A stretch of DNA of 64,000 bases from contig NC_014934.1 in NCBI RefSeq assembly GCF_000186265.1, positions 1,054,001 through 1,118,000 of the forward strand, written 5' to 3'. Source of the stretch: Cellulophaga algicola DSM 14237 (GTDB lineage: Bacteria; Bacteroidota; Bacteroidia; Flavobacteriales; Flavobacteriaceae). This document shows positions 1 to 64,000 of this stretch, in pieces. A program made the translations under genes and the position numbers. Numbering within the stretch: position 1 is the stretch's first letter; every line of letters starts with the position of its first letter. The notes beneath the pieces are model-generated. The model was not told the origin of the DNA and did no database searches. It saw only the letters and a program-made list of their open reading frames with translations.

Positions 1-543
1 CTTATTCTTTACGCCGTCCTTAGTAATTTTAGCCGTCGTATTTTTCGAAATATCAAATATGTAGATGTTATTTTCAAAAACATAAGCTACTTTAGTATTA
101 TCAGGAGATAGCGTAGGCTCTTGAATCTTATTTTCAGAAATTTTAATGGTCTTCCCAGATTTTACATCAAAAATGTAATAAATCCCTAAAGATGATCTTC
201 TAAATATTGATTCAACTTCGGTAGCCAACAATACTTTGCTTTCATCTGCTGTAAATTCATAGGAAGTAAAATAAGGAATGTTCTCTAATTTTGCTGAATT
301 TACTACTGTACCCACTTTGGCCTGACTAGCGTAGTCATAAATATCAATACTTGTTGTTCTAGTGTTCCTATCAAAATTTAATACGGTGTACTGAGTTCCG
401 TTATTTAAAGACCTAATTTCATCTAATCCTTCTGTTCTAAATGCACCACCCCAAATTTCTTCAAGGGTAATTGCTTTTTTTTGTGCAAATGTAAGGTTAG
501 AAGCACTTAAAATAAAAAAGAAAATAAGCGTTAATTTTTTCAT
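1..543 (-). CDS. Dipeptidyl peptidase IV-like S9 peptidase, N-terminal part (runs off the window)
   Basis: The frame is open from an ATG at 543 to the window edge, giving 181 residues. It starts with a signal peptide (MKKLTLIFFFILSASNLTFA) followed by an ITLEEIW segment and beta-propeller-like repeats (LSPDNTKVAYV, FTADESKVLLA). This is the usual beginning of Bacteroidota DPP IV-type serine peptidases of family S9, which remove N-terminal dipeptides in the periplasm. The catalytic alpha/beta-hydrolase domain lies outside the window, so the catalytic residues cannot be checked. It is divergent from the HMG-CoA reductase gene across a 264-base gap. Confidence 0.8.
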   Translation of the reverse strand, partial: MKKLTLIFFFILSASNLTFAQKKAITLEEIWGGAFRTEGLDEIRSLNNGTQYTVLNFDRNTRTTSIDIYDYASQAKVGTVVNSAKLENIPYFTSYEFTADESKVLLATEVESIFRRSSLGIYYIFDVKSGKTIKISENKIQEPTLSPDNTKVAYVFENNIYIFDISKNTTAKITKDGVKNK

Positions 544-807
544 TTATGTTCTTGTTTGTTAGTGTTAATATGGTGAAACCTGGAGGCCAATTAGTATTGT
601 TTTTAGTGCTAAAACACTTACTTTATCTTGCTTGATTTCACAGATTTTGAAAATATGATTAAAAACCCCAAGTTTAGCAATTATTTCACATAAAAATAAA
701 CTTTTAACAAAAAATATCACAAATGGAACGATCCCTTCAAAGCTAGTAATCTGTTTTATCTTTTTTATTGGTAATTAGTATCTTTGGTGTTCGAAACCAT
801 ACAAACT
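544..807. promoter_or_regulatory. Divergent promoter region with a -7 element for the HMG-CoA reductase gene
   Basis: This is an AT-rich gap between divergent genes with no ORF. TATCTTTG at 779-786 matches the Bacteroidota -7 consensus TAnnTTTG; a TTTA at about 755-758 is only a weak -33 match. A start about 7 bases downstream would place the 5' end near 793. That favours ATG 808 over the TTG at 784 as start of the next gene. No riboswitch-like fold was recognised. Confidence 0.45.
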
Positions 808-2130
808 ATGAACACTCCTATTGAAGGATTTTCCAAGCTTACAAAAGATGAAAAAATAGCATGGTTAGCTAAAAGCTATACAACCAATTCAGCCGAAACA
901 ATTTCTATATTAAAAAGATATTGGAACTCTGATAAAATGCTACAGAAACTTCATGATGAATTCATAGAAAACACCATTACCAACTATTACCTACCTTTTG
1001 GTATTGCTCCTAATTTTCTAATTAACGATAAACTGTATGCCATTCCTATGGCTATTGAAGAAAGCTCCGTAGTTGCTGCAGCAAGTAAAGCTGCTAAATT
1101 TTGGCTAAAGCGTGGTGGTTTTAAAACAACGGTTATCAATACAGAAAAAGTAGGACAGGTTCATTTTATGTATACTGGCGAATTTGAGAAACTAGAATCT
1201 TTCTTTAATTCTATAACTACTAAGTTAATAGCAGACGCTAAAGACATTACCAAAAACATGGAGAAACGAGGAGGTGGTGTTTCAAAAATAGTATTGCGAA
1301 ACAAAACAGCCGAACTAAAAAATTATTACCAACTCCATTGCACCTTTGAAACATTAGATGCTATGGGAGCAAATTTTATTAACTCCTGTTTAGAGCAATT
1401 TGCTCAAACCCTAAAAAGAGAATTTACAGCATCTCCTAAATTTAAAACACATGACGAGCAGTTAGAAATTGTTATGAGTATTTTAAGTAATTATGTTCCT
1501 AACTGTTTGGTTAGAGCAGAAGTAAGTTGCCCTATTGATCAGTTAAGTGAAGACAAGAGTGTATCTACTTTAGAATTTGCAGAAAAAATTATCAGAGCCA
1601 TACAAATTGCTAAAATTGAACCTTATCGCGCAGTAACGCACAACAAAGGAATCATGAATGGCATTGATGCTGTTGTTTTAGCTACAGGAAACGACTTTAG
1701 AGCTATTGAGGCAGGAATACATGCCTATGCAGCAAGAGACGGAAAATACAGCAGCTTAACTAATGCTAGCATAGATGATGGTATTTTTAAATTTTGGATT
1801 GAAATTCCACTTGCTTTAGGTACTGTGGGCGGACTTACAGGGCTGCACCCTCTTGTTAAATTGGCGTTAGAAATTCTTCAAAACCCTTCTGCTAAAGACT
1901 TGATGCAAATTGTTGCCGTAGCTGGCTTAGCGCAAAATTTTGCCGCAGTACGCTCTTTGGTTACCACCGGCATTCAACAAGGACATATGAAAATGCACTT
2001 GATGAATATATTAAATCAATTAGGCGCTTCTGAACTTGATAAAAAGACTTTGGTTGATCATTTCAAACACAATACAGTTACCCATAGTGCCGTAATTTCA
2101 GCATATAATTCCTTGCAAGAAAAAAGATGA
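808..2130 (+). CDS. Hydroxymethylglutaryl-CoA reductase (class II, bacterial)
   Basis: Catalyses reduction of HMG-CoA to mevalonate, the committed step of the mevalonate route to isopentenyl diphosphate. The 440-residue protein begins IEGFSKLTKDEK and carries the substrate-binding PMAIEESSVVAAASKAAKFW segment and the NKGIMNGIDAVVLATGNDFR stretch with the conserved Lys/Asn/Asp residues of HMG-CoA reductases. Length and motifs fit class II enzymes. The ATG at 808 is chosen because an in-frame TTG at 784 lies inside the predicted -7 promoter element. Its stop overlaps the next start by four bases (ATGA), so it is translationally coupled to a GHMP kinase. The family identity is firm; cofactor preference cannot be told by eye. 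Confidence 0.93.
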   Translation: MNTPIEGFSKLTKDEKIAWLAKSYTTNSAETISILKRYWNSDKMLQKLHDEFIENTITNYYLPFGIAPNFLINDKLYAIPMAIEESSVVAAASKAAKFWLKRGGFKTTVINTEKVGQVHFMYTGEFEKLESFFNSITTKLIADAKDITKNMEKRGGGVSKIVLRNKTAELKNYYQLHCTFETLDAMGANFINSCLEQFAQTLKREFTASPKFKTHDEQLEIVMSILSNYVPNCLVRAEVSCPIDQLSEDKSVSTLEFAEKIIRAIQIAKIEPYRAVTHNKGIMNGIDAVVLATGNDFRAIEAGIHAYAARDGKYSSLTNASIDDGIFKFWIEIPLALGTVGGLTGLHPLVKLALEILQNPSAKDLMQIVAVAGLAQNFAAVRSLVTTGIQQGHMKMHLMNILNQLGASELDKKTLVDHFKHNTVTHSAVISAYNSLQEKR

Positions 2131-3035
2131 TTAAAAACTTTTACAGTAACGGTAAACTATTAATCACAGGAGAATATGGCGTTTTAGATGGTGCTATAAG
2201 CTTGGCGCTACCTACTAAATTAGGACAATCATTAAGTATAACGCCCAATACTACAAACACACTTCATTGGCAAAGTATTGATTATTTAAAAACTATATGG
2301 TTTGAAGTAACATTTGAGATAAACACACTCGCCATTACAGCTACTACGGACCAACAAACCGCAGAGGTGCTACAAACCATGCTATTGGAAGCAAAAAAAT
2401 TAAATCCACTATTCTTAGTAGATCAAGCAGGCTATAGGGCACAAACCACATTAGACTTTCCAAGAGATTGGGGCTTAGGTTCTTCTTCTACATTATTAAA
2501 TAACCTAGCAGAATGGGCGTCAATAAACCCTTATGTTTTATTATGGAATTCATTTACCGGAAGTGGTTATGATATTGCATGCGCAAAGCACAACACGCCA
2601 ATTTTATATCAGCTAATACATAAAAAGCCTATAGTAACGGAGGTTGCTTTTTGTCCTGAATTTAGTGACGCCATATATTTTGTACATCTAAATAAAAAAC
2701 AAAATAGCAGAGAAGGTATTGCTAACTATCGAAAAGCAAATTTTGATAGGCCTCAATTTATTTCTGAAATAAATACACTAACCAATGCCATTACTCATTG
2801 TAATGATCTGGAAATATTCAAAAACTTAATTTCCAAACATGAAACTATTATCAGCAAAGCCTTAAGTCTAAAGTCCGTTAAATCTCTTTTATTTCCTGAT
2901 TACGAAGGAGCTATCAAGAGTCTAGGTGCTTGGGGCGGCGATTTTATTTTAGCTGTTGGAGATAACAATACCCCTTCTTACTTTAAAGATAAAGGCTATA
3001 AAACTACAATTTCCTATAAGGATATGATATTGTAA
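2127..3035 (+). CDS. GYDIA-type GHMP kinase, candidate phosphomevalonate kinase
   Basis: A 302-residue GHMP-superfamily kinase of the Bacteroidota type named for its GYDIA motif, seen here in FTGSGYDIACAKHN. It has the N-terminal SNGKLLITGEYGVLDGA segment, the glycine/serine-rich phosphate loop WGLGSSSTL, and a C-terminal motif KSLGAWGGDFILAVGD. It overlaps HMG-CoA reductase by four bases, so a mevalonate-pathway role is very likely. No classical phosphomevalonate kinase is visible, while mevalonate kinase and the decarboxylase are encoded near 58-60 kb. By elimination this could phosphorylate mevalonate 5-phosphate; that is inference, and a second mevalonate kinase activity is the alternative. 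Confidence 0.85.
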   Translation: MIKNFYSNGKLLITGEYGVLDGAISLALPTKLGQSLSITPNTTNTLHWQSIDYLKTIWFEVTFEINTLAITATTDQQTAEVLQTMLLEAKKLNPLFLVDQAGYRAQTTLDFPRDWGLGSSSTLLNNLAEWASINPYVLLWNSFTGSGYDIACAKHNTPILYQLIHKKPIVTEVAFCPEFSDAIYFVHLNKKQNSREGIANYRKANFDRPQFISEINTLTNAITHCNDLEIFKNLISKHETIISKALSLKSVKSLLFPDYEGAIKSLGAWGGDFILAVGDNNTPSYFKDKGYKTTISYKDMIL

Positions 3036-3040
3036 ATGAT

Positions 3041-3086
3041 AACGCATAAAAAAAGGCTTCCAATTGGAAGCCTTTTTTTATGCGTT
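3041..3086. terminator. Bidirectional terminator, 46-base perfect palindrome
   Basis: The arms at 3041-3063 and 3064-3086 are exactly complementary. A GGCTTCC/GGAAGCC core is flanked by A7 and T7 tracts, so it has the terminator form on both strands. It sits between the convergent ends of the GHMP kinase (3035) and the PpiD-like gene (3103). Confidence 0.9.
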
Positions 3087-3102
3087 ATTTACTATTGTTT
3101 TA

Positions 3103-5223
3103 TTAATAAAACATTGATCTATTATCTTCTATCTCAGATGCAGCCTTTAATGCTTGATATACAGAAGAATTAACTCTTGTAGCATTAGAAGCTTTTAACG
3201 TATTTGCAAACGTACTATAGTTATCTAATTTAGTTGCAGCTGTCTTCTTGGTAACTGTTACCATATACACACCACTTTCTCCTTCGATTAAACCAGACGT
3301 TTTACCTTCCGCTAAAACATACGCAGTACCTGCAACAGCGGGCTCTCTACCTGCTCCTGCAATTGTAGGAGATTTAACAGATATTGCTGAAGCTGTAGCT
3401 GCAGAAACATTATTATCTTTTGCAAAGGCATCAAAAGATTTGCCTTTGTTTTTATCCATGATCATAGCTGCTTTTTTCTGCTTACGCAATACAGGCAATA
3501 CTACTGCAGAAGCATCTTCTGAAGTCATTAATCCTTTTGCATATTTAGCAGTTAACCTAACCACTGCATACCCATCATTTAAATCAAAACGTTTTACATC
3601 TCCAATTTCAGAATCAGCATTAAATGCCCATTGAACAATTGGACGTTGTGCACCTAATCCTGGTAAATTTTCATCCATAGGATTTAATTTATTTACAGGT
3701 CTAACAACGTAGTTGTCTTTCTTTGCTATTTCTTCAAACTTAGATTTATTTTCTACTGTAGACATTTCAAATTTAGTAGCATCTTGGAAAAGTAAATCTA
3801 TTGTCTCTTCAGAAGGCTCTATTTCACGCACTAAGTTTGCTACCTGATAAAGGTCTTGCTTTTCTTCTACCTTAACAATATGGAATCCAAAATCTGTTTC
3901 TACTAAACCAATTGAACCAGCACCATTATTAAAAACAAAATCATTAAATGGCTTAACCATAGCTCCTTTTTGAAAGAAACCTAAATCTCCTCCTCTAGGA
4001 CCAGAAGGACCATCTGAATTTTCTTTTGCTAAATCTGCAAAAACAGCTCCTGACTTCTTAGCTTCTGCTAAAACCTCTTTTGCTTTACTTTCTGCTTCTT
4101 CTTTTGTTCTTGTAACTTCTTCACCTGCATTACTTGCTCCCGAAAATGCAATAAGAATATGACTAGCTTTTACATTTCCGCCAGCACGTTTACCTGTTAA
4201 CTTAGAAACTTTAAATGTATTCCCATCACGGTAAGGGCCGTAGATAGTTCCTATAGATAATTTTACTAAAGTATCTGCTACATTTGCTGGAAGACTTGAT
4301 TTTGGCTTATAAATTGTATCAAATTTAGTATCTGAATTAATATCTAAGAAAGCAATATTATCGGTTGTATTTCTAAAACCTCTTACCGTTTCTGTAGTAT
4401 CTTTTTCTTTACTAAAAACTTGATTATCATTTAACAAAGCATTGATTTTCTCTTTAACTTCGTTTTCATCCTTTAAAGAAACTTTTTCTTCAAAGTAAAC
4501 AAATTGAATATCTCTACTATTGTCTTGCTTAAAATCTTCTTTATGAGCTTTTACATAAGCTTCAATCTCACTTTTACTAACAGCAACTGTACTATCTAAA
4601 ATAGATGTATAAGGTACTCTCACATAACTAATATCTAACTTATCATTAGCTAATTTATAATCTAACTCTCCTTCTTTTAAAGTAGTCCCTACTCCCGCTC
4701 TTATTAGATTAAAATAAATCTGCTCTTTTGCTGCGCGAATAATATTTTTTTCTTCTTGTAACCATTGTTGGTAACCAGCAGGATTATTCTTTTTTAAATC
4801 AGCTATAAAGTTGATGAACTTACTTTCGTCAAATACACCATTTTCATTTAAGAACTGTGGTAATTGAGAATACGTTGGGTTCGTTCTCAAGAAATTTACA
4901 ATTTGATCTTGTTCTACAACAATACCTAATTTCTCAAATTGTTGATCTAAAACAGCGTTTCTTACATTTTGCTCATAAACGTTATTTACAATTTGCATTG
5001 AAGAAGCACTTGCTCCATAACTTTTAGAAGCAACTTCTACTTGTTCTCTAAACCCATCAATTGAAACTTCTTCGCCATTAACATCGGCTACTGAAGAACC
5101 TACCTTAGCACCGGAAAAAGCGTTTGTACTGAATATCCCAGAAACTACAAATGCAAATAATGCCAAACCAATGATTAAAATCAAGATGGTAGTTTTTCTT
5201 CTAATTTTATCTAAAATTGCCAT
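3103..5223 (-). CDS. PpiD-like membrane-anchored peptidylprolyl isomerase/foldase
   Basis: A 706-residue protein with an N-terminal membrane anchor (residues about 12-32, LILIIGLALFAFVVSGIF). A SurA-type N-terminal chaperone region follows, then a parvulin (PpiC) domain near residues 350-455 containing ASHILIAFSG, DLGFFQKGAMVKPF and GFHIVKVEEK. A longer C-terminal region follows that may be a second, degenerate rotamase-like domain. The fold places it on the periplasmic side of the inner membrane, helping fold outer-membrane proteins. It lies 159 bases downstream of the CorC-like gene on the same strand. The family call is secure; PpiD and SurA-like names overlap in this phylum. Confidence 0.88.
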   Translation of the reverse strand: MAILDKIRRKTTILILIIGLALFAFVVSGIFSTNAFSGAKVGSSVADVNGEEVSIDGFREQVEVASKSYGASASSMQIVNNVYEQNVRNAVLDQQFEKLGIVVEQDQIVNFLRTNPTYSQLPQFLNENGVFDESKFINFIADLKKNNPAGYQQWLQEEKNIIRAAKEQIYFNLIRAGVGTTLKEGELDYKLANDKLDISYVRVPYTSILDSTVAVSKSEIEAYVKAHKEDFKQDNSRDIQFVYFEEKVSLKDENEVKEKINALLNDNQVFSKEKDTTETVRGFRNTTDNIAFLDINSDTKFDTIYKPKSSLPANVADTLVKLSIGTIYGPYRDGNTFKVSKLTGKRAGGNVKASHILIAFSGASNAGEEVTRTKEEAESKAKEVLAEAKKSGAVFADLAKENSDGPSGPRGGDLGFFQKGAMVKPFNDFVFNNGAGSIGLVETDFGFHIVKVEEKQDLYQVANLVREIEPSEETIDLLFQDATKFEMSTVENKSKFEEIAKKDNYVVRPVNKLNPMDENLPGLGAQRPIVQWAFNADSEIGDVKRFDLNDGYAVVRLTAKYAKGLMTSEDASAVVLPVLRKQKKAAMIMDKNKGKSFDAFAKDNNVSAATASAISVKSPTIAGAGREPAVAGTAYVLAEGKTSGLIEGESGVYMVTVTKKTAATKLDNYSTFANTLKASNATRVNSSVYQALKAASEIEDNRSMFY

Positions 5224-5382
5224 ATATACTATACTAATTTATATCAGGCGACGAAAATACCATTTTTCTTTCAAATACTAAAGACAAAAAAATATTAATA
5301 TAGCAGCCCTTAACCTTAGTGTTATCAAGCGATTAGAATGACACACTTTTTAAAGTTGAAAATTGATTTAAAAATGTAAAAA

Positions 5383-6672
5383 TTAGTCTTTCTCAATAAT
5401 TTCTAGAGAAACCAAATCTATCTTGGTACTTGACACCTCTAACACGGTAAACAAGAAGTTATTAATTTTAATTTGCGAATCTTTATCTGGAATTTCTCCT
5501 GTCTCATTTACAATCAAACCACCAAGAGTACCGTATTCATCGCTCTCAGGAAGCTCTAGTCTATAGTTTTCATTTATATAATCGACATCTAAGCGCGCAG
5601 AAAATTTATAAAAAGTATCGGATACTTGCTCTTCAAAAAGGTCTGTTGAATCGTGTTCATCTTCAATTTCCCCGAATAATTCTTCTACAATATCTTCTAC
5701 CGTCATTATACCAGAAGTACCACCATATTCATCTAAAACCACAGCAATACTCTTTCGCTTTTTGATTAGATTATTTAGAATATCACTAATTAACATGGTC
5801 TCTGGAACAAATTCTACAGGCATTAAAATGCTTTTTATCGTCTTTGGCTTACTAAAAAGCTCATAAGAATGCACATAACCAATAATATTATCTACTGTAT
5901 CCTTATAAATTAAAATTTTAGAATACCCTGTATCTGAAAACCGTTTTGTTAAATTTTTAGGAGATTCATGGATTTCTACCGCTTCTATTTCCGTTCTCGG
6001 AACCATAACATCTCTAGCTTTTACCGCAGCGAATTCTAAAGCCTTTTGAAAAATTTGAATCTCAGAATCTACTTCGTCCTCTCTTTCAACAGCCTCCATT
6101 TGCTCCGTGATATAATCGCCTAATTCTATCTTACTAAACGCAAGCTGCACTTCATCTCCATCAGTTTTAAAAAAGACTTTTAGTATAATATCAGAAATTT
6201 TAATAATAAACTCTGATATCATTGAGAACAAGAGATAAAACAAATAAGCTGGTACAGCCAATGCTTTAAGAAGTGTATTTGAATATATCTGAAAAAGCAC
6301 TTTTGGTAAAAATTCTGCTGTAAGCAATATCACTAAAGTAGATATTACGGTTTGCGTTAATAAACTAAAGTCTTGAAATAAGGTTCTAAGAATAACATTT
6401 TCAAAATTGCCAAAACTCTGAAACCACAGCATCAACAAATCGCCCATATAAAAACCGTAAACAACAAGTGCTATGTTGTTACCAATTAACATGGTTGCAA
6501 TAAATTTAGAGGGCTTTTTGGTTAATCTAGTAAGCACCTGAGCTAAAAAACCTTCTTGTTTTTTTTCTATTTCAATATGAATTTTATTTGCTGAAATAAA
6601 AGCAATCTCCATACCTGAGAAAAAGGCAGAAAGTATTAAACAAAAAATTATAATAACAATTGAAGTTCCCAA
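5383..6672 (-). CDS. CorC/HlyC-type (CNNM-like) membrane protein with CBS pair
   Basis: The 429-residue protein starts with a DUF21-type transmembrane domain (residues about 1-180; SAFFSGMEIAFISANK is characteristic). A CBS-domain pair follows (VPRTEIEAVEI, DEYGGTSGIMTVEDIVEELF) and then a C-terminal CorC_HlyC domain. Members are often called hemolysin family proteins, but they are thought to act in Mg2+/Co2+ transport or its control. GldE of gliding motility is a close relative, yet the neighbours here (lptC, TPR protein, coaX) are not the gldE context. It begins two bases after the small membrane protein ends, so it belongs to the same operon. Confidence 0.87.
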   Translation of the reverse strand: MGTSIVIIIFCLILSAFFSGMEIAFISANKIHIEIEKKQEGFLAQVLTRLTKKPSKFIATMLIGNNIALVVYGFYMGDLLMLWFQSFGNFENVILRTLFQDFSLLTQTVISTLVILLTAEFLPKVLFQIYSNTLLKALAVPAYLFYLLFSMISEFIIKISDIILKVFFKTDGDEVQLAFSKIELGDYITEQMEAVEREDEVDSEIQIFQKALEFAAVKARDVMVPRTEIEAVEIHESPKNLTKRFSDTGYSKILIYKDTVDNIIGYVHSYELFSKPKTIKSILMPVEFVPETMLISDILNNLIKKRKSIAVVLDEYGGTSGIMTVEDIVEELFGEIEDEHDSTDLFEEQVSDTFYKFSARLDVDYINENYRLELPESDEYGTLGGLIVNETGEIPDKDSQIKINNFLFTVLEVSSTKIDLVSLEIIEKD

Positions 6673-6674
6673 AA

Positions 6675-6878
6675 TTATTGCTTTTGGTTTTGTTTATGTT
6701 TTTCAAATTTCAAACGGTAACTTCTTCTAAAGAAAAACATCCCAATAGAAATAATAGAAAAAAAGATAAAAAGATAAGCGAATTCACGGTTTTCATTCCA
6801 ATCTGTATAAATACGATATATAGAAAAAAATGCTACTACCAAATATAAGTACTCCGTAAACTTAAAAATCTTAACCAT
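6675..6878 (-). CDS. Small membrane protein of unknown function
   Basis: A 67-residue protein with two hydrophobic segments (YLYLVVAFFSIYRIY and AYLFIFFSIISIGMFFF) and a basic, glutamine-rich C-terminus. It overlaps the end of lptC by eight bases and stops two bases before the CorC-like start, so it is embedded in a tight operon, which is the main evidence that it is real. I do not recognise a family. Confidence 0.7.
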   Translation of the reverse strand: MVKIFKFTEYLYLVVAFFSIYRIYTDWNENREFAYLFIFFSIISIGMFFFRRSYRLKFEKHKQNQKQ

Positions 6879-7485
6879 CTATTTCTTTGTCTTTAATTAT
6901 CTTGTACCCGTCTCCTGTTTTGTGTGCATTCAAAATAGTGAAATCTCTATTGAAATCCATTCCCATTCCATGAATTAGCGTACCGTCTTTTTCATCAGAA
7001 AATTTAAATTTTTCCTGTGTAAAGATCCACTCATTATGTTGGTCGTAATACAACTGTGTTGTTTCTAAACGTTTGCCATCTTGCATTTCTATCACCACAT
7101 TACCTTGTAAATCAATAACGCTAGTTCCTGAATAAATTATAGCATAATCTGACAAAATTACACTTTTATTACCGTCTTTGTCGAAAAATTCTACACGTAT
7201 TCCTTTAGGAAAAGTACGGTGTGGAAATGAAAGATTTTCAAAGTCTTCACTAATTTCTCCCGTTAATACTGCTATTTTATGACTAGAAGATACCTCTTCA
7301 CTAGACAAGACTTCTTTTGCCTCTGTATATACTAGTTTATAATTTTCAGCTACACCCTGTGGGTATAAATTCTTTTTAGCTTCTTCCCCGACTCTTTCAT
7401 AATCATCTGAACAAGCAAAAAAAAGCATTGCCATGGTGTAAACCACAGCAATGCTTTTAAATGTAAATACTTTATTTTTTATCAT
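6871..7485 (-). CDS. lptC: LptC-like LPS export lipoprotein
   Basis: A 204-residue predicted lipoprotein (lipobox ending AMLFFAC) with the LptC/LptA beta-jellyroll pattern: FPKGIRVEFFDKDGNKSVILSD, VIDLQGNVVIEMQDGKRLET and LYYDQHNEWIFTQEKFKF. LptC passes lipopolysaccharide from the LptBFG transporter to the periplasmic bridge. Bacteroidota versions are commonly predicted lipoproteins instead of having the proteobacterial N-terminal helix. It begins one base after the TPR gene ends and overlaps the following small membrane gene, so it is co-transcribed with both. Confidence 0.85.
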   Translation of the reverse strand: MIKNKVFTFKSIAVVYTMAMLFFACSDDYERVGEEAKKNLYPQGVAENYKLVYTEAKEVLSSEEVSSSHKIAVLTGEISEDFENLSFPHRTFPKGIRVEFFDKDGNKSVILSDYAIIYSGTSVIDLQGNVVIEMQDGKRLETTQLYYDQHNEWIFTQEKFKFSDEKDGTLIHGMGMDFNRDFTILNAHKTGDGYKIIKDKEIDG

Positions 7486-7486
7486 C

Positions 7487-8854
7487 TTATAGATTAGGCA
7501 CTTTTACGCTACCACCTACCCAACAGCTAAAGGTAACAGTTTTACCTGCCATTCCTGAACTAAATATCATTTCTTTTGATGGAGCTCTAGACATGTAACT
7601 AGTTACCGCTTGGCTAGATCTACCACTTAAAGAAGGATCTACTCTTCCTGCTTGTCTTGCTACTTCTGCAGCTTTCCAATATATTGCTCTTTTATCAAAA
7701 GCTGTAGCTCCACAATCGTTAGCACTGTTAGCATATAATGTTGCTATCAATAAATATGCTTTTCCATTAGACGAATTAGCATCAATTGCTTTTTGAGCAT
7801 AACTTCTAGCATTAGATCTACTGCTTCTAGAATAACTAGTTGCGATTTTATATAATAAATCTGATTTCTTGTACTTATCTGTTTCTAAATCTACAGCTTT
7901 ATTAAAGTAAGAAACTGCAGAGCTCGTTTTATTAGCCTTCATTTCTAAATACCCTAAGTATACATATAAATCTGCCGTAGGCTCCATAGCCAACTGTGCA
8001 TCTAATAATTTCTTAAACATAGGATCATCAGTACATTCTTTATTGAACATTCTGTTTACTGCTCTTTTTACCCAAGTGATATCACTTTTCTTCTCCTCAA
8101 AATTCTTTTGGTAAAGAGGAATTAAGTTAGAACAATCTGCTAAAGCACCTAATTTAGAATCAATACTGCCTTCTATCTTACCGTAGTTTTCTGAGTTTTG
8201 AGTATTTGCTGCTAAAATTCTCTTCTCTTTAGAAGTAATGGTTCCTGCATCTTCTTTAGGCAATAATTGCTCAATACGGTCTGTTAACTTCTTATTCTCT
8301 ACGCTTATTTGCTCCATTACATTATCATACGCATCAAAAACCTGTTGCAAGTCTTTTGATCCTGCATTGTGTAATTCTACTAATTCCGTAAAATAGATAT
8401 ATAATGCTTTTGGATTGCTAAAGTTAGCTTTATCCTGAGTAAATCCTTTGTCTAATACATCATAGATTTCTTGTTCAGAACCCATTTTATTATCATACAT
8501 AGCAATACCCTTATCTGCAGCAACACCTGCTACTGTAAAGTTAGAAGGGAAGTGAACCAAACTAGCATCATAAAGATCCATCAGATCTTTAAAGAAACCT
8601 TCTTTTTCTGTTCCTGTTGCTTTTTCAATTTTATAATTTAAAATTCTTTCCCCATAAGCAAAGTTTGCTTTGTGTAAACTCGGGCAGTTATCATAAACCA
8701 TTTTCCATGGTGTGTATGCTGCTTCATAATTCTTAACTTTTACGTGCTCTGAGTATATAGACAGGTTTGTTGTACATTCCGGATTGTTCTGAGCCGTCAT
8801 TGTTCCTACAAAGCCTAATACCGCTAAGGCTACGATGTAAAACTTCTTTTTCAT
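7487..8854 (-). CDS. Secreted tetratricopeptide-repeat protein
   Basis: A 455-residue protein with a signal peptide (VALAVLGFVGTMTAQ) and TPR-like helices. The clearest runs are ADLYVYLGYLEMKANKTSSA, SYFNKAVDLETDKYKKSDLL and YAQKAIDANSSNGKAYLLIA in the second half. It probably acts as a periplasmic or outer-membrane-associated scaffold. Its place between an outer-membrane protein gene and lptC suggests an envelope-assembly role, but nothing in the sequence names the partner. Confidence 0.8.
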   Translation of the reverse strand: MKKKFYIVALAVLGFVGTMTAQNNPECTTNLSIYSEHVKVKNYEAAYTPWKMVYDNCPSLHKANFAYGERILNYKIEKATGTEKEGFFKDLMDLYDASLVHFPSNFTVAGVAADKGIAMYDNKMGSEQEIYDVLDKGFTQDKANFSNPKALYIYFTELVELHNAGSKDLQQVFDAYDNVMEQISVENKKLTDRIEQLLPKEDAGTITSKEKRILAANTQNSENYGKIEGSIDSKLGALADCSNLIPLYQKNFEEKKSDITWVKRAVNRMFNKECTDDPMFKKLLDAQLAMEPTADLYVYLGYLEMKANKTSSAVSYFNKAVDLETDKYKKSDLLYKIATSYSRSSRSNARSYAQKAIDANSSNGKAYLLIATLYANSANDCGATAFDKRAIYWKAAEVARQAGRVDPSLSGRSSQAVTSYMSRAPSKEMIFSSGMAGKTVTFSCWVGGSVKVPNL

Positions 8855-8871
8855 ATTCTAGTATTTAATGG

Positions 8872-10134
8872 TTAATTAATCTTTCTTTTTCTGAACCACT
8901 TATCATTTAATGATAGTCCAATGTTTACTTTAAAATAATTCTCTTTGATCAAACCAGCATCGATAGTTCCTCTTTTTCCGATTTCAAAACCGATATTAAG
9001 ATTAGAGATATCTCTGCCCAGCGGTAATCCAGTTCCAAAAGTTATGCCAAAATCATTTATATCCTCATTATTTATTTCCATCCCTGTCTGAGAAATGCGC
9101 AAACCAGCTCTGTAAACAACTCTTTTTAAGTAGTTTGTGAACGAATTATATTCTGGAACAAAATAGCCTCCTATTGCAAAACCACTTGCATCATTATACA
9201 CTAAATTGTTTACTTCAAAGAAATCATTTTTATATTTACTAAACTCTTGGAACGTATACTCGGCCCCTAAAAACCATTTTAAATCTTCCCCAACACCAAC
9301 TCCTAAGGTAGTTTTAGTTGGTATTCTAACTGGAGCAAACTTTCTAGCTTGCGCATCTAAGTTTACATCAACTACTTCTATTTCTTGTCCAGTAACTCTA
9401 GAAAAAGAACCAATAGATTGAGAATTTTCAGCATTTAAATTTACCTGGGTATCTACCCCAATAGAGGTGTACAAGGTATATTTTTCTGAAATCTTAGGCG
9501 TATAATTAATAGAATAATTAAAATCAAAGCCACCCAATCGTGTTTCTCTTCTATCCAATGCACCATATTGAGCATCAGACGATGTTTGAACACGAGTTGA
9601 ATTAATTGTTCCGAAATTATAATTAACAGTAGCACCGATAGAAACGTCTTCCAACATTTGATACCCTAAAGAGAAATATACCCTATTTAAGCCTCCATCA
9701 CCTGCATACGTGTTTGTAATAGCCACGTCATCAATAGTCATTGAATCTTCTAAATCATACCCTACAGACGTATAAGGCATTAAACCAAAACCCATTCCAA
9801 AACCTTCGGCCAACGGAACACCAATAGCCAAATAATCTAAATTTGTAACTGAAGTGTTTTGACTAGCATCTGAAGTTTTTAAGCTTAGGCTATTGTAAGA
9901 TATTCCAGCGGCGTAAGTTGTCAACATCAATTTGCTATACGCAGCAGGGTTTTTTAAATTAATATGGATACTATCACCAACCATACTAACACCCCCCATC
10001 ATTTGATTATCTACCGTTCCGGAATTTCTTGTATCTCCTAAACCAAAATACGAATACGGAGAAACAGTTCCGTTTTGAGCGCTTAAACCTAGAGAGGTAA
10101 AAATCACTATTGCAACAAAGATTTTCTTAATCAT
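8872..10134 (-). CDS. Outer-membrane beta-barrel protein, FadL/PorV-like
   Basis: A 420-residue protein with a signal peptide ending LGLSAQ and a mature start NGTVSPYSYFGLGDTR. A HINLKNPAAYSKL segment of the NPA type is seen in FadL- and PorV-like barrels. Alternating hydrophobic strands run to the C-terminus (GLSLNDKWFRKRKIN). It follows coaX with no gap and precedes the TPR gene by 17 bases. The cargo or partner is unknown. Confidence 0.75.
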   Translation of the reverse strand: MIKKIFVAIVIFTSLGLSAQNGTVSPYSYFGLGDTRNSGTVDNQMMGGVSMVGDSIHINLKNPAAYSKLMLTTYAAGISYNSLSLKTSDASQNTSVTNLDYLAIGVPLAEGFGMGFGLMPYTSVGYDLEDSMTIDDVAITNTYAGDGGLNRVYFSLGYQMLEDVSIGATVNYNFGTINSTRVQTSSDAQYGALDRRETRLGGFDFNYSINYTPKISEKYTLYTSIGVDTQVNLNAENSQSIGSFSRVTGQEIEVVDVNLDAQARKFAPVRIPTKTTLGVGVGEDLKWFLGAEYTFQEFSKYKNDFFEVNNLVYNDASGFAIGGYFVPEYNSFTNYLKRVVYRAGLRISQTGMEINNEDINDFGITFGTGLPLGRDISNLNIGFEIGKRGTIDAGLIKENYFKVNIGLSLNDKWFRKRKIN

Positions 10135-10863
10135 TTACTTTTTATTGTATTCCAATAAACAATTTAACCCTTCAAGGAGAAATTTTGGATTGGCAAATAT
10201 GGTATTTTTTGTTCGTTTTGACAAAAATAGCGCATCACCTCCTGTTAAAATAACTGTTAAATTATTAAATCGTTGATTATACTGTTCAATTATTCCGTTT
10301 AATTCAGCCGTAACACCATTTACAACTCCACTATGAATACTCGTATTTGTAGAGTTTCCAATAAAATCTATAATATCTTCTTTTTCTAATAGGGGTAGTT
10401 TTGCTGTTTGCTGGTGCAATGCTTTGTAGCGCATATGTATTCCTGGAGAAATTGCACCGCCAATATATTCCCCATAATCATTTACCATATCGTAAGTTAT
10501 ACATGTACCAGCATCAACCACCAATGTATTTCCACTTGGGTTATGATAAAATGCAGCTGTCGCCAAAGCTACGCGATCTACACCTAAAGTTTCAGGTGTT
10601 GCATAAGAATTTTTAAAAGGTGTTTTTGTTTGATTCGTCAACAGATGTACATCACAAAACAAAGAAACCACCGCCATATCTTTTTTATCAAGCATACCAA
10701 CTGAAGAAATAATACCATCAGTAATGTCTGGATAGACATCAAAAACCTGTTTTATGTGCATTACAAATTCTGATAATGCGAATTGATCGTGATAAATTTC
10801 TATTTTTTCACGAAAAACAGAAATTTTTATAAGGCTGTTACCTGCGTCTATTATTAGGTTCAT
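10135..10863 (-). CDS. coaX: Type III pantothenate kinase
   Basis: Phosphorylates pantothenate, the first step of coenzyme A synthesis. The 242-residue protein has the ASKHA-fold phosphate motifs MNLIIDAGNSLIKI at the N-terminus, ETLGVDRVALATAA in the middle, VVDAGTCITYD, GGAISPGI, and a C-terminal ILTGGDA. All are typical of CoaX rather than CoaA or PanK-II. It appears to be first in the minus-strand envelope operon. Its start lies about 55 bases from the tRNA-Phe promoter on the other strand. Confidence 0.93.
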   Translation of the reverse strand: MNLIIDAGNSLIKISVFREKIEIYHDQFALSEFVMHIKQVFDVYPDITDGIISSVGMLDKKDMAVVSLFCDVHLLTNQTKTPFKNSYATPETLGVDRVALATAAFYHNPSGNTLVVDAGTCITYDMVNDYGEYIGGAISPGIHMRYKALHQQTAKLPLLEKEDIIDFIGNSTNTSIHSGVVNGVTAELNGIIEQYNQRFNNLTVILTGGDALFLSKRTKNTIFANPKFLLEGLNCLLEYNKK

Positions 10864-10916
10864 GACCCAAAGTTCCGAAATTATAAAAAAAGATTTTACA
10901 TTTTTTTCATTTTTTA

Positions 10917-10947
10917 TTTGGATATCGCAAAATAGAATATATATTTG
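10917..10947 (+). promoter_or_regulatory. Promoter of tRNA-Phe (Bacteroidota consensus)
   Basis: TTTG at 10917-10920 is followed after 19 bases by TATATTTG at 10940-10947. This is an exact match to the known Bacteroidota sigma-A-type consensus TTTG-N19-TAnnTTTG. It precedes the tRNA by 18 bases. Confidence 0.8.
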
Positions 10948-10965
10948 CAGCCGCTTAACGGCATT

Positions 10966-11038
10966 GGTGCCTTAGCTCAGTTGGTAGAGCAATGGACTGA
11001 AAATCCATGTGTCCCTGGTTCGATTCCTGGAGGCACCA
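10966..11038 (+). tRNA. tRNA-Phe (anticodon GAA)
   Basis: The full cloverleaf can be folded: a seven-pair acceptor stem (GGTGCCT with AGGCACC), D-stem GCTC/GAGC, anticodon stem ATGGA/TCCAT with loop CTGAAAA, and T-loop TTCGATT. The anticodon GAA is at 10999-11001. The T-stem has one T-T mismatch (11016 with 11028). The discriminator is A at 11038, and CCA is not encoded. A strong promoter lies upstream and a terminator directly downstream. Confidence 0.97.
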
Positions 11039-11044
11039 CAACAA

Positions 11045-11074
11045 AAACCCGAACAGAAATGTTTGGGTTTTTTT
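11045..11074 (+). terminator. Terminator after tRNA-Phe
   Basis: An 11-pair hairpin (AAACCCGAACA with TGTTTGGGTTT, one G-T pair, GAAA loop) is followed by a T run to 11074. It ends the tRNA transcript and separates it from the following FG-GAP gene. Confidence 0.85.
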
Positions 11075-11114
11075 GTTTAAAACACTAAAACAAAGACATA
11101 TACCTAACAAAAGC

Positions 11115-12596
11115 ATGAAGAAGTCTAAAAAAATTATTTTAGTTTTTACCTCTTTTTGCATCATTATAGGCTTTATTTATTTCAAATTTGATATTCCTGA
11201 AAGAACGCAAAAGCCAAAAACAGGACAAGAACTCTCCAAAATGTATTGTGCAAGTTGCCACTTGTACCCAGACCCAAATGTACTTCCTCAAGATATTTGG
11301 AAAAATACACTTTTACCAGAAATGAAAAACAGGATGGGATTAGGTAATCAGAAATCCCTAGTTTCAAAAAATGGCTACGATGAATACATCAACTTAGTTC
11401 AGAACGGAATCTATGCACTAAGCCCCATGATAACCAATGAAGAATGGTTGTTAATAGAAAAATTTTATATAGACAATTCTCCAATAGTTTCATCTCCTCA
11501 AATCACTAAATCCCAAAACAACCTACAAGCATCTTCCGTTGAAATAGTTAAAAATTTAGATCAAAAACAAGGGATAACCACTTATTTTGGAATTGAAAAC
11601 AACTACCAATTAACATCTAATGTTTTTGGACAACTTAAGGTTACTAACCTCCAAAATAAAAAAAAACATACCGTACAATTACCAAGCCCTGTTGTAGAAA
11701 TCAAGAACAATTTAGTACTCTGCATTGGCGGAAATATGAATCCCACTCAAAAAAAACTAGGGAGTCTTCATCTATTTGACTCCGGTTACAAAAATCAAGA
11801 ACTACTCATTGATAAATTACATAGACCGGTAGGTTTTAAATACGTAGATTTAAATAATGACAAAATCAAAGATTTTTTAATTGCTGAATTTGGTAATCAC
11901 ACAGGTCAGATAACATTTATAGACGGAAAATCTAAAGAAAGAAAAATTATTGGAACAAATCCTGGGGCCAGAAATTTTGAGCTAAGAGACGTGAACAATG
12001 ATGGCCAAATGGATTTTTATGCATTAACTACTCAAGCAAGAGAACGTGTGAGCTTATTTACAAATATAGGCGATGGTAATTTTAAAGAAACTATTATACT
12101 TGACTTCCCCCCATATTATGGCACTAGCTATTTTCAATTAGCAGATCTTAATGCTGACGGCAAGGAGGAAATTATTATGGTAAATGGTGATAATGCTGAC
12201 TACAGTATCGTAAAGAAAAACTTTCACGGCATACGTATTTTTCAAAACCGAAATAAGTCATGGAAAGAAGTGTATTTTTTTCCTTCTTACGGAGCGACGA
12301 ATCTTCTAAAAGTAGATTTAAACCATGATGGCTTGATGGACATGGTTTCTTCATCATTCTTTGTAGAACCAGAATTTAGCACCTCAGAACAAGTAATTTA
12401 CTTTATCAACGAAGGTGATTTTAATTTTACAATTTTACACCCTAATCTTCCTGAAATAAGACCTATGACAATGCGCTTAGGTGATGCTAACAAAGATAAC
12501 AACGCTGAAATCTATCTTGGTAATTTCGAATTTCAACCCAATTTAAACCCAAATTTTAATTTTATAGAATCTGTAATTATCACTCCTGATTTTTAA
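11115..12596 (+). CDS. FG-GAP/VCBS-repeat protein with an N-terminal c-type haem motif
   Basis: A 493-residue exported or membrane-anchored protein. Residues about 7-23 form a hydrophobic signal/anchor. CASCH at residues 45-49 is a c-type haem attachment motif in a cytochrome-like segment (KTGQELSKMYCASCH). The remainder consists of FG-GAP repeats with Ca-binding-like DxNxDG motifs (DLNNDKIKD, DVNNDGQMD, DLNADGKEE, DLNHDGLMD), the mark of a beta-propeller. The ATG at 11115 is chosen because the longer frame would read back through the terminator and the tRNA. Electron-transfer or surface-binding function is inferred; the substrate is unknown. Confidence 0.8.
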   Translation: MKKSKKIILVFTSFCIIIGFIYFKFDIPERTQKPKTGQELSKMYCASCHLYPDPNVLPQDIWKNTLLPEMKNRMGLGNQKSLVSKNGYDEYINLVQNGIYALSPMITNEEWLLIEKFYIDNSPIVSSPQITKSQNNLQASSVEIVKNLDQKQGITTYFGIENNYQLTSNVFGQLKVTNLQNKKKHTVQLPSPVVEIKNNLVLCIGGNMNPTQKKLGSLHLFDSGYKNQELLIDKLHRPVGFKYVDLNNDKIKDFLIAEFGNHTGQITFIDGKSKERKIIGTNPGARNFELRDVNNDGQMDFYALTTQARERVSLFTNIGDGNFKETIILDFPPYYGTSYFQLADLNADGKEEIIMVNGDNADYSIVKKNFHGIRIFQNRNKSWKEVYFFPSYGATNLLKVDLNHDGLMDMVSSSFFVEPEFSTSEQVIYFINEGDFNFTILHPNLPEIRPMTMRLGDANKDNNAEIYLGNFEFQPNLNPNFNFIESVIITPDF

Positions 12597-12667
12597 ATAC
12601 CCTTACTGCAAAGCACCAGTTACGAAAAACTGAACTCAACCATAAACACTATAGAAACTAGATAAAC

Positions 12668-12788
12668 TTAAAACGCCCTTCTTTTCCTAAAAGCAATAGG
12701 CGTTGTATTCTCCTTTGCTCTAAAAGTTTTTGAAAACGACTGTACATTTTCAAAACCACACTGAAACGCTATTGGGTCAAACGTAAAA
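12668..12788 (-). pseudogene. C-terminal remnant of an AraC-family regulator
   Basis: On the minus strand about 40 codons read as the second helix-turn-helix and tail of an AraC regulator (DPIAFQCGFENVQSF, then TTPIAFRKRR and a stop at 12668). The rest is missing: the reading frame is cut where the insertion sequence begins near 12789. It is not the missing end of the AraC gene at 14.2-14.9 kb, because both pieces contain the same part of the domain (DPIAF here, SEIAW there) in different DNA sequence. Confidence 0.75.
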
Positions 12789-12830
12789 CTTGGGGAGAAA
12801 CTTTATCTTTGACAAAAAAGTGTTTAGATT

Positions 12831-13172
12831 TTGGATATAGAATTAGTGCGGTATTTGTTGCCGGAAGGCGTATTGGATTACTTTGAAATTGTAAGCCATC
12901 AATCATCAGAAGGTAAGGTTCATTTTTACTTAGAAGAAAAGAACGTGCTACCCAAAGAGCACCAAACAGAATTAGCCCATTCCAAAGGCTTCTTACCGGA
13001 GATAACAGTTGAGGACTTCCCTCTAAGAGGTAAATCGGTACTGCTCCATATAAAGCGTAGGCGCTGGACTCTTATGGATACGGGAAAAATTATAAAAAGA
13101 GATTGGGGTTTAATAGCTAAAGGCACTCGGATAACCAGCGAATTTGCCTCTTTTTTAAAAGGTATCGCTTGA
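12831..13172 (+). CDS. ISAon1-type transposase N-terminal region protein
   Basis: A 113-residue product with a TTG start, beginning DIELVRYLLPEGVLDYFEIV, the recognisable opening of the small first ORF of ISAon1-type elements. It is rich in basic residues (LLHIKRRRWTLMDTGK) and probably contributes DNA binding. Its frame ends at 13172, where the downstream transposase continues in the +1 frame from about 13171. In this family the two are probably joined by frameshifting or work as separate chains; the sequence alone cannot decide. Confidence 0.7.
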   Translation: MDIELVRYLLPEGVLDYFEIVSHQSSEGKVHFYLEEKNVLPKEHQTELAHSKGFLPEITVEDFPLRGKSVLLHIKRRRWTLMDTGKIIKRDWGLIAKGTRITSEFASFLKGIA

Positions 13173-14150
13173 CAATCATGCCGTAAGCGCTAAACGGTTT
13201 GGCGACTATTATAAAATTAATGGCAAAGCCCTACAGTATCACTACAAAAACCATCTTAGCGACTTCAAGGATTGGCCCCAAAAGGAACATTCACAAAAGT
13301 GGTTGCTCTTTGGAAAAAATTTAGGTTACTATTTAAGTTTAGATGAAACCTCTTTGTCCAACGGTGAACTCTACACGATTCTAACCAATAAAGGCGCTAA
13401 CGGAAAGAAAGGTAGCATAGTGGCCATTATCAAGGGAACCAAAGCGGATGACGTCATCAGTGTGCTTAATAAAATCCCTGTGGAAAGACGAAATATAGTC
13501 AAAGAAGTTACTGTCGATATGGCTGGAAATATGAATTTGATCGCTAAAAAATGTTTCCCCAGAACAGAGATCGTGACCGATAGATTCCATGTTCAAAAAT
13601 TAGCCTCAGAAGCAGTCCAAGAAGAACGTATCCGATTAAGATGGGAAGTTATAGAAATAGAAAACAAAGCCATTGAAGAAGCTCGAAAAACAGAAAAAAC
13701 ACATAGACCAGAATTCTCGCTAACGGAGATACCCATAGACAGTTGCTGGCCAGAAGTCGATATGTATTATTTAAACCAAAGACCAAATGGACTGCAGGAC
13801 AAATAGAAAGAGCGGAAATATTGTTTCGACTTTACCCAACTATTGAAAAAGCCTATAAGTTGGCCCAAGCATTAAGCTATATCTATGAAAATAATACGAA
13901 TAAGGATGTAGCAAGACTAAAATTGGCACAGTGGTATAACGAAGTAGAAAACTCAAATTTTAAGTCGTTCAACACCATTGCAAGGTCTATACAAATGCAT
14001 TACAAACCAATTTTGAACTATTTTAATAACAGGAGCACCAATGCTTCCGCGGAATCCTTTAATGCTAAAATTAAAGAGTTCAGGACGATGTTTAGAGGCG
14101 TAAGAGATGTTAAGTTTTTCTTGTTTAGACTAACAAAATTATATGCCTAA
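13171..14150 (+). pseudogene. ISAon1-type DDE transposase, frameshifted
   Basis: Reading starts at about 13171 (DNHAVSAKRFGDYYKINGKA), or at ATG 13303, and continues to a premature stop at 13806. The true continuation (QLLARSRYVLFKPKTKW onwards) is found in another frame from about 13737 to 14150. One base lost (or two gained) just before 13740 explains this. Catalytic-type residues are seen as LSLDETS, VDMAGNM and ASAESFNAK, giving a DDE pattern of the ISL3-like fold. With the shift the third acidic residue is separated from the first two, so this copy should be inactive unless the shift is a sequencing error. Confidence 0.8.
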
Positions 14151-14151
14151 T

Positions 14152-14940
14152 TTATCTCACTCCCCAAGAATATTCCTTGATCCACGCTATTTCAGAAAAA
14201 CTCAAATCGCTTTCCCTTATCATACCTTTTGCTTTACTAAGCCTATGCATTAAATGATATTGTTTTAAGGTCATATCCGTTTTCTCTTTAAACAATTTTC
14301 TTAGCAAAGAATAACTAACATTAAAATTCTTAGCTACATCATCAAAATTTATTTTAGATTTTATATGTCTTTGAATATATTTTTCAACATCAAAAATTAT
14401 TTTTCCTTTTCTAGAAATTTGATTCTTATTCATCAAAAAATTAGAATACAACACTCTTAAAATATCAATAAAAATAAATTGCAACCCCACATCTTGGCTA
14501 GAGGTATTATTTTTTAATATATTCATTAAGGAATCAAATTGTAAATCAATTTCATAATTAAACCCAATTGGATATACTTGTTGATTCATATTAAATAATT
14601 CATTTTCAATTAAATATTCAATATACTTACCCCTAAAACATACAGAATATTCTTCCCAGTCAGAGTTCTTGTCTGGTACACACCTATACCAAGTATTAGG
14701 ATAAATAACCAACAATGTTTCCTTAGAAATTTCCTGTCGGATGCTATTATCAGATTCAAAAAAACCAGTCCCATTTTTAATGTAAATAATTTTATGATAC
14801 TTAGACTTTACGCCAGAAGTCCAATTTTTATTTAATTTCTTCTTTTCAGGAAAATACCTAATATATTCTAAGTTTTGTATGGTAACCGCATTTTCATTTA
14901 CAGTCCCTTTTGAAGTAAAATTCCATTGAAAATTTTCCAT
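14152..14940 (-). pseudogene. AraC-family regulator truncated by the insertion sequence
   Basis: A 262-residue frame with an N-terminal cupin-like sensor region (HKIIYIKNGTGFFES) and an AraC DNA-binding domain starting at about residue 175. The first helix-turn-helix is complete (NFDDVAKNFNVSYSLLRKLFKEK). The second breaks off after SDLSFSEIAW, and the last residues (EYSWGVR) come from the insertion-sequence end. The missing recognition helix should impair DNA binding. It is divergent from susC, so it was probably the local activator of the SusCD operon; that link is inferred from position only. Confidence 0.8.
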
Positions 14941-15286
14941 GATAAAAAAAATACGAATTAAATATTATTTTAACAATTAACAATTAGTGTCAAAAAAAAT
15001 GAGCAGCTAAACTCAGAAAATCAACAACTCAATTGTTAAATAAGTAAACTACAACGATATAGTTTATTTATGATGTCAAAAATGATAAAAAATATGTCAT
15101 TTTTGACAAATTAATAAAGTTTTAACATAATACTTTTATTCGAAATATGTATTTACAGGTCTTTTTATCATTAATATTCGTAATCAAAAACCTATTTTAA
15201 TGCTTAAAATTAAACATTCAATTATTATTATAAGTAATTTCGTACAACTTTAATACTCAAAATTAATTCAACTAAACTTAAAATTT
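14941..15286. promoter_or_regulatory. Intergenic regulatory region between the AraC gene and susC
   Basis: These 346 bases without an ORF are very AT-rich. They contain the inverted repeat at 15074-15108 and a related single site TGTCAAAAAAAATGA at 14988-15002. TAATTTCG at about 15236-15243 is a one-mismatch -7 element and a possible start region for the susC transcript, leaving a leader of about 35 bases. Confidence 0.5.
15074..15108. repeat. Operator-like inverted repeat
   Basis: TGTCAAAAATGA at 15074-15085 is exactly complementary to TCATTTTTGACA at 15097-15108, with an 11-base spacer. The centre-to-centre distance is 23 bases, about two helical turns, so a dimer could bind on one face. 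It lies about 180 bases upstream of susC. It lacks a T-run and is a poor terminator, so a protein-binding site is the better reading. Confidence 0.6.
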
Positions 15287-18200
15287 ATGAATCTAAAATC
15301 ACTTAAAAGTGCATTATTCCTTGGAGCCTTGCTTTGCTTCGGGTTTAGTAATGCGCAACAGGTTACTGGTACGGTGTCAGATGAAACTGGCCCATTACCT
15401 GGTGCAACAGTTGTTGTTAAAGGAACAACAATTGGAACACAAACTGACTTTGACGGAAACTTTAGCATTGATGCTGAAGCAGATGCTACATTAGTTTTTA
15501 GCTATGTAGGCTACAAAAAAACGGAAATGGCTGTAAACGGAAAATCTACGATAAATGTAGTTTTACAGGAAGATGCCGCAGCACTTGAAGAAGTTGTTGT
15601 AACAGGATATTCTACACAAACTAGAGGAGACCTTACGGGTTCTGTAGGTAGTGTTGATATTTCGGAAGCAACAAAAGCTCCAATCGTAAATGCTGCCGAA
15701 GCATTACAAGGAAGGGTTTCTGGGGTAACAATTACCAACAACGGATCTCCAGGTGCATCACCAACCGTAAGAATAAGAGGGTATGGTACTGGTAACAGTA
15801 ATGACCCACTTTATATTATTGATGGAGTACAGACAGATGACGCGAGTATCCTAAACTCCATTAATCCTGCAGATATATCTCAAATGAATGTACTAAAAGA
15901 TGGTGCAGCCGCTATATACGGAGCTAGAGCATCTAATGGTGTTGTGATTATTACTACTAGAAGTGGTGGTTATAATATGGATAAGGCACGAGTTTCTTTA
16001 GATACGTACACTGGTTTCTCTGCTGCTACAAACCTTCCTGAATTATTGAATACCGAACAACATGGAGACATGATCTGGCAAAGTATTAGAAATGATGGTG
16101 GTGTTCCTTCGCACGCACAATATGGTAACGGACCAAGTCCTATTACACCAACAACTTTACAAAGAACTCCAGATGGGATTTCTGCAACGGTAAAACCTAA
16201 TGGAGGAACAGATTGGTTAGATGAACTATACAGAACCGCAATAACACAAAATGCCTCTATAACTCTTGAAAACGGTAATGAAAAATCTAAATTCTTGTTT
16301 TCTGCAAGTTATTTAAATCGTGAAGGAATTCAAATTGCAACGGGTTTCAAAAGAGGATCAATGCGATTAAACTCAGAATTTAAAATTGGTGATCGAATTA
16401 AAGTTGGTCAACATGCTAACATCTCTTTTGATAGAAGAAGTGGTGGTCAGTCTTGGTATAATTTCGCAACAAGAATGTCTCCGTTAGTTCCGGTTTACGA
16501 TGATGCAGGTGTTTACGCAGGTAACTACAGTAATGATACTGGACTTTCTAATCCAAACAATCCAATAGCAGAGGCGAATAGACAATCTAATGATTTTAAT
16601 AAATCATTTAGGGTTTTTGGTGATATCTACGCTACGCTTGATATTATAGATGGCTTACAATTCAAAACCTCTATTGGTGGTTCTATTAAAGCCTATAACG
16701 ATAGACGTTTTAGAGCCTTAATTCCTGAGTCTTCAGAACCTATCTCTACAAATACACTTACAGAAGCAGACCAAGACACGTACGAGTGGGTTTGGAACAA
16801 CACTTTAAGTTATAACAAATCATTCGGAGAACATAGTATTAATGCCTTAGTAGGTATTGAAGCATTAAACGTTAATGGAAAAGGTAAAGAAATTTCTAGA
16901 ACTGATTTCTTCTTTGAAACTCCTGACTATTATTTATTAGAAAATGGTGGTGGTGCTGCTAACGTAGCCTACGCCTATGACAATGCATCCTCTTTATTTT
17001 CTGTCTTTGGTACTGCGAATTACAGTTACGCAGGTAAATATTTTCTAACAGCTACGGTACGTCAAGATAGATCTTCTAGATTCATAGGAGATAATCAAAG
17101 CGATATATTCCCTTCATTCAGTGGCGGATGGGTTGTTAGTAATGAAAACTTTTGGCCTGCTGATGCTATTATGAGTAGATTAAAATTTAAAGGATCATGG
17201 GGACAATTAGGGAATCAATCTCTTCCTGTAGATAATCCTACTTACAATATTTCTGTATTAAGTGGACAGTATGCAGATTATGGATTTAACGGTAGTGGTG
17301 CAGTAACTCAAGGAGCTCTTTTAGAGTCTGTAGGTAATGCAGACCTAAAATGGGAAACTAGTGAAACTACAAACTTTGGCGTTGAACTTGGTTTCTTCAA
17401 TAACAAATTAAATCTTGAAGCAGAATATTTCATTATTAAAACTAAAGATTTAATTAGTCAAGATAACAGTGCATTTAGTACAACTTCAATTGCTGCAAAT
17501 GCTCCTTATGTTAACCTTGGTTCTATCGAAAACAAAGGTATTGATGCAACACTTAGTTATGCAGATGAATTGAATTCAGGCTTTAAATACGGCGTTGACC
17601 TTAATTTCTCAAGTTATAAAAATGAGGTTACGGAATTAATCAGTGCTTTCCAAGTAGGATTTGACGGCTTTAGAACTACTGGTGCTGTTACAAGAACTCA
17701 AGAAGGACAACCTATATCATCTTTTTATGGTAGAATAGTTGACGGAATCTTTGCTTCAGAAGCTGAAGTAAGTGCAAGCGCAGATCAAGGTTTTGCTTCT
17801 GCTGCAGATGGTGTTGGGAGATTTAAATATAGTGATATCAATAATGATGGTACGATTAACGATGACGATAGAACTTTTATAGGTTCCCCACACCCTGATT
17901 TTACGTATGGTGTTAACTTAAGTGCATCTTACAAAGGGGTTGATATTTCTGCTTTTTTCCAAGGGTCTCAAGGAAATGATATTTTCAACAATGATAAAGT
18001 ATATACAGATTTACCTACTTTTTTCAATGCAAATAGAAGCGTAAGAGTTTTAGACTCATGGTCTCCAACTAATCTTGACGCCTCTTTACCTGCACTTAGT
18101 CAGAGTATCACGAATAACGAAGGTAATGCCAATTCATTTTTTGTAGAAGATGGTTCATACATGAGAATGAAAAACTTACAAATTGGGTATACCTTTAGTG

Positions 18201-18412
18201 ATCAAGTATCTGGCTTATTAGGAATGGATAGTGTTCGTTTCTACCTTCAAGGTACTAACTTATTTACTATTACTGGATATGACGGTGTAGATCCAGAATT
18301 ACAACCAAGATTTAATAGTAATGGGTCTATAGACAACCTTACTATTGGTGTGTCAGACAACAACTACCCATTAGCCTCAATTTATTCATTAGGTATCAAC
18401 TTAAAATTTTAA
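15287..18412 (+). CDS. SusC/RagA-type TonB-dependent outer-membrane receptor
   Basis: A 1041-residue protein with a signal peptide ending FSNAQ and a carboxypeptidase-D-like N-terminal domain (GPLPGATVVVKGTTIGTQTD). A TonB box region (EEVVVTGYSTQTRGDLTGSV), a plug (RIRGYGTGNSNDPLYIIDGV) and a long beta-barrel to the C-terminal LGINLKF follow. These proteins import ligands captured by the partner SusD lipoprotein. The SusD gene begins four bases after its stop. No degradative enzyme is nearby, so the ligand is not indicated. Regulation probably involves the divergent, now truncated AraC gene. Confidence 0.95.
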   Translation: MNLKSLKSALFLGALLCFGFSNAQQVTGTVSDETGPLPGATVVVKGTTIGTQTDFDGNFSIDAEADATLVFSYVGYKKTEMAVNGKSTINVVLQEDAAALEEVVVTGYSTQTRGDLTGSVGSVDISEATKAPIVNAAEALQGRVSGVTITNNGSPGASPTVRIRGYGTGNSNDPLYIIDGVQTDDASILNSINPADISQMNVLKDGAAAIYGARASNGVVIITTRSGGYNMDKARVSLDTYTGFSAATNLPELLNTEQHGDMIWQSIRNDGGVPSHAQYGNGPSPITPTTLQRTPDGISATVKPNGGTDWLDELYRTAITQNASITLENGNEKSKFLFSASYLNREGIQIATGFKRGSMRLNSEFKIGDRIKVGQHANISFDRRSGGQSWYNFATRMSPLVPVYDDAGVYAGNYSNDTGLSNPNNPIAEANRQSNDFNKSFRVFGDIYATLDIIDGLQFKTSIGGSIKAYNDRRFRALIPESSEPISTNTLTEADQDTYEWVWNNTLSYNKSFGEHSINALVGIEALNVNGKGKEISRTDFFFETPDYYLLENGGGAANVAYAYDNASSLFSVFGTANYSYAGKYFLTATVRQDRSSRFIGDNQSDIFPSFSGGWVVSNENFWPADAIMSRLKFKGSWGQLGNQSLPVDNPTYNISVLSGQYADYGFNGSGAVTQGALLESVGNADLKWETSETTNFGVELGFFNNKLNLEAEYFIIKTKDLISQDNSAFSTTSIAANAPYVNLGSIENKGIDATLSYADELNSGFKYGVDLNFSSYKNEVTELISAFQVGFDGFRTTGAVTRTQEGQPISSFYGRIVDGIFASEAEVSASADQGFASAADGVGRFKYSDINNDGTINDDDRTFIGSPHPDFTYGVNLSASYKGVDISAFFQGSQGNDIFNNDKVYTDLPTFFNANRSVRVLDSWSPTNLDASLPALSQSITNNEGNANSFFVEDGSYMRMKNLQIGYTFSDQVSGLLGMDSVRFYLQGTNLFTITGYDGVDPELQPRFNSNGSIDNLTIGVSDNNYPLASIYSLGINLKF

Positions 18413-18415
18413 AAA

Positions 18416-20116
18416 ATGAAAAAGAATATAATTTATACCATATCGCTGACATGCATGATGCTAGGTGCCTGTAGTGATGACTTTACGAATATTGCTCCAA
18501 CAGGAGCACTCTCTGATGAAGCCTTACAAAATGCTAAGGGGGTAGACTTAAAATTAACTGCTGCCTATTCTGCAATGGATGGAGAACGTATAGGAAGACT
18601 CGGTGAAGGAACTGCAGCAGGTGCAGACAACTGGTGGACCGATGTAGTTTCTGATGATGCCCATAGAGGAAGTACCGATGGTGATAACACAGAGTTATTT
18701 CAAGTGGAAACTCTAGATTGGCAAACTGGAAGCGGATGGTTTTTGGGAAGATGGAGCGCACTTTACGGTGGCGTAAATAGTTCAAATGCTGTATTATCAC
18801 TAATTAATACTATTCCTGAGGGCGATTTTAGCCAACAAATAGGTGAAGCTACTTTTCTAAGAGGATATTACAATTTTGAACTTCAGAAGTTTTACGGAAA
18901 CGTGCCTTTTATTTCTGTTGAGAACTTTGATAACCTTGAGTTTAACCAACCAAACCCTGGACCTATATGGGCTCAAATAGAAGCAGATTTTTTAACTGCA
19001 ATTGATAATTTAGGGCCTGAAGTAGTAAATGGTAGAGCTAATTCTTGGATTGCAAAAGCATTTTTAGGAAAAGCGTATCTATATCAAGAAAAATGGGACG
19101 AGGCTTTTACTTTATTAAATGAAGTGGTAACTACGGGACCCTATTCTTTGAACACTGAATATGTAAATAATTTTAATTTTGCTGGAGAGAATAGTTCAGA
19201 ATCAATGTTTGCGGTTCAATATGTTTCTGATGACGGACGCTCTTTTAATGGTAACGGTACAGGTACATTAAATTTTCCTGGCGGTGGGCCATTAGCAACA
19301 TGTTGCGGTTTTTACCAACCCACACAAGATTTAGTAAATGCATACCAAACAGATGCTAACGGACAACCGTTATTGGATACTTTTGCTGCCACTGACGTTA
19401 CTAATGATTATGGTATTGAGAGTGCTGATGATTTTACCCCGCATACCGGGCCTTTAGACCCTAGATTAGATTACACTGTATCTAGAAGAGGTATCGACTA
19501 TAATGGTTTTGGTTTAAATCCAGGGAAAGAATGGATTAGAGCTACTTTTGCTGATGTTTCCGGTCCTTACTTGCCCAAGAAAAATGTATACCAAGCTGAT
19601 GAGGTTGATGCTAACCGCGGAACTGGTGGTTGGGGATCCGATTGGTCTGGTATTAATTACAATGTGATGCGCTTTGCTGATGTATTACTATTGACCGCTG
19701 AGGCTGCTGTTGAAAAATCTGCTCCAGATTTAGCCCTTGCTTTAGACTATGTTAACAGAGTTCGTAACCGAGCAAAAAATATGACCTATGTTCAAAACGA
19801 AGAGGATGATGGTGATGCTGCTAATTATAAAATTGAACCTTATGGCGCTTTTGCAAGTCAAGAATTTGCTAGAAAAGCAGTGCGTTTTGAGCGTCGCTTA
19901 GAATTGGGAATGGAAGGACATCGTTTATTTGATTTAAGAAGATGGGGTGTTGCGCAAGAAGTTATTAACGCTTACATCACTAATGAAGCTGCAGACATTA
20001 ATCAATCTGATTATAGTAGATTCAGAGCGTACTCAGAGAAATTTGACCTGTTCCCAATTCCTGTAAATGCCATTGACCAAAGTGGAGGTATTTTAGACCA
20101 GAATACAGGATATTAA
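18416..20116 (+). CDS. SusD/RagB-type nutrient-binding lipoprotein
   Basis: A 566-residue predicted lipoprotein (lipobox CMMLGAC) with the SusD pattern: the N-terminal FTNIAPTGALSDEAL segment and helical repeats (GEATFLRGYYNFELQKFYG). The closing block FERRLELGMEGHRLFDLRRW and the FPIPVNAIDQ ending are typical. It forms the outer-face lid of the SusC channel. The paired spacing to susC supports one functional unit. It also has a Gly/Ala-rich LNFPGGGPLATCCGF loop with two adjacent Cys, which I cannot assign. Confidence 0.94.
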   Translation: MKKNIIYTISLTCMMLGACSDDFTNIAPTGALSDEALQNAKGVDLKLTAAYSAMDGERIGRLGEGTAAGADNWWTDVVSDDAHRGSTDGDNTELFQVETLDWQTGSGWFLGRWSALYGGVNSSNAVLSLINTIPEGDFSQQIGEATFLRGYYNFELQKFYGNVPFISVENFDNLEFNQPNPGPIWAQIEADFLTAIDNLGPEVVNGRANSWIAKAFLGKAYLYQEKWDEAFTLLNEVVTTGPYSLNTEYVNNFNFAGENSSESMFAVQYVSDDGRSFNGNGTGTLNFPGGGPLATCCGFYQPTQDLVNAYQTDANGQPLLDTFAATDVTNDYGIESADDFTPHTGPLDPRLDYTVSRRGIDYNGFGLNPGKEWIRATFADVSGPYLPKKNVYQADEVDANRGTGGWGSDWSGINYNVMRFADVLLLTAEAAVEKSAPDLALALDYVNRVRNRAKNMTYVQNEEDDGDAANYKIEPYGAFASQEFARKAVRFERRLELGMEGHRLFDLRRWGVAQEVINAYITNEAADINQSDYSRFRAYSEKFDLFPIPVNAIDQSGGILDQNTGY

Positions 20117-20155
20117 TTAAAATTTCAAGCAATAAAATCTTAATAAAATATAGAT

Positions 20156-21763
20156 ATGAATAAATTTAAAACTATAAGTATTGTTTTATCGATGCTCGCA
20201 TTAGTAGGATTAAATTCCTGTGATAATGACGAGGTTGATTCTCCCGGAGCAGCTATTGTGGGACCAGGAACTGTATATACTAGAATTAGTGCAAGTGGAA
20301 GTGCTACATCTTTAGAAGCTGCTCTTATTGCCGCTACAGGAGATCTTCCCGCAACATTACAGGGTACTGGGCCTTTCACTGTTTTTGCTCCAACTGATGC
20401 TGCATTTACGGCATTGGCAGTAGCATTGGGTTATGAGACTACAGAAGAAATTACCGCTACTGAAGATTTATTAGCCAATATAGACAAAGACTTGCTTTCG
20501 CAAATCTTAAGCTATCATGTGGTTTCTGGCAACTTAGAAGCAAGTACATTTTCTGACGGTACTACACTAACCACCGTTTTAGGAGATGACCTATCTGTAA
20601 TAGTGACTGCTGATGGTGATGTACAACTACTTGATGCGACAAAATTGGATCAAACAAATCCTGTATCTACCGTAACTCAAGCAAACAACTTCGCAGATAA
20701 TGGAATTGTTCACTTAATAGACAAAGTTCTTTTACCACAAGCTGCCATTGATGCCTTAAGTTTTGATACCCGTCCTACACTTTTAGAATGGGCAAAAGGT
20801 ACTGCTGATTTAAGTATTTTGGCGAGCGCTATAGACAAAGCTGGTTTATCAGATGCCATTGCAGCATTGGACACCGCAAGAGTTTTAGCCCCTAACAACC
20901 AGGCCTTTGAGGATCTTTTTGATGCTCTAGGAGATGATTATACTAGTGTTGATGATTTTGACAATGAGGTTGAAATTGAATTATTAAGCAATATTCTTTT
21001 ATTCCATGTATTACCACCTGCAAACGAATCTACAGATTTAGTAGTGGGCCCAGCAATAACACTTTTAGAAGATAATCTTGTTGCTGTAATTGCTGATGGT
21101 AGCGGATTTGCATTTGGTGATGCTACTGCTGTAACAGCCAGCACAATCACTGCAGATTTCGATGCAAAAAATGGTGTTGTAGACATTATTGATAAAGTAC
21201 TTTTACCGCAAGCTGCATTAGACTTCATAGCTTTATTGGCTTCTGATGATTTAGCTACAACGGTAATTAATACTCCTCAATTAAGCACACTTGAAGAAGC
21301 TCTAATAGCAACCGATTTAGTGGATGCTTTTACTGATGCTTTAAACGTTCAGGATACAACAGCTACTAATTTCACGTATTTTAGACCTGCGACTGTTTTT
21401 GCTCCTACTGATGCTGCTTTTGCAGATCTTTTTGATGCACTAGGAGCTGACTACACAAGCATAGCTAGCTTTGATACAGAAGAAGAAATAGCACTACTTA
21501 AGGAAATACTTCTATACCACGTATTAGCAAGCAAAGTAGTAAGTGAGGATTTAGTGGCAGGAATGGTTACCACGGTATCAGAAAGAGATATAGATATCAT
21601 TAACGTTATTGGCTCTAGTAATTTTGTTATTGGCGATGAAACAAATGATGTAAATGCCAATATAACAACATCAGATATTTTAGCAAGAAATGGTGTAGCC
21701 CATATTATAGACAAGGTTTTACTACCTAAGAGCGCTATTGATTTTATTAATGCTATGGAATAA
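20156..21763 (+). CDS. Triple fasciclin (FAS1)-domain lipoprotein
   Basis: A 535-residue predicted lipoprotein (lipobox ALVGLNSC) with three FAS1 domains at about residues 40-205, 210-365 and 370-535. Each has the H1-type motif (TVFAPTDAAF in the first and third, VLAPNNQAF in the second), a LLYHV-like strand and the closing IVHLIDKVLLP-type motif. FAS1 domains mediate adhesion or surface ligand binding. It follows susD by 39 bases, is followed by a terminator, and is thus the last gene of the SusCD transcript. It may serve as a surface glycan- or protein-binding accessory, which is inference. Confidence 0.92.
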   Translation: MNKFKTISIVLSMLALVGLNSCDNDEVDSPGAAIVGPGTVYTRISASGSATSLEAALIAATGDLPATLQGTGPFTVFAPTDAAFTALAVALGYETTEEITATEDLLANIDKDLLSQILSYHVVSGNLEASTFSDGTTLTTVLGDDLSVIVTADGDVQLLDATKLDQTNPVSTVTQANNFADNGIVHLIDKVLLPQAAIDALSFDTRPTLLEWAKGTADLSILASAIDKAGLSDAIAALDTARVLAPNNQAFEDLFDALGDDYTSVDDFDNEVEIELLSNILLFHVLPPANESTDLVVGPAITLLEDNLVAVIADGSGFAFGDATAVTASTITADFDAKNGVVDIIDKVLLPQAALDFIALLASDDLATTVINTPQLSTLEEALIATDLVDAFTDALNVQDTTATNFTYFRPATVFAPTDAAFADLFDALGADYTSIASFDTEEEIALLKEILLYHVLASKVVSEDLVAGMVTTVSERDIDIINVIGSSNFVIGDETNDVNANITTSDILARNGVAHIIDKVLLPKSAIDFINAME

Positions 21764-21805
21764 TACCATAGTTTTCCGTTAACATTTTTTAGCGCGAAAA
21801 ATATC

Positions 21806-21844
21806 AAACCACCCAACATCCTAATTGTTGGGTGGTTTTTTTTT
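21806..21844 (+). terminator. Terminator of the SusCD-fasciclin operon
   Basis: A 12-pair perfect stem (AAACCACCCAAC with GTTGGGTGGTTT, nine-base loop) is followed by a T run to 21844. It ends the susC-susD-FAS1 transcript; the following FG-GAP gene therefore needs its own promoter. Confidence 0.9.
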
Positions 21845-22113
21845 GAAATAAATTAGCCCTATTAAGCTTTACTAGGACTAAAAAAAAGTGATTGTTGGAC
21901 TGATTTTACACTCCTCTAACAACGCAATTTGAGTTATATTTAAAAAAAATACCTACTGAAGTTACTCAGTTACTCTGAAACAAATTATGAATTACTAAAA
22001 ACTTACAAACTAATACTTTCTCTTGTCGTGAGTGTCACTAATAATTCTTAATTTGACCCATAAATTACAGTACAACGCCCTAATTGATCAAATACCACAA
22101 CACACCAGACACA

Positions 22114-25100
22114 ATGAAAAATCTGATCTTTATTTCAATTATTATATTTTCAATAATCAGTTCTTGCGGAAAGAAAGATGATACGCTATTCTCAAAAATC
22201 TCCTCCAATCATTCTGGTATTACGTTTAACAACAAAATAGTGGAAACTGATAGTTTTAACATTATTAATAATGAGTATATATTTAATGGTGGTGGTGTTG
22301 CTGTTGGCGACTTTAATAATGATGGCCTACCAGATCTTTTCTTTTCTGGTAACCAACAAGCCAACAAGCTATACCTAAATAAAGGAGATTTAAAATTTAC
22401 AGATATTTCCAAAGAATCCGGAATTGAAGCTAAAGAAAATTGGAATACGGGTGTTGCCCTTGTAGATATAAATAACGATGGTTTATTAGATATCTATGTT
22501 TGCTCTGCAATGCTGTCAAAAGATAAAAAAAGAAATAAGCTTTTTGTAAACCAAGGAGTAAATAAAGATGGTACTCCAACCTTCAAAGAAAAAGCTAGTG
22601 AATACGGAATATCAGGTAATGAAAATAGTATGAATGCTACTTTTTTTGATTATGATAAAGATGGGCTATTAGATTTATACGTGCTTAATAATGTAGACAT
22701 CCATATCCTTCCCTCTAATTACAGAAAAAAAATAATTGATGGATCTTCTTTAAGTAATGATAAATTATATCACAACAATGGTAATGGAACATTTACGGAT
22801 GTGACTCTTGACGCCGGAATTACTATTGAAGGGTATGGCTTAGGCTTAGCGATTGCAGATTTAAATTACGATGGCTGGCCAGATATCTATGTAAGTAATG
22901 ATTACCTATCAAATGACATTCTCTATTTTAATAATCAAGATGGGACTTTCTCAAACCAAATAAAAGAGGTTATCAAACATCAAAGTAAGTTTTCAATGGG
23001 ATCAGACATTTCTGACTTCAACAATGATGGCTACTTAGATATTATTACGCTTGACATGTTGGGGGAAACAAATCAGAGACTAAAAACTACCATTGACAAA
23101 AATAAATACACAAACTACATCCTAAACGATAAATTCGATTACGAATATCAATACAGCAGAAATATGCTGCAAAAAGGAAATGGCCCCGGCATTCCCTATA
23201 GCGAAATTGGTCTTATGGCTGGCGTTTCTAAAACAGATTGGAGCTGGTCTCCCCTGTTTGCAGACATGGATAACGATGGCTTTAAAGATTTACTAATAAC
23301 GAATGGTTTCCCTAGAGATATTACAGACTTAGACTTTCGTGACTTCAAATTTAATGTAAGTCGTTATTTAAGTAATGGTCAAATATTAGATTCTATTCCT
23401 GAAATAAAAACTCCAAATTACGCCTACAAATATGATGGAGAAAGCAGATTTATTGATGTAGGAGAAGAATGGGGTCTTAATATTCCTTCTTTTTCAAACG
23501 GAGCAGCCTATGCAGATTTAGACAATGATGGCGATTTAGATTATATCGTTAACAATATTAATGATGAAGCTTTCCTTTTTGAAAATAATAGTACTAAAAA
23601 AAATAATTATATACAGGTTGCATTAATTGGCCCTAAAACCAATAAATTAGGTATTGGCAGTAAAGTTCTTGTCCGATTTGAAAATGAATTATTTCAATAC
23701 CAAGAACATTATTTAAGTAGAGGATACATGTCTTCTGTAGATAGTAAGATGCATTTTGGTTTAGGCGCAGAAAAAATCATCAAAGACATAGAAGTTCTTT
23801 GGGCTGACGGTAAATTTGAAAAATTATCAAACGTAAATGCAAACCAAAAAATAGAATTCAATTATAATAATGCACACTTACCACGGACAGAAGAATTAAG
23901 CTTTCCTTTTATTGCAAAAAAATCAAAATCGCTACTAACTGATATTACAAATAAAACAAATATCAATTATAAACATGAAGAATTAGATATTATAGATTTT
24001 AATGCGCAGCGTATATTACCTCACAAACTTACGCAAAACGGACCTTGTCTTGCCTCTGGAGACCTCAATGGTGATGGGCTAGAAGATTTTATCATAGGAA
24101 GTTCTTCTGGTTTTTCTCCTCAATTATTTTTTCAACAAAAAGAAGGCAACTTTATTCAGAAAAATTTATTTAATGATGATGAGAACAAGAACTTTGAGGA
24201 AGAAAGTATCGCATTTTTTGATTTAGATAATGATGGTGACCTGGACATGTATTTAGTTTCTGGTAGTAATGAATTTATGCTAGATGATAGCTTTTACGAA
24301 GACAGACTTCTTATTAACGATGGTAAAGGAAACTTTACTTTAGCATTGGACAAAATGCCAAAAATAAGTTCTAGTGGCGCAATCGTTTCTGTAAATGATT
24401 TTGATAATGATGGTTATGTTGACTTGTTTATAGGTGGTAGAACTCCTTTTGCTCAATACCCCATTGCAGACAAGAGCTTTTTACTTAAAAATAATAAAGG
24501 GAAATTAGAAGATGTTACCGATAGTTATGCTCCTGAACTAAGAAATATTGGCATGGTTACAAGTGCTACTTGGGACGATATTGATTTAGATGGCACTAAA
24601 GATTTAATTTTAGTTGGGGAGTTTATGCCTATAACTATTTTTAAAAATGATACTAAGTCATTGAAAAAAATGACAAATACAGGGGTAGATAATCTTATTG
24701 GATGGTGGGAAACTATATCAGGAGCAGATTTTGATAATGATGGAGATATTGACTTTATCGTTGGGAACATGGGTGCAAATAATTTCTACCAACCCTCAAA
24801 AGAAAGACCTATTACATTAATCTCAAAAGATTTTGATAAAAACGGAACGATAGATCCTGTCATGTTTGCATACTTTAAAAATAGTTATGACGATAAAAAT
24901 TTTAAATCTTTCCCTGTTAATTTCTGGGGAGATCTTTATAGTCAAAGCACTATATTTAGATCAAAATTCAACTCCTATAAAGAGTATGCTCTAGCCACAG
25001 AGAAAACCATTTTTTCTAAAGAAGAATTAGAAGGAGCCACCACTCTAATTGGCAATTACGATCGAAGTATTTATCTTGAAAACCTAGGGAACGGAAAGTT

Positions 25101-25434
25101 CAAATACACACAACTGCCATGGGAAGCACAAATCGCTCCAATAAATAGCATTTTAAATTTAGATTATAACGATGATGGAAATTTAGACCTTTTATTAGTT
25201 GGTAACGATTTTGGAAATGAAGTTTTCATAGGCCGTTATGATGCATTAAATGGATGTTTATTAGAAGGTGATGGAAAAGGAAATTTCAAGACAATTAAAA
25301 CTAGTGAAAGTGGGTTTTTAGTTTCAGGTGATGCAAAACACATGATTAAAGTAAAACACGCTAAAGAGAAAAACCCTTATATTATAGTATCTCAAAATAG
25401 AGATAGTTTGAAAATTTTTCAAAAAAATAAATAG
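22114..25434 (+). CDS. FG-GAP/VCBS-repeat lipoprotein with ASPIC/UnbV domain
   Basis: A 1106-residue predicted lipoprotein (IISSCGKKDD) with many Ca-binding-like FG-GAP repeats (DFNNDGLPDLFFSG, DINNDGLLDIYV, DLDNDGDLDYIV), forming one or two beta-propellers. Around residues 490-595 is an ASPIC/UnbV domain (LGIGSKVLVRFENE, YMSSVDSKMHFGLG). The ATG at 22114 gives the signal peptide directly; an in-frame upstream start at 22084 would spoil it. Such proteins often accompany SusCD loci in Bacteroidota. Binding of a ligand at the cell surface is inferred. Confidence 0.88.
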   Translation: MKNLIFISIIIFSIISSCGKKDDTLFSKISSNHSGITFNNKIVETDSFNIINNEYIFNGGGVAVGDFNNDGLPDLFFSGNQQANKLYLNKGDLKFTDISKESGIEAKENWNTGVALVDINNDGLLDIYVCSAMLSKDKKRNKLFVNQGVNKDGTPTFKEKASEYGISGNENSMNATFFDYDKDGLLDLYVLNNVDIHILPSNYRKKIIDGSSLSNDKLYHNNGNGTFTDVTLDAGITIEGYGLGLAIADLNYDGWPDIYVSNDYLSNDILYFNNQDGTFSNQIKEVIKHQSKFSMGSDISDFNNDGYLDIITLDMLGETNQRLKTTIDKNKYTNYILNDKFDYEYQYSRNMLQKGNGPGIPYSEIGLMAGVSKTDWSWSPLFADMDNDGFKDLLITNGFPRDITDLDFRDFKFNVSRYLSNGQILDSIPEIKTPNYAYKYDGESRFIDVGEEWGLNIPSFSNGAAYADLDNDGDLDYIVNNINDEAFLFENNSTKKNNYIQVALIGPKTNKLGIGSKVLVRFENELFQYQEHYLSRGYMSSVDSKMHFGLGAEKIIKDIEVLWADGKFEKLSNVNANQKIEFNYNNAHLPRTEELSFPFIAKKSKSLLTDITNKTNINYKHEELDIIDFNAQRILPHKLTQNGPCLASGDLNGDGLEDFIIGSSSGFSPQLFFQQKEGNFIQKNLFNDDENKNFEEESIAFFDLDNDGDLDMYLVSGSNEFMLDDSFYEDRLLINDGKGNFTLALDKMPKISSSGAIVSVNDFDNDGYVDLFIGGRTPFAQYPIADKSFLLKNNKGKLEDVTDSYAPELRNIGMVTSATWDDIDLDGTKDLILVGEFMPITIFKNDTKSLKKMTNTGVDNLIGWWETISGADFDNDGDIDFIVGNMGANNFYQPSKERPITLISKDFDKNGTIDPVMFAYFKNSYDDKNFKSFPVNFWGDLYSQSTIFRSKFNSYKEYALATEKTIFSKEELEGATTLIGNYDRSIYLENLGNGKFKYTQLPWEAQIAPINSILNLDYNDDGNLDLLLVGNDFGNEVFIGRYDALNGCLLEGDGKGNFKTIKTSESGFLVSGDAKHMIKVKHAKEKNPYIIVSQNRDSLKIFQKNK

Positions 25435-25541
25435 TAAAATTTACACAGATAAGAAAAAACAATTTAACTCGTTATATTTTTATTCTCTAAAATTTACAAA
25501 AAATTGCAGACAACCAACTTTTATAACAACCTTCTTAAATC

Positions 25542-25549
25542 TATATTTG
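25542..25549 (+). promoter_or_regulatory. Putative -7 promoter element upstream of the rhodanese gene
   Basis: TATATTTG matches TAnnTTTG and lies 27 bases before the ATG at 25576. No clear TTTG is seen at the expected -33 position, so this is a moderate call. Confidence 0.4.
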
Positions 25550-25575
25550 TTGGCAATAGTTAAATATTTTTTATA

Positions 25576-26064
25576 ATGAAATATACTTTTATTATCACTT
25601 TAATGCTTTTATCACTTAGTCCTTTGTTTAGTCAAAGAACAATTGAAAAAACATTAGAAAAACTAAATAAAGAAAGTATCCCTTACATAACGGCAGCAGA
25701 TTTAAAAAACCAAGACTCCCTCGTTATTTTAGATACGAGAGAATTAAAAGAATATAACGTTAGCCACCTAAAAAATGCCATATGGGTAGGGTATGATCAT
25801 TTTGACATTAACAATATACACGTTCAAAACAAGAGTCAAAAAATAGTTGTTTACTGTTCTATAGGAGTCCGTTCAGAAAATATTGGAGAAAAGCTAGTTG
25901 CCAGCGGCTATTCAAATGTTCAAAATTTATATGGTGGAATTTTTAAATGGATGGAGGAAGATTTACCCATATATGATGCTGAAGAGAACCGTACCGATAA
26001 AGTCCATGTTTTTAGTAAGTACTGGGGGAAACTATTGACCAAAGGAACTAAAATTATAAATTAA
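25576..26064 (+). CDS. Exported rhodanese-like domain protein
   Basis: A 162-residue protein with a signal peptide (LSLSPLFSQ) and a single rhodanese domain. The active-site Cys94 lies in VVYCSIGVRSE, and the ILDTRELKEYNVSHLKNAIW segment is typical. Rhodaneses transfer sulfane sulfur; export suggests a periplasmic thiol or sulfur role. The CSIGVRS loop keeps the Cys, Gly and Arg pattern of active enzymes. It ends ten bases before a TIGR04282-like transferase gene, so it is probably first of the 25.6-29.0 kb group. Confidence 0.85.
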   Translation: MKYTFIITLMLLSLSPLFSQRTIEKTLEKLNKESIPYITAADLKNQDSLVILDTRELKEYNVSHLKNAIWVGYDHFDINNIHVQNKSQKIVVYCSIGVRSENIGEKLVASGYSNVQNLYGGIFKWMEEDLPIYDAEENRTDKVHVFSKYWGKLLTKGTKIIN

Positions 26065-26074
26065 AATTATACCC

Positions 26075-26683
26075 GTGTCTAAAGAAAACCTTCTTTTAAT
26101 TTTTACCAGAAATCCAGAACTTGGTAAATGCAAAACCAGATTAGCCGCAAGTGTAGGAGATCAGAAAGCATTAGAAATCTATAAATTTCTACTCAACCAT
26201 ACTGCAGAAATTACACAAAACTTAAAGGTCAAAAAACATGTATACTATTCCGAGACAATTTGGAAAAGTGACATTTGGAATAACGAAACGTACGAAAAGA
26301 GATTACAGGAAGGAATTAGTCTTGGACTGCGAATGGAAAACGCTTTTAAAGCAGGCTTCAAGCAAGGGTATAAAAAAATAATCGTTATTGGTAGTGACAT
26401 GTATGATTTAAGCCAAGCCGATCTAGAAAATGCTTTTAATCTGTTAGATTCTTCTGATTTTGTTGTGGGCCCAGCAGAAGATGGCGGATATTATTTATTA
26501 GGTATGAAAACAGTAGAGCATTCTGTTTTCACTGATAAAGCCTGGGGCACCCCCACTGTATTAAAAGATACCTTAAAAAATTTAGAACATAAAAAAGTAA
26601 CCTTATTAGAGACTAGAAATGATGTTGATATTCTTGAAGATATTAATGAACATCCCGCTTTTAATGCTTTACTAAAAAAATAA
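26075..26683 (+). CDS. TIGR04282-like glycosyltransferase (DUF2064), arsenosugar-associated family
   Basis: A 202-residue protein with a GTG start. The opening LLIFTRNPELGKCKTRLAASVG is the nucleotide-binding signature of the DUF2064 family of GT-A-like transferases, and IIVIGSDMYDLS and AEDGGYYLLGMK are further family motifs. TIGR04282 members were first described as rSAM/selenodomain-associated and are now annotated in arsenosugar biosynthesis. A TIGR04283-like partner lies at 28312. The sugar donor is unknown; the family call is secure, but the arsenic link is by association only. Confidence 0.87.
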   Translation: MSKENLLLIFTRNPELGKCKTRLAASVGDQKALEIYKFLLNHTAEITQNLKVKKHVYYSETIWKSDIWNNETYEKRLQEGISLGLRMENAFKAGFKQGYKKIIVIGSDMYDLSQADLENAFNLLDSSDFVVGPAEDGGYYLLGMKTVEHSVFTDKAWGTPTVLKDTLKNLEHKKVTLLETRNDVDILEDINEHPAFNALLKK

Positions 26684-26688
26684 TAGCA

Positions 26689-27504
26689 ATGACGAAAAGA
26701 GAATTAGATGAATCTGTTAACTACCTAATTGGTAAGGGTTTTGACGCTCCAGAAGTAGGAATCGTATTAGGAACAGGACTAGGCAGGCTAGCTAATGAAT
26801 TAGAAGATCCTATTGAAGCACACTATAACCATATTCCTTATTTTCCATTAGCCACAGTAGAATTCCATTCAGGAAAACTAATATTTGGAACCTTTCAAGG
26901 TAAAAAAGTAGTAGTCATGCAAGGACGTTTCCATAGGTATGAAGGTTATGATTTGGTTGATGTAACGTACCCAATACGTGTGATGCATCAATTAGGTATA
27001 AAAAAACTTTTTATTTCTAATGCCTCTGGTGCAATCAATACAGATTTAAAGAAAGGAAACATGATGCTTATTGAAGACCACATAAACCTTCAAGGAGGCT
27101 CTCCTTTAGCCTTTAAGAATGTAGCTGAGTTTGGCAGCAGGTTTACAGATATGAGCGGTCCTTATGATGCTGAGATGCGTAAAAAGCTTCTTTCTATTGC
27201 TGCAAAAGAAAATATAATTTTAAAAGAAGGTGTTTATGCCGCTGTTGTAGGTCCGCAATTAGAAACTAAGGCAGAATATAGAATGTTAAAAATATTAGGT
27301 GCAGATGCTGTAGGCATGAGCACCGTACCTGAAGTTATCGTAGCAAACCACTTAAGCCTACCTGTTGTAGCTGTTTCTGTGATAACAGATGAGTGCGATC
27401 CTGAAAACCTTGCACCAGTAGACATTAACGAAATAATTGCGATTGCTGAAAAAACAGAACCTAATATGGTTCGTCTCTTTAAAGAATTAATAAAGCAACT
27501 TTAA
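26689..27504 (+). CDS. Purine nucleoside phosphorylase (trimeric PNP/MTAP family)
   Basis: A 271-residue phosphorylase that splits a purine nucleoside into base and ribose 1-phosphate. It has GIVLGTGLG near the N-terminus (phosphate loop), MQGRFHRYEGY, FISNASGAIN, VGPQLETKAE (base-binding Glu192) and GMSTVPEV. At the position where 6-oxopurine-specific enzymes carry Asn, this protein has Asp234 (VITDECDP), as in methylthioadenosine phosphorylases. That suggests acceptance of 6-aminopurines, which would suit a 5'-modified adenosine intermediate; this is inference. It is five bases from the TIGR04282-like gene. Confidence 0.88.
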   Translation: MTKRELDESVNYLIGKGFDAPEVGIVLGTGLGRLANELEDPIEAHYNHIPYFPLATVEFHSGKLIFGTFQGKKVVVMQGRFHRYEGYDLVDVTYPIRVMHQLGIKKLFISNASGAINTDLKKGNMMLIEDHINLQGGSPLAFKNVAEFGSRFTDMSGPYDAEMRKKLLSIAAKENIILKEGVYAAVVGPQLETKAEYRMLKILGADAVGMSTVPEVIVANHLSLPVVAVSVITDECDPENLAPVDINEIIAIAEKTEPNMVRLFKELIKQL

Positions 27505-27596
27505 TTTTTTAAGCCCATTCAACGAAAAAATAAGTAACAATCTCATTATTTGTAAGGTTACCTTTTAAATTTCAACTAATTAAAAAAAAGTGAGTT

Positions 27597-28325
27597 ATGA
27601 AAGTTTTTTACCTAGTACTGTTTAGTCTACTGTCGTTTAGTTTTGCTAGCTCTAGCAAAACTTTACCAATTAAAAACACCCCAAGTCATACCGAATGGAA
27701 TACCTTGCTGGCTAAATACGTTGATAAAAAAGGAAATGTAAACTACGCTGCTTTTAAAAAAGATAGTTTAGCCTTAAGCAGCTATCTAGAACTTTTAGCA
27801 AAAAATGAACCAACAGATCAATGGTCTAAGTCAGAAAAACTAGCCTACTACATTAACCTTTATAATGCTGCAACTGTCAAATTAATTCTTGACAACTTCC
27901 CCGTAAAAAGCATAAAAGACATTAAAGGCCCTTGGGATAAAGAATGGGTTAAAATTGGAGCTAAAGTCTATTCGCTAGGATATATTGAACATAAAATTTT
28001 ACGTAAAATGGAGGAGCCAAGAATTCATTTTGCTATAAATTGTGCTTCGTATTCATGTCCTAAACTGGTAAACAAAGCGTACCTAGCTGCAACCATTGAA
28101 AAGCAATTACAAGAGGCTACATTTGATTTTATAAATGACACTACCCGGAACAAAATTGCAGAAAATGAATTGCAACTTTCTAATATTTTTAAATGGTATA
28201 AAAGTGATTTTACCACTAAGGTTTCTTTGCAAGAATACATAAAACCTTATAGTAAAATTAACATAAACACAGACGCTAAAGTAAAATATCTTGATTACAA
28301 TTGGAGCTTAAATGAAACCAAATAG
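27597..28325 (+). CDS. Exported DUF547 protein
   Basis: A 242-residue protein with a signal peptide (FYLVLFSLLSFSFA) and a DUF547 domain. Motifs are KLAYYINLYNAATVKLI, and HFAINCASYSCPKL with His144, Cys149 and Cys154. The invariant His and two Cys suggest a metal- or thiol-based site, but no reaction is known to me. It overlaps the next transferase gene by 14 bases. A second DUF547 gene with the same His-x4-Cys-x4-Cys spacing lies at 34271-34987. Confidence 0.85.
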   Translation: MKVFYLVLFSLLSFSFASSSKTLPIKNTPSHTEWNTLLAKYVDKKGNVNYAAFKKDSLALSSYLELLAKNEPTDQWSKSEKLAYYINLYNAATVKLILDNFPVKSIKDIKGPWDKEWVKIGAKVYSLGYIEHKILRKMEEPRIHFAINCASYSCPKLVNKAYLAATIEKQLQEATFDFINDTTRNKIAENELQLSNIFKWYKSDFTTKVSLQEYIKPYSKININTDAKVKYLDYNWSLNETK

Positions 28326-29016
28326 CCCTAAAATTAGTATTGTTATTCCTGTTCTAAATGAAGAACAGAATATTAGCAAGATACTCACTTATCTGAGCGC
28401 TAATAGCACGTCTAATTACATTGAAGAAATACTTGTAGTAGACGGAGGCAGTAATGACAATACCGTTTCCCTTGCCTTAGACAATGGAGCTACAGTAATT
28501 TACTCCCAAAAAGGAAGGGCAAAACAATTAAATACCGGAGCAAAATTTGCTAAAGGCTCCATTTTATATTTTCTGCACGCGGATACATTTCCTCCGAAGA
28601 ATTTTGATAAACTCATTATTAATGAAGTTCAGAAAGGGAATAATGTAGGTAGTTTTCAGCTTAAATTTGACACCAACAGTACCTTTCTTAATTTCTTTGG
28701 CTGGCTTACTAGGATAAATTTAAGTATTTGCAGAGGTGGTGATCAATCGCTGTACATTACAAAAAAACTATTTTTAGAAACTGATGGATTTAATGAGAAT
28801 TACATTATTTATGAAGATAACGAATTCATACGGCGTGTATACAAAGTATCAAATTTTACCGTGCTCCCATTTAAAGTAAAAACATCTACAAGAAGGTATG
28901 ATGAAAAAGGCAAAATAATACTACAATATCATTTTGGCGTAATTCATCTCAAAAATTATTTAGGCGCAGGTCCTGAAAAATTATACGATTATTACAAACG
29001 GAAGATAGCCGTTTAG
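28312..29016 (+). CDS. TIGR04283-like family 2 glycosyltransferase, arsenosugar-associated family
   Basis: A 234-residue GT2 enzyme: ISIVIPVLNEEQNI, EEILVVDGGSNDNTV, QKGRAKQLNTGA, and ILYFLHADTFPP with the DxD-like HAD motif. GGDQSLYITKKLF follows. The GRAKQLN and HADT motifs mark the TIGR04283 group, usually encoded beside TIGR04282 proteins. Its start lies inside the DUF547 gene (14-base overlap), so the two are translationally coupled. It converges with the amidase gene, with which it overlaps by four bases at the 3' ends. Confidence 0.88.
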   Translation: MKPNSPKISIVIPVLNEEQNISKILTYLSANSTSNYIEEILVVDGGSNDNTVSLALDNGATVIYSQKGRAKQLNTGAKFAKGSILYFLHADTFPPKNFDKLIINEVQKGNNVGSFQLKFDTNSTFLNFFGWLTRINLSICRGGDQSLYITKKLFLETDGFNENYIIYEDNEFIRRVYKVSNFTVLPFKVKTSTRRYDEKGKIILQYHFGVIHLKNYLGAGPEKLYDYYKRKIAV

Positions 29017-30053
29017 TTTTCGTAATCTAAAATTACCCCTTCACTAATCCACTTTGCTAATGCTTGGCGATTATCCGAATCAAGTATTCTACGCTGATCC
29101 ATTTCATTAGTAATATTTCCAATTTCAATAAAGGTCATGGCCGGATGCGTTTTTCTAACTAAATAAAGTGCCGTCCTATCTTCAAAAGTTCCAGAATAGG
29201 TTCTACTAGGTTGGTATTGTTTATATTTTGCCTCAAAAGTTTTATGAATACTCTCCGCTAACTTTTTACCGTTTTTACTGTCTTCATGGTGGTAAAAGAA
29301 AACATCAATATTCTGACCCTCACTCCTACTATCTACATGTGTTACAATCAATCGTTGGTATTTACCCTTGTTTTCTTTATATAACTTATTTACCACTTCT
29401 ACACGCTGTTTTAGACGCGCTACTTGATTTAAAGGTATTTCCTCATTAGGGTAAACAACCTCATCACGGTCCATTTCTAAAATTCGATCGTCCCGAATAC
29501 CATCATCAGGATCGCGAACAATAACATAAACCATAGCACCATGAGAAAGTAACTCTTTAGCTAATCTTAATGTAACATCATACGCATATTCATCCTCTGA
29601 AATTGCTTTTCCTGCATACGTTGTCATTGCTCCAGGATCTGGACCACCATGACCAGAAACTAAATAGTAAACAGTATTCTGTAATTTTGTACTTTGTGGG
29701 ATTACTTCTGCATGCTTTTTACCAAATATCTCATATGAAATGCCTTCCACAGATTTAGGTTCTGTTTTAACTTTTACATTTAAATTACGCTGTACATTTG
29801 GAATTTTATACGTCCTACCCTCATATAAATGAACACTGTCTCGCAAATTGTGAACGTTCATTGATACAAAAGCTCCATAAGTTTCATAAGGATCTACTCC
29901 TTGCTTTCGCAATAATGAAAGTATACCATCACCTTTTTCTGCAATTACAGAGTTTACAGCGTTTTGCGCATATAGCGGCAAATTAGCGATACACACTAAG
30001 GCTAATAAAACATTTTTAATGCCTGACTTTAATAGAGTAATTTTAAAATTCAA
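29013..30053 (-). CDS. N-acetylmuramoyl-L-alanine amidase with LysM-like N-terminal region
   Basis: A 346-residue exported protein. After the signal peptide, residues about 35-90 form a LysM-like segment (EKGDGILSLLRK ... YEGRTYKIPN). Residues about 125-345 form an Amidase_3 zinc hydrolase that cleaves the lactyl-peptide bond of peptidoglycan. The expected zinc ligands are His135 (SGHGGPDPGA), Glu153 (ISEDEYAYD) and His239 (IVTHVDSR), with catalytic Glu310 (MTFIEIGNI). All are present, so it should be active. It is the last gene of the minus-strand cluster, 28 bases after a paralogue that has lost these residues. Confidence 0.9.
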   Translation of the reverse strand: MNFKITLLKSGIKNVLLALVCIANLPLYAQNAVNSVIAEKGDGILSLLRKQGVDPYETYGAFVSMNVHNLRDSVHLYEGRTYKIPNVQRNLNVKVKTEPKSVEGISYEIFGKKHAEVIPQSTKLQNTVYYLVSGHGGPDPGAMTTYAGKAISEDEYAYDVTLRLAKELLSHGAMVYVIVRDPDDGIRDDRILEMDRDEVVYPNEEIPLNQVARLKQRVEVVNKLYKENKGKYQRLIVTHVDSRSEGQNIDVFFYHHEDSKNGKKLAESIHKTFEAKYKQYQPSRTYSGTFEDRTALYLVRKTHPAMTFIEIGNITNEMDQRRILDSDNRQALAKWISEGVILDYEN

Positions 30054-30081
30054 TTTTATAGATTTTATGTATGTAGAAGAA

Positions 30082-31020
30082 TTACTTTTTATCTTCCATC
30101 GCTATAGTTGAGTAATCAATTTGTATACCAGTAGTTAATACGTTGACAAATTTAGTTTTATTTGTAACAGTTGTTGTATTGGAATGTATTTTTTTATTTT
30201 GATTTTCTACTTTAACAAATGTCAATGCTGGTAGCACATTATTTACCAAATAGGAGTTTGTTTTATCTGCTAAAAACGTAGATTCATTTTGCTTAGCATT
30301 TAATCTAAATTTTTTTGCCTTAAAGGTCTTTGTAATACTTTTGGCAAAATGAGCTCCTTCACTACTCTTTAGATCATGACCAATATAAACTGATGAAGAT
30401 GTACTTAGGTTTCCATTGCCTACATCAACAACTAATAAACGCTGATAGTCTTCTTGGTGTTTTAAATACTGCCTATTAATTGCTGCTACATAATCACCCA
30501 AACTTGTACTATCATCTTCATTATTCTCAAATAAAAAAACCCGAGCACCATGTTCTAAAAGTTTAGCCGCTATTGCTGCGGCAAGGTCATAATTATTTTT
30601 AGAATTTGCTTTTTGAAGCTGTAAATTTTCTGGATCAAAATTATCAATCAGTAAGAAATAAACGGTGTTTTTAAGTAAAGTATCTCTTTTCTTTAAACGC
30701 ACTTCTGTTGTATTGAAAATAGGATGGTCCTCCTGATTGTTTAAATTTATCTTTCTCCCCATATTCCTAAAAGAGCTCTCGCTATTGGGAATCTTATAGG
30801 TTTTTCCTCGTTCTAAATAACTCCCATCAACAATTAAACCTCTATTTAGTTTTAAAAATTCCTGGTAATACTTATCTACCTGAAGGCCTTCTCTCCATAA
30901 GATAGAAACAATTCCGTCTCCTTTCTGAGCAATAAATGTTTGATGGTTAGTTTGTGAAAATCCAAATTGGATTATCGCAAATAACGTCAAAAAAGGGGGG
31001 ATTGTTTTTCGGTAATTCAT
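30082..31020 (-). CDS. Catalytically dead amidase paralogue (pseudoenzyme)
   Basis: A 312-residue exported protein that aligns with the downstream amidase over its whole length. The LysM-like segment is kept (QKGDGIVSILWREG, LERGKTYKIPN), as are YFLL, LLEHGARVFL, YQRLLVV and ALTFVKV. By position His135 of the active copy becomes Asn127, Glu153 becomes Asn139, His239 becomes Asp and Glu310 becomes Lys, so no zinc site remains. The frame is intact, which argues for a kept non-catalytic role such as peptidoglycan binding or control of the active copy. Confidence 0.85.
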   Translation of the reverse strand: MNYRKTIPPFLTLFAIIQFGFSQTNHQTFIAQKGDGIVSILWREGLQVDKYYQEFLKLNRGLIVDGSYLERGKTYKIPNSESSFRNMGRKINLNNQEDHPIFNTTEVRLKKRDTLLKNTVYFLLIDNFDPENLQLQKANSKNNYDLAAAIAAKLLEHGARVFLFENNEDDSTSLGDYVAAINRQYLKHQEDYQRLLVVDVGNGNLSTSSSVYIGHDLKSSEGAHFAKSITKTFKAKKFRLNAKQNESTFLADKTNSYLVNNVLPALTFVKVENQNKKIHSNTTTVTNKTKFVNVLTTGIQIDYSTIAMEDKK

Positions 31021-31047
31021 TGATACTATTATTTATAGTAAATATTA

Positions 31048-32313
31048 TTAAAAATATTGTCCAATTCCAAATACTAATCCTTTTGTTGCGTCTTTTGTGA
31101 TACCATACCCGTAATCTATCCTGAAAATTGCATTAAAAACCCTTTTATGCATAAATCGCAAACCTACTCCTGGATAAATTCTAATATTTTCATTTTGACT
31201 AAAATCACTTAACTCACCTCCAGGATTTCGCCAAGAACCGCCATCTACAAAAATATTACTTTGTAATACAAACCAATCCTCATCAATTAAAGTATGTCTA
31301 TATTCTGTATTAAAAACAATAGCTCCAGTACCACGGTCTATGGTGTTACCAACTCCTCTTATATTTAAATTATTATCTAAAGTAAAAGGAGCAAAAGGAC
31401 TATCTGAGTTAGTTGCTAAACCAAGCCGAACTCTATTAGCTAAATTTCCTTTTGGTCCAATACGTTTATAAAACAAAAAATCATTGAAACCAATAACAAA
31501 ATCCGGAAGATTACCACCGGCACCATACACATATTGTAAGTTCAAAGCACTTTTAAATCCATTTACGTATTGATAATGATAGTTTAGCGCATTAAAATTA
31601 TACAACACTTTCCATAAGCGCTTATCTACCTTTAAGGCTCTTGGTACCTCATTACTAGTAAACCCTTCAAGGTATTGATAGTCTTCTGAAAAAAGGCTAA
31701 ACCCAAATTCAACAGTATTTTTTAGGTTTATTTCATACAGGCCCAAAACTTCAACTCCTTTATTATTATATTTATAATCAGCCGTTGCTTCACTAAAAAA
31801 AACGGGCTCTTGAGTTGTAAAATCAGTGTAACTAATTGACAACCCCAATTTATTAGAAAATAAATAAGGTGCCCTAACACTTAACCCATAAGAGCTAAAA
31901 ATATCATATTGATAAAATCCACCCAAAGTAATATTCCTACCCAATAGATTAAATTCTTGCAACCCTAATCGAAAAGCAAAAGCATCGTTTGAGGAACTAA
32001 AGAGATTTGCAAAAGGAATTAATGTGAAGTTTTCTTCAATAGTAAAAATAACCCGAACAGCGCTAGAGTCCAGTTTTTTTATTTTATAGGTAGCATTAGC
32101 GACGAGAGGCAATCTTTTAAGCTTTAAAAGGTCGTTTTCTAAAGCAAGAGTATCTAAAATAGCTCCTTTTTTTGAAGTAATAAGTTTTGTTATGAAAGCC
32201 GGTTTCGTTTTTTTTACACCTTCAATATTAATTTCTTTAATAGTTATTTCCTGCCCTAAAGCACTATTACAAACCAATAATAGAAAACAAAAAAGAAAAA
32301 AAAAGGGCTTCAT
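31048..32313 (-). CDS. Short Omp85-family (BamA/TamA-like) outer-membrane protein
   Basis: A 421-residue protein from ATG 32313, with a signal peptide (FFLFCFLLLVCNSALG). One POTRA-like domain follows (EITIKEINIEGVKKTKPAFI ... IIFTIEEN-like strand), then a beta-barrel of the surface-antigen type (NNLNIRGVGNTIDRGTGAIV) ending in phenylalanine (GIGQYF). Full BamA has five POTRA domains, so this is a reduced member perhaps dedicated to one substrate. A TTG at 32328 would give a four-base overlap with the preceding gene and is an alternative start. Its neighbours suggest export or surface display of an envelope component. Confidence 0.85.
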   Translation of the reverse strand: MKPFFFLFCFLLLVCNSALGQEITIKEINIEGVKKTKPAFITKLITSKKGAILDTLALENDLLKLKRLPLVANATYKIKKLDSSAVRVIFTIEENFTLIPFANLFSSSNDAFAFRLGLQEFNLLGRNITLGGFYQYDIFSSYGLSVRAPYLFSNKLGLSISYTDFTTQEPVFFSEATADYKYNNKGVEVLGLYEINLKNTVEFGFSLFSEDYQYLEGFTSNEVPRALKVDKRLWKVLYNFNALNYHYQYVNGFKSALNLQYVYGAGGNLPDFVIGFNDFLFYKRIGPKGNLANRVRLGLATNSDSPFAPFTLDNNLNIRGVGNTIDRGTGAIVFNTEYRHTLIDEDWFVLQSNIFVDGGSWRNPGGELSDFSQNENIRIYPGVGLRFMHKRVFNAIFRIDYGYGITKDATKGLVFGIGQYF

Positions 32314-32324
32314 AGTTAAAGAAT

Positions 32325-33335
32325 TCAAAATCGATTATTAACCTTATATAGCTGTCTTAATGTTTCTTCTGCAGGTTTGTTTTGAGGCGTAAATCTATTA
32401 TCATTACCACCTCCAGATTGCTTATGATCTATAAACCATTTCCAAACATATCCTCCAGCAAACCAATCTTCTGACCAAAACTCTTGAATAATGGCCTCAG
32501 TAGCATTCACTTGTGCCTCTAAGTTTACATTTTCATCATTCCTATCTACCAACCAAGGTTTCTTAGCAGTATAATCCATACTTCTATAGCCATATTCCGT
32601 AAAAAGAATGGGTCTATCTACAGCAATGGATAACTCTTTCATTGCTGGTTTCCATTTCTTCCATCCCTTTCTCAACGCTGCAACAGAGGGCAATTTTTCT
32701 TCTGATAGTGGAAAATAGGCATCTACACCTATATAATCTAAAGCTTTCCAGAAAGGCACTTTTGCGTATTCGTCCCAATTAGCGGCATAGGTTAGTTTTC
32801 CTTTATATACTTCTTTTATTTCAAGAATAAGTTTAGACCAATAATTAGGTCTATTAACTACAAATTGTTCTAACTCCGTACCAATGCACAATATCTCTAC
32901 GTTAGCCTCCTGTGCTAATTCCGCATACGTTAAAATAAAATCGCTGTAGGATTGTTCTAGTGTTTGCCATTCCTCTTCACTATTCATTTTTAAATTTCCA
33001 GTAAATTCTCCACGCCAAATCCAAATTTGAGGTTTTAGCATAACCTCAATCTTGTTTTTATGCAACATTTTTATATACTGCTTAGCACCACTTTTAGTTT
33101 CTCCAAACCATTGCTTATCCGTATTAAACTTAACTTCTGGCGAACTTAAATCACGAATAAATCCAAAGGGCATAACTGCAGCATGGTTTGCATTTAAATC
33201 TACCACTTCTTGAATATGTTCTTGCGCCACTTCTATCCTAGAAGACACAAAACTCACCCCATTTATTTTTGACTTTTCTTGACTAGAGCATGATATTTGG
33301 ATACAAAAAAGAAGTAAAATGCCTATTTTATTCAT
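32325..33335 (-). CDS. GH113-like glycoside hydrolase lipoprotein
   Basis: A 336-residue predicted lipoprotein (ISCSSQ, Cys16) with a clan GH-A TIM-barrel pattern. Glu154 in CIGTELEQF fits the acid/base and Glu247 in LFTEYGYRS the nucleophile. VMLKPQIWIWRGEF, YAANWDEY and YIGVDAYFPL are further barrel motifs. The arrangement resembles family GH113, which contains beta-mannanases, but the substrate is not shown by the sequence. It is translationally close to the Omp85 gene and lies among peptidoglycan and outer-membrane genes, so an envelope glycan is as plausible a target as a dietary polysaccharide. Confidence 0.75.
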   Translation of the reverse strand: MNKIGILLLFCIQISCSSQEKSKINGVSFVSSRIEVAQEHIQEVVDLNANHAAVMPFGFIRDLSSPEVKFNTDKQWFGETKSGAKQYIKMLHKNKIEVMLKPQIWIWRGEFTGNLKMNSEEEWQTLEQSYSDFILTYAELAQEANVEILCIGTELEQFVVNRPNYWSKLILEIKEVYKGKLTYAANWDEYAKVPFWKALDYIGVDAYFPLSEEKLPSVAALRKGWKKWKPAMKELSIAVDRPILFTEYGYRSMDYTAKKPWLVDRNDENVNLEAQVNATEAIIQEFWSEDWFAGGYVWKWFIDHKQSGGGNDNRFTPQNKPAEETLRQLYKVNNRF

Positions 33336-33380
33336 TAATTATTATTTATAACTCAAAAATAGGCATTTATTAAACAGCCT

Positions 33381-34256
33381 TTAAAAAATACCGCGTAATC
33401 CTAAATTAAAGGTCTCACCAAGGCCCGTATTATTACCTCTTACAAAATTAGTATACAGCAATTCTAAGTTCAATGCTTTGGTCAACTGATATTTTGCACC
33501 ACCCCCTACTGCCGTAAAATCTTGCGAAAAGTCATTCCCTAAATCAAGTCGTTGAGAGTGTTGCGCTAATGCTAATACTGTAAATTTAGACGTAGGAAAG
33601 TAACTTAGGAATAGTCCTGGCGTTAAACTCAAACTATTATTTGCAAAACTTTCTTCTTTATCTCCAAAATGAAGTTCTGAATTTAATTCAGAAAACAGCT
33701 GCCATTTATCTCCTGGAAAGGTATAATCATAAAAAAAACGGTTTTGCCAGGTATATCCTTTTTGATCTAAAAATACTCCATTTTCTGTTTCGTTATCTAC
33801 CAAGGGAATAAAGAAAGAACTTTGGATGCTAAAATTATTCACCGCCGTAAAAGGAACAAACTTTACAGAAGGAGCAATTGAAGTAAGTCCTGAACGTGCA
33901 GAAGTATCTTCTCCGTCAAATTTAAAAACATCTAAAGCATTTCTATCATTAATAACATTAGATCTAAATTCTAAAATAACACCTAAATTCCATCTTTTAT
34001 TTTCTCCAACACCTGTGTATGCTTCTAGGCTAGACGTAAAAAAGGTTTGTCGTGGTTCTTTTCCGTCTGTAAATGTACTTTCTGTTTGCGTATATAAGTT
34101 ATTAAACCATTTTACGTCTAACTGCCCTTTCCCAATTAATTTTGAGGGTGTATATTGCTGAATATTACTTTTCCCTTGTTCTTGGTCTTCTTGTGCAACC
34201 CCAAATGTAAGTGCCAATGTAAACACTGCTAATGCTAAGTAGTTTTTATTTTTCAT
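33381..34256 (-). CDS. Predicted outer-membrane barrel protein of unknown function
   Basis: A 291-residue protein with a signal peptide (YLALAVFTLALTFGVAQ) and alternating amphipathic strands typical of a beta-barrel (FTVLALAQHSQRLDLG, NLELLYTNFVRGNN), ending ETFNLGLRGIF. The C-terminal aromatic residue fits Bam-dependent outer-membrane proteins. I do not recognise a named family. It is 14 bases from the DUF547 gene upstream and 45 bases from the GH113-like gene downstream. Confidence 0.7.
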   Translation of the reverse strand: MKNKNYLALAVFTLALTFGVAQEDQEQGKSNIQQYTPSKLIGKGQLDVKWFNNLYTQTESTFTDGKEPRQTFFTSSLEAYTGVGENKRWNLGVILEFRSNVINDRNALDVFKFDGEDTSARSGLTSIAPSVKFVPFTAVNNFSIQSSFFIPLVDNETENGVFLDQKGYTWQNRFFYDYTFPGDKWQLFSELNSELHFGDKEESFANNSLSLTPGLFLSYFPTSKFTVLALAQHSQRLDLGNDFSQDFTAVGGGAKYQLTKALNLELLYTNFVRGNNTGLGETFNLGLRGIF

Positions 34257-34270
34257 AATTTCTTTTTAAT

Positions 34271-34987
34271 TTATTTGATGTCGTTTAAGTTCCAATCATA
34301 AGGGTAATAGCTCATTTTAGCATTCTCCGGAAGCTTTTCTGTTTTATACGTATTAATGAAATCTATTAAAGAAGTATTATTTTGTGTAAAATCTTTTTTA
34401 TACCACTCAAATAATTGTGATATTTTCACTTTATCCTTTTCAACTACAATAAAACTAGGGTTATTCAGTGCTTTTTTGGTCTGTTGCGTAAGCTGGCTAT
34501 TTAATTTAGACGGCATATAAGCACCATTTATTATAGGCGGACACCCTAATCCTGCACAAACCAAGACAAAATGAAACCGTGCTTCTTTAGGGAACTCTGC
34601 TCTTAATTTTTTATTCTCTATATCATTAAGAGTGATATTTTTTCCACTTATAGTATAGGTTATTTTATCAAAAAAGCCACCAACATCTAAAGGAGATTTT
34701 AAAGGATAATTAGCAACAACACCATCTATTACTGATATATTATAGGCATTTATCCAAAAAGCTTGATATTCTAAAGTGTTACTTTTAGATACTGAAAGCG
34801 TTGAAATCATATTTTTTAACACTAACAAATCTTCCTTATTATTTTTTATTGCTTCATACCTAAGCTTGCCATTTACTACATACATTTTAAAAAATGCATC
34901 AGATTTGTACATAAATTCTGTCGTTTTTTGTGAGAACACTAAATTTATTCCTATTAAAAAAAATACTATAAATACACTCTTTTTCAT
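34271..34987 (-). CDS. Exported DUF547 protein, second copy
   Basis: A 238-residue protein with a signal peptide ending LVFSQ. DUF547 motifs are YQAFWINAYNISVIDGV and HFVLVCAGLGCPPI (His139, Cys144, Cys149), matching the spacing of the copy at 27597. The rest of the two proteins is clearly diverged. It is first in the minus-strand envelope cluster and divergent from the flavoprotein gene across a 194-base gap. Its role is unknown; finding one copy in each of two facing clusters suggests related functions. Confidence 0.83.
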   Translation of the reverse strand: MKKSVFIVFFLIGINLVFSQKTTEFMYKSDAFFKMYVVNGKLRYEAIKNNKEDLLVLKNMISTLSVSKSNTLEYQAFWINAYNISVIDGVVANYPLKSPLDVGGFFDKITYTISGKNITLNDIENKKLRAEFPKEARFHFVLVCAGLGCPPIINGAYMPSKLNSQLTQQTKKALNNPSFIVVEKDKVKISQLFEWYKKDFTQNNTSLIDFINTYKTEKLPENAKMSYYPYDWNLNDIK

Positions 34988-35181
34988 ATCTTAAACAATT
35001 TATCTGTAATTATACTTAAGTCGAGAAGCTTACTCAATGCTAACAAGAATTGAATTCTTCGATTTAGATAGTTCAAATAAAATCAAAGAATATCACAATT
35101 TTATAACAGAAATATTTTATTTAAAAATTGTTAAGTTCTTACAATTCCTTACGACTCAACCTCAACAACCAATCAAAGCAT

Positions 35182-36528
35182 ATGGAAAACATTGTCATTA
35201 TTGGAAATGGAATAGCAGGTGTAACCGCCGCTAGACACATTCGAAAATTATCTGATAAAAAAATTACGATCATTTCTGCAGAAAGCGAATATTTTTTCTC
35301 TAGAACCGCACTTATGTATGTGTACATGGGGCACATGAAGTTTGAGCACACACAACCTTACGAAAATTGGTTTTGGAAAAAAAATAGGATCGATCTACGT
35401 CACGGTTATGTAAAAAAAGTTGATCATGATGACAAAACCTTAGCACTAAGAGATGGATCTTTTCTTTCCTATGACAAACTAATAATTGCTACCGGATCAA
35501 AACCTAATAAGTTTGGTTGGCCTGGGCAGGATTTAAAGGGTGTACAAGGCTTATATTCTAAACAAGACTTAGAACAACTAGAAAAAAACGCTCCTAACAA
35601 TAAAATTTGTAAAAGAGCCGTAATCGTTGGTGGTGGACTTATTGGAATAGAAATGGCAGAAATGCTACGTAGTAGAAAAATTCCCGTTACATTTTTAGTG
35701 AGAGAGAATAGTTTTTGGAATGGAGTACTCCCAAGTGGAGAGTCACAGTTAATTAATGAACATATTCTAGCACATCATATAGATTTGCGATTAGAAACAA
35801 ATCTAGAAGAAATTATTTCTGATGAAAATGGCCATGCCAAAGCAATAAAAACGGATAAAGGTGACATTATTGAATGTACTGTAGTAGGACTTACAGCCGG
35901 AGTGACGCCAAATATCGATTTCCTTAAAGATTCTGGTATAGAATTAGGTAGAGGCGTAAAAGTAAATAGACTTTTAGAAACCAATATAAAAGATATCTAT
36001 GCTATTGGCGATTGCGCAGAACAACATGAAGGTATTGGGAATAGAAGACCTATTGAGGCTGTTTGGTACACCGGTAGAATGATGGGTGAAACACTTGCCC
36101 AAACTCTATGTGGAAACCCAACAGAATACAAACCCGGACATTGGTTTAACTCCGCTAAGTTTTTAGATATAGAATACCAAACATATGGCTGGGTATTTAG
36201 CGAAAGAAGTAAACAAGACCATGAAGAGCATTTTCATTGGCGGCATGCCAAAGAGAATATTTGTCTAACCATTGCTATTCATAAAGACACCAAAAAATTC
36301 TTAGGAATCAATACGTTTGGAATTCGAATGCGACACGAAATTTTTGATCGTTGGCTTACAGAAAATCGCCCTATAGACTTCGTCGTTGAACATTTGAAAG
36401 ATGCCAATTTTGATCCTGAATTTTATAAAGCTTATGAAAATGAAATTGTAAGTAAATTTAATCAAGAGTATAACACAAGCATTAGCGTTAAAAAGAAAAG
36501 TTGGAAAAGAATTTTCAGCAAAGCGTAA
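35182..36528 (+). CDS. NAD(P)/FAD-dependent oxidoreductase (pyridine nucleotide-disulfide type)
   Basis: A 448-residue flavoprotein from the ATG at 35182. The FAD-binding IVIIGNGIAGVTAARHIRK is at the N-terminus, the NAD(P)-binding AVIVGGGLIGIEMAEML is in the middle, and the second FAD motif is DIYAIGDCAE. There is no CxxxxC redox disulfide, so it is closer to ferredoxin/rubredoxin- or nitrite-reductase-type reductases than to glutathione reductase. The gene for a membrane 4Fe-4S protein starts 24 bases later, which suggests electron exchange between the two. Upstream in-frame residues are not needed for the fold. Confidence 0.88.
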   Translation: MENIVIIGNGIAGVTAARHIRKLSDKKITIISAESEYFFSRTALMYVYMGHMKFEHTQPYENWFWKKNRIDLRHGYVKKVDHDDKTLALRDGSFLSYDKLIIATGSKPNKFGWPGQDLKGVQGLYSKQDLEQLEKNAPNNKICKRAVIVGGGLIGIEMAEMLRSRKIPVTFLVRENSFWNGVLPSGESQLINEHILAHHIDLRLETNLEEIISDENGHAKAIKTDKGDIIECTVVGLTAGVTPNIDFLKDSGIELGRGVKVNRLLETNIKDIYAIGDCAEQHEGIGNRRPIEAVWYTGRMMGETLAQTLCGNPTEYKPGHWFNSAKFLDIEYQTYGWVFSERSKQDHEEHFHWRHAKENICLTIAIHKDTKKFLGINTFGIRMRHEIFDRWLTENRPIDFVVEHLKDANFDPEFYKAYENEIVSKFNQEYNTSISVKKKSWKRIFSKA

Positions 36529-36552
36529 TTATAATAAGGTAAAAAATACAAC

Positions 36553-38133
36553 ATGAAAATAATACAAAAAACCGGCCTTGTTATCTTTTTGATAGGCTTA
36601 GCAATCTTCACCGCAGTTCCATTACTAGGAACTTTTAAATTAAACCAGAGTTCTTTTGATAGCATCGTTACTGATAAAAAAATAAAAAGTGAGGTTTTTA
36701 TATCCGAGATCACTAATAATGTGGTAGGTAAGGAGTTTTCCGGAATGCAAGCCTTGTCTCCAGTTGTAGCCAAAGCACTTGACAATGCTAATGAAACCCA
36801 CATAAAAAATAAAGAGTACGCTAAAAAAATATATACAAGCGCTAGCGACATGGCGGCGCTTATAGGCAAAAAATCAGGTACTGGTTTTATCGCTAACAAC
36901 AAAGGCATCATGTGGTTTCTTACTTTTGGTTTAGCCATTATTGGAGCATTAATGTACATCTTACCTAATGCTATTTTATTAGGTGCAAAAGGAATAAAAA
37001 ACGATGGTGTCTATCACGATAGCGCAACCAACAAAGGGTGGATTGCCTGGATGGTTTTTATTTTCCTGGTTTCTTTCTACCTCGTTTTATATTTTGCATC
37101 TGAGTATGCCGTTAATTGGACATTTTTAGTAGACCCTATTAGCGAAAGTTTAAGTGGTAATCCTGCAGGTCATTGGTTTGTATATGGCTTTATGTATTGT
37201 GTAGTCATGAGTGTTATGGCCGCAAGAATGTATATTAAATACCGACACAATGTATACCAAATGGTACGCACAACATCGGTCTTATTTTTTCAAATTGTAT
37301 TTGCATTTCTTATTCCTGAAATTATGGTGCGTTTGCAAATGCCGTATTATGATTTTAAAAATGCGTTTCCTTTAGATTATGATTTCTTTTTTCAATGGAA
37401 TCTAAAAGAGCTTTTAAACAGCGGTGGTATCGGTCTTTTTATATTGGTTTGGGGTATTGTTTTAACCTTAGTTTTTGTACCTGTAATGGTCTATTTCTTT
37501 GGAAAAAGATGGTACTGTTCTTGGGTTTGTGGTTGTGGTGGCCTTGCCGAAACTTTAGGAGATCCTTACAGACAGCATTCTAGCAAATCATTATTTTCTT
37601 GGAAAGTAGAACGTTGGTTAATTCACGGAGTTTTGTTATTTGCATTAGTGATGACTGCCCTAACGCTTTATAGCTTTTTTGCTGAAACAAGCACTGTATT
37701 TGGCATTAAAACATCAGGGATCCAAAACTTATATAGCCTTTTAATCGGTTCTATTTTTGCTGGAGTTATTGGAACAGGATTTTATCCAATTTTTGGAAAC
37801 AGAGTTTGGTGTAGATTTGGTTGCCCACTTGCTGCTTATTTAGGATTTGTACAACGTTTTAAATCACGTTTTAGAATTACCACTAATGGGGGGCAATGCA
37901 TCTCTTGTGGCAACTGTTCTACCTATTGTGAGCAAGGTATTGACGTTAGAGCTTATGCTCAAAAAGGAGAAAACATTGTACGCTCTAGCTGTGTAGGCTG
38001 TGGGGTTTGTTCTGCTGTTTGCCCAAGAGGTGTTCTTAAATTAGAAAACGGCCCAGAAGAAGGGAGAATAAACCCTACCGAAGTACTTTTAGGTAATGAT
38101 GTTGATTTAATGGATTTAGTAAACAAAAAATAA
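36553..38133 (+). CDS. Membrane 4Fe-4S protein (NapH/NosR/CcoG-like)
   Basis: A 526-residue integral membrane protein with about six hydrophobic segments. Two cysteine-rich cytoplasmic-type motifs of the NapH/NosR family are present (KRWYCSWVCGCGG and NRVWCRFGCPLAA). Two ferredoxin-type 4Fe-4S motifs lie near the C-terminus (CISCGNCSTYC and CVGCGVCSAVCPRG). Such proteins pass electrons between the quinone pool or a flavoprotein and a partner. The N-terminal 130 residues between the first two membrane helices look periplasmic. The acceptor is unknown; the glycosyltransferase genes that follow suggest a redox step in glycan or glycolipid formation, which is inference. Confidence 0.87.
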   Translation: MKIIQKTGLVIFLIGLAIFTAVPLLGTFKLNQSSFDSIVTDKKIKSEVFISEITNNVVGKEFSGMQALSPVVAKALDNANETHIKNKEYAKKIYTSASDMAALIGKKSGTGFIANNKGIMWFLTFGLAIIGALMYILPNAILLGAKGIKNDGVYHDSATNKGWIAWMVFIFLVSFYLVLYFASEYAVNWTFLVDPISESLSGNPAGHWFVYGFMYCVVMSVMAARMYIKYRHNVYQMVRTTSVLFFQIVFAFLIPEIMVRLQMPYYDFKNAFPLDYDFFFQWNLKELLNSGGIGLFILVWGIVLTLVFVPVMVYFFGKRWYCSWVCGCGGLAETLGDPYRQHSSKSLFSWKVERWLIHGVLLFALVMTALTLYSFFAETSTVFGIKTSGIQNLYSLLIGSIFAGVIGTGFYPIFGNRVWCRFGCPLAAYLGFVQRFKSRFRITTNGGQCISCGNCSTYCEQGIDVRAYAQKGENIVRSSCVGCGVCSAVCPRGVLKLENGPEEGRINPTEVLLGNDVDLMDLVNKK

Positions 38134-38139
38134 TCAACT

Positions 38140-38622
38140 ATGTATTTAAAAGCTTTTTTTTATGTTTGCGCTTTCGTTCTTATGAAGACTAGTGTTTTTG
38201 CAAAAACGTATTCCAAAAATTATTATAAAACTGGAAAAATAAAATCTGAAGGATGGGTAGACAATGGAAACAAAAATGGCTATTGGAAATTCTATTATAA
38301 AAACGGCAACCTTTCAGAACAAGGACATTATAAACAGAATAGCAAAACAGATTACTGGGTTTATTTCACAGAAAAAGGAACCTTAAAGCAAGAAGGAAGT
38401 TATAGCTACGGTCAAAAATACAATTGGTGGTTATTTTATAATAGCAAAGGGCAGATTAATCATAAATGCCAACTTAGTAAAGGGGTTAAAGATGGCTATT
38501 GCTTAAAGTATATTGACGAGAAGCTAAGTTCGGCTGAAAAATATAAAAATGGAGAAAAAATTAAAGAATGGTTTAGCTTTTCTAGCTTCAGAAGCGAAAA
38601 TAAACTTTCTGACTTAAGATAA
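38140..38622 (+). CDS. MORN-repeat-like exported protein
   Basis: A 160-residue protein with a signal peptide (FYVCAFVLMKTSVFA). About five repeats of the MORN variant follow (YYKTGKIKSEGWVDNGNKNG, YWKFYYKNGNLSEQG, WLFYNSKGQI). Automated annotation often labels this repeat as YwqK-type antitoxin, but no toxin gene is adjacent and export argues against that. It starts six bases after the 4Fe-4S gene and shares a base with the next start (TAATG), so it is part of the operon. Confidence 0.75.
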   Translation: MYLKAFFYVCAFVLMKTSVFAKTYSKNYYKTGKIKSEGWVDNGNKNGYWKFYYKNGNLSEQGHYKQNSKTDYWVYFTEKGTLKQEGSYSYGQKYNWWLFYNSKGQINHKCQLSKGVKDGYCLKYIDEKLSSAEKYKNGEKIKEWFSFSSFRSENKLSDLR

Positions 38623-39311
38623 TGACAGAAATTATAGTAATAATTCCAGCATATAATGAGGCAGATTCTATAGCCCATGTTATAAAAGAGATTCCTAATA
38701 GTGTAACTGAAATAATTGTTGTTAATAATAATTCTACAGACAAAACTGCTGAGAACGCTGAAAATGCAGGTGCTACCGTACTAACAGAAACTAGAAAAGG
38801 ATATGGCTATGCCTGTTTAGCTGGATTAGATTATATCGCGAAAACATCTAAAACACCCGATATTATCGTATTTGTTGATGGTGACTATTCTGATTACCCA
38901 GAAGAACTCACTAAAATAGTTGCTCCTATCATCAATGATAATATAGATATGGTTATTGGAGCTAGAGATGAAGCGTTAAGAGAAGATGGTTCTATGACGC
39001 CGCAACAAATATTTGGAAATTGGTTAGCTACTTTTCTAATGAAACTATTTTTTAGCGCAAAATTTACAGACTTAGGCCCTTTTAGAGCCATAAAATATGA
39101 TAAATTACTGGCGCTGAACATGGAAGATAAAACCTATGGTTGGACGGTAGAGATGCAATTAAAGGTTTTAAAGAAGAAATTTACATATACCGAAGTACCA
39201 GTACGTTATAAAAAAAGAATTGGCATATCAAAAGTGTCAGGTACCGTAAAAGGTAGTATATTTGCAGGCATAAAAATCCTAAGTTGGATTTTTAAATATA
39301 GTATAAAATAA
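38622..39311 (+). CDS. Family 2 glycosyltransferase, dolichyl/polyprenyl-phosphate transferase type
   Basis: A 229-residue GT2 enzyme: IVIIPAYNEADSIAHVI, TEIIVVNNNSTDKT, ETRKGYGYACLAGL and the nucleotide-sugar motif FVDGDYSD. FTDLGPFRAIKYDKL and the C-terminal VPVRYKKRIGISKVSGTVKG are typical of DPM1-like enzymes that load a sugar on polyprenyl phosphate. No transmembrane extension is present. Together with the multi-membrane GT-C-like protein at 40800 it could supply a lipid-linked sugar donor; this pairing is inferred from the operon. Confidence 0.86.
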   Translation: MTEIIVIIPAYNEADSIAHVIKEIPNSVTEIIVVNNNSTDKTAENAENAGATVLTETRKGYGYACLAGLDYIAKTSKTPDIIVFVDGDYSDYPEELTKIVAPIINDNIDMVIGARDEALREDGSMTPQQIFGNWLATFLMKLFFSAKFTDLGPFRAIKYDKLLALNMEDKTYGWTVEMQLKVLKKKFTYTEVPVRYKKRIGISKVSGTVKGSIFAGIKILSWIFKYSIK

Positions 39312-39312
39312 A

Positions 39313-40797
39313 ATGGCATTAACAATTTCCTACATTATCATTGCAATATATAGTATTGCTCTTGTTTTAATTTTCTTTTATAGTTTGGCACAGTTGAATC
39401 TGTTATTCAATTACTTAAGCCATAAGAAAAAAAATGAAACTGCTCCCAAATTCAACCTTTTAGATCCTAAAGAAATTCCATTTGTTACCATTCAACTTCC
39501 GGTATACAATGAAGAGTATGTAATGGATCGTTTGTTAGAAAATATTGCAAAAATAGAATACCCATCAAGCAAATTAGAAATTCAAGTTTTAGATGATTCT
39601 ACAGATGAGTCAGTTGAAAAAACGGCAGAACACATTAAAAAATTACAAGAAACTGGCTTAGACATTCAACACATTAGACGTGAGAATAGATCAGGTTTTA
39701 AAGCGGGTGCCCTTAAAGAAGGATTAACTATTGCAAAAGGAGAATTTATTGCAATTTTTGATGCAGATTTCTTGCCATCATCAGATTGGCTAAAAAAGAC
39801 AATTATTTATTTCAAGGATAGAGAAATTGGTGTTGTACAAACACGTTGGGGTCACATTAATAGAGACTACTCTACGTTAACAAGAATTCAAGCATTTGCC
39901 TTAGACGCTCATTTTACATTAGAACAAGTTGGTAGAAATGCAAAAGGACATTTTATCAATTTTAATGGTACTGCTGGTATTTGGCGTAAAGAATGTATTC
40001 TTGATGCTGGTAACTGGGAAGGTGATACTTTAACTGAAGATTTAGATTTAAGTTATAGAGCACAATTAAAGAACTGGAAGTTTAAATATCTTGAAGATGT
40101 AGAAACTCCTGCAGAATTACCAGTAGTTATTAGTGCTGCACGTTCTCAGCAATTTAGATGGAACAAAGGTGGTGCAGAAAACTTCAGAAAGACCGTTACA
40201 AGCGTTGTTTCCTCTAAAAATATCCCTTTTAAAACTAAATTTCACGGGGTAATGCATTTACTTAATAGCTCTATGTTCCTATGTGTATTTATAGTTGCTT
40301 TTTTAAGTATTCCTATGCTTTACATTAAAAACAGCTATGGACACTTAGGGTGGATTTTTGAAGTAACAAGCTTCTTTATCGTAAGTACCATTATTTTATT
40401 TGTCTGCTATTGGTTTACCTACAAAAGTATTCAAGGTAGTAGTTTTAATAATTTTATAGATTATATAAAACTATTTTTCACATTCTTCTCTATTGCTTTA
40501 GGCTTCTCTTTACACAATTCTATTGCTGTACTTGAAGGCCATATGGGTAAAAGAAGTGAATTTGTTAGAACTCCAAAATTTAATCTTGACAACATTAGCA
40601 ACAGTTGGAAAGGAAATAAATATTTAGCTACGAAACTATCTCCAAATATGATTATTGAAGCGGCATTAATGGTATACTTCTTATTTGGAATGTATAGCGC
40701 AATACCACTGAATGATTTTGGTTTATTCCCTTTTCACTTTATGTTATTTTTAGGATTCGGTTTCGTATTCTTTAAATCACTTACGGCAAGAGCATAA
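39313..40797 (+). CDS. Processive family 2 glycosyltransferase (cellulose-synthase-like)
   Basis: A 494-residue membrane enzyme. One N-terminal membrane helix precedes the catalytic domain, which has VLDDSTDES, IFDADFLPS, TEDLDLSYR and the QQFRW version of the QxxRW signature. At least four C-terminal membrane helices follow (SMFLCVFIVAFLSIPMLYI and others). The D, DxD, D, QxxRW set marks processive enzymes or glucosylceramide-synthase-like enzymes. There is no PilZ domain, so direct cyclic-di-GMP control is not indicated. It is one base from the preceding GT gene and two from the next. Confidence 0.87.
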   Translation: MALTISYIIIAIYSIALVLIFFYSLAQLNLLFNYLSHKKKNETAPKFNLLDPKEIPFVTIQLPVYNEEYVMDRLLENIAKIEYPSSKLEIQVLDDSTDESVEKTAEHIKKLQETGLDIQHIRRENRSGFKAGALKEGLTIAKGEFIAIFDADFLPSSDWLKKTIIYFKDREIGVVQTRWGHINRDYSTLTRIQAFALDAHFTLEQVGRNAKGHFINFNGTAGIWRKECILDAGNWEGDTLTEDLDLSYRAQLKNWKFKYLEDVETPAELPVVISAARSQQFRWNKGGAENFRKTVTSVVSSKNIPFKTKFHGVMHLLNSSMFLCVFIVAFLSIPMLYIKNSYGHLGWIFEVTSFFIVSTIILFVCYWFTYKSIQGSSFNNFIDYIKLFFTFFSIALGFSLHNSIAVLEGHMGKRSEFVRTPKFNLDNISNSWKGNKYLATKLSPNMIIEAALMVYFLFGMYSAIPLNDFGLFPFHFMLFLGFGFVFFKSLTARA

Positions 40798-40799
40798 GA

Positions 40800-42134
40800 A
40801 TGCAATCGTATTGGAAACTGCATAAAGTTTCATTAATAATGATGCTCTTAAGTAGCATCTTATACTACGTATTCGCATATCATTTTGAAAGAACAGAATT
40901 TATAAAACTAGTAATCCTCTTCGCAGGGTTACTAGTTTTGTGTTTTAAAATAGTACAGTTTAAAAAATTAAACCTAAAATTTATTCTCGCAACAGGTATA
41001 ATTTTTAGACTCATCTTTTTAATCACTATTCCAAATCTTTCTCAAGACTTTTATCGCTTTATTTGGGATGGTGAATTGGTTAGTAATTTTATTAACCCGT
41101 ATTTAACCATTCCTAATGACCTAATTTTAGAGCCCAATCTACTTATAGATAATGCCAAAGAACTTCTTGTAGGCATGGGAGACTTAAGTCCTAAATACCA
41201 CAGTAATTACCCGCCTTTAAATCAATTAATTTTTGGAATTGCAGCTTTACTCGGTTTTAAAAGTATCTTAGGATCTGTTGTGGTGATGCGTATTATTATA
41301 ATACTAGCAGATATAGGTATTGTATACTTTGGAAGAAAGTTACTACGCAAACTTAACAAATCGCCACATTTAATCTTTTGGTATTTTCTAAACCCATTAG
41401 TAATTATAGAATTAACAGGAAATCTTCATTTTGAAGGGGTCATGCTCTTCTTTTTTGTTTGGTCGCTTTATCTCTTAGCCCAAAACAACTGGAAGCTTGC
41501 AGGAGTACTCTATGCCTGTTCTATAAGTATTAAGTTAGTGCCGTTATTATTTCTGCCATTACTCCTAAATCATTTTAAGTTTAAAAAAAGTTTAGCTTTT
41601 TATAGCATTGTAGGTTTAACATCCCTAGCACTACTTCTTCCCTTCTATTCTTCAGAATTTATAGCTAATTATTCAAAAACAGTGGGCCTATGGTTCTCTA
41701 ATTTTGAATTTAATGCCAGCATTTATAACGTTACAAAAAAAATAGGCGTAGATTATTTTGATGCAAAACCCTGGGAACTAATTAAATCTTATGGAAAACT
41801 AACCCCTATTATTACGATCTTGACCGTGTTAGTTTTTACATTTTTTAGAAAAAATCATGATTTAAAAACACTAATAAGTTCAATGCTTTGGGTATTATCC
41901 ATATACTACTTCATATCACCAACCGTACACCCGTGGTATATTATCTTTTTAGTATTGCTTTCCTGCTTTACCAACTATCGATACGCATTAATCTGGTCAG
42001 CTACCGTAATTCTGAGTTACTGGGCCTATTCTGATCCTAATTACATAGAACACCTAGGAATTCTTACCGTTGAGTATCTTATAGTATTTTCCTTTATGAT
42101 TTACGAATTAAGCAAACAACGTAACAAATTGTAA
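40800..42134 (+). CDS. Multi-pass GT-C-type glycosyltransferase
   Basis: A 444-residue protein with about eleven hydrophobic helices. The first extracytoplasmic loop contains SQDFYRFIWDGELV, the acidic DxYRxxWDG motif seen in polyprenyl-phosphate-dependent mannosyltransferases of the GT-C fold (GT87/MptB-like). YPPLNQLIFGI and PTVHPWYIIF are further family-like motifs. It would use the lipid-linked sugar made by the GT at 38622 on the outer face of the inner membrane; this is inferred. It is the last gene of the operon and is followed by the promoter of the arginine operon. Confidence 0.75.
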   Translation: MQSYWKLHKVSLIMMLLSSILYYVFAYHFERTEFIKLVILFAGLLVLCFKIVQFKKLNLKFILATGIIFRLIFLITIPNLSQDFYRFIWDGELVSNFINPYLTIPNDLILEPNLLIDNAKELLVGMGDLSPKYHSNYPPLNQLIFGIAALLGFKSILGSVVVMRIIIILADIGIVYFGRKLLRKLNKSPHLIFWYFLNPLVIIELTGNLHFEGVMLFFFVWSLYLLAQNNWKLAGVLYACSISIKLVPLLFLPLLLNHFKFKKSLAFYSIVGLTSLALLLPFYSSEFIANYSKTVGLWFSNFEFNASIYNVTKKIGVDYFDAKPWELIKSYGKLTPIITILTVLVFTFFRKNHDLKTLISSMLWVLSIYYFISPTVHPWYIIFLVLLSCFTNYRYALIWSATVILSYWAYSDPNYIEHLGILTVEYLIVFSFMIYELSKQRNKL

Positions 42135-42162
42135 AGTTTTTGTAAAAATTTGAACACTACTG

Positions 42163-42191
42163 TTGAAAAGTCAATTTAATTTGTACTTTTG
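42163..42191 (+). promoter_or_regulatory. Promoter of the arginine/proline operon
   Basis: TACTTTTG at 42184-42191 is a full match to the TAnnTTTG -7 element. A TTG at 42163-42165 lies 18 bases upstream as the -33 element. The expected start site is near 42196-42198, directly before the ATG of the small leader ORF at 42199, so the leader would be translated from an almost leaderless transcript. Confidence 0.65.
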
Positions 42192-42198
42192 ACTCATA

Positions 42199-42282
42199 AT
42201 GAACAACAACAATAACATATTCACTACTAACAGGTCATCTTCACCTGTTCGTTCATTTACGCCTACACGTCGTCGCCCGTAA
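42199..42282 (+). CDS. Putative arginine leader peptide (27 residues)
   Basis: A 27-codon ORF between promoter and the first biosynthetic gene. The peptide starts with an Asn run (MNNNNN) and contains five Arg residues at positions 12, 18, 24, 25 and 26, ending TRRRP. Three consecutive Arg codons (CGT CGT CGC) lie directly before the last sense codon. Five Arg in 27 residues before an arginine operon is the pattern of ribosome-mediated attenuation. I know no described Flavobacteriaceae example, so translation and function are inferred from sequence and position. Confidence 0.6.
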   Translation: MNNNNNIFTTNRSSSPVRSFTPTRRRP

Positions 42283-42321
42283 GGGTGCATTATAACTATG
42301 GAAATAGGTGAGTCCATTTCC
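42229..42321 (+). promoter_or_regulatory. Candidate attenuator: alternating hairpins over and after the Arg-rich leader
   Basis: Hairpin 1-2: AACAGGT (42229-42235) pairs with ACCTGTT (42243-42249). A second hairpin CGCCC-GTAA-GGGTG (42274-42287, one G-T pair, GNRA-type loop) covers the last Arg codon and the stop. Hairpin 3-4: GGAAAT (42300-42305) pairs with ATTTCC (42316-42321), with two more G-C pairs inside. TCACCT (42241-42246) can instead pair with AGGTGA (42306-42311), joining arm 2 to arm 3. The last hairpin has no T run, so the off-switch may be Rho-dependent or translational. Confidence 0.5.
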
Positions 42322-42377
42322 GCTAAGTCTCAAAACAACATTTCATTAATATTTTTACTCTTAAACCCTAATTGGCA

Positions 42378-43001
42378 ATGGAATTACTAATTGCTAACGA
42401 ATCACATTTTAAGTATGCAGAAATTATCTGCGATACTATTGCAGATTCTGCTAAAACTCGTGGTACTGGTATTGCAAAACGTACGCCAGAATACATTCGT
42501 AAGAAACTTGAAAACGGTAATGCTGTAATAGCTTTAGATGGAACCACATTTGCGGGCTTCTGCTATATTGAAGTTTGGGGACATGGAAAATATGTCGCCA
42601 ACTCTGGACTTATCGTACATCCAGATTACAGAGATAGAGGCTTAGCTAAACAAATTAAGCAACGAATCTTTGATCTTTCTGGTGAAAAATTTCCTGATGC
42701 TAAAATCTTTGGTATTACTACCGGATTAGCCGTAATGAAAATTAATTACGAATTAGGATATAAACCAACAACATTCTCTGAACTTACAGATGACCCAGAG
42801 TTTTGGAAAGGTTGCCAAACCTGTAAAAATTTTGATATTCTTACACGTACCGAACGTAAGATGTGCTTGTGTACAGCTATGCTTTACGACCCTAAAGCCG
42901 TATCAAAAAAGAAAGCCGTAGAAGAGAAAGAAAAATTAAATACCAAAGCTTTTAAGCGATTAAAAAGTATAAAAGAATCCCTTTTCCTAAAAAAGAAATA
43001 A
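42378..43001 (+). CDS. GNAT acyltransferase, candidate glutamate N-acyltransferase of arginine synthesis
   Basis: A 207-residue GNAT protein from ATG 42378, with the acyl-CoA-binding segment VHPDYRDRGLAKQIKQRI at about residues 80-97. It is the first gene of the arginine operon, and no ArgJ or classical ArgA is visible, so it most likely makes the N-acylglutamate that ArgB uses. The acyl group may be acetyl or succinyl (see argF'). After the GNAT core four cysteines, Cys146, Cys149, Cys163 and Cys165, form a possible metal-binding knuckle (GCQTCK ... MCLC). A basic Lys-rich tail follows. Confidence 0.75.
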   Translation: MELLIANESHFKYAEIICDTIADSAKTRGTGIAKRTPEYIRKKLENGNAVIALDGTTFAGFCYIEVWGHGKYVANSGLIVHPDYRDRGLAKQIKQRIFDLSGEKFPDAKIFGITTGLAVMKINYELGYKPTTFSELTDDPEFWKGCQTCKNFDILTRTERKMCLCTAMLYDPKAVSKKKAVEEKEKLNTKAFKRLKSIKESLFLKKK

Positions 43002-43002
43002 A

Positions 43003-44190
43003 ATGAAAAAATTAGTTTTAGCCTACAGTGGCGGATTAGACACATCATACTGTGCAAAACATTTATCAAAAGACAAAGGGTTTGAAGTTCATGCCGTTAG
43101 TGTTAATACAGGCGGATTCTCAAAAGAAGAAATAAGTCAGATTGAAAAAAAATCTTTAGAATTAGGGGCTACTTCGTATAAATCTATTGATGCCGTTCAA
43201 ACATTTTACGATAAAGTAGTAAAATATTTAATCTTTGGGAACGTATTAAAAAACAATACGTACCCATTATCGGTTAGTGCAGAACGTATTGTACAAGCTA
43301 TTGAAATTGTAAACTACGCTAAAAAAGTAGATGCAAAATATATTGCACACGGAAGTACCGGAGCAGGAAATGATCAAGTTCGTTTTGATATGATTTTTCA
43401 AATCATTGCCCCTGAAATAGAAATCATCACCCCTATTAGAGATAATAAATTATCTAGAGAAACAGAAATTGCTTACTTGAAAGAAAATGGAATTGACTAC
43501 CCTTGGGAAAAAGCAAAATACTCTATTAACAGAGGGCTTTGGGGAACATCTGTTGGGGGCGAGGAAACATTAACCTCTAACAAAGCATTACCAGATAGTG
43601 CATACCCAAGTCAATTACAAGAAAAAGAACCTACAGACGTAAAACTAACTTTTGAAAAAGGAGAATTAGTAGCTGTTGATGGCGTCAAAGATAAACCTGT
43701 TGCCAATATAGAAAAGCTAGAAGCTATGGCTTCTAAATATGCCATTGGTAGAGATATACATGTGGGCGATACTATTATTGGCACAAAAGGCAGAGTTGGT
43801 TTTGAAGCTGCTGCTGCTTTAATCATCATTAAGGCACATCATTTATTAGAAAAACATACCCTTACCAAATGGCAACAATACCAAAAAGAACAGCAAGGTA
43901 ACTTCTATGGAATGTTGTTACACGAGGGTAATTATTTAGATGAAGTAATGCGAAACATTGAAGCTTTCTTAACAGATACTCAAAAGAATGTTTCTGGGGA
44001 TGTTTTCTTAAGCTTATACCCATTCCAATTTAGATTAAACGGAATTTCATCTACACATGATTTAATGACGGATGCTTTTGGAAGTTACGGTGAAGAAAAT
44101 AAAGGATGGTCTGCTACCGATGCGAAAGGTTTTATAAAAATACTTTCAAATCCAGGTAGAATATACAATCATGTAAACGTAGAAAAGTAA
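43003..44190 (+). CDS. argG: Argininosuccinate synthase
   Basis: Joins citrulline and aspartate using ATP. The 395-residue protein starts with the N-type ATP pyrophosphatase loop LVLAYSGGLDTS. It has IAHGSTGAGNDQVRFD and SINRGLWGTSVGGEE, the latter typical of the substrate site. The start follows the GNAT stop by one base. Family assignment is firm. Confidence 0.96.
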   Translation: MKKLVLAYSGGLDTSYCAKHLSKDKGFEVHAVSVNTGGFSKEEISQIEKKSLELGATSYKSIDAVQTFYDKVVKYLIFGNVLKNNTYPLSVSAERIVQAIEIVNYAKKVDAKYIAHGSTGAGNDQVRFDMIFQIIAPEIEIITPIRDNKLSRETEIAYLKENGIDYPWEKAKYSINRGLWGTSVGGEETLTSNKALPDSAYPSQLQEKEPTDVKLTFEKGELVAVDGVKDKPVANIEKLEAMASKYAIGRDIHVGDTIIGTKGRVGFEAAAALIIIKAHHLLEKHTLTKWQQYQKEQQGNFYGMLLHEGNYLDEVMRNIEAFLTDTQKNVSGDVFLSLYPFQFRLNGISSTHDLMTDAFGSYGEENKGWSATDAKGFIKILSNPGRIYNHVNVEK

Positions 44191-44195
44191 AAACG

Positions 44196-45170
44196 ATGAT
44201 CAAAGCAGGCATAATTGGTGGTTCTGGATATACGGGTGGAGAACTTATTCGTATTCTTTTAAACCATCTTGAAACAGAAATAGATTTTGTGTATAGCACT
44301 ACAAGAGCAGGTAAAAAAATTACTACAGCACATCCTGATTTATTAGGTCTTACAACTATTGCTTTTACAGGTACTGTAAATTTAAAAGTCGATGTTGTTT
44401 TCTTATGCTTAGGACATGGAAATTCTACCAAGTTTTTGAAAGAAAATAAATTTTCTTCAGATACTAAAATTATAGATTTAAGTAATGACTTTCGCTTACA
44501 TGCAGATGCTATATTAGAGGGCAAAGAATTTGTTTATGGTTTACCTGAAACCAATAAGGAAAAAATAAAGTCCGCCAATTACATTGCAAATCCCGGTTGC
44601 TTTGCTACCGCTATTCAATTGGCTTTATTACCCTTAGCAAAAGCAGGACTCCTTAAAAAAGAAATACATATTAATGCTGTTACAGGGAGTACTGGTGCTG
44701 GCGTTAGTCCTTCTGACACGACACATTTTAGCTGGAGGAACAATAACGTGTCTTGGTACAAGCCATTCACACATCAACATTTAGGAGAAGTAGGTGAAAG
44801 TTTAGCTTCTTTTAATACTCCTGTTGGCGAGTTATTATTTCTACCCACTAGAGGAAACTTTCCTAGAGGAATTTTAGCTACAGCATATACCGTGTTTGAT
44901 GGTGAACTAGACGAGGTAATTGCTTTATATAAAGATTTTTACAAAAACGCTTTGTTTACTCAGGTTGCAGACGAAGAAATACATCTAAAACAAGTGGTAA
45001 ACACCAATCAGTGTCATATTCACTTACACAAACACAATAACAGATTATTGATCACTTCTGCAATAGACAACCTATTAAAAGGTGCCTCTGGACAAGCGGT
45101 ACAAAATATGAATCTCATGTTTGGTCTTGAAGAGCGTAGCGGATTAAATTTAAAAGCAGCAGCATTCTAG
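44196..45170 (+). CDS. argC: N-acyl-gamma-glutamyl-phosphate reductase
   Basis: Third step of arginine synthesis. The 324-residue protein has the NADP loop AGIIGGSGYTGGELIRIL and the active-site Cys in IANPGCFAT. The His-containing HQHLGEVGE and LPTRGNFPRGIL follow. It is near the usual family length. It starts five bases after argG. Substrate may be the N-acetyl or N-succinyl compound depending on the pathway variant. Confidence 0.95.
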   Translation: MIKAGIIGGSGYTGGELIRILLNHLETEIDFVYSTTRAGKKITTAHPDLLGLTTIAFTGTVNLKVDVVFLCLGHGNSTKFLKENKFSSDTKIIDLSNDFRLHADAILEGKEFVYGLPETNKEKIKSANYIANPGCFATAIQLALLPLAKAGLLKKEIHINAVTGSTGAGVSPSDTTHFSWRNNNVSWYKPFTHQHLGEVGESLASFNTPVGELLFLPTRGNFPRGILATAYTVFDGELDEVIALYKDFYKNALFTQVADEEIHLKQVVNTNQCHIHLHKHNNRLLITSAIDNLLKGASGQAVQNMNLMFGLEERSGLNLKAAAF

Positions 45171-45252
45171 TTAGCTTCGGTTAGCGCAAAATAAACGCAT
45201 CCTTTATCGGAAAGGAAGGTATAGGTAACAAAAACGAACTTAAAGAACAGTA

Positions 45253-46053
45253 ATGAAAATAGCAATTATAGGAGCAGGAAATTTAGGTCTGGCTATTGCC
45301 AAAGGAATCTTAGCTACCAATGGTGCAACTACCATGTACCTAACCAAAAGAAAAACAGGCAGCATTGAAAAGTTTGAAAAATACGGCAATGTAACCGTCA
45401 CCTCTAATAATAGAGAGGCTGTAACTAACGCTGATATTCTAATTTTTGCAGTTCAACCCAATCAGTTTGTAAACATACTAGAAGAAGTAAAAGACCTATT
45501 AACAGATAAACATGTGTTAATTTCAACCATTACTGGGTTTAGTATCGCTCAAATAGAGGCTATCGTAGGAGAAGACCAAAATATTATTAGAAGTATGCCT
45601 AATACAGCAATTTCTGTAGGCAAATCTATGACCTGTATTTGCGCTAATGAAAGGGGAAAGAAAAGAATTGAACTGGCGCTGGCAATCTTTAACAGAATGG
45701 GATATTCTATGGAAATTCCGGAATCTCAAATGCAAGCAGCTACTGTAATTTGTGCTAGCGGAATTGCATTTTGGATGCGTATGATTCGCGCAACTACACA
45801 AGGTGCAATACAATTAGGTTTTGATGCTAAAGAAGCACAAGAACTAGCCATGCACACCTGTAATGGTGCCGCAGCCCTACTCATTGAGTCTGGCAGCCAT
45901 CCAGAAGCAGAAATAGACAGAGTTACAACGCCTCAAGGTTGTACTATTCAAGGATTAAACGAAATGGAACATCAAGGTTTGAGTTCTTCATTAATACAAG
46001 GGATTGTAGCTTCTTACGATAAAATTAGCCGTATCAAAGAAGGAAACATGTAG
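45253..46053 (+). CDS. proC: Pyrroline-5-carboxylate reductase
   Basis: Last step of proline synthesis. The 266-residue protein has KIAIIGAGNLGLAIAKGIL at the N-terminus (NAD(P) binding), NIIRSMPNTAISVG, and the C-terminal VTTPQGCTIQGLNEMEHQG signature. It is embedded among arginine genes after an 82-base gap, in which TCCTTT/AAAGGA could form a short hairpin without a T run. Confidence 0.94.
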   Translation: MKIAIIGAGNLGLAIAKGILATNGATTMYLTKRKTGSIEKFEKYGNVTVTSNNREAVTNADILIFAVQPNQFVNILEEVKDLLTDKHVLISTITGFSIAQIEAIVGEDQNIIRSMPNTAISVGKSMTCICANERGKKRIELALAIFNRMGYSMEIPESQMQAATVICASGIAFWMRMIRATTQGAIQLGFDAKEAQELAMHTCNGAAALLIESGSHPEAEIDRVTTPQGCTIQGLNEMEHQGLSSSLIQGIVASYDKISRIKEGNM

Positions 46054-46078
46054 TTACTAATACATTAAAAATTAAAAA

Positions 46079-47203
46079 ATGAAACTATTTGATGTTTATC
46101 CTTTATACAACGTAACTCCCGTAAGTGCTAAAGGAAGTATCGTTACCGATATAAACGGACAAGAGTATTGGGATTTTTATGGAGGTCATGCTGTAATATC
46201 TATCGGACATGGACACCCACATTATGTTAAAAGATTAGAAGATCAATTACATAAAATTGGGTTTTACAGCAATGCTATTCAAAACCCACTACAAACAGAA
46301 CTCGCTACTAAATTAGGAGTACTGTCTGACTGTGAAGATTATAATTTATTTCTATGTAGTTCAGGAGCAGAAGCCAATGAAAATGCTTTAAAAATGGCTT
46401 CATTTATTACTGGAAAATCAAGAGTTATTGCTTTCAATAATGGATTTCACGGAAGAACCTCTGCCGCTGTTGCCGCTACTGATAATCAGAACATAAATGC
46501 CCCCATCAATAAACAGCAAAAAGTAACTTTTTTACCTTTTGATGCTATTGATGCCTTTGAAAGCGAAATTAAAAAAGGAGATGTTTGCGCCGTAATTCTT
46601 GAAGCAATTCAAGGAGTGGGCGGATTAGACGAACCATCTACCGAATTCTACCAAGAAATTGCAAGAAGCTGTAAAGAGCATGGTGTTATATTAATCGCAG
46701 ATGAAGTGCAATCCGGATTTGGCAGAAGTGGTAAATTCTTTGGATTTCAACATCACAACATTCAACCAGACATTATTAGTATCGCTAAAGGAATGGGGAA
46801 TGGTTTTCCTGTAGGAGGAGTTCTAATTCACGAAAGCATTGAAGCTAAATACGGAATGCTAGGAACCACCTTTGGCGGTAACCATTTGGCATGTGCTGCA
46901 TCTCTTGCCGTGTTAGAAGTTATTGAAAAAGAGAAGCTAATAGAAAATGCAGATAAGATAGGTAACTATTTTAAAAAACGTGCTGTTGAAATTCCACAAG
47001 TAAAGAAAATTAAAGGACGTGGATTAATGCTTGGTTTAGAGTTTGATTTTGAAGTGTCAGAATTACGCAAGAGACTAATTTACGATCAGCATATTTTTAC
47101 CGGTGGAGCAAGTAATAAAAAACTGCTGCGTATTTTACCTGCGCTTAACATTTCAGAAAAAGAGATTGATATCTTCTTTGAAGCTTTAAAAAAAGAACTA
47201 TAG
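46079..47203 (+). CDS. argD: N-acylornithine/ornithine aminotransferase, class III PLP enzyme
   Basis: Transfers an amino group between glutamate and N-acylglutamate semialdehyde. The 374-residue class III aminotransferase has CSSGAEANENALKMA, FHGRTSAAVAATDN, LIADEVQSGFGRSG and the PLP lysine in ISIAKGMGNGFPVGG. Its position between proC and proA means it could serve arginine synthesis, ornithine-proline exchange, or both. The last base of its stop is the first base of the next gene's GTG start. Confidence 0.93.
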   Translation: MKLFDVYPLYNVTPVSAKGSIVTDINGQEYWDFYGGHAVISIGHGHPHYVKRLEDQLHKIGFYSNAIQNPLQTELATKLGVLSDCEDYNLFLCSSGAEANENALKMASFITGKSRVIAFNNGFHGRTSAAVAATDNQNINAPINKQQKVTFLPFDAIDAFESEIKKGDVCAVILEAIQGVGGLDEPSTEFYQEIARSCKEHGVILIADEVQSGFGRSGKFFGFQHHNIQPDIISIAKGMGNGFPVGGVLIHESIEAKYGMLGTTFGGNHLACAASLAVLEVIEKEKLIENADKIGNYFKKRAVEIPQVKKIKGRGLMLGLEFDFEVSELRKRLIYDQHIFTGGASNKKLLRILPALNISEKEIDIFFEALKKEL

Positions 47204-48402
47204 TGAGTTTATTATTAAGTATAGAACAACGGAATAAGGTTTTAAATACCATGGCTGAGTATATAGCCCTGGAAAAAGAAGCTATTTTAGAAGCCAATAA
47301 AAAAGATCTGGCAGCCTATACCGGTGATGATCTTGCTATGGGAGACCGACTAAAAGTTGATGACGCTAAAATTGAAGGTATGATTATATCTTTACAACAA
47401 TTGGCAGAACAAGAAGATCCTTTAGGGGTAGAACGCTTTGGTTTCACGCATGAAAATGGCATTAAAGTGAGTAATAAAACAGCTCCTTTTGGAACTATTT
47501 GCATTATTTACGAATCAAGGCCAGATGTAACTATTGAAGCCGCCGGGATTGCTTTTAAATCTGGAAATAAAATCTTATTAAAAGGCGGAAAAGAATCCAT
47601 ACAAAGTAATTTAGCCTTAGTAGCGCTTTGGCATAAAGCTTTAGAGCACAACGAGTGCACTACGGACTGGGTAACCTATTTGCAATTTAACCGTGAAGAA
47701 ACACAAGCATTTTTACAAAATCCAACACAAAAAATAGATTTAATTGTACCACGTGGAGGAGAAAAGTTAATTGCCTTTGTAAAGAAACACGCTACTTGCC
47801 CTGTAATTATCAGCGGGAGAGGTAATAATTTTGCTTACGTTGCCACAGATGCCGATTTAGAAATGGCAATCGATATTATTATCAATGCAAAAACCACCAA
47901 AATATCAGCTTGTAATGCGTTAGACAAAGTTCTAATTGCTGCTGATATGCCTCGGAAATTTGAATTTCTTCAACATCTAATTCAAGAATTAAAGAAACGT
48001 GATGTAGAAATTTTAACAGATCAAACGCTTTCTGATTTAGAAGGTTCTACCACTTTTGAAGATGAAGCAATTTGGTATGAAGAGTTTTTAGATTATAAGA
48101 TTGTTATTGGACAGGTTGCAGACATAAACGAAGCAGTAGCTAAAATTAATACCTACGGTGGCGGCCATTCTGCTGTGATTATCACTTCAAACGAAGAAAA
48201 AGCACAGCTATTTATGGAGTCTGTAGATTCTGCCGCAGTATATCATAACGCCTCCACGCGATTTACCGATGGTTTTCAATTTGGATTAGGAGGAGAACTA
48301 GCCATAAGTACAGATAAATTACACCAAAGAGGACCTATTGGCCTACAGCATTTAGTAACCAATAAATGGTATGTTTTAGGAAACGGACAAGTTAGAAGTT
48401 AA
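47203..48402 (+). CDS. proA: Gamma-glutamyl phosphate reductase
   Basis: Second step of proline synthesis. The 399-residue aldehyde-dehydrogenase-fold protein has a GTG start that overlaps the argD stop by one base. Motifs are YESRPDVTIEAAG, KGGKESIQSN, VPRGGEKLI, the catalytic Cys in KISACNALDKVLI, and the ending FGLGGELAIST. Its product, glutamate semialdehyde, cyclises to the ProC substrate. Confidence 0.95.
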   Translation: MSLLLSIEQRNKVLNTMAEYIALEKEAILEANKKDLAAYTGDDLAMGDRLKVDDAKIEGMIISLQQLAEQEDPLGVERFGFTHENGIKVSNKTAPFGTICIIYESRPDVTIEAAGIAFKSGNKILLKGGKESIQSNLALVALWHKALEHNECTTDWVTYLQFNREETQAFLQNPTQKIDLIVPRGGEKLIAFVKKHATCPVIISGRGNNFAYVATDADLEMAIDIIINAKTTKISACNALDKVLIAADMPRKFEFLQHLIQELKKRDVEILTDQTLSDLEGSTTFEDEAIWYEEFLDYKIVIGQVADINEAVAKINTYGGGHSAVIITSNEEKAQLFMESVDSAAVYHNASTRFTDGFQFGLGGELAISTDKLHQRGPIGLQHLVTNKWYVLGNGQVRS

Positions 48403-48408
48403 GATAAA

Positions 48409-49170
48409 ATGAAGAAGATTCGCGTATTATTAAAAGTGGGTTCAAATACTTTAACTAAAGAAACAAATCATATTTCTCGAGGAAAAGTAGAAGATATTGG
48501 GCGTCAAATAGAGCACTTAAAAGACACACATGAATTTATTATCGTGAGCTCTGGTGCAATTGCTGCAGCACGACAATTTGTAAAATTAGAGCACAATGGG
48601 GAAGATATCAATGTAAAACAGGCATTAGCTTCTATTGGTCAGCCCCACTTAATGCGTATTTTCCAAGAGAATTTTCGTGAATTAGGGTTGTTTACTTCAC
48701 AATGTTTGTTATCCTATTTAGATTTTGAAAACCCAAAATCTAAATCGAATATTAAAAATACTATAGACGTTTTAGTCGCGAATAATTTTATCCCAATTAT
48801 TAACGAGAATGACACCGTAGCTACCGATGAAATACAGTTTGGCGACAATGATAAATTAGCCGCATTAACCGCAGCTTTATTAAAAGTTGATTTACTGATC
48901 ATTGCCACCAATACCGATGGAGTTTACACGAAAAAATCACTTACGGAAATAATGCCAGAAACGATTAAGGAGGTCATCCATTTAAATGAATTGATTAATG
49001 AAGTTGGCGATCATAAGTCTACACACGGCACTGGCGGTATGCAATCTAAAATAGAAGCAGCAACCATTGCAAAAGCTGCTAATATTGAAACATGGATCAT
49101 CAACGGAATAAAAGATAATTTTATCACGGATGCCATGAATGGTAAAAGTAATTTTACAAAAATAAAGTAA
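48409..49170 (+). CDS. proB: Glutamate 5-kinase without PUA domain
   Basis: First step of proline synthesis. The 253-residue amino-acid-kinase domain has VLLKVGSNTLTKET, FIIVSSGAIAAARQ, INENDTVATDEIQFGDND and GTGGMQSKIEAA. Longer ProB proteins of about 370 residues carry a C-terminal PUA domain; it is absent here, as in other short ProB forms. The consequence for proline feedback inhibition is not visible from sequence. It begins six bases after proA. Confidence 0.94.
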   Translation: MKKIRVLLKVGSNTLTKETNHISRGKVEDIGRQIEHLKDTHEFIIVSSGAIAAARQFVKLEHNGEDINVKQALASIGQPHLMRIFQENFRELGLFTSQCLLSYLDFENPKSKSNIKNTIDVLVANNFIPIINENDTVATDEIQFGDNDKLAALTAALLKVDLLIIATNTDGVYTKKSLTEIMPETIKEVIHLNELINEVGDHKSTHGTGGMQSKIEAATIAKAANIETWIINGIKDNFITDAMNGKSNFTKIK

Positions 49171-49199
49171 AGCCTTAAGGTTATAAAAAGTACAGTATC

Positions 49200-50141
49200 A
49201 TGAAGCATTACACTAGCATTCAAGACATAGATTCGCTCCCAAATTGGATACAGGAAGCAAGAGCATTAAAAGCAGCACCTAAAGCGTTTAAAAATTTAGG
49301 AGCAGATAAAACCATTTGCCTATTGTTTTTTAATAATAGTCTAAGAACACGCTTAAGTACGCAAAAAGCAGCTACTAATTTAGACTTGGAAGTAATGGTC
49401 ATGAATTTTGGAAGTGAAGGCTGGGCTTTAGAATATGAAGACGGCACTATTATGGACCAAGGTACATCTGAACATATTAAAGAAGCTGCGCAGGTAGTTT
49501 CTCAATTTTGTGATATCGTTGCCATACGTGCTTTTGCTACTTTAACAGATAAAGAAAAAGATGAAGCAGAGTTAGTCCTTAACGGTTTCAAAAAATATAC
49601 GAGTATTCCTGTTGTAAATATGGAGAGTTCTGTTGGTCACCCATTGCAAGCCTTGGCAGATGCTATCACGATAAGTGAGCAAAACACAAAAGCTAGGCCT
49701 AAGGTTGTGCTTTCTTGGGCACCACACCCTAAAGCTTTACCACATGCCGTAGCAAATTCTTTCACAGAAATGATGCTAAAACAAGAAGCCGATTTTGTAA
49801 TTACACACCCAGAAGGTTATGAATTAAATCCTGAAATTACAAAAGACGCTACGATAGAATACAATCAAGAAAAAGCATTAGAAAATGCAGATTTTGTGTA
49901 TGTAAAAAATTGGAGTAGCTACAAAGACTACGGTAAAGTAATCAACCAAGATAAAAATTGGATGATGACTAAAGAAAAACTAGGGAGTGCAAAATTCATG
50001 CATTGTTTACCTGTACGTAGAAATGTAGTGGTAGAAGATGCTGTTTTAGATTCTGATCAAAGTATTGTCATAGCACAAGCCAATAATAGAACTTATGCTG
50101 CCCAAATCGTATTAAAGAAAATTCTAGAGCACCTTATCTAA
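49200..50141 (+). CDS. argF': N-acylornithine carbamoyltransferase, probably N-succinyl type
   Basis: Carbamoylates N-acyl-L-ornithine instead of ornithine. The 313-residue protein has the carbamoyl-phosphate motif NNSLRTRLST (classical enzymes have SxRTR) and LSWAPHPKALPHAVANSF and FMHCLPVRRN, all typical of this branch. At residue 90 (MDQGTSEHI) it has Ser. From memory of work on Xanthomonas and Bacteroides enzymes, Glu here selects acetyl and Pro or Ser permits succinyl, so a succinylated route is the better guess. The call to this branch is strong; the acyl preference is inference. Confidence 0.88.
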   Translation: MKHYTSIQDIDSLPNWIQEARALKAAPKAFKNLGADKTICLLFFNNSLRTRLSTQKAATNLDLEVMVMNFGSEGWALEYEDGTIMDQGTSEHIKEAAQVVSQFCDIVAIRAFATLTDKEKDEAELVLNGFKKYTSIPVVNMESSVGHPLQALADAITISEQNTKARPKVVLSWAPHPKALPHAVANSFTEMMLKQEADFVITHPEGYELNPEITKDATIEYNQEKALENADFVYVKNWSSYKDYGKVINQDKNWMMTKEKLGSAKFMHCLPVRRNVVVEDAVLDSDQSIVIAQANNRTYAAQIVLKKILEHLI

Positions 50142-50181
50142 TACTAGTAGGAGAAAGGAATAACAAACTTAATCTGGAAAA

Positions 50182-51006
50182 ATGAAGACAAATTCAACCG
50201 AAAATAATAATCTTCCTTATGGGGAGAAAAAGAGAGGATTATCAGTTGTAAAAATAGGAGGCAATGTCATTGAAGATTCCGTTGCTCTGGATAAATTCTT
50301 GACATTATTCTCAAAAATAGAAGGCCCTAAAATTTTAGTCCATGGAGGTGGTAAATTAGCCACTCAATTAGCCAATAAGCTAGGGATTGCTTCACAATTA
50401 GTTAACGGAAGACGTATTACCGATGGTGAAAGTATTGATATTATCACCATGGTATATGGAGGCCTAACCAATAAAACTATTGTTGCAAAATTACAAGCAA
50501 AGAGCTGTAATGCCATAGGTCTTAGCGGTGCTGATGGCGATGCCATTCAGGCCCATAAACGCCCTGTAAAAGAAATAGATTATGGTTTTGTTGGTGATAT
50601 TGACGGAATAAATTCAGAATTAATTAATTCTTTATTAAAAATAGGCTTAACCCCTGTATTTTGTGCTTTATCACATGATGGTAATGGACAAATATTAAAT
50701 ACCAATGCGGATACCATCGCTTCTGAAATTGCTATTGGAATGGGAGAAAAATACGAGACAACTCTGTACTATTGTTTTGAGAAAAAAGGGGTTCTTTTAA
50801 ATATTAACGACGAAAATTCTGTAGTTACGCATATCAATACAGCGAAGTATAAAGAACTACTGGATCAAAAAATTATAGCAGATGGTATGCTTCCTAAGCT
50901 AGAAAATTGCTATCATGCATTACATCATAACGTACATAAAGTGTGTTTGGGTGATCTAGAAATGATTCACGAAGACGCACAATTGTTCACCACAATAACC
51001 TTATAA
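50182..51006 (+). CDS. argB: N-acylglutamate kinase
   Basis: Phosphorylates N-acylglutamate. The 274-residue amino-acid-kinase protein has VVKIGGNVIED, ILVHGGGKLATQLA, IGLSGADGDAIQA and LNTNADTIASEIA. An N-terminal extension of about 18 polar residues precedes the fold and lacks the N-helix of arginine-inhibited hexameric enzymes. That suggests control at expression level, fitting the leader upstream. It ends two bases before argE. Confidence 0.93.
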   Translation: MKTNSTENNNLPYGEKKRGLSVVKIGGNVIEDSVALDKFLTLFSKIEGPKILVHGGGKLATQLANKLGIASQLVNGRRITDGESIDIITMVYGGLTNKTIVAKLQAKSCNAIGLSGADGDAIQAHKRPVKEIDYGFVGDIDGINSELINSLLKIGLTPVFCALSHDGNGQILNTNADTIASEIAIGMGEKYETTLYYCFEKKGVLLNINDENSVVTHINTAKYKELLDQKIIADGMLPKLENCYHALHHNVHKVCLGDLEMIHEDAQLFTTITL

Positions 51007-51008
51007 TC

Positions 51009-52073
51009 ATGAATCAAAAGCAACTTACAGAAAAAGCAATCGATTTACTAAAACAATTAATTAGTATACAATCTTTTTCTACCGAAGAAGACAAAACTGC
51101 TAACGCTATCCAAGACTGGTTTCACTTTTTGGAGATTCCTTTCACAAGAGATAACAACAATGTATATGCAAAAAATAAACATTGGGATGATACAAAACCG
51201 ACATTACTTTTAAATTCCCATCACGATACTGTTAAACCTAATCAAGCTTATACGAAAGACCCATTTCTACCACATATTGAAGATGGCAAGTTATATGGCT
51301 TAGGCAGTAATGATGCTGGAGGTTGTTTGGTTTCTTTATTAGCTACCTTTTCACATTTTTACGCTTCAGAAAATCTAAATCACAATATTCTAATGGTTGC
51401 GTCCGCAGAAGAAGAGAACGCTGGAGTGAATAGCCTAAGAGGACTTTTACCTTCATTACCGCATATAGATGTTGCTATTGTTGGTGAACCTACATTAATG
51501 AATTTAGCCGTTGCAGAAAAAGGATTAGTAGTTTTCGATGCAGTTGTTAAAGGAACGCCTTCTCATGCTGCACACCCTAATAATGACAATGCCATATATA
51601 ATACCATAGAAGTTTTAGAATGGTTTAAAAACTATAGCTTTGAAAAAACATCAGAGGCACTGGGAGAAGTAAAAATGACGGTGACGCAAATTAAAGCTGG
51701 AAGCCAACATAATGTAGTACCATCACAGGTAGATTTAGTTATTGACGTGCGTGTCAATGATTGTTATACCAATCTAGAGATTGCTACGATGCTTAAAACA
51801 GAAGCACCTTGTATGTTGCAAGAACGCGGATTAAAACTAAATTCATCAAAAATTAATAAAGACCACGCTTTGGTGCAATCAGGAATTGCACTAGGAAGAG
51901 AAACCTATGGTTCTCCTACACTTTCTGATCAAGCTGCACTTACATGCCAATCGTTAAAATTAGGGCCGGGAGATAGTACACGTTCTCATTCTGCAGATGA
52001 ATTTATCTTTGTGAATGAAATAGAAGAAGGCGTAGATTTGTATATTAAAATTTTAGAAGGATTTTTGCACTAA
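51009..52073 (+). CDS. argE: M20-family N-acyl-ornithine/citrulline deacylase
   Basis: A 354-residue zinc peptidase-fold enzyme with the metal-binding NSHHDTV, GLGSNDAGGCL and ASAEEENAG motifs. The dimerisation region has TPSHAAHP and the C-terminal segment HSADEFIF. Because the carbamoyltransferase acts on acylated ornithine, the natural substrate here is probably N-acylcitrulline. It starts two bases after argB. Confidence 0.9.
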   Translation: MNQKQLTEKAIDLLKQLISIQSFSTEEDKTANAIQDWFHFLEIPFTRDNNNVYAKNKHWDDTKPTLLLNSHHDTVKPNQAYTKDPFLPHIEDGKLYGLGSNDAGGCLVSLLATFSHFYASENLNHNILMVASAEEENAGVNSLRGLLPSLPHIDVAIVGEPTLMNLAVAEKGLVVFDAVVKGTPSHAAHPNNDNAIYNTIEVLEWFKNYSFEKTSEALGEVKMTVTQIKAGSQHNVVPSQVDLVIDVRVNDCYTNLEIATMLKTEAPCMLQERGLKLNSSKINKDHALVQSGIALGRETYGSPTLSDQAALTCQSLKLGPGDSTRSHSADEFIFVNEIEEGVDLYIKILEGFLH

Positions 52074-52150
52074 GCGTGCAGCTAATTATGTAAAAAATTC
52101 AGGTACAAATATGTATTTTGAATTTTAAATTTCAACTTGACAAACGACTT

Positions 52151-53431
52151 ATGAAACTTTGGGATAAAGGATTTAGCACCGATAAGAAAATTGATCATTT
52201 CACAGTAGGTAATGATCGCGAATTAGATTTATTATTGGCTAAATATGATGTAATAGCATCTACAGCACATGCCAAAATGTTAGGCAGGATTGGCTTACTA
52301 ACGAAAGATGAAACCGATAGCCTTGTAAAAGAACTTGCCAATATTGGTAAAAGTATTGAAAAAGGAGAATTTATCATTGAAGATTCTTTTGAAGATATGC
52401 ATTCTAAAATCGAGTATGTGCTAACCGAAAAGCTAGGCGATACCGGTAAAAAAATTCACACAGCACGTTCCAGAAATGATCAGGTTTTAGTAGCGATGCA
52501 TTTGTATTTAAAGAATGAGTTAGCAGAAATAAAATCTGAGACAAAAATACTTTTTGACCTATTATTAAATTTAGCTGATAAATATAAGTCGGTTTTAATC
52601 CCTGGCTATACTCATTTACAAATTGCAATGCCGTCTTCTTTTGGCTTATGGTTTTCTGCCTATGCAGAAAGTTTAATTGATGATTTGTATTTTATTGATG
52701 CAGCTTACAAAATAGCAGATCAAAACCCTTTAGGTAGTGCTGCTGGTTATGGTAGTTCTTTTCCTGTTGACAGGACTTTTACGACGAAAGAAATGGGTTT
52801 TGCAAATTTAAAATACAATGTTGTTGCCGCACAAATGGGACGTGGAAAAGTTGAGAAAGCCACGGCTTTTGGCATAAGCAGTATAGCTGCTACCTTATCC
52901 AAAATGGGAATGGATATCTGTTTGTATATGAGTCAGAATTTTAATTTTATTTCTTTCCCTGATGAACTTACAACAGGCTCTAGCATTATGCCACACAAGA
53001 AAAATCCTGATGTTTTTGAACTGGTACGAGGTAAATGCAATAAGCTACAAGGAGTCCCTAATCAACTGGCTTTAATCTTAACAAATTTACCTAGTGGGTA
53101 TCACCGCGATTTACAATTGGTAAAAGAAGTAATTGTACCTGCAATTCAAGATTTAAGAGCTTGTATAGAAATCTTAACGTTCAGTTTAAAAGAAGTTAGA
53201 GTAAATCAAAACATTCTGGAAGATCCTAAATATGATTATTTATTTAGCGTAGACACTTTAAATGAATTGGTTTTAAGTGGCATTCCTTTTCGCGATGCAT
53301 ACAAACAAATGGGTACAGAAATTCATGAAGGTAGATTTACGCCCAAGCGTGATATAAAACACACCCATGAAGGTAGTTTAGGCAACTTATGTCTAAATGA
53401 TATCCGAAAGAAAATGGAAGATATCATGTAA
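52151..53431 (+). CDS. argH: Argininosuccinate lyase
   Basis: Releases arginine and fumarate in the last step. The 426-residue protein from ATG 52151 begins KLWDKGFSTDKKIDHFTVGN, as Bacteroidota ArgH proteins do, so the upstream TTG at 52118 is not used. It carries HTARSRNDQV, the fumarase-superfamily signature GSSIMPHKKNPD, and LPSGYHRDLQLVKE. It is the last gene of the operon and is followed by a strong terminator. Confidence 0.95.
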   Translation: MKLWDKGFSTDKKIDHFTVGNDRELDLLLAKYDVIASTAHAKMLGRIGLLTKDETDSLVKELANIGKSIEKGEFIIEDSFEDMHSKIEYVLTEKLGDTGKKIHTARSRNDQVLVAMHLYLKNELAEIKSETKILFDLLLNLADKYKSVLIPGYTHLQIAMPSSFGLWFSAYAESLIDDLYFIDAAYKIADQNPLGSAAGYGSSFPVDRTFTTKEMGFANLKYNVVAAQMGRGKVEKATAFGISSIAATLSKMGMDICLYMSQNFNFISFPDELTTGSSIMPHKKNPDVFELVRGKCNKLQGVPNQLALILTNLPSGYHRDLQLVKEVIVPAIQDLRACIEILTFSLKEVRVNQNILEDPKYDYLFSVDTLNELVLSGIPFRDAYKQMGTEIHEGRFTPKRDIKHTHEGSLGNLCLNDIRKKMEDIM

Positions 53432-53479
53432 CCATTACAGCTTTAAAAGGATTATTTTTTATTCTACTAAATAACCATG

Positions 53480-53521
53480 CTAGCAGACAATTTCTTAAAA
53501 TCGTCTGCTAGTATTTTTTTT
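53480..53521 (+). terminator. Terminator of the arginine/proline operon
   Basis: A nine-pair perfect stem (CTAGCAGAC with GTCTGCTAG, 14-base loop) is followed by TA and eight T. It lies 49 bases after argH. Confidence 0.88.
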
Positions 53522-53572
53522 ATCTGCTCCTCTACAAAGCTGAAGAACACTCAGTGCTCTAACTGAAAAATT

Positions 53573-53734
53573 CTATTGCGCTGTCTTCAGTGCTTTTACA
53601 GAATTTCTTTTTCGCTTTCTACTTTTTAAATATTTATAGCCCATATATCCAAATTGAGCACCTATAAGTACGAGTTTTATTTTCTTGCTTTTGACAAACA
53701 ATTTTGCCATTCCTATTAGTGGAGTAATTTTCAT
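53573..53734 (-). CDS. Small basic membrane-associated protein, hypothetical
   Basis: A 53-residue candidate beginning KITPLIGMAKLFVKSKK, with one hydrophobic stretch (LVLIGAQFGYMGYKYL) and a very basic tail (KSRKRKRNSVKALK). The frame is open upstream to 53821, but the first residues there look unstructured, so the internal ATG is preferred. No family is recognised and the gene stands alone. Confidence 0.4.
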   Translation of the reverse strand: MKITPLIGMAKLFVKSKKIKLVLIGAQFGYMGYKYLKSRKRKRNSVKALKTAQ

Positions 53735-53821
53735 GTTATTTATTTTAAAGGCAAGGTAGCCACAAGTGGAAAATACTCCTTGTTGAAATGAATTAAATCT
53801 TAACACATTGACTTTAAACAA

Positions 53822-54112
53822 CTAGAATTTTTACTATAAAACACTTAAAATCAATCGCTTAATTCATCCTTTAGAAATGGACTTCCATTAATGTCCAGTT
53901 TGGGCTCTGCTATTCCTTAAAAAAAAATAAAATCAGGTGTCACTACAGATTAATCTCTTTTCCTGGCTGGAGTATATTTTTGATAGTGTCTGGTGTATAA
54001 GTAACTATAAGCTAAGTACAAAAATCTATATTAGAAAATACCCATGGGTTTGTACCTAATTATCAATTTTGTGAAGGATACCCTATTGATTCAGTTCTTT
54101 TTATCAAGCTTG
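53822..54112. other. Gene-free stretch
   Basis: These 291 AT-rich bases lie between two minus-strand genes. I see no ORF with coding character, no tRNA and no convincing hairpin followed by a T run. Confidence 0.5.
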
Positions 54113-54571
54113 TTACTTTCTAAAAACACTTAGAAGGATGTGAATAAAATAGGTAATTTGAGCTATTATGAAGAGTAGTATACCAAGATAATTTAAAGTG
54201 TCAGGATATACTGTAATCTCATAAAATCGTTTTGAAGGACTTAAAAAATTCACAGTACTGTATTCTAATAGTAACAATGTGAAGGCAAGTAAGCTCATCA
54301 ACAGATGACCCCTACTCAACCAAGAAAACATTCTCTTGTTATAATACTTCAAAAGAAAATAACCAATACCACAGACAAAAAACCAATACCCGAATGCCTG
54401 CAGTAATGAACTTTTAGAGATCACATAATAGGTATCGTAATAATTTATATCAATCGTTGAATCATAATTAAAAAAATAGCTCAAAGAATAAATAACAAAA
54501 CATAGCGCAGCAAAAAACCAAAGAATAATATGTGGCTTTTCTTTGAGTGAGTATATATTCTTAATTTTCAA
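54113..54571 (-). CDS. Small membrane protein resembling a heme-copper oxidase subunit I fragment, ligand-less copy
   Basis: A 152-residue protein with four hydrophobic helices. Opposite the neighbour at 54584 it has YYDTYYVISKSSLLQAFGYW, which resembles the DTYYVVAHFHYV segment of cytochrome oxidase subunit I but with Ser in place of the heme-ligand His residues. It shares the KPHIILWF start and the helix order with its neighbour, so the pair is a duplication. It begins 12 bases after that gene ends. Heme binding by this segment is unlikely; function is unknown. Confidence 0.65.
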   Translation of the reverse strand: MKIKNIYSLKEKPHIILWFFAALCFVIYSLSYFFNYDSTIDINYYDTYYVISKSSLLQAFGYWFFVCGIGYFLLKYYNKRMFSWLSRGHLLMSLLAFTLLLLEYSTVNFLSPSKRFYEITVYPDTLNYLGILLFIIAQITYFIHILLSVFRK

Positions 54572-54583
54572 AATACAACTAAT

Positions 54584-55009
54584 CTACTTCACCCTCACTT
54601 TTAAAACAGTCGCCATAGCTATATTTACAAAATAGATTGTTTGTGCTACAAGGAAGATTAAAATTGATGCCCAAGCTATTACACTTTCTACCCCATCATT
54701 ATTTGTAAACTGATCTACAACGATGCCAAGCAAACTTAATAAAGTTGCTCCTAAATGAATTTTTGTGAGTGAATAAATGGGCTCTATTTCATACTTATGT
54801 AAGATAAAATAACCAAAACCACATAATAAAAACCAAAGTGATCCTAAAAGAAATATATGAGAGTGTGCTACTACTAAATAAATATCTCCTATCGTCAATA
54901 AAAAATTGGTGTCAATCTTAAATAAATAAGAAATACAACAACCTACAGCCAATATAGCACCAATGAACCATAAAACTAAATGTGGTTTTTTCTTTAACAT
55001 GTTAAGCAA
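54584..55009 (-). CDS. Small membrane protein resembling a heme-copper oxidase subunit I fragment, AHSH copy
   Basis: A 141-residue protein with four hydrophobic helices. GDIYLVVAHSHIFLLGSLWF resembles the DTYYVVAHFHYVLS motif of oxidase subunit I, whose two His bind the hemes. Both His are kept here (AHSH), unlike the neighbour. The copper-site His of other helices are absent, so this is not an oxidase by itself. A small heme-binding or sensor membrane protein is possible; the resemblance is by eye. It ends three bases after the pseudouridine synthase gene's stop. Confidence 0.65.
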   Translation of the reverse strand: MLNMLKKKPHLVLWFIGAILAVGCCISYLFKIDTNFLLTIGDIYLVVAHSHIFLLGSLWFLLCGFGYFILHKYEIEPIYSLTKIHLGATLLSLLGIVVDQFTNNDGVESVIAWASILIFLVAQTIYFVNIAMATVLKVRVK

Positions 55010-55012
55010 CTA

Positions 55013-55855
55013 TTATTTTATCATTCCTAAGTTGATAATTTCTTGCTCGGTCAAAGGTCTCCAGTGTCCACGTGGTAAATCTTTTTTTGTAAGTCCCGCA
55101 TATACCACAAGGTCTAGCTTAACTACATCATAGTCTAATTTTTCAAATAGTCTACGTACAATATTGTTTCTTGTACTGAATATTTCAACACCAACTTGTG
55201 TTTTAGGAGCATTCTCGATATAACTAATATCTTGTATTCTTACAACACTCTCTTCTATTTCAATACCTTCTTTAATACGCTTAAGATCTGTACTTTTTAA
55301 AGGTTTCGTTAACTCTACGTGGAATATTTTACGCAAACCATTTTTAGGTGAGTTTAAACGAGCCGTCAAATCTCCATCATTAGTAAATAACAACAAACCT
55401 GTAGAGGATTTATCCATTTTACCTACAGGAAGTAATTTTGCTTTTGAAGCGTTAGAAACTAAGCCCATTGCAGTACGGTTACCAGCACCGTCTCTTGTAG
55501 AGGTTGCAAAATCTTTAGGCTTATTAAGTACTACATATTCTTTTTTGATCGGATTTAAAAGTCGGCCATCAAAACGAACCTCATCTGACAATTGAACTTT
55601 ATAGCCCATTTCAATAACAGGCTTACCATTTACAGTAACACTACCTGCAGCAATATAGATATCAGCTTCTCTACGAGAACAAACACCTGAATTTGCTACA
55701 TATCTATTTAGTCTTAAAACATTAGGGTTAGAAGGTTTTCTTGTTTCAACGTTCTTCTTCATTGGAGCATTGCCTCTGGCATAGCTTTTCTTTCTAAATG
55801 TACCTCCCTGTCTTCCTGATGACTTATTATCATTATTGGAATCTGACCTACTCAT
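55013..55855 (-). CDS. RluB/RsuA-type rRNA pseudouridine synthase
   Basis: A 280-residue RNA-modifying enzyme. A basic, low-complexity N-terminus of about 50 residues is followed by an S4 RNA-binding domain (RLNRYVANSGVCSRREADIY). The catalytic domain has GKMDKSSTGLLLFTNDGDLT, where the Asp is the expected nucleophile, and PRGHWRPLTEQEI near the end. RluB-like enzymes modify 23S rRNA; the exact target base cannot be read from sequence. The basic N-terminal extension is common in Bacteroidota members. Confidence 0.9.
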   Translation of the reverse strand: MSRSDSNNDNKSSGRQGGTFRKKSYARGNAPMKKNVETRKPSNPNVLRLNRYVANSGVCSRREADIYIAAGSVTVNGKPVIEMGYKVQLSDEVRFDGRLLNPIKKEYVVLNKPKDFATSTRDGAGNRTAMGLVSNASKAKLLPVGKMDKSSTGLLLFTNDGDLTARLNSPKNGLRKIFHVELTKPLKSTDLKRIKEGIEIEESVVRIQDISYIENAPKTQVGVEIFSTRNNIVRRLFEKLDYDVVKLDLVVYAGLTKKDLPRGHWRPLTEQEIINLGMIK

Positions 55856-55954
55856 AACTAAAATATTTCCGCAAAGGTAATAAAGGAAATCGGATGTATA
55901 AGCAATCTAGCCCGTGATTTAACTGTCTCGGTTATATAAAGTTAAAAATAACAC

Positions 55955-56905
55955 TTAATCGTTGTATTCTACAGTAGATTGCCGTTCTCTATTAACCGTT
56001 AACCTGGTTACATCTGGTCTTGAATAATGGCCTACTACATCAAAATTCTGACGTTCTTCATACACCCTATTAAAGTCTAAAGTATGATAGATAAGCCCTT
56101 CTGTATCCAAAACAGGTTTCACAAGCCATTCGCCATCAGGTCCGGCAATACAGGAACCACCGTTAGCTAAGACTTCAGGAGATTTTTCTAGAATTTTATC
56201 GAGGTGCGGTGTATTTTTAGGGAAATCACTTTTTTTCATTAAGGAGGATACTGAAATTACAAAACTACGCGACTCGCGGGCAATAAAACGCGTAATGTCT
56301 TTTGTATTATGATCACTACCTGGCCACACTGCAATATGCAGATTTTCACCTAAACCATATAATGCAGTTCTAGGCAATGGCATCCAATTTTCCCAGCAAT
56401 TTAATCCACCCACTGTAAATTCTTTTAGTGGATGCACTTGTAAACCATTACCATCTCCAGGAGCCCACGTTAAACGCTCATCATAGGTAGGTTGTAATTT
56501 ACGATGAACAGATTTTATTTCTCCCAATTCATTAATATAAACTAAAGAGCAATAAATGCTATGACCTCCTCTATTTTTTGCGCGCTCCATGATACCCAAA
56601 TAAATAGCAATGCCATGTTCTTTAGCTAATTTACAAACTGAGTCAAGTTCTCCTGCCTCTACTTGTATGGCATTACGAACATAATGTGCATGAATTTCTT
56701 TATTTACTTTTAAATCCCAAGTAGCACCATCCGTTAATGCCAACCAAAAAGGATAACCAGGTAATAGCGCTTCGCCAAAGATTACTAATTCTGCTTTTTC
56801 GTTTGCCGCTTCTATAATAGAAGCTTCAATTTTCTTTAAAGTTGCTGCTTTATCTAACCACACTGGAGCAATTTGCGCCAAGGCTACTTTTAGTAAATTA
56901 TTCAT
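55955..56905 (-). CDS. Nitrilase-family carbon-nitrogen hydrolase
   Basis: A 316-residue hydrolase with the catalytic triad: Glu45 in VIFGEALLPGYPFWL, Lys in VHRKLQPTYDERL and Cys in GGLNCWENWMPLPR. The CWENW motif and the GYPFWL loop are those of true nitrilases and cyanide hydratase-like enzymes, which turn nitriles into acids, instead of amidases or ureidopropionases. The first base of its start codon on the minus strand is shared with the end of the UbiA-type gene, so they are co-transcribed. The native substrate is unknown. Confidence 0.88.
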   Translation of the reverse strand: MNNLLKVALAQIAPVWLDKAATLKKIEASIIEAANEKAELVIFGEALLPGYPFWLALTDGATWDLKVNKEIHAHYVRNAIQVEAGELDSVCKLAKEHGIAIYLGIMERAKNRGGHSIYCSLVYINELGEIKSVHRKLQPTYDERLTWAPGDGNGLQVHPLKEFTVGGLNCWENWMPLPRTALYGLGENLHIAVWPGSDHNTKDITRFIARESRSFVISVSSLMKKSDFPKNTPHLDKILEKSPEVLANGGSCIAGPDGEWLVKPVLDTEGLIYHTLDFNRVYEERQNFDVVGHYSRPDVTRLTVNRERQSTVEYND

Positions 56906-57810
56906 TATAAAATTCTATTTAATACCAGATTTACATTGATTAACAAGATACTAAAAACCCCCGCTATAATTATAAATTTAAGAATATTGTGTAGTAGAAT
57001 ATAATGCTTTTTAGAATCGGAGCGCAATAATAATACAAGGCATAATAACAATAGAATAACACATGCTATAAAGTAGATGTACATATAACCAACATCAAAT
57101 TTTAAAATTAATAATACAGATGGTATTAAAGTCAATAAAAATAAGATTCCGATTATCGTCTTTGATGTATTTTCTCCGTAGAGAATAGGTATTGTTTTAT
57201 AATTCTGAGCAATATCTCCTGCTATATTCTCTAAATCTTTAATTAATTCTCGCGCTAGAATCACTAAAAATAGAAATAACGCATGAACAAATATTACATG
57301 CTCAAAATTTCTATAGTATACGAAAACAACAAAAAATGGCGCTACAGCAAGTGTTGCCGAAATAAAATTTCCAATAAACGGAATTCTTTTCAATTTGTGT
57401 GAATACACCCAAATTCCGAATATATAAGACGAAAAAAATAAAACTGCCTTAAAAGAGACATAACTTGCTACGAGTACTGATAAAAAATTTAGAATAAAAT
57501 AAGTACTTAGCTTGAAACGCTGACTCACCAATCTATCTAACATAGTTTTATGCGGCTTATTGATTAAATCTTTCTCTGCATCATAAAAATTATTGATAAT
57601 ATACCCTGCTGCAATGACCATTGAAGAAGATAAAACTATAAGAAAAAGATTGAAATCAAAAACCACTTTACGTAGTGGTAAATTAGGTGATAAAATATAG
57701 ATAGATGCTAGGTATTGAGCAATTACAATAATTAAAATATTGTACCCTCTAACTACAGAAAACAGACTCAATAACTTTAAAAGCAGGAGCTTGTTTTTTC
57801 TATTAAGCAT
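56905..57810 (-). CDS. UbiA-type prenyltransferase (geranylgeranylglycerol-phosphate type)
   Basis: A 301-residue integral membrane protein with about eight helices and the two Asp-rich motifs of the family: NNFYDAEKDLINKPHKT (residues about 70-86) and LIKDLENIAGDI (about 190-200). Relatives in Flavobacteriia are annotated as geranylgeranylglycerol-phosphate geranylgeranyltransferase. Its neighbours encode mevalonate kinase and decarboxylase, so a prenyl diphosphate as substrate is plausible. The acceptor is not shown by the sequence; aromatic acceptors are an alternative. Confidence 0.83.
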   Translation of the reverse strand: MLNRKNKLLLLKLLSLFSVVRGYNILIIVIAQYLASIYILSPNLPLRKVVFDFNLFLIVLSSSMVIAAGYIINNFYDAEKDLINKPHKTMLDRLVSQRFKLSTYFILNFLSVLVASYVSFKAVLFFSSYIFGIWVYSHKLKRIPFIGNFISATLAVAPFFVVFVYYRNFEHVIFVHALFLFLVILARELIKDLENIAGDIAQNYKTIPILYGENTSKTIIGILFLLTLIPSVLLILKFDVGYMYIYFIACVILLLLCLVLLLRSDSKKHYILLHNILKFIIIAGVFSILLINVNLVLNRIL

Positions 57811-57980
57811 GTTTCAGCAATTTAACATTAGAGTATCGCATAAAATCCATTTCTTTCTCGCTCATTTGTCATCGCAAAAGAGAACCATAGTTATTGCTAT
57901 ACTTATATTTTACTCTTAAACTGGACAAAATAATTTAAATTTTTAAGACGACATTTAAAAATTTGATGGTATTGGGTTCC

Positions 57981-58919
57981 TTAGAAGTTATAGACTACTT
58001 CTAATTTATGACCCTTCAAAGATTTCTCTGCTTTCTCAAAGTCTTCTGTAAACCCTAGGATATAGCCGCCACCACCTGAACCACAAAGTTTTAAATAATA
58101 CTCATTGGTATCTATCCCATGTTTCCAAAGTTTATGAAATTCTACAGGAATCATAGGTTTAAAGTTATCCAAAACAACATGAGAGAGTTGTTTTAAATTT
58201 CCGAAAAGTGAACTCATATTGCCACTAACAAAATCCTCTACACAAGCATCAGTATGTTTTATAAATTGATCTTTTAACATTTTACGGAACCCTTTCTCTT
58301 TCATTTGCTCCATGAAGATTTGCACCATTGGCGCAGTCTCGCCAACAATACCACTATCTAACAAAAACACAGCACCTTTACCCTCAGCATTTTGAGAAGG
58401 AATACTGGTAGACTCAATATTATCTTTAGAATTGATTAAAATAGGAAGACTTAAATAACTATTTAAAGGATCTAACCCAGAAGATTTTCCATGAAAAAAT
58501 GATTCCATTTTTCCGAAAACGGTCTTTAAGGTCAATAATTTTTCTCTCGTAAGGTTTTCTAAAACAGTTATTTTATCAAAAGCATATTTATCATAAATAG
58601 CAGCTACTAAAGCACCACTACTCCCTACCCCATACCCTTGAGGTATAGAACTATCAAAATACATTCCTTCTGCTACATCCTTTTTAAGTAATTCAATATC
58701 AAAAACTACTAAATCCGGATTTTTAATAGATAGCTGCTCAAGATACTGAGCAAATCTATCTAAACTACTGTTCGATTTTTTTGCTTCCTCTGACAAATTA
58801 TCATCTGTCTTTAAAGCACCTTTAAAGAAATTATAAGGTATAGAAAGTCCCTTGGAATCTTTTATAATTCCATATTCTCCGAAAAGTAAAATTTTTGAAT
58901 AAAATAATGGTCCCTTCAC
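57981..58919 (-). CDS. mvk: Mevalonate kinase (GHMP family)
   Basis: A 312-residue GHMP kinase: FYSKILLFGEYGIIKDSKGL at the N-terminus, the phosphate loop IPQGYGVGSSGALVAAIYD, ESFFHGKSSGLDPLNSYLS, and the C-terminal KLCGSGGGGYILGF. The HGKSSGLDPL segment with its Asp is characteristic of mevalonate kinases. It lies between a UbiA-type prenyltransferase and the decarboxylase on the same strand. This pairs with HMG-CoA reductase and the GYDIA kinase at the left end of the window. Confidence 0.88.
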   Translation of the reverse strand: MKGPLFYSKILLFGEYGIIKDSKGLSIPYNFFKGALKTDDNLSEEAKKSNSSLDRFAQYLEQLSIKNPDLVVFDIELLKKDVAEGMYFDSSIPQGYGVGSSGALVAAIYDKYAFDKITVLENLTREKLLTLKTVFGKMESFFHGKSSGLDPLNSYLSLPILINSKDNIESTSIPSQNAEGKGAVFLLDSGIVGETAPMVQIFMEQMKEKGFRKMLKDQFIKHTDACVEDFVSGNMSSLFGNLKQLSHVVLDNFKPMIPVEFHKLWKHGIDTNEYYLKLCGSGGGGYILGFTEDFEKAEKSLKGHKLEVVYNF

Positions 58920-59052
58920 CTTTTTTATAGTTTTGACTTGATACTAAATTAACAAATTATTACAATTTAAATGGGCTTCATCCAAATTATAACTGTAACA
59001 ATCAGAATATACTTTAATTGATAACGTAAATAATTAGCTTAAATTACTCTTG

Positions 59053-60147
59053 TTATGCATTCATTTTTAATTGTTTAGCACCAAATCCAATTCGATCGCA
59101 AATATACTGCTGGTTTTCACAATATCCAATTAACTCATCTTTAATAAATTGAAAAACCACATCCTTTTCATTTTCAGGATAAAGCACATGAACATTGGCG
59201 CCAGCATCTAAAGTAAAACAAACATTGGAGTTCGATTTTTCTCTGAATTCCCAAATCTTATTAATTATTTCTAATGTATTTGGTTTCATTAAGATAAAAT
59301 TAGGCATACTAGTCATCATCATTGCATGTAACGTTAAAGCCTCACTCTCTACAATGGCAATAAATTCTTTTAAATCTCCACTTTCAAAAACAGCAATCAA
59401 TTTATCTAAATTTTCATGGGCCTGCTTAAATCGCTGTGTAGCAAATGGGTGGTTGTGCATCAAATTATGTCCAACAGTACTACTCACTTGCTTTTGACCT
59501 TTATCTACTAGCAAGATCGTATCATGAAAACGTTTAAAATTATCATGAACTTTATATGGATATTTAATTCCGAATAAATCTGAACTTCCCTCCGTATTTT
59601 CATGATTTCCCCACTGCACTATATCACCTTCAATACTTCTACAGGCACTCCCCGACCCTAATCTTGCTAAAAAAGATACTTTTTTAGTAAAAAAATCATC
59701 ACTCATTTCAGGATTAAGCTGCTTTTCCAGAGCTACCAGACACAAGGCTAGTGCAGACATCCCACTTGCGGAAGATGCAATACCACTGCTATGCGGGAAA
59801 GAATTTGAAGTTTCAATCGTGAAATGATATTCTTTTAAAAAGGGCAAATAAACTTCTATTCTAGTGAAAAAAATTTTGATCTTTGGTTTAAAATCTTCCT
59901 TTGAATTTCCTTCAAATAATAAATCAAATGAATACTCTTCACTTGGTTTATTTAATCTCTTAAAAGATATTTTAGTTGTTGTTGCGCAAGCATCTAACGT
60001 AAAGCTTATAGAAGGGTTTTGCGGTAATTGATTTTCTTTTTTCCCCCAATATTTGACTAAGGCTATATTACTGGGTGATTTGTAGCTTACTTTACCCTCT
60101 GTAATCGTATGGTTATATGCTGAAGGAATAAAGTCTTTTTCAATCAT
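59053..60147 (-). CDS. mvaD: Diphosphomevalonate decarboxylase
   Basis: Converts mevalonate diphosphate to isopentenyl diphosphate. The 364-residue protein has SPSNIALVKYWGKKENQLPQ, NPSISFTLDACATTT, the phosphate loop SSGIASSASGMSALALCL, GSGSACRSIEGDIVQW and LDAGANVHVLY. These are the expected substrate and ATP-site motifs, including the catalytic Asp in TLDAGAN. Length is slightly above the usual 320-330, with an extra N-terminal stretch. A 133-base gap separates it from mevalonate kinase. Confidence 0.93.
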   Translation of the reverse strand: MIEKDFIPSAYNHTITEGKVSYKSPSNIALVKYWGKKENQLPQNPSISFTLDACATTTKISFKRLNKPSEEYSFDLLFEGNSKEDFKPKIKIFFTRIEVYLPFLKEYHFTIETSNSFPHSSGIASSASGMSALALCLVALEKQLNPEMSDDFFTKKVSFLARLGSGSACRSIEGDIVQWGNHENTEGSSDLFGIKYPYKVHDNFKRFHDTILLVDKGQKQVSSTVGHNLMHNHPFATQRFKQAHENLDKLIAVFESGDLKEFIAIVESEALTLHAMMMTSMPNFILMKPNTLEIINKIWEFREKSNSNVCFTLDAGANVHVLYPENEKDVVFQFIKDELIGYCENQQYICDRIGFGAKQLKMNA

Positions 60148-60246
60148 GAAATTTCAATTTTCTTACAAAGATAGTTTTTAAGTACTATTCCATGATTATC
60201 ATTAGAATTAAATCGCTATTTTAGTTGCGAGACAGCCACTTATATT

Positions 60247-60720
60247 GTGAAAAAACAACTATATTATATCAGCATTGCTATTGCCATTTGTTTGGTGATA
60301 GGATTTTTATCTGGTTTTGCCACCAAGGCATCTATTTTAGATTGGTATCCTTTGCTTAACAAGCCTAGCTTTAATCCGCCTAATACTATTTTTGCCCCCG
60401 TTTGGAGTGTTTTATATGTTATGATGGGTGTTGCCGCAGGATTAGTTTGGGCCAAGGGATTTCATCACATTTGGGTAAAAACTGCCTTGTATCATTTTAT
60501 TTTCCAATTACTTTTTAACGCCTTATGGAGTATTGTGTTTTTTGGATTGAAAGAACCCTTTTGGGCGCTGATTGTTATTCTGACTCTTCTACTACTTATC
60601 ATACTAACTATCCGCTGGTTTAAAGTCGTAAATACAACATCAGCCTATCTCCTTATCCCCTATTTACTTTGGGTTTGCTTTGCTACAGTGTTAAATTATA
60701 AAATTTGGGAACTTAATTAA
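60247..60720 (+). CDS. TspO/MBR family tryptophan-rich membrane protein
   Basis: A 157-residue, five-helix membrane protein with a GTG start. The family pattern WYPLLNKPSFNPPNTIFAPVWSVLYVMMG is split between residues 33 and 61, followed by FQLLFNALWSIVFFGLKEPFWAL. TspO proteins bind porphyrins and related ligands and modulate stress or tetrapyrrole pathways. It converges with the broken DUF1697 gene, overlapping it by eight bases. Confidence 0.9.
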   Translation: MKKQLYYISIAIAICLVIGFLSGFATKASILDWYPLLNKPSFNPPNTIFAPVWSVLYVMMGVAAGLVWAKGFHHIWVKTALYHFIFQLLFNALWSIVFFGLKEPFWALIVILTLLLLIILTIRWFKVVNTTSAYLLIPYLLWVCFATVLNYKIWELN

Positions 60721-61263
60721 CAACACTTGATAGCGCTACTAATTTTGACATCGTTTTAAGATTTCTTGTCGTTGCTTGAACCTTTAACTTACGTTCAAAA
60801 AAATTATTAGTACACTTAGCCTTCCCATACCCTATTTTACAATTTAAATAGATGCATTTTGCAGAAATGACAAACTCTTCATTCAAAAACGTTTCTGAGT
60901 TTAATAGGGCTACCAAAAAATCTGCTGGCAATGTTTTAAGTAGCACAAAGTAGCTATGATTTACCTCAAAACAGTTTCTGAATCTAAATATGGAGAACCT
61001 TTGACAATAGTTTCAAATTCTTTCGCCTCAAACACCAACACCGGAACCTCAAATTTATAGGACTCAAAAATTAATTTCTCAATGGACTTTTCTAAACTAG
61101 ATTCTGAAGTTATAGCTGAGTCAAAAACCACATTTCCACTTTGAATATAGGTCTGAACGTTTTGTAAACCTAACTTTTCTAAAGATTGTTTTAGGCCTGT
61201 CATTTTGATTTTTTTCTGACCCGAAACATTTATTCCTCGTAAAAGCAACATATAGGTTTTCAT
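60713..61263 (-). pseudogene. DUF1697 gene broken by a frameshift
   Basis: The N-terminal part (61263 down to a stop at 60961) reads YMLLLRGINVSGQKKIKM and YIQSGNVVFDS, the usual DUF1697 opening, and stops after KGSPYLDSETVLR. The C-terminal part continues in another frame from about 60975 to 60713 (KTLPADFLVALLNSETF, NNFFERKLKVQATTRN), which is the usual family ending. A net one-base shift near 60965-60985 explains the break. A missing stretch of several residues around the break suggests some additional deletion. A sequencing error cannot be excluded. Confidence 0.8.
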
Positions 61264-61268
61264 AAAAC

Positions 61269-62555
61269 TTATTTTTTAGCAGCAATTGCTTGGGCAGCTA
61301 TATACCCACTGGTCCACGCATTTTGAAAATTAAAACCGCCAGTGATAGCATCAACATTAATAACCTCTCCTGCAAAAAATAAATTAGCAACTACCTTACT
61401 CTCATAGGTTTTAAAATTAATTTCTTTTAAAGCTACACCTCCAGCAGTAACAAATTCTTCTTTAAAAGTGCTTTTACCATCTACATTATATTCCCCAGCT
61501 GTTAATTCTTTCGCCAATAGTTGCAGCTGAACCTTAGTAACATCTGCCCATTTTACGGCTTCAGAAATTCCAGAAGCTTTTACTAAATTAACCCAAAGCC
61601 TTTTAGGAATAGCTACTGCATTGGTACGCAACACGGTTTTTTTAGCCTCTACATCTTTTATTTGAAGTAATAATTGCAACATTCCTTCTTCCTCATATTC
61701 CGGCAACCAGTTTACGCTGATTTTAAATTTATAACCCCAATCATTTAGCATCCTAGCCCCCCAAGCAGACAGCTTTAAAATTGCTGGACCGCTCATTCCC
61801 CAATGGGTAATTAACAAGGGGCCATCTGAAACTAATAATGCTCTAGAGGCCACTTTACTCTTTAGATGGATGGTTACTTTACTTGGTAAGGTTTTCTCCA
61901 ACACTTCTATAGAAGCATACGTACTTACTCCTGGAATACCTTCTATACGATCGTCTTTTATATTAAAGGTAAATAAAGACGGGACTGGCGGAACTATCGT
62001 ATGCCCTAATTTCTCTAAAAGCTTCCATATTTTAGGATTACTCCCTGTAGTAACTAGTAGTTTTTTAGCAAAATATTTTTTTTGGATAGACTCAATCATC
62101 CACCCTTTTAAAGGTGATTCTTCTGATTTTTCTACAGTTTCAATAGCAACTACAGAACTGTTTCTAAGCAATTTTATACCTAAACGTTCTGCTTCACTCA
62201 TGAAACAATCAATAATAGTTTGAGAGGTATTACTTTCCGGAAACATTCTACCATCTTCTTCAATCTTAAGTGTAATTCCTCTTTTATCAAAAAAAGCAAT
62301 AGTATCCCCACTACAATAGGTATGAAAAGGGCCCCGAAGCTCTTTCTCTCCTCTTGGATAATTTTTAACCAATTCATTAGGATCAAATTCCGCATGGGTC
62401 ACATTGCAGCGCCCTCCACCTGAAATTTTTACTTTGGTCAACACTTCTTTACCACGTTCTAAAATGGCAATTTTTAATTCTGGATTCGCTTCTGCGATAT
62501 GAATCGCTGCATAAAAACCAGCCGCTCCACCACCCACTACAATTACATCAAACAT
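61269..62555 (-). CDS. BaiN/HI0933-type flavoprotein
   Basis: A 428-residue NAD(P)/FAD-dependent oxidoreductase. The FAD motif FDVIVVGGGAAGFYAAIHIA is at the start, VKISGGGRCNVTHAE is the HI0933-family signature, and EEFVTAGGVALKEINFKT and the ending AGEVINVDAITGGFNFQNAW complete the pattern. Family members include RdsA and BaiN, some of which reduce enoyl or redox cofactors; the substrate here is unknown. It follows the GDPD-like gene by three bases and precedes the broken DUF1697 gene by five. Confidence 0.9.
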   Translation of the reverse strand: MFDVIVVGGGAAGFYAAIHIAEANPELKIAILERGKEVLTKVKISGGGRCNVTHAEFDPNELVKNYPRGEKELRGPFHTYCSGDTIAFFDKRGITLKIEEDGRMFPESNTSQTIIDCFMSEAERLGIKLLRNSSVVAIETVEKSEESPLKGWMIESIQKKYFAKKLLVTTGSNPKIWKLLEKLGHTIVPPVPSLFTFNIKDDRIEGIPGVSTYASIEVLEKTLPSKVTIHLKSKVASRALLVSDGPLLITHWGMSGPAILKLSAWGARMLNDWGYKFKISVNWLPEYEEEGMLQLLLQIKDVEAKKTVLRTNAVAIPKRLWVNLVKASGISEAVKWADVTKVQLQLLAKELTAGEYNVDGKSTFKEEFVTAGGVALKEINFKTYESKVVANLFFAGEVINVDAITGGFNFQNAWTSGYIAAQAIAAKK

Positions 62556-62558
62556 TAA

Positions 62559-63302
62559 TTACTTTATTCTTTCTGGAAAGTTGGTAAACATACCATCTAC
62601 GCCAATTCGTTTCATTTCTTCAATTGCCTCGGGCTTGTTTACAGTCCAAGGGTAAATTTTAAATCCTGCTGCTCTTATTTCATTGGCAATTTCCAAATCT
62701 AATTTTTCATAATCAGGATTAATTGCTATTGCTTTTAATTCTTTTGCTAACGGAATAGCTTCTCGTGGATCGTCATTTTCAATCAGTACGGCTAGTGCAA
62801 TAGTAGCATTTTCAATCCGCATTAATTTAAGCTCTTCCCAATTAAAGCTAGAAATTACAAAATCTTCTAAGGTCCATCCTTTTTGTATAAAGTCTGCTAT
62901 AATCCTATTTACCTCTTTAGCGGTACCTGCTCCTTTTAGTTCAATATTTAAAGACACCTTTCTATCTATTACTGTTATCACTTCGGTTAGTAAAGGTATT
63001 TTATGATTCCCTATAACCGTAAGCTTCTGCAGTTGTTCCCAAGAGTAAGTCTCTATATTTCCCTTCCCGTCTGTTAAACGCTCAACAGTATCATCATGAA
63101 AAACAACTATTTCTCCGCTTGCAATTTTAAAGACATCTATCTCTATCATATCTACTCCTAATTCCAAAGCCCTATAGATTGAAGGAATTGTATTTTCAGT
63201 TTCATGACCCATTGCACCACGATGTCCAATGATTAAAGGTGATTTATTTTCCATACAAGAACAAGCTATAAGTAAAATAAGAAACGAGTATCTAATTTTC
63301 AT
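62559..63302 (-). CDS. Glycerophosphodiester phosphodiesterase lipoprotein
   Basis: A 247-residue predicted lipoprotein (lipobox near LLIACSCM). GDPD motifs are IIGHRGAMGHETENT, LELGVDMIEIDVFK, VVFHDDTVERLTDGKG, and the C-terminal PWTVNKPEAIEEMKRIGVDG. The His/Glu/Asp set for metal and phosphate is present, so hydrolysis of glycerophosphodiesters to glycerol 3-phosphate and alcohol is expected. It follows the alpha-amylase family gene by five bases on the same strand. Confidence 0.88.
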   Translation of the reverse strand: MKIRYSFLILLIACSCMENKSPLIIGHRGAMGHETENTIPSIYRALELGVDMIEIDVFKIASGEIVVFHDDTVERLTDGKGNIETYSWEQLQKLTVIGNHKIPLLTEVITVIDRKVSLNIELKGAGTAKEVNRIIADFIQKGWTLEDFVISSFNWEELKLMRIENATIALAVLIENDDPREAIPLAKELKAIAINPDYEKLDLEIANEIRAAGFKIYPWTVNKPEAIEEMKRIGVDGMFTNFPERIK

Positions 63303-63307
63303 TTCTA

Positions 63308-64000
63308 TTATTTTAATCTAAAAATAAATGACTCCAGAGGTTTTATCTGTATTGAGAACGCACCCGTTTTATTCTCTTCGACCAATAAATTAGGTTCTAT
63401 GGTATGATACAACTGATCTTCCATTGGATATGCTCCAGGAGCTAGTGCCCATTTTTCAATCATAAATTCTGGTACTTTTAAAGTGAAATCATAAGATTTC
63501 TCCTTATCAAAATTTGTCACTATAATTAGTTTTTCATCTGACGACCATCTACAAAAAGTAAATAAGCGGTGATCATAACCCGGAGTATTATCTTTATTAT
63601 AATAATGAATTTCTTGATATTCGCCCATTAAGGCATCACTTTGAATGGTAAAGCTTAATAAGCGTTTATAAAAATCGCGTAAGTTTTTCTCTTCTTCTGT
63701 AGATTGTCCTCCATCAAAATTTTTATTATTGACCCAACGTTGAAATGTAGGCACACCAATATAATCAAAGATTGATGTTCTACTTGGACTACCAAAACCA
63801 GCGTGCTCTGCTGCAGGCTCCCCAACTTCTTGTCCAAAATAAATCATGGTAGGCGCCGTACTCAAGGTAGCAGACACTACCATTGCAGGTTTTGCAATTT
63901 TAGGGTCTCCTGCAAACTCAGGACTTGCAATACGCTGCTCATCATGATTTTCTAAGAAACGAAGCATGTGGTGCTCAATATCTTTCATACCATGTTCTAC
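63308..64000 (-). CDS. Alpha-amylase family (GH13) protein, C-terminal part (runs off the window)
   Basis: The frame is open from the window edge to the stop at 63308, giving 231 residues. MLRFLENHDEQRIAS is the GH13 region IV motif with the conserved Asn-His-Asp; APTMIYFGQEVGEP is the usual next segment of the barrel. The tail has an all-beta C-domain (LIIVTNFDKEKSYDFTLKVP). The catalytic nucleophile and acid lie outside the window, so activity and subfamily cannot be judged. Confidence 0.82.
   Translation of the reverse strand, partial: VEHGMKDIEHHMLRFLENHDEQRIASPEFAGDPKIAKPAMVVSATLSTAPTMIYFGQEVGEPAAEHAGFGSPSRTSIFDYIGVPTFQRWVNNKNFDGGQSTEEEKNLRDFYKRLLSFTIQSDALMGEYQEIHYYNKDNTPGYDHRLFTFCRWSSDEKLIIVTNFDKEKSYDFTLKVPEFMIEKWALAPGAYPMEDQLYHTIEPNLLVEENKTGAFSIQIKPLESFIFRLK

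Follow-up and report, generated by a model that had tools for sequence, protein, structure and literature searches.

How do Flavobacteriaceae tie the expression of their arginine genes to the supply of arginine? The question is raised by the DNA ahead of an arginine and proline operon of Cellulophaga algicola DSM 14237, within a stretch of 64,000 nucleotides that we analysed as a whole (the window) and in which an earlier note had read an Arg-rich leader ORF set among hairpins. No description of arginine-synthesis control in this family was found in the literature searched, and a search for ArgR (PF01316) gave no match in any of 60 family genomes and a match in 9 of 14 controls, among them Bacteroides. 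Because ArgR is scarce throughout the class (7/119), we tone down the idea of a simple swap of ArgR for the leader.

Each feature that the earlier note had named, a -7 box, an ATG, a 27-codon ORF with five Arg codons and three hairpins, was found in the sequence (Table 1). Three of the Arg codons are consecutive, and the ORF closes with Arg-Arg-Arg-Pro-stop. The box matches the -7 promoter consensus of Bacteroidota, TAnnTTTG (PMC9723704), and a transcript initiated from it would start a few bases from the leader ATG, so that it would be leaderless or nearly so. Behind the leader, the first gene codes for a GNAT-family acetyltransferase that gave no match to NCBIfam at E ≤ 1e-10; the protein has a Cys-rich C-terminal part (GCQTCKNFD...MCLCTAMLYDP) and is possibly, as a matter of speculation, the N-acetylglutamate synthase of the pathway. 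Among the genes that follow, the argF-like one is of the N-acetylornithine carbamoyltransferase type (NCBIfam), and both it and argD score under the cut-off of their best NCBIfam model. An ORF at 52118-53431 (+) is presumably argH. The sole Rfam match at threshold within the window is a tRNA gene at 10966-11038.

Table 1. Leader and operon features (window positions), with the his and phe leaders of the same genome for comparison
Feature	Position	Strand	Basis or remark
-7 box, TACTTTTG	42184..42191	+	match to Bacteroidota promoter consensus TAnnTTTG
Leader ORF, 27 codons, MNNNNNIFTTNRSSSPVRSFTPTRRRP then stop	42199..42282	+	ATG at 42199
Hairpin 1, 7 bp, within leader ORF	42229..42249	+	folding z -4.38
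Arg codon run CGT CGT CGC, proposed sensor	42268..42276	+	conserved in relatives' leaders
Hairpin A, CGCCC-GTAA-GGGTG, stop TAA (42280-42282) in loop	42274..42287	+	alignment of relatives
Hairpin B, GGAAAT-A(bulge)-GG-TGAGT-CC-ATTTCC	42300..42321	+	covarying outer stem, conserved GG-UGNGU-CC tip
A+T-rich stretch, hairpin B to GNAT gene	42322..42377	+	no terminator-like site (scan)
First gene, GNAT-family acetyltransferase	42378..43001	+	Pfam PF00583
argG, argC, proC, argD, proA, proB, argF-like, argB	43003..51006	+	NCBIfam matches
ArgE/DapE-like deacylase	51009..52073	+	match below cut-off
his leader (L324)	G000:C1 near 4747559-4748023	-	upstream of hisG
phe leader (L339)	G000:C1 near 2497542-2498078		upstream of pheA

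The leader is conserved well beyond this genome. The GNAT gene is present in 17 of 18 same-genus genomes, and a leader ORF ending in RRRP and a stop stands at all 17 loci, where its last codons read CGY CGY CGC CCG TAA; the genus alignment of 17 rows shows little variation in the -7 box, in the Arg run, in hairpin A or at the tip of hairpin B. In the family, sampled as one genome per genus, 98 of 149 genomes gave a GNAT match. We read the upstream DNA of these 98 genomes together with the same-genus loci (L001-L114) and recognised the element at 106 of 114, 97 by the pattern of the hairpin B tip and nine by eye; it was not recognised at L052, L056, L058, L069, L107, L112, L113 and L114. The 106 loci supplied the 104 distinct rows of an alignment (A2), and counts given below for 104 leaders refer to L001-L114 with duplicates removed, that is, to the same genus plus one genome per family genus.

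A covariance model of the 3' part of the leader (R1) later matched near three of the eight loci just named (L058, L069 and, weakly, L052). It matches 102 of the 149 family genomes at E ≤ 0.1, of which nine lie above 0.001, leaving 93. argG exceeds its Pfam cut-off in 102 of the 149; all 93 genomes fall within these 102, and none of the 47 others matches, with the qualification that 90 of the 93 supplied rows to the model and hence match by construction. The matching genomes outside the model-building set are G101, G078 and G132, and five more genomes that are not in the model match as well (G328, G426, G447, G454 and G488). In G101 the element precedes a different first gene, followed by argG. 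Nine argG genomes have no match at E ≤ 0.001 (G034, G050, G068, G082, G086, G127, G138, G144 and G157). At this same threshold R1 matches 11 of 148 genomes of the order and 3 of 198 of the class, all of them in the same family, and in ten listed genomes of genus g128 it matches none, with G357 of that genus matching at 0.034. The C. algicola genome holds a single match at E ≤ 0.1. Of 32 weaker R1 matches that might be second copies, the 12 inspected by eye were chance-like and none precedes an arg gene. A leader ORF with a terminal Arg run, together with conserved hairpins, is linked to argG in Flavobacteriaceae.

Two loci without an R1 match at E ≤ 0.001 deserve mention for their own sake. 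At the one locus of genus g128 that was read (L190, in G144), the GNAT-argG order is kept with no Arg leader in front. In G050 (L188, 1176-1283, - strand) a degenerate relative can be discerned by eye, with a leader ending in RFDFRRRLLA and a stop, followed by two hairpins, the second of which lacks the GGTGNGTCC tip.

A wider sample came from an exact pattern scan of the contigs of 84,980 species, in which CGCCCGTAAGGGT and AGGTGNGTCC are fixed. It returned at least 119 matching stretches, and the 80 listed were used (L202-L281); these carry Flavobacteriaceae genus names or broader Bacteroidota labels, and among the matches listed are Maribacter, Zobellia, Cellulophaga, Winogradskyella, Tenacibaculum, Dokdonia and two labelled Flavobacterium. 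The leader peptide of Cellulophaga baltica in this set (L229) is identical to that of a same-genus genome (L010). From 186 loci in all, removal of identical regions left 172, and dropping one without a readable Arg codon left 171; counts on these 171-172 loci are biased at the bases that the scan fixes.

Two architectures can be told apart among the 171 loci, 117 with one leader (type A) and 54 with a further Arg-rich ORF upstream (type B), the latter defined by an ORF start 225-250 nt before the hairpin B tip, with L270 probably spurious. An example of the type B upstream ORF is MKTLKNKIRCTIPGLPVRSRRRF in L060. The last leader in type B often lacks an ATG, and its frame, judged by eye, runs back to a CATAGTGTCC-like site with GTG, TTG or ATG. 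Mapped onto a quickly built GNAT tree, the type labels (85 A, 20 B) require five changes, where shuffled labels require 18.7, and architecture therefore follows descent. In L054, L060, L062, L070, L075, L093 and other type B loci this second leader lies about 300 nt before GNAT, contains a recurrent Asn-Lys-Ile-Arg segment, ends in Arg codons, and has, by eye, a small hairpin over its stop, giving the appearance of a tandem arginine leader. Of the 117 type A leaders, 51 have an exact TAnnTTTG box 6-10 nt 5' of the ATG, 48 of them at 7 or 8 nt, and the remaining 66 lack an exact box.

What is conserved within the ORF is the Arg run rather than the peptide. Upstream of the run, the median open length at 103 loci is 39 codons in the Arg frame and 14 in the other two. 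In 97 of 104 leaders the last Arg codon, which was located by pattern, is preceded by another Arg codon, and only this preceding one is informative; with the 17 genus loci, this bears out the expectation that an Arg-run ORF would be found before the arg/pro operon in other Flavobacteriaceae. Runs of one, two, three, four and five Arg codons occur in 7, 45, 41, 10 and 1 of the 104. Over the 171 loci, codon -1 is CGT in 112, CGC in 45, CGA in 3, CGG in 1 and not Arg in 10, up to 80 of these loci having been selected by a pattern that fixes the last codon and leaves the one before it free. Within the last twelve positions the leaders use CGC 368, CGT 277, CGA 15, AGG 14, AGA 9 and CGG 2 times, whereas 13 genes of the window use AGA 58, CGT 33, CGC 10, CGA 8, AGG 4 and CGG 2 times; CGY thus accounts for 645 of 685 leader Arg codons (94%) and for 43 of 115 in the genes, where AGA is commonest. 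Since third positions vary, Arg stays and CGY is preferred, the run is apparently selected as codons. Outside it the peptide is variable (at least 2.4 bits at every other type A position), with a weak preference for Phe and Pro upstream and strong conservation of the Arg run and Pro only. The window's peptide and the first 23 residues of the L011 peptide have no Pfam match, and the leader peptide has no NCBIfam family match, both being weak tests for queries so short. The pattern fits selection on Arg codons rather than on the peptide, and the codon pattern likewise suggests that the leader is translated.

The same data bear on nascent-chain arrest, in which arginine or ornithine would cause a peptide ending in Arg-Arg-Pro-stop to stall the ribosome on its stop codon. 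TnaC arrests in this manner in response to tryptophan. The last codons of the leader are almost invariant, and Arg-Pro-stop, with the stop two codons past the last Arg codon, is found in 90 of 104 leaders, as such an arrest would lead one to expect. Against it, the stop lies 3-11 codons past the last Arg in the other 14, the remainder of the peptide varies, and the Pro codon is largely forced by the CCC arm of hairpin A. We regard arrest as very unlikely.

The hairpins are established by conservation and not by energy alone. The centroid fold of 42199-42330 gives hairpins 1, A and B; hairpin 1 taken alone is matched by 0 of 200 shuffles, whereas 42265-42325 has z -1.41 (20 of 200 shuffles as good) and the whole leader z -1.18 (26 of 200). 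Across 72 type A leaders, the hairpin 1 region has a mean z of -1.23, with 53% below -1, so that this hairpin stays in position in many of them, and the consensus fold contains hairpins A and B only. Over the 13 pairs of these two hairpins, standard pairs fill 92.8% of the cells, and 22-64% once the partner is shifted; both sides have changed in 77 cells, where shuffles give 22.3 (sd 3.7). Of the covariation that the earlier note had proposed to look for in three stems, hairpin B has it, hairpin A shows little, and hairpin 1 has dropped out of the consensus. For hairpin A, 88.4% of cells are paired in alignment A2; its scant covariation is in part a consequence of its coding role, and its arms stay complementary in rows without the loop stop codon (GCAC/GTGC, GCCC/GGGC).

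Hairpin B is the more elaborate of the two, with a covarying outer stem, a 5'-side bulge, a GG/CC clamp and a UGNGU loop. It had been described as GGAAAT/ATTTCC; that stem is present, and what the description overlooked, the inner bulged A and the GG/CC closing TGAGT, is the most conserved piece (window letters). With the bulge aligned and the register set to maximise pairing, the outer six pairs are standard in 617 of 636 cells (106 loci), and on the GNAT tree of 106 the pairs undergo at least 6, 10, 5, 3, 1 and 5 changes of Watson-Crick type (at least 30). The bulge is 1, 2 or 3 nt long in 70, 34 and 2 of the 106, which argues against a coding cause of the conservation; a second ORF over hairpin B was rejected because such bulges would break its frame. 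A Shine-Dalgarno mimic was also considered. We take AGGTGA to resemble the complement of the 16S 3' end. The idea is disfavoured, as the clamp pair changes in four rows yet stays paired, and as no start codon lies at the right distance in the window.

A variable stem, a conserved bulge and a near-invariant GG-UGNGU-CC tip are what one would expect of a binding site. The hairpins might, accordingly, be chiefly the binding site of a protein or of a small molecule, whether arginine or an intermediate, in the manner of a riboswitch or a repressor target, with the leader ORF as a secondary input; that the hairpin A arms outlast the loss of the stop codon, and that no ArgR was found in the 60 family genomes searched, would sit well with this. 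The Arg run speaks the other way, being as conserved as the hairpins and varying synonymously, and a pure aptamer needs neither. Two short hairpins are also small for an aptamer, and Rfam (T-box, Bacteroid-trp and Flavo-1 included) has no match at gathering threshold for the leader in the window; among 11 relatives searched at E up to 5, six matches were returned, all sub-gathering and chance-level. A role confined in the main to binding is thus unlikely in our view.

The earlier note had drawn an attenuator of the trp/his type, in which TCACCT (42241-42246) pairs with AGGTGA (42306-42311). This pairing is possible in the window and is not conserved: six contiguous pairs can form in 24% of 171 relatives and in 24% of shuffled sequences. 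Pairing of the 3' arm of hairpin A (GGGTG) with the stretch after hairpin B fares no better (23% vs 34% shuffled), an all-against-all covariation scan of the 72 type A leaders was dominated by G-T artefacts, with hairpins A and B as the consensus fold, and pairing of the hairpin B tip with the Arg codons was dropped as no covariation between loop bases and codons was seen. No conserved, mutually exclusive helix that would relay the position of the ribosome was found among the two pairings tested and the consensus fold. The alternating arms are therefore without comparative support, and Arg-dependent ribosome stalling is still the best reading of the conserved pattern.

If ribosomes stall on the Arg codons, what do they control? 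Classical attenuators, with which the genus itself provides a comparison, end in a terminator. Upstream of hisG, the C. algicola genome encodes the leader peptide MKNYTTHHHHFYTCFQAR, its stop followed by a strong intrinsic terminator, and upstream of pheA (prephenate dehydratase) the peptide MTKLYFWNGFFFYFFFKRGAGLL, likewise with a stop and an intrinsic terminator; both are textbook attenuator peptides. Matches to hisG and to pheA were found in 13 same-genus genomes and 12 loci of each were analysed, all 12 hisG loci carrying a His-run leader and a terminator, and all 12 pheA loci a Phe-rich leader and a terminator. When 115 nt ahead of the gene are scanned, terminator-like sites are present at 12 of 12 hisG, 11 of 12 pheA and 2 of 17 arg loci of the genus; within 150 nt the pheA count is 12 of 12, as is that of hisG.

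At the arg leader, a T run is wanting behind both hairpin A and hairpin B in the window, and 4 of 171 loci have a terminator-like site downstream of hairpin B and ahead of the first gene, in agreement with the earlier remark that none follows the third hairpin. The window's single scored terminator-like site is hairpin 1 with its CGTTCATTTA tail (1 vs 0.2 expected in a simple scan). When the scan takes in the whole leader, terminator-like sites turn up in 34 of 171 loci, against 15 of 513 mononucleotide shuffles; 25 of these are at hairpin A, five earlier in the ORF and four at or after hairpin B. A T-rich stretch directly behind hairpin A with a weak-terminator score was noted in L007, L049, L072, L098 and others (26 loci listed). 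Intrinsic termination or pausing at hairpin A and its spacer, or an attenuator of the trp/his type, could draw on those 25 loci, on a spacer between hairpins A and B that is 54% T (37% further down), and on the classical his and phe attenuators of the genus. In only 11 of 171 loci, though, do the eight bases directly behind hairpin A include at least six T, the window itself has no T run there, and the alternative pairing stands at chance. We judge this explanation quite unlikely as the main account. The non-standard output suggested earlier is strengthened by the strong his and phe terminators of the same genus, with the reservation that hairpin A, with its T-rich spacer, may act as a weak terminator.

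Translational control would offer an output that needs no termination, the translation of the leader opening or closing the GNAT start. The window, in which no terminator follows the hairpins, would allow it, and the S. aureus rbfL leader acts on the translation of the next gene. The distances are unfavourable, the hairpin B tip lying 59 to 115 nt before the GNAT match; the consensus fold holds no pairing to the start region, and the element in G101 stands before a different first gene. This is, to our minds, the most improbable of the explanations weighed here.

The geometry of the leader bears on what a stalled ribosome could reach. In 157 of 171 loci the stop codon and the hairpin B tip are 25-29 nt apart. 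With the front edge of the ribosome at +13, as read from toeprints (PMC13009471), a ribosome with the first Arg codon in its A site would extend to about 42281, over the 5' arm of hairpin A, and one at the stop codon to about 42293, short of hairpin B. From these positions, the ribosome can control hairpin A and probably not hairpin B.

We consider it probable, if only modestly so, that the leader is a ribosome-read arginine sensor, in which stalling at Arg codons feeds a non-standard output. RNA polymerase would start almost at the leader ATG, with a ribosome close behind. When Arg-tRNA for CGY codons is scarce, the ribosome would stall on the terminal Arg run and cover the 5' arm of hairpin A; with ample arginine it would reach the stop in the hairpin A loop and leave, allowing hairpin A to refold beside hairpin B. 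The state of hairpin A beside a constant hairpin B would then decide the expression of the operon. As the output we would place first Rho-dependent termination, acting within the leader or shortly behind it and prevented by the stalled ribosome, and second a weak pause or weak termination at hairpin A and its T-rich spacer. The genome contains a Rho gene. Rho dependence draws on this gene and on a mild excess of C over G (0.30 vs 0.18), and the excess could stem from the Arg and Pro codons alone. Hairpin B may serve as a recognised RNA site, read by polymerase, by Rho, by a ribonuclease or by a protein of its own. That the leader is translated, that ribosomes stall on it, that arginine represses the operon and how the output is produced are all inferred.

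More tentatively, hairpins A and B might form an undescribed output module, in which a factor that recognises the UGNGU tip would turn the position of the ribosome into an on/off decision; we hold this to be possible rather than probable. If true, the leader would be a two-input switch, combining the charging of Arg-tRNA with an RNA-binding protein or ligand, and would do the work that ArgR does elsewhere. The genome brings its own natural controls, textbook his and phe leaders beside a compact arg element with a single match, and the coupling of ribosome position to expression without a strong terminator becomes directly testable in Bacteroidota. A rule for annotation would also follow, pairing an Rfam-type family with a short peptide that is absent from the libraries searched.

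How does the leader compare with known systems? No arginine leader of this kind in Bacteroidota was found in the literature searched, which was mostly without subscription papers. Bacteroid-trp, from the same group of bacteria, has been linked to attenuation. Like the arg element, it is a candidate structured RNA of Bacteroidetes (Rfam RF01692; PMC2864571). In Flavobacterium psychrophilum, clues to leader-peptide attenuation were noted before amino-acid operons, with pheA and hisG named, and no arg element is named in the parts consulted (PMC9723704); passages on attenuators in PMC2965389 mention neither Bacteroidetes nor arginine. Classical attenuators, including those of hisG and pheA in the genus, likewise have a short ORF with a run of codons for the amino acid of the pathway before a biosynthetic gene. 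The his and phe leaders, however, end in a strong hairpin and a T run, whereas the arg leader shows a pair of conserved hairpins with nothing stronger than a weak T-rich spacer; with exclusive pairing not found and a terminator doubtful, we do not file it as a classical attenuator.

Two systems in other bacteria make use of Arg codons. The S. aureus rbfL leader ORF also senses arginine through Arg codons, but these are AGA and AGG, it is the next start site that is occluded, and the target is a biofilm regulator (PMC13009471). In the Salmonella speF leader, the short ORF orf34 senses arginine by ribosome pausing at consecutive Arg codons, and a hairpin over the stop codon is followed by a downstream hairpin whose folding in speF depends on the position of the ribosome; its authors found no intrinsic terminator, and Rho and RNase G are involved (PMC6386406). 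The differences lie in the target, an ornithine decarboxylase, in Arg codons 12-13 that are far from the stop, in the DUF2618 peptide, in the long 5'UTR and in the occurrence in gammaproteobacteria (PMC6386406). Behind the leader in the window the genes are arg and pro genes, and the DUF2618 and ornithine decarboxylase hallmarks were not found there. With its consecutive Arg codons, its hairpin over the stop, the hairpin that follows and the part played by Rho and RNase G, the speF leader serves as a working precedent for the Arg-codon stalling that we consider most likely.
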